Origin: a bacterium | GTDB taxonomy: Bacteria; SM23-31; JAUVVT01 | Length of the DNA: 9,555 nucleotides | Direction of reading: 5' to 3' | NCBI GenBank assembly: GCA_030616165.1 | Contig: JAUWXV010000143.1 | Span: 1-9,555 of the forward strand | Part shown: piece after piece, positions 1 to 9,555 of the stretch | Position numbering within the stretch: the first letter of the stretch is position 1 | Layout of the letters: every line of letters starts with the position of its first letter | Notes under the pieces: model-generated | Database searches by the model: none | The model's input: only the letters and a program-made list of their open reading frames with translations | Told to the model about the DNA's origin: nothing | Position numbers and translations under genes: made by a program

Positions 1-265
1 AGTAGCATCTTACCGTATTATTCTCTCCAGGAGCGGGTAGTGCTGAAGGAAAAGTGACTTTCTTAATCACATAGCCTTTCTTTCTTCTAACCAGCTTAAC
101 TTCTACAGGAAAGTCCTCCTTTGCATAATTGAAAGGAGAAACATCTTTAATCTCTTCCATCATCTTCAATTCTCCTCTTATCCCCCTGTAGGGTATATGG
201 GCGCAAGAAGTAGTCAAAAGAAGAACAGAAAACATTAAAATACTATAATTAACAATAGATTTCAA
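1..265 (-). CDS. Partial lipoprotein, N-terminal part only (window edge)
   Basis: The minus strand reads open from a TTG at 265 to the window edge, so only about 88 residues are seen. The start is supported by AGGA about 9 bases upstream. The product begins MKSIVNYSILMFS, then a hydrophobic stretch ending LLLTTSC at about residue 23, a lipoprotein (signal peptidase II) type signal with Cys as the lipidated residue; the -3 position is Thr rather than the commoner Leu. The mature part (about residues 40-88, including VKLVRRKKGYVIKKVTFPSA) resembles the region before the first strand of alpha/beta-hydrolase-like secreted lipoproteins, but too little is present to name a function. It would be anchored in a membrane facing the periplasm. 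A strong minus-strand terminator lies only about 37 bases upstream, so its promoter must be very close or overlap it. Confidence 0.6.
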   Translation of the reverse strand, partial: MKSIVNYSILMFSVLLLTTSCAHIPYRGIRGELKMMEEIKDVSPFNYAKEDFPVEVKLVRRKKGYVIKKVTFPSALPAPGENNTVRCY

Positions 266-301
266 TTCACTTTTTCCTAAAATAGATTCTGGTTTCCATT
301 T

Positions 302-327
302 AAAAAAGCACACCTTTTCGGTGTGCT
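302..327 (-). terminator. Rho-independent terminator, minus strand
   Basis: An 8-bp perfect stem (AGCACACC at 307-314 pairs with GGTGTGCT at 320-327) with a 5-base loop is followed on the minus strand by a run of five T residues. It would stop transcription running leftwards. No minus-strand protein gene lies just to its right, but a tRNA-3'-end-like scrap does (336-357), suggesting it once ended a tRNA transcript. Confidence 0.75.
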
Positions 328-335
328 ACAAAAAT

Positions 336-357
336 TGGCAGGCCTGGAGGGACTCGC
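336..357 (-). other. tRNA-3'-end-like remnant, possible attachment site
   Basis: Read on the minus strand this is GCGAGTCCCTC followed by CAGGCCTGCCA. It fits the end of a T-loop (CGAGT), the 3' strand of a T-stem (CCCTC), an acceptor strand and a terminal CCA, and the terminator at 302-327 follows within 10 bases. No matching 5' acceptor strand or anticodon arm is seen to the right, so this is not a whole tRNA gene. Integrases often use tRNA 3' ends as attachment sites, so a relic att site is possible; chance resemblance is the alternative. Confidence 0.3.
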
Positions 358-450
358 CCTTCGGCCTCTCCCCTTCCTCCCTCGGCCTCAGGGTGGAGAG
401 ACGCTCGCACGACACACACAACTCTCTTCAATTCGCGAGCCCGAGACACT
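341..450. other. GC-rich non-coding block, left side
   Basis: About 110 bases are strikingly richer in G and C than the surrounding AT-rich DNA. They contain an imperfect inverted pair (GGCCTGGAGGG near 342, CCCTTCGGCC near 357) and another (CTCTCC near 365, GGAGAG near 395). A reading frame crosses it from 323 to 598, but its first half is low-complexity translation of this block and has no family look. A block of similar character lies at 9461-9555. Confidence 0.4.
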
Positions 451-472
451 TACAGAACAAAACCCATTCTGG

Positions 473-500
473 TTGACAGATCTCGAAATAGCCCTAAAAT
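473..500 (+). promoter_or_regulatory. Probable promoter of the XRE regulator gene
   Basis: TTGACA at 473-478 and TAAAAT at 495-500 are separated by 16 bases, close to the sigma70 consensus. Transcription would begin near 507 and reach the ribosome-binding site and ATG at 572. Confidence 0.5.
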
Positions 501-571
501 ATACAGATAAAATTTTCTGGCTGACCAATGAATTTATTTATAGCTTTGTAAAGACCGAAAAAGGCTTAAAA

Positions 572-1043
572 ATGTTTACAAATTGGGGGTATCCCTAACA
601 TTAACCTTAAAGATTCGAACCTTCCCTTAGGATCAAGGATAAAGGCTCTCCGCGTCAAAAATGGCTTAAATCAAGAGAATTTGGCTAAATGTTCGGGTTT
701 GAATCTATCTGTCCTCGCCAAATATGAACAAGGTAAAATTCTAGACCTTAACCCCTGGATTTTAGAGAAAATTGCAAAATCTCTTAAAATATCCCCTATT
801 GAACTACTTCCTTTAAATGATCAGAACAAAATCAAAAATCTATATGATTATTTTTGTCCTGTTTCTACTCCTGGTAAAAAAATAAAAAATCTACGCTTAA
901 GGCATCGCCTCCAACAGAAAGATCTAGCCAAGATGTTAGATGTCAATAGAGAAACTATCCGGCGTTATGAAAAAGATCAATCCAAACCTGATAAAAATAT
1001 TATATCAAAAATAGAAAATATTTTGCATATCAAGTTTCAATAA
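572..1043 (+). CDS. Tandem XRE-type HTH regulator, apparent frameshift near 585-589
   Basis: Two Cro/CI-like helix-turn-helix domains are visible. The first spans about 633-825 (SRIKALRVKNGLNQENLAK, then SGLNLSVLAKYEQGK) and the second about 876-1040 (KIKNLRLRHRLQQKDLAK, then VNRETIRRYEKDQSKPD). The open frame of both domains begins after a stop at 567 and has no ATG, GTG or TTG before a TTG at 681, which would cut away the first half of HTH 1. An ATG at 572 with AAAAAGG seven bases upstream lies in another frame and terminates after MFTNWGYP. Removing one G from GGGGG at 585-589 joins them as MFTNWGIPNINLKDSN and onwards, about 156 residues. So the gene probably starts at 572 and is either broken or carries a sequencing error. 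It is convergent with the four-gene operon (44 bases apart) and is a plausible DNA-binding regulator of a neighbour; the target is unknown. Confidence 0.6.
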
Positions 1044-1068
1044 AACTTATTTTCTTAATAACAATATT

Positions 1069-1086
1069 ATATCAATTAACTGATAT
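1069..1086. repeat. Inverted repeat ATATCA-N6-TGATAT between convergent genes
   Basis: ATATCA at 1069-1074 and TGATAT at 1081-1086 are exact complements around ATTAAC, in the 44-base gap between the regulator stop and the stop of the TGT-like gene. The A+T-rich stem is too weak to be a convincing terminator. The same half-sites with a two-base spacer lie at the operon promoter (3992-4003). Confidence 0.3.
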
Positions 1087-1087
1087 A

Positions 1088-2413
1088 TTACTCAGTTTCT
1101 GCTAATCCTTCTTTTATTAATAGGTCTTTCCATTCCCCTAAATAATCTACGCCTTCAAGTCCTATTAATTCTTTATATTCTTCTACTCCCTTATTCAAAT
1201 CATCCAATATCATTTTATCGGATGATGAAACAAATTCAAATTCGGTTTTCTTTCTTTGCAAATAATGTCTTAAACAATGTTCTTTTGTTTCCCGAATTGG
1301 ATAGAATTTACTAGGATTTTTTTCTGAACGTTTATCTTTCCCAAATAAAGCAAATTTACTTATATCACCATTTAATGTCTCTTTACATTCTCTGCAATTA
1401 CATACATTTAAATGGAATGTTTCTGTATCTTCTAACCACTTTTTTTTCTTAAAATATTTAACTGCCTTTTTATAATTAACCCTATTATGAAGTAATGGTA
1501 TATAATACTTTGCTAAAGGAACTCCTCCTCCTACCGGTAGTATCGGTCTATGTTCACCAAATTCTGGACCATGTGCAACGCCAGAAAAAGAGTTTAATTT
1601 CTCAGCAGTAATGATTGAAAAATAACTTCCATGAAGATTTATTACTTCTTTAGTGTTTTCCTTCCTTAAACCTCTTGCAAGTTTAAGAAGTCCTTTAAGC
1701 TCTGTGCTTCCAGCCTGATGCTCATCCAGATCATCTACCCAGATGATAAACCCATCTAATTCAATTCCTGAAAATTCATCAACTATATTTTGAATTATTT
1801 TATCATTTACTAACACCCCTTTGCCTATAGCAATTTCTGAAAATATTTTTTCACGTTCTTTTTTTAACTCAATAGCTATTTTTACAGACTTTATCATTTT
1901 AGGCAACCAAGCATTAATAGTTCTTTCTGTCATAAAAAAATATGGCGCTATTAAGGCATAGGGTTTGAGATCATTCACAGATTTTTCTAAATATTTATTT
2001 GCATCTGATTCTATCATTCTTTTACTTAATGTATCTCTCTGAAAATCCATACATTTTTGCACAAAATCCTTAAGCGTTTTCCCTTCATTTAAATCTTCGG
2101 GAAGTAATGGGTCTTCACCTAATTTATCTTTAATTAAATCTCCATATTCATCTGCTAAATTCTTAACCGATTTTTTAATGTTTCCTTCACTATCAATAAT
2201 TGTCGAAGGGTCATGTTGAAATGCATGTGTTAAAGGATCAATTATGTATCGTATATCCTTTGTTTTTTCTAATAAAAATGCAGCTAATCCTTCAGGCGCA
2301 TATGCAACCATATTACCATTAATTACTACTCCTGTATATGTATCTACCGTAGGATATACAAAAAAGCGTTGTTCAGCAAATGTTCCGAATACCATCCAAT
2401 GATCAACTGACAT
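1088..2413 (-). CDS. TGT-like (tRNA/DNA-guanine transglycosylase-like) TIM-barrel protein
   Basis: A 441-residue protein, last gene of the four-gene operon. The start is ATG 2413, which has GGAGGAG seven bases upstream and overlaps the preceding gene by 11 bases; a longer frame from 2470 lacks such a site. Features suggesting the queuine/archaeosine transglycosylase superfamily are a run of strand-like segments (YIIDPLTHAF at 56-65, DGFIIWVDDLD at 220-230, VINLHGSYFSI at 257-267, PVGGGVPLAKYYIP at 293-306) and a Cys cluster C338-x-C340-x2-C343 with H379 and H383 further on, resembling the TGT zinc site. TGTs swap guanine for a 7-deazaguanine base; DpdA relatives do this on DNA. I do not see the usual GGLAVGE or DxFDC motifs, so the catalytic residues are not assigned and activity is inferred. 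No 7-deazaguanine biosynthesis gene is in the window. It could be a divergent barrel enzyme with another role. Confidence 0.5.
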   Translation of the reverse strand: MSVDHWMVFGTFAEQRFFVYPTVDTYTGVVINGNMVAYAPEGLAAFLLEKTKDIRYIIDPLTHAFQHDPSTIIDSEGNIKKSVKNLADEYGDLIKDKLGEDPLLPEDLNEGKTLKDFVQKCMDFQRDTLSKRMIESDANKYLEKSVNDLKPYALIAPYFFMTERTINAWLPKMIKSVKIAIELKKEREKIFSEIAIGKGVLVNDKIIQNIVDEFSGIELDGFIIWVDDLDEHQAGSTELKGLLKLARGLRKENTKEVINLHGSYFSIITAEKLNSFSGVAHGPEFGEHRPILPVGGGVPLAKYYIPLLHNRVNYKKAVKYFKKKKWLEDTETFHLNVCNCRECKETLNGDISKFALFGKDKRSEKNPSKFYPIRETKEHCLRHYLQRKKTEFEFVSSSDKMILDDLNKGVEEYKELIGLEGVDYLGEWKDLLIKEGLAETE

Positions 2414-2840
2414 ATTCAATCTCCTCCATATTTTTTCGGAGATGCCTTTGTTGTGGACACCAAACCCCATAATTTCTTCTTGCTTTTAAAACTAACTCGC
2501 AATTCTTTCTTTTTTTCTTAAAATGTACAATACCAATTCCTAAGTCTTTAGCTTTTCCATAGAACAAATCAGAAACACTAACAGTTGCAATCACTATATA
2601 GATATAATCTGCTACAAGAGAATGAGCATTACATTGTTTAATAGCTCTTTTCCAATCCTTAGTTTTGACTTCAAAAAAGGTTATCCATCTTCCTCTAGTT
2701 GCTGCTACATCTACATTTTGTCCCATATTGGGAACTTCTTTCTGTATCCTATAACCCTGCTTTTTTAAAAAATTAATAAAGTATTCAATAATTTCAGCTT
2801 CAGTAATAGTTCTATTCTTTTCAGCCATACTGTTTTTCAT
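2403..2840 (-). CDS. PD-(D/E)XK nuclease-like protein
   Basis: A 145-residue protein of the restriction-endonuclease fold. An N-terminal helix (EAEIIEYFINFLKKQGYRI, with E15) is followed by the core VDVAATRGRWITFFEVKT, giving D44 and E57-x-K59 as metal-binding and catalytic residues, and then Q69 in the next helix (KRAIKQCNAH), the layout seen in Hjc/Mrr-like and small holding-type nucleases. A later strand (GIGIVHFKKK) completes a typical small alpha/beta nuclease. The C-terminal tail is basic. The start is uncertain: ATG 2840 or ATG 2828 (the latter overlaps the upstream stop as ATGGCTGA); neither has a strong Shine-Dalgarno, consistent with translational coupling to the membrane-protein gene. 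It overlaps the downstream TGT-like gene by 11 bases. It probably cleaves or binds nucleic acid as part of the operon's system; the substrate is unknown. Confidence 0.6.
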   Translation of the reverse strand: MKNSMAEKNRTITEAEIIEYFINFLKKQGYRIQKEVPNMGQNVDVAATRGRWITFFEVKTKDWKRAIKQCNAHSLVADYIYIVIATVSVSDLFYGKAKDLGIGIVHFKKKRKNCELVLKARRNYGVWCPQQRHLRKNMEEIEYVS

Positions 2841-3366
2841 AGTTATCTAACTCATTATTTCTTTTTCTAATTTTTACCATTAGTATTATCTGTAGAGCAA
2901 CCACTAAAATAGAAACAACTGCTGTATAAACTCTTATTTTGGGAAAAATTACAAAAAGGAATAGGCATATTATTGCTATAATTACACTATATAATAAAAC
3001 ATTAAAATATACTTTTATTTTTTGATACAAATTTTCAAGTTTTCCAATAATAGTAAAAGTCCTATAGCTTTCTGCACTATATTGTCCAATTATACTTGTT
3101 TTTTCGTTTGGGATAACGTCATCTCTAAGTAATATAATCCGATCAATTTTAGTTTCTTCTGAAAAAGTTGAAAATATTTTGTAATGGTATTCAGATAATT
3201 TTTGAAATAAACATTGTTTTAGTAATTTAATTCTATCATTAAATTTTTCTTCTGATATAATCCACTGCTTAAAAATGGATGTCAAACCACCCAAAATGAT
3301 AGAAGATAAAATTGAATATATTGCAGCAGAACTCAATATTTCTTTTGCATTTTTACTAAAACTCAT
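2821..3366 (-). CDS. Three-helix membrane protein, possible membrane effector
   Basis: A 181-residue protein. The start is ATG 3366, with AAAAGG six bases upstream and overlapping the preceding gene by 11 bases; a longer frame from 3426 has no such support. Hydrophobic segments are at about 11-32 (ILSSIILGGL), 120-141 (YSVIIAIICLFLFVIF) and 146-165 (VVSILVVALQIILMV). A soluble, helical, charged stretch of about 85 residues separates the first from the closely spaced second and third. The tail (RKRNNELDNYEKQ) is charged. Small helical-hairpin membrane proteins of this sort, such as SLATT-domain proteins, serve as membrane-disrupting effectors in several bacterial conflict systems; membership is inferred from topology and context, not from a signature. 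A structural or signalling membrane anchor is the alternative. Its position between a sensor-like protein and a nuclease makes it a candidate effector or localiser. Confidence 0.5.
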   Translation of the reverse strand: MSFSKNAKEILSSAAIYSILSSIILGGLTSIFKQWIISEEKFNDRIKLLKQCLFQKLSEYHYKIFSTFSEETKIDRIILLRDDVIPNEKTSIIGQYSAESYRTFTIIGKLENLYQKIKVYFNVLLYSVIIAIICLFLFVIFPKIRVYTAVVSILVVALQIILMVKIRKRNNELDNYEKQYG

Positions 3367-3958
3367 GAAGAACCTTTTCCTTAATTGTTGATTTTTTCTT
3401 GTGTTCAGGATACTTTTTATAAACATATTGCAATATAGCTCTCAAAGGAGTTGTTGAAGTCCTATTCTTAAATTCTTTTAATAGTTTGCACTGTGATTTT
3501 GAAAGAGTTTTATATAATTCAGAAGTATAATCTTCACCTTTTTTAGTTAATTTAAATTCTTCTTCTTGGTATTCACCACATTTTTCTGTTCCTAACATAA
3601 AATTTATTCCTGATGCATCTTCCTCCCATTCCTGCTCACTTAAAGCTTCCTCTATTAGAATTTCTTGAGAGGGTGATGACTCAATGAAATCTCTTAACAT
3701 GAAAAATGTAATGTCATCATAAACTTCACGAGAAAAAGGACCGAAAAGCCACGGGATAAATTGATAGATATCATCTGAGTTGATTTCAATATTTTTCTTA
3801 AATACAGGCCAAACTTCATGCTGAAATATAAAAAGCATTTTCATCAGTCTTGTACGCCCACTTATCGGTTCGTTAAATGAATCACCTTTCCCAGGCGAAT
3901 ATAATAACAGTAATAAAATATCCTTTCTGTTGTTTATTGTTTTTTTTGATACATTCAT
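3356..3958 (-). CDS. YwgA/Panacea-like protein, first gene of four-gene operon
   Basis: A 200-residue soluble protein. The ATG at 3958 has AGGGGG four bases upstream. The N-terminal half has GRTRLMKMLFIFQHEV (34-49) and FIPWLFGPFSREVYDDI (67-83), matching the pattern of YwgA-like and Panacea/DUF4065-type proteins: a conserved GxTxLxKLxFL helix, then (F/Y)xxxxxGPFSxxxxxDL. A segment LTKKGEDYTSEL precedes a C-terminal helical region (TTPLRAILQYVYKKYPEHKK). Relatives act as antitoxins or occur as accessory proteins in defence loci; no catalytic residues are evident. Being first in the operon and followed by a membrane protein that overlaps it by 11 bases, it may be the regulator or sensor of the module. 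Family placement is by eye and of moderate certainty; the link to defence is inference. Confidence 0.5.
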   Translation of the reverse strand: MNVSKKTINNRKDILLLLLYSPGKGDSFNEPISGRTRLMKMLFIFQHEVWPVFKKNIEINSDDIYQFIPWLFGPFSREVYDDITFFMLRDFIESSPSQEILIEEALSEQEWEEDASGINFMLGTEKCGEYQEEEFKLTKKGEDYTSELYKTLSKSQCKLLKEFKNRTSTTPLRAILQYVYKKYPEHKKKSTIKEKVLHEF

Positions 3959-3991
3959 ATAACCCCCTAAATACTTTGGAAGAGATATTCA

Positions 3992-4003
3992 TATCAACTG
4001 ATA
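3992..4003. promoter_or_regulatory. Operator-like dyad TATCA-N2-TGATA at the operon promoter
   Basis: The 12-base dyad TATCAACTGATA has exact 5-base half-sites and lies just downstream of the predicted -10 at 4007-4012, where a bound repressor would block initiation. The binding protein is unknown; the XRE regulator at 572-1043 is one possibility. Confidence 0.3.
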
Positions 4004-4006
4004 ATA

Positions 4007-4035
4007 ATTATACAAAAAAAACCAGAAAAATGAAA
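4007..4035 (-). promoter_or_regulatory. Probable promoter of the four-gene operon
   Basis: On the minus strand TATAAT (4012-4007) is a perfect -10. With a 17-base spacer the -35 position reads TTTCAT (4035-4030), a weak match. It lies about 50 bases before the ATG at 3958, after the end of the restriction cluster. No clear hairpin terminator separates the two units, so read-through from the restriction genes is possible. Confidence 0.4.
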
Positions 4036-4075
4036 TCTATTAATTAAAAAAATAGCATTGTACAATATCTTTCAC

Positions 4076-4285
4076 TTAAGACCTGGTGCGTCTTGTCTTT
4101 TTAGTAGCAATAATAAATGCCATGCTTCGTTTCTGACACCAACTTTTAGCTGCCTCATGTTTGCGAATAGTATCGGGATTGTCCATGAATTGTCCACCTT
4201 TAACCTCGTGTAATTCCTTCTTCTCATCTATTCTTTCTACAAGAAAATCTGGACGATATCCCCTTACATTGCCTTTTAATTGCAT
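4076..4285 (-). CDS. Small PD-(D/E)XK nuclease-like protein after the RM genes, possibly frameshifted
   Basis: This frame encodes 69 residues with a compact nuclease core: YRPDFLVE (D13), then ELHEVKGG (E27-x-K29), then a helix (TIRKHEAAKSWCQKRSMAF) and strand FIIATKK. The pattern resembles TnsA-like or type III restriction nuclease domains (PDFxx, ExK, then Kxx and AAxxWC), but it is much shorter than those proteins. The ATG at 4285 is preceded directly by an in-frame TAA and has only a weak GAG upstream. A better-placed ATG at 4310, with AAGG six bases before it and just after the endonuclease stop, starts MNFENEIINAIKRQCKG in another frame and ends after 28 codons. Deleting one G of GGGG near 4266-4269 joins the two as QCKGYRPDFLVE, about 77 residues. 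It lies 8 bases after the endonuclease gene and probably belongs to that unit; its role is unknown. Confidence 0.4.
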   Translation of the reverse strand: MQLKGNVRGYRPDFLVERIDEKKELHEVKGGQFMDNPDTIRKHEAAKSWCQKRSMAFIIATKKTRRTRS

Positions 4286-4317
4286 TTATAATCTCATTTT
4301 CAAAATTCATATTAACC

Positions 4318-5094
4318 TTATTTAAATCTTGAAAAATATTTGTCAATTTCTGGTCTTAATTCCACACCGACCTTTTCAAAACAGTCTAGTAAGCTGTCGT
4401 ATGTTCCTTTTCCATTAAAAAAATCCCAAAATTCTTCAGCAACCCTCAATTCCATTTTCAAATCCAACATTCCTCTTATTGTCCAACGATTATACGGTTC
4501 TGGTTCATATGGGTTGTAAGGAATAGCAATCATTGTATTTACTCTTGCCTTGGGATTATTTGCGAGTATTGTTGCCACCCATTCAAGGAGAGTCCTTTTA
4601 AATTCCTTGAATCCACCAGCATTAGGTTTTACTGTTTTTAAGTCAAATAAAAACAGTTGACCGCTTTTATCTTCCAATAATATATCGACCTTTGTCGGCT
4701 TAACCTTCCTCATTTTGCCACTTTGACAGACCTTCCTGATTGTTTCTATTTCCATTTTCTTATTTGGTTCAGTCGTAGCCGTTGTTAGATTATCAATAAT
4801 ATTCTGTATTTCTTTGTGGGCACCTTCGCTGATAAGTTCTCCCGCTGTTGCATGAGACTTTGCTTCCTTGAAATTATTTTTTGCCAAGGCTAATGCTACT
4901 GGTTCAAATATTCTTGTCCCAAAGTTTGTAATCAAAGAATGAATAAAAGAATATAATGCTAATCTATCTTTACCTAATAATCTTGTATGAAATGGCATTG
5001 ATGCAGTTTCAGGCTTATAATTCTGAAATTTATCTCTCAAACTATTTTTTATAACTACCTCAATATCTTGCTTTTGTTGATTTGTTAATCCCAT
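4318..5094 (-). CDS. TdeIII-family type II restriction endonuclease
   Basis: A 258-residue protein matching the TdeIII/MjaII family along its whole length, which is about the family's usual size. Landmarks are the N-terminal YKPETASMPFHTRLLGKDR (26-44), HSLITNFGTRIFEP (52-65), the catalytic core KVDILLEDKSGQLFLFDLKT with D137 and D151-x-K153 of a PD-(D/E)XK site, and conserved C-terminal stretches IAIPYNPYEPEPYNRWT and EFWDFFNGKGTYDSLL. Characterised members cut GGNCC; this specificity is inferred for this one. It acts on unmethylated double-stranded DNA in the cytoplasm. The ATG at 5094 shares one base with the methyltransferase stop (TAATG), with AAGGAAGG a few bases upstream, so the pair is coupled, with the methyltransferase read first. 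Confidence 0.85.
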   Translation of the reverse strand: MGLTNQQKQDIEVVIKNSLRDKFQNYKPETASMPFHTRLLGKDRLALYSFIHSLITNFGTRIFEPVALALAKNNFKEAKSHATAGELISEGAHKEIQNIIDNLTTATTEPNKKMEIETIRKVCQSGKMRKVKPTKVDILLEDKSGQLFLFDLKTVKPNAGGFKEFKRTLLEWVATILANNPKARVNTMIAIPYNPYEPEPYNRWTIRGMLDLKMELRVAEEFWDFFNGKGTYDSLLDCFEKVGVELRPEIDKYFSRFK

Positions 5095-6677
5095 TATATT
5101 TCCTTCCTTTTCAAATGAAATATTATTTCCGAATACGCGCCTTTGTCTTTCTCGGTTCTGTTTAACACAGGTCTTTTAAATTGGTTAACAATTTTCATTC
5201 CAGAATATTCCGCTATTTGGTGATACAAATTGAATTTATCGTTTGCAACTAAAAACACATCATAATCTTGACACATAAACTTCTTACAATTAATCAATAC
5301 TTCAGAAATTCCTTTAACATATGAATCTCTAGCATCTTTTCCTCTTCCTTTAAAAAGAGGGCCTATTTCTAAATTATCTTTTCTTTTAAATCCGAATAAA
5401 TCGTAGGCATAAGCATGTTGTTCATGATAGTTGATTAATCCAACATATGGGGGACTTGAAAAAATCCCTTTGATTTTTTTGTCCTTTAAAATTTTATAAA
5501 AATTGGGGTTCTTTTTTTTGATTTGACTGAATATATCGGTACTCCTAGAATCTCCTGAAAGACATATCTGGTGTGTACTTGTTTTTATTTTATCAAATTC
5601 CTTCAGTCTGGCAATTGTGTCTTCGCAATAATGTTCCCACCATTTCAATATTGAGAATAAAGGTTTACATATTTTGCCATGTTTAGCACAATAATAGGTT
5701 GTAAATACCGGTTCTTTTAATGTGGCTAAGTCAGCATGGGTTGTAGCACGGCAAGACCGCATAGTTCTGCTTAAAATAAGCGCGGTCATTTTCTTAGTAC
5801 TTATATTTCTTATTCTCTTTATATAACTAAACACAAAATCTATTTCATCTCTAACATTCTTTATATACCATTTATCTAAAAAAGCGACATTCTTTTTTTG
5901 TTTAATTTCAACGTTATATTCTTTCAGTAATCTATTAAATATTTGTAAAAACTCTTTTTCTTTTTTCTCTCCATATTTATACTGGTCAATCTCATTGTTT
6001 TTTACTTTGTACTTAAACTCAGGTGAAGGAAAATACTTATTATTAAATTTTGATAGGTTATCAAGCAATGTATTTTCAAAATCAACTACTTTTGACTTAG
6101 AAATAAATTGTTTCAAATTTTCTGTTATTTTATCTGTTTCTTTATGAAGGTCAGCAAAATTATAGTTGTCTATCTTAGTATTACCGATAAAAGAGTTAAA
6201 AGCAGATATATCTATTCCTATCGCATGAATCCCTAATTCGTTGGTTTGAATTAAGGTTGTCCCGCTTCCACAAAATGGGTCAAGAATTGTATCACCTTTC
6301 TTAAAGAAGATATTTTTCTTAAAACTATCAGTATGGCTATCAATGAAATATTCTACGAGCTGAGGAATAAATTTCCCTTTATATGGATGGAGTCTATGCA
6401 CATGTTTTGTTGTTTCGGCTTCTTTTACATTTTCAAACGAAAGCGCCCAATTTAAGTCTTTGCCCAATTTATCTTTCCAGTCTAATTCCCTTTTTCCTAA
6501 ATATGATTTATAATATTTAACTAAATCACTCTTATCAACTACTAAACTGCTATTATTACCAATTTTTCTTATTCTACCATACTGAATGAGATATGTGATG
6601 TTTGATACAGTGACATTCCTATTTAAATATTCTGTGGCCCACTCGCTTGCTTGTTTAAGGGTTAGTAAATTTGGCAT
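5094..6677 (-). CDS. Type II DNA methyltransferase with N-terminal HTH, partner of TdeIII-like enzyme
   Basis: A 527-residue amino-methyltransferase (N4-cytosine or N6-adenine class). The N-terminus (about 1-60, LTLKQASEWATEYLNRNVTV, then ITYLIQYGRIRKIG) looks like an excisionase/MerR-type HTH that could bind DNA or self-regulate. Then come HPYKGKFIPQLVEYFI (97-112), SAM-binding motif I DPFCGSGTT (133-141) with GIDIS in the next strand, a long spacer that is probably target recognition, and catalytic motif IV SPPY (408-411). Motif I precedes motif IV, separated by a large insert, an order found in the alpha class rather than the beta class. With a GGNCC-cutting partner it would most likely methylate a cytosine at N4, an inference. 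The ATG at 6677 has AGGAG nine bases upstream. It protects host DNA and is transcribed ahead of the endonuclease. Confidence 0.8.
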   Translation of the reverse strand: MPNLLTLKQASEWATEYLNRNVTVSNITYLIQYGRIRKIGNNSSLVVDKSDLVKYYKSYLGKRELDWKDKLGKDLNWALSFENVKEAETTKHVHRLHPYKGKFIPQLVEYFIDSHTDSFKKNIFFKKGDTILDPFCGSGTTLIQTNELGIHAIGIDISAFNSFIGNTKIDNYNFADLHKETDKITENLKQFISKSKVVDFENTLLDNLSKFNNKYFPSPEFKYKVKNNEIDQYKYGEKKEKEFLQIFNRLLKEYNVEIKQKKNVAFLDKWYIKNVRDEIDFVFSYIKRIRNISTKKMTALILSRTMRSCRATTHADLATLKEPVFTTYYCAKHGKICKPLFSILKWWEHYCEDTIARLKEFDKIKTSTHQICLSGDSRSTDIFSQIKKKNPNFYKILKDKKIKGIFSSPPYVGLINYHEQHAYAYDLFGFKRKDNLEIGPLFKGRGKDARDSYVKGISEVLINCKKFMCQDYDVFLVANDKFNLYHQIAEYSGMKIVNQFKRPVLNRTEKDKGAYSEIIFHLKRKEI

Positions 6678-6785
6678 TCTTGTGAACTCCTAATAAACAT
6701 ATTTTATATATTTTTGCTGTAAAAATCTATTGTAAACTATATTATTTTGCTTCCACTAGTGCTTTTACATATAATCATTTGTGTA
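6678..6785. other. AT-rich leader of the methyltransferase gene
   Basis: This 108-base stretch holds no gene. On the minus strand TTTACA (6736-6731) precedes a run rich in TATA-like hexamers (TATATAAAAT) but no pair with 16-18 base spacing is convincing. CACTAGTG at 6754-6761 is a perfect 8-base palindrome of unknown meaning. The promoter of the restriction genes is expected here. Confidence 0.3.
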
Positions 6786-6989
6786 TTAATGATGATGTCT
6801 TTTACTTTGTATTTCGATAGCTTCAGCATGACACTGGACACAATGGAATGAATGCTCTCTAGTGCTCCAGCTTGTTTCTTCCGGACCGAGTTCATTCCCA
6901 CTGGCATCTGCAAGCATATCTACATGCTAGGTACGATAAAATTTTGCCTTATTATTAACCTTACAGCCATTCGGACATTTTAAACACAT
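6786..6989 (-). pseudogene. Small zinc-ribbon protein gene with in-frame TAG
   Basis: The frame from ATG 6989 reads MCLKCPNGCKVNNKAKFYRT, then a TAG at codon 21 (6929-6927), then continues open to TAA at 6788-6786, 67 codons in all. Both sides look like one protein: C2, C5 and C9 before the stop, and C50, C53 and H54 (SFHCVQCHAEAIEIQ) after it, giving two metal-ligand knuckles typical of a zinc ribbon. The segment between (ASGNELGPEETSW) is protein-like. One base change, such as CAG to TAG, would explain the stop; readthrough or a sequencing error are alternatives. No clear Shine-Dalgarno is seen, but the ATG lies 18 bases after the radical-SAM-type gene, so it may be the last gene of the lexA operon. 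Function is unknown. Confidence 0.5.
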
Positions 6990-7007
6990 AGTATTTTAAA
7001 TCTAAAA

Positions 7008-7784
7008 TCAATAATATTGTGTTCCGTGTTTTATATGGTAATCAATATTTCTCTCTTTACAGTATTTTATAACTGATAAAGAAAGACTATTATAATATTC
7101 TCTGTTATTTTTGAATTCGGAAATTTCAGAGTTATAGTTTAAACGACCAAATATAATCTTGTCCACAAAAGAAACAGTTTCTAGTATTTTTATTAAATCT
7201 TGCTTTATCAAATTAGGTGTAGGATATGGCTCAATACTTACCCAAGTCTTAAATCCTTTTTCATGTAAATATCTAAGCGAATTAATTCTCACTTTAAAAG
7301 GAGCAGAATTAGGCTCATATTTTTTTCTAAAGTTCTCATTTAGCGAAACTAATGTAATTCCGTATTCGTTATTTATACTACAACCATTTCTTTTTGCAAG
7401 ACCTATTGGATAAATCCCCTTTGTTAAAACAGTACATTTGATTCCATTAATATTTAGTTTATCTATTATTTTAAGGCTCAATTCAGATACTTCTTTCTGA
7501 TTAAACATAAAAGGATCGGTTGAAAAGCATAAATGAACAAATTTAATTCTATTTTTATATTTAGGTATCTCTCTATCTAACAACTCTAAAGCATTTGAAA
7601 CAATTTTAGGACGACGCCATTCTTCATAGGTCTTTATGACACCACATCTTTTTTTCATCATGTATGCATAACAGGGATATTTACAGCCATGCGAACATCC
7701 TTCGACATGGTTTAAACAAAAATCAGCGTATTCTACGCCACTTTTATATAAAAGTGTTCTTCTCTTTATAGAATTTAGTTTCAT
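7008..7784 (-). CDS. SplB-like radical-SAM-type protein with CX3CX3C, partner of TcmP
   Basis: A 258-residue protein resembling the spore-photoproduct-lyase/DNA-repair-photolyase branch of radical SAM enzymes. The cluster motif is GCSHGCKYPCYAY, with C30, C34 and C38: SplB-like proteins have GCxHGCxYCYA (CX3CX2C), so this one has an extra Pro before the third Cys. Later barrel features are FVHLCFSTDPF (about 83-93), a strand CTVLTKG (about 117-123), GITLVSLNENF, and WVSIEPYPTP (about 182-191). A conserved SAM-binding or iron-sulphur role is inferred; whether CX3CX3C holds a 4Fe-4S cluster is not certain. Such Cys-rich proteins commonly sit beside TcmP, the three-Cys-motif partner. The ATG overlaps the tcmP stop by four bases (ATGA), so the two are translated together; they share the LexA-controlled transcript. 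Substrate unknown. Confidence 0.6.
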   Translation of the reverse strand: MKLNSIKRRTLLYKSGVEYADFCLNHVEGCSHGCKYPCYAYMMKKRCGVIKTYEEWRRPKIVSNALELLDREIPKYKNRIKFVHLCFSTDPFMFNQKEVSELSLKIIDKLNINGIKCTVLTKGIYPIGLAKRNGCSINNEYGITLVSLNENFRKKYEPNSAPFKVRINSLRYLHEKGFKTWVSIEPYPTPNLIKQDLIKILETVSFVDKIIFGRLNYNSEISEFKNNREYYNSLSLSVIKYCKERNIDYHIKHGTQYY

Positions 7785-8671
7785 TTTACACTGAAGCCCA
7801 CTTCAAATGGACAGTCTTCAAATAGCGTTCCTTTGAATAGTTTTTTCGTAAAAATATCCTTCATTATTCTTTCCCCAGAAGCATAGTTAGTAGCAAATAA
7901 TAGATTATAAATAGTTCCAGATCTATCTGGATAAGGAACATTAAAGTTTAGAATGAATTTATAGTTTTTACTAAAAACCTGCTGTATAAAATGCTCCAGT
8001 AATTCTTTATCATTTTTATCAGCCCAACTGGTATCGCCAAATAACTTGTTCATATGTGACACCATTTTGATTGCCATAGTTCTAATTTTTTCATCTCTAT
8101 GTCCGATATTTTTATATTGCCTACTTACTCTTTGGATTCCCATCTTCATATAATTCAAGAATATTTCTGTTGACCCTTTTCTATTTATTATCATATCAAT
8201 AGTTTCTTTTGAAATTCCTCTTATACCATATGGGTCAATGAAGAAAAATGCAGGTGCATTAGAAATCATTTTAAGTACATTAGGAATTGCCTTTTCAAAT
8301 TCATTCTCAATTAACTTCACTTCTATTTCATTTCCAGGAATTAATTCTTTTATGAAATTTTCTAAATCAGCCATATTTTCTTTATTCGAATCTATTGCGA
8401 TGATATCTAAATTAAAATTTTTCCCTTTCTTTTGTTTCATTTTTTTAATTTCAATTGCTGTTTCTAAACCTATTATTGGAGAACCAGATATAGAATCTTG
8501 TTTTGTTCCATTATGGTACTTCCCACGACCTGCGAAACAATCAATAAAATATGCCCTTGGGAAATACGAACCAATAATAATTGCCCATGCTTTTAGATAT
8601 TTTCTAAAAATATCCAATTTAATTTGAGTTTGTTGTTTATCTTTTATATCCCAGATATCATCTTTTACCAT
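7781..8671 (-). CDS. tcmP: Three-Cys-motif partner protein TcmP
   Basis: A 296-residue protein of the TcmP family, named for its neighbouring three-Cys-motif protein. It has a Rossmann-like methyltransferase fold: FIDCFAGRGKY at 42-52 fits the SAM-binding glycine loop, IAID at 91-94 fits the acidic end of strand two, and FFIDPYG at 143-149 sits where methyltransferases carry motif IV. The N-terminal KLDIFRKYLKAWA (18-30) is also typical. The length fits the family. The activity is not established; SAM-dependent modification of nucleic acid is a reasonable reading. The ATG at 8671 lies 19 bases after the lexA stop with AGGGG just upstream, and its stop overlaps the next ATG by four bases. It is thus the middle gene of an SOS-controlled operon. 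Confidence 0.7.
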   Translation of the reverse strand: MVKDDIWDIKDKQQTQIKLDIFRKYLKAWAIIIGSYFPRAYFIDCFAGRGKYHNGTKQDSISGSPIIGLETAIEIKKMKQKKGKNFNLDIIAIDSNKENMADLENFIKELIPGNEIEVKLIENEFEKAIPNVLKMISNAPAFFFIDPYGIRGISKETIDMIINRKGSTEIFLNYMKMGIQRVSRQYKNIGHRDEKIRTMAIKMVSHMNKLFGDTSWADKNDKELLEHFIQQVFSKNYKFILNFNVPYPDRSGTIYNLLFATNYASGERIMKDIFTKKLFKGTLFEDCPFEVGFSVK

Positions 8672-8690
8672 TATTTCCCCTAAGCCTTAT

Positions 8691-9329
8691 TTACATCCTT
8701 CTTATAACGCCTCTTACCTTGCCTGCAATTATTACTTCTTTTTCTTTTGGGTCAACAACAATGGGTTTCAAGACATCGTGTTCCGGCTGTAATATTATCT
8801 TATTCTTTTCCTTGAAATATCTTTTGACAGTTGCTTCATTGTCAATTACTGCAACAACGATGTCACCTTCATCAATATAAGCATCATGTTGAATTATAAC
8901 ATAATCTCCATGTAAAATTCCAGCGTTTTTCATGCTGTCCCCTTCAACTTTTAAAGCAAAATAATTCTCCGGGTGTCTTACTAAATATTTGTCAACAGAA
9001 ATAGTCCCATCAAAATTTTGCTCTGCAAGGATAGGCATTCCCGCGGCAACCCTTCCCACAATAGGAATTTCAACACTGTTATTGTTCCCGTTATTCTTCT
9101 TACCACTGGTATCAATTATAACTTCAAGCCCTCTTGACTTATGAGGATGGCGGGAAATATAACCTTTCCTTTCAAGTGCGTTTAAATGGTCACTGGCTGC
9201 AGTAGGGGATCTGAAAGAAAATTTCTTTTGTATCTCAGGTATTGTGGGCGGAAAGTTAGATTCCTCGCGAGACTTAGTTATGAAATCCAAGAATTCCCTT
9301 TGACTTCGGGTCAGAATATTATTCGTCAT
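8691..9329 (-). CDS. lexA: SOS repressor LexA
   Basis: A 212-residue LexA, close to the 202 residues of the E. coli protein. The winged-helix DNA-binding domain has PPTIPEIQKKF then the recognition helix FRSPTAASDHLNALERKG (38-55), almost that of E. coli (RSPNAAEEHLKAL), which fits the CTGT-N8-ACAG operator upstream. The C-terminal self-cleaving domain has the cleavage bond A96-G97 (VGRVAAGMPI), catalytic S132 (EGDSMKNAG) and K169 (EATVKRYF). It represses DNA-damage genes until RecA filament triggers its autocleavage. The start is ATG 9329, with AGAGGG eight or nine bases upstream; a longer reading frame from TTG 9380 begins inside the -35 element and would translate the operator, so it is not used. 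tcmP and a radical-SAM-type gene follow in the same operon. Confidence 0.95.
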   Translation of the reverse strand: MTNNILTRSQREFLDFITKSREESNFPPTIPEIQKKFSFRSPTAASDHLNALERKGYISRHPHKSRGLEVIIDTSGKKNNGNNNSVEIPIVGRVAAGMPILAEQNFDGTISVDKYLVRHPENYFALKVEGDSMKNAGILHGDYVIIQHDAYIDEGDIVVAVIDNEATVKRYFKEKNKIILQPEHDVLKPIVVDPKEKEVIIAGKVRGVIRRM

Positions 9330-9351
9330 TGAGTATTCCCTCTTACTATAC

Positions 9352-9380
9352 AGTATACTGTAAATCTTTACAGTTGTCAA
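9352..9380 (-). promoter_or_regulatory. lexA operon promoter, sigma70 type
   Basis: On the minus strand TTGACA (9380-9375), a 17-base spacer and TATACT (9357-9352) form a near-perfect promoter. The ATG at 9329 lies about 23 bases after the -10, leaving a short leader with the ribosome-binding site. Confidence 0.85.
9358..9373. promoter_or_regulatory. LexA operator (SOS box) inside the promoter spacer
   Basis: CTGTAAAGATTTACAG matches the E. coli-type consensus CTGT-N8-ACAG, and the dyad extends to ACTGTAAA-N2-TTTACAGT (9357-9374), perfect over 8-base arms. It fills the space between -35 and -10, so bound LexA would exclude RNA polymerase, giving autorepression. A second, shorter palindrome (ACAGTATACTGT, 9350-9361) overlaps the -10. 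Confidence 0.9.
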
Positions 9381-9460
9381 GAGGTTAGAAAAAATTCTTT
9401 ATTTTAGTAAACTTATAGGGCTAAAATTTTAGGTTGGCGTGAAATTGGTTTGTTACGAGA

Positions 9461-9555
9461 GAGTCTTGGGGTCCGGCTCGCTCGCTTCCGCCCTCCGGGC
9501 TCATCCTCCCATTGGTCGGCGCTCGCGAGCGTTCGAGTTGCCAATGAGGCTTGGG
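9461..9555. repeat. GC-rich, hairpin-rich non-coding block, right side
   Basis: This block is sharply richer in G and C than its surroundings. It contains the 12-base palindrome CGCTCGCGAGCG (9520-9531) nested within CATTGG (9510-9515) and CCAATG (9541-9546), so it can form a long hairpin. No gene is seen. The 80 bases between the lexA promoter and this block (9381-9460) hold nothing recognised. TCGCGAGC also occurs in the left block near 433. Confidence 0.4.

Follow-up and report, generated by a model that had tools for sequence, protein, structure and literature searches.

A gene core shared by bacteria and archaea, with an exchangeable gene slot, as a candidate mobile anti-virus module

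The window, that is, the whole stretch of 9,555 nucleotides analysed here, carries four overlapping genes on its minus strand, in the order A-B-C-D between positions 3958 and 1088. With a probability of roughly 0.6, we favor reading this operon as a mobile module that defends against viruses by abortive infection, with the division of roles proposed below. Taken separately, it is nearly certain that the four genes constitute a module of one functional unit, very likely that the module serves in anti-virus defence, and likely that it acts by an abortive mechanism with an exchangeable killer. A sequence-only reading of the same DNA had located the genes and their order correctly and suggested that they may be an undescribed defence module; synteny, predicted folds, and an exchangeable slot argue for that suggestion. 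The genes and motifs are as follows.

3356-3958, minus strand: gene A, 200 aa, the longest ORF being also the supported one
2821-3426, minus strand: gene B, longest ORF, 201 aa
2821..3366, minus strand: gene B from the homologue-supported start at 3366, 181 aa
2403-2840, minus strand: gene C, longest ORF
2403..2828, minus strand: gene C from the homologue-supported start at 2828, 141 aa
1088-2470, minus strand: gene D, longest ORF
1088..2413, minus strand: gene D from the homologue-supported start at 2413, 441 aa
2664..2672, minus strand: ExK catalytic motif (EVK) of C
2216..2239, minus strand: DPxTxxFQ motif of D, residues 59-66, predicted end of barrel strand 3
1385..1402, minus strand: CxCxxC zinc motif of D (C338, C340, and C343, with H383)

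Comparison with homologues puts the probable true starts at 3958 for A, 3366 for B, 2828 for C, and 2413 for D, and the start of the longest ORF of D (2470) is probably too far upstream. With the homologue-supported starts, the overlaps claimed in the sequence-only reading are 11 bp (A/B), 8 bp (B/C), and 11 bp (C/D), and the C/D overlap of 11 bp is also seen in L010-L016 and L018. The ribosome-binding sites it mentioned are visible as GGGGG before A and GGAGGAG just upstream of 2413, and its CxCxxC and ExK motifs are found at the positions listed above. As to the single promoter named in the sequence-only reading, a promoter scan gives 17 promoter-like sites, against 18.3 expected by chance; a terminator scan is likewise at or near chance. 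All four genes are under purifying selection, with dN/dS values of 0.05-0.17 in the closest pair of relatives. Chance ORFs are rejected because of this selection and the conservation across phyla; an artefact of one binned genome is also rejected.

A profile search with gene D only in 84,980 species genomes gave 28 loci. They are distributed over Planctomycetota, Pseudomonadota, Kryptoniota, Acidobacteriota, Patescibacteria groups, Bacillota (Moorella mulderi, Thermanaeromonas, and Symbiobacterium), Bacteroidota, Verrucomicrobiota, and Electryoneota, together with one archaeon, and the module as a whole ranges over at least 10 bacterial phyla and archaea. Individual phylum assignments may err, since most loci are metagenome bins; the isolates are Moorella mulderi, Arthrobacter, and the Haloarcula plasmids. 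In this D-only search, A and C lie upstream of D in 25 of the 26 loci whose contig extends that far, L021 and L036 being outside the 26 with contigs that begin within D. The lone exception, L033, is a decayed copy with no A and a truncated D. A, C, and D are thus the obligate conserved core, and the recurrence of the gene order in unrelated phyla is far beyond chance. Synteny across phyla, which the sequence-only reading had proposed as a check, was found in these 25 loci, on plasmids, and in a prophage, and this co-occurrence supports its view of the genes as one system.

The plasmid and prophage copies should be noted. A tblastn search with D found all four genes on the Arthrobacter plasmid pSI-1, with the order and overlaps of the window (BLAST E-values against the window of 3e-17 for A, 1e-5 for C, and 1e-15 for D); gene B of pSI-1 resembles that of the window in topology only. 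A third copy comes from another genome, and the A-C-D set is also present on Haloarcula plasmids. A profile scan of viral contigs found a copy on a prophage contig, between a repressor and an integrase with RusA nearby. Phages often carry defence cargo between repressor and integrase. Neither a scan of viral contigs with a single protein nor a search of phage records gave a match. The module is rare, occurring in 2 of 386 genomes in one set (including that of the window) and 2 of 296 in another; the phylum of the window is represented by only six genomes in the comparison set and was uninformative. In the D tree, the Planctomycetota sequences are scattered over five separate places. Judging from this scatter and the plasmid and prophage copies, the module moves horizontally.

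The restriction system noted beside the operon in the sequence-only reading is indeed there, as a TdeIII-type restriction enzyme and a methyltransferase. Restriction genes are also found near L014, L020, L031, and L076, though such neighbours occur at a minority of loci and are counted here as raw occurrences. Positions 4076-4285, which lie between the module and this restriction enzyme, encode a short TnsA-like endonuclease N-terminal fragment (PF08722), probably a remnant. At 7008-8671, a radical SAM protein directly follows TcmP, its three-Cys-motif partner (TIGR04474, 5e-46), on the same strand; the pair matches the PADLOC candidates PDC-M30/M41, adjoins LexA, and is a second possible conflict pair. 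The contig is AT-rich except for a GC-rich stretch at either end (321-476 and 9460-9555); these two stretches may be repeats that delimit an island.

The interval between A and C differs among loci, holding a three-TM protein, no gene, or a PIN protein (in the archaeal locus L037). The three-TM type is found in 19 loci (the window and 18 others, L044 included), and most of these share three equally spaced hydrophobic segments while the sequence is hardly conserved. The label of a three-helix membrane protein given earlier to B is therefore right, and B appears to be a fast-evolving three-TM membrane protein and a putative killer. It weakly matches the SMODS-associated 4TM effector (PADLOC, 3.6e-5). 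All nine bacterial loci lacking B have an SIR2-like protein of about 400 aa (protein E) immediately after D; one of them, L021, whose contig does not reach C, is classed among the nine by its SIR2 gene. In the 17 B loci that could be assessed, no SIR2 gene directly follows D. The mutual exclusion gives p of about 3e-7 if the loci are independent, but all nine loci with SIR2 fall into a single clade in the tree of D, so that the exchange is a single swap in bacteria and the p value overstates independence.

Protein E matches Pfam SIR2_2/SIR2 (PF13289 in L026, L032, and L071) and also sirtuin structures. Its GAGF and LHGS motifs and four zinc Cys residues are invariant, NWD is near-invariant, and the catalytic His is present. 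These residues place protein E in the SIR2 family, with motifs for NAD binding and the catalytic His. On both flanks of the Moorella mulderi module lies a dense conflict island (L026:1482-3953 and 9823-13323), which encodes a TPR-SIR2 protein, a further A-like protein preceded by an HD-domain protein, and an additional SIR2-like protein.

The archaeal plasmids and one distant locus add further arrangements. On pHsi540 of Haloarcula sinaiiensis, a different SIR2 protein follows D (PF13289, 2.8e-24), with no match to the bacterial SIR2 profile. In Haloarcula sp. JP-L23, another, unrelated gene follows D (L076:5388-6605); its product has a zinc ribbon and an ExQ nuclease-like stretch, looks CoiA-like by eye, and is possibly another effector. 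On Haloarcula marismortui pNG400, no killer is recognised immediately next to A-C-D, and an HNH endonuclease gene lies divergent to the set (L005:3013-3768). At L043:5528-7843, a distant relative of D, with the TGT fold and CxCxxC, is followed by a PIN gene and by a C-like nuclease that is convergent and carries a helical insert; gene A is not recognised at this locus, a possible second subtype. One slot thus takes a three-TM protein, a SIR2 protein, or a PIN protein as alternatives, an exchange that the sequence-only reading had missed. The repeated replacement by known toxic types suggests that the slot protein is an effector, and is the strongest argument for such a role.

The AF2 model of A (pLDDT 86) is best matched by the DarG antitoxin domain 7yk3_B (Z 8.7, 149 residues, rmsd 4.4), a moderate Z just over the level of common arrangements; Foldseek gives probabilities of 0.99-1.0 for the same domain. 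Pfam Panacea is weak in A of the window (0.02). The SocA_Panacea scores, 16.2 bits for A of the window and 25.0 bits (3.8e-5) for A of L037, are under the cut-off of 25.7 bits. Of the Panacea-like label given earlier to A, the DarG-C-terminal/Panacea-like fold stands, whereas membership of Pfam SocA_Panacea falls below the gathering score. The PADLOC candidate PDC-M19A matches A in 27 of 27 relatives; no description of it was found in the open-access literature or family databases. The model points to a winged-helix protein, a putative regulator or antitoxin-like sensor. Panacea antitoxins partner membrane toxins and have been proposed as sensors (PMC10440598). Many matches to A alone, haloarchaeal and from Listeria, occur without C and D, so that the domain of A has a wide distribution and is not diagnostic. 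On Halorussus plasmids (L006:3962-5063 and L070:3477-4553), an A-like gene is paired with one for a membrane protein while C and D are missing, an arrangement like that of two-gene toxin-antitoxin systems. The same apparent pair of a Panacea antitoxin and a RelE/HigB-like protein lies near the module in two phyla (L016:3035-4223 and L018:9755-10895).

These features of A raise the alternative of a PanAT- or DarTG-like addiction module, in which A would be the antitoxin, the B, SIR2, or PIN protein the toxin, and C and D accessory regulators, with defence secondary. The resemblance of A to the DarG toxin-binding domain and weakly to Panacea, the Halorussus pairs, and the plasmid location of several module copies are consistent with it. 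However, in the SIR2 loci, A keeps to C-D though no toxin adjoins A, and C and D are not optional, because their catalytic or pocket residues are conserved. We regard an addiction module as unlikely.

In C, the catalytic set E10, D40, E53xK55, and Q65 is invariant among 26 sequences, and weak profile matches are found to UPF0102 and structures of the Holliday-junction-resolvase type. The earlier PD-(D/E)XK label fits, with the full E...D...ExK...Q set present, and C is, judging from these residues, a PD-(D/E)XK nuclease with catalytic residues intact.

The identity of D is resolved solely by its predicted fold, since family and sequence searches were empty: Pfam, NCBIfam, PHROGs, and PADLOC yield no family, the TGT family PF01702 matches none of 27 D members, hhalign of the D profile against canonical TGTs gives a probability of 1%, and a sequence search of solved structures gave no match. 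The AF2 model (pLDDT 92) is a TIM barrel with an inserted CxCxxC...H zinc site. VIA-align matches it to archaeosine TGT with Z 21.8 over 300 residues, and the top 50 entries are all TGT; Foldseek also ranks other barrels. A TGT fold is thus predicted with confidence for D, and the TGT-like label is right at the level of this modelled fold. In the hhalign comparison, CxCxxC is aligned to the zinc motif of TGT. C338, C340, and C343 are kept in 27 of 28 aligned sequences and H383 in 29 of 29; the zinc motif is missing in L002 and L034.

The residues lining the barrel should also be noted. D59, P60, F65, and Q66 are invariant in 29 sequences, and D59-P-x-T-x-x-F-Q66 occupies the position of DSGGFQ in TGT, the strand position being taken from the AF2 model. 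At the end of strand 8, where TGT has its nucleophile Asp, residue 283 of D is P, L, V, or I, as placed by eye from motif spacing; E287 and R289 are conserved instead. Conserved residues lie at the C-terminal strand ends in 12 of 25 cases (p 0.012), against 3 of 25 at the opposite face. These strand ends hold the active sites of barrel enzymes, which argues that the pocket of D is under selection. We consider D a putative nucleic-acid or base recogniser; base exchange or marking, as proposed in the sequence-only reading, is not favoured by its conserved residues.

Such marking is central to a Dpd-like restriction-modification alternative, in which D would mark host DNA with 7-deazaguanine, C would cut unmarked DNA, and the fourth protein would be a back-up. 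It agrees with the TGT fold of D, as in DpdA, the TGT homologue of Dpd, and with the nuclease residues of C. In contrast, the strand-8 nucleophile position (283, by-eye mapping) is not a conserved acid, profile comparison fails to detect D as TGT, and no preQ0-synthesis or Dpd-type partner recurs, SIR2 being the only recurrent extra neighbour. This alternative seems improbable. Ordinary tRNA modification was considered and rejected. A housekeeping or stress operon for RNA modification or repair with a TGT relative would fit the fold and zinc site of D, but the module is rare, patchy, cross-phylum, and plasmid- or prophage-borne, its SIR2, PIN, and TM partners are exchangeable, and the host genome encodes a canonical TGT elsewhere; we give such an operon very little credence.

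The sequence-only reading recognised no named system, and an already named system is rejected here, since no matching paper was found in the open-access literature and none matched in the family databases either, though a prior description is possible. The core combination of a TGT fold, a PD-(D/E)XK nuclease, and a DarG-like regulator was not found in any system described in the open-access literature, where the only TGT-containing defence systems found were Dpd and the BREX-related capture system (BRC), with different partners. Like the module, Dpd unites a TGT-superfamily protein with nuclease activity in a defence island that is mobile; however, preQ0 genes or DpdB/C-type partners do not recur across the loci, D of this module escapes TGT profiles and PADLOC, and neither A nor the swappable killer corresponds to a component of Dpd. 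A TGT homologue also occurs in BRC, a predicted defence operon formed around PglZ, a DUF6079 ATPase, HerA/FtsK, and a STAND ATPase (PMC12839542); none of these is recognised among the recurrent partners of the module. The DarG-C-terminal/Panacea-like fold of A is shared with PanAT and DarTG, whereas in the module A is tied to a nuclease and a TGT-fold protein in a three-gene core, with no DarT and no macrodomain.

The slot proteins also have known relatives. SIR2 NADase effectors (Thoeris ThsA, DSR2, HerA-SIR2, and pAgo-SIR2) have a SIR2-like domain with NAD-site and catalytic-His motifs as in protein E; they couple to TIR, ATPase, or Argonaute sensors, unlike protein E, which has an extra zinc ribbon and is coupled to A-C-D. 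B recalls CBASS in that it weakly matches the 4TM effector domain, but no nucleotide cyclase is recognised among the recurrent genes and B has three predicted TM helices. The exchange of killers itself resembles CBASS or Argonaute immunity.

In the favored reading of an abortive anti-virus module, D, with its TGT fold and zinc site, would bind viral or virus-altered nucleic acid and recognise a base, and C would cut or process the nucleic acid bound by D. By analogy to the DarG toxin-binding domain, A would restrain the killer and let it go once D and C engage their target. The membrane would then be permeabilised (B, in the window), NAD+ depleted (SIR2), or RNA cut (PIN). The roles of A as inhibitor and D as sensor are drawn by analogy, and the exact division of labour among the parts is tentative, its details being rather more apt to be revised than kept. 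A bolder reading, which we consider possible and on balance unlikely, is a new class of immune system, in which D is a TGT-fold base reader sensing a virus-specific base state, C cuts, and A signals membrane, SIR2, or PIN killers; the base state may be 7-deazaguanine or an otherwise modified guanine, or virus-altered tRNA.

The operon thus belongs to a conserved and apparently unnamed gene system of at least 10 bacterial phyla and archaea, and Moorella mulderi, Haloarcula species, and Arthrobacter sp. AK-1 are cultured or sequenced hosts for direct testing. If D senses base identity, the fold that builds queuosine and archaeosine would have been reused as an immune sensor, and the module could act on phages hiding behind modified DNA.
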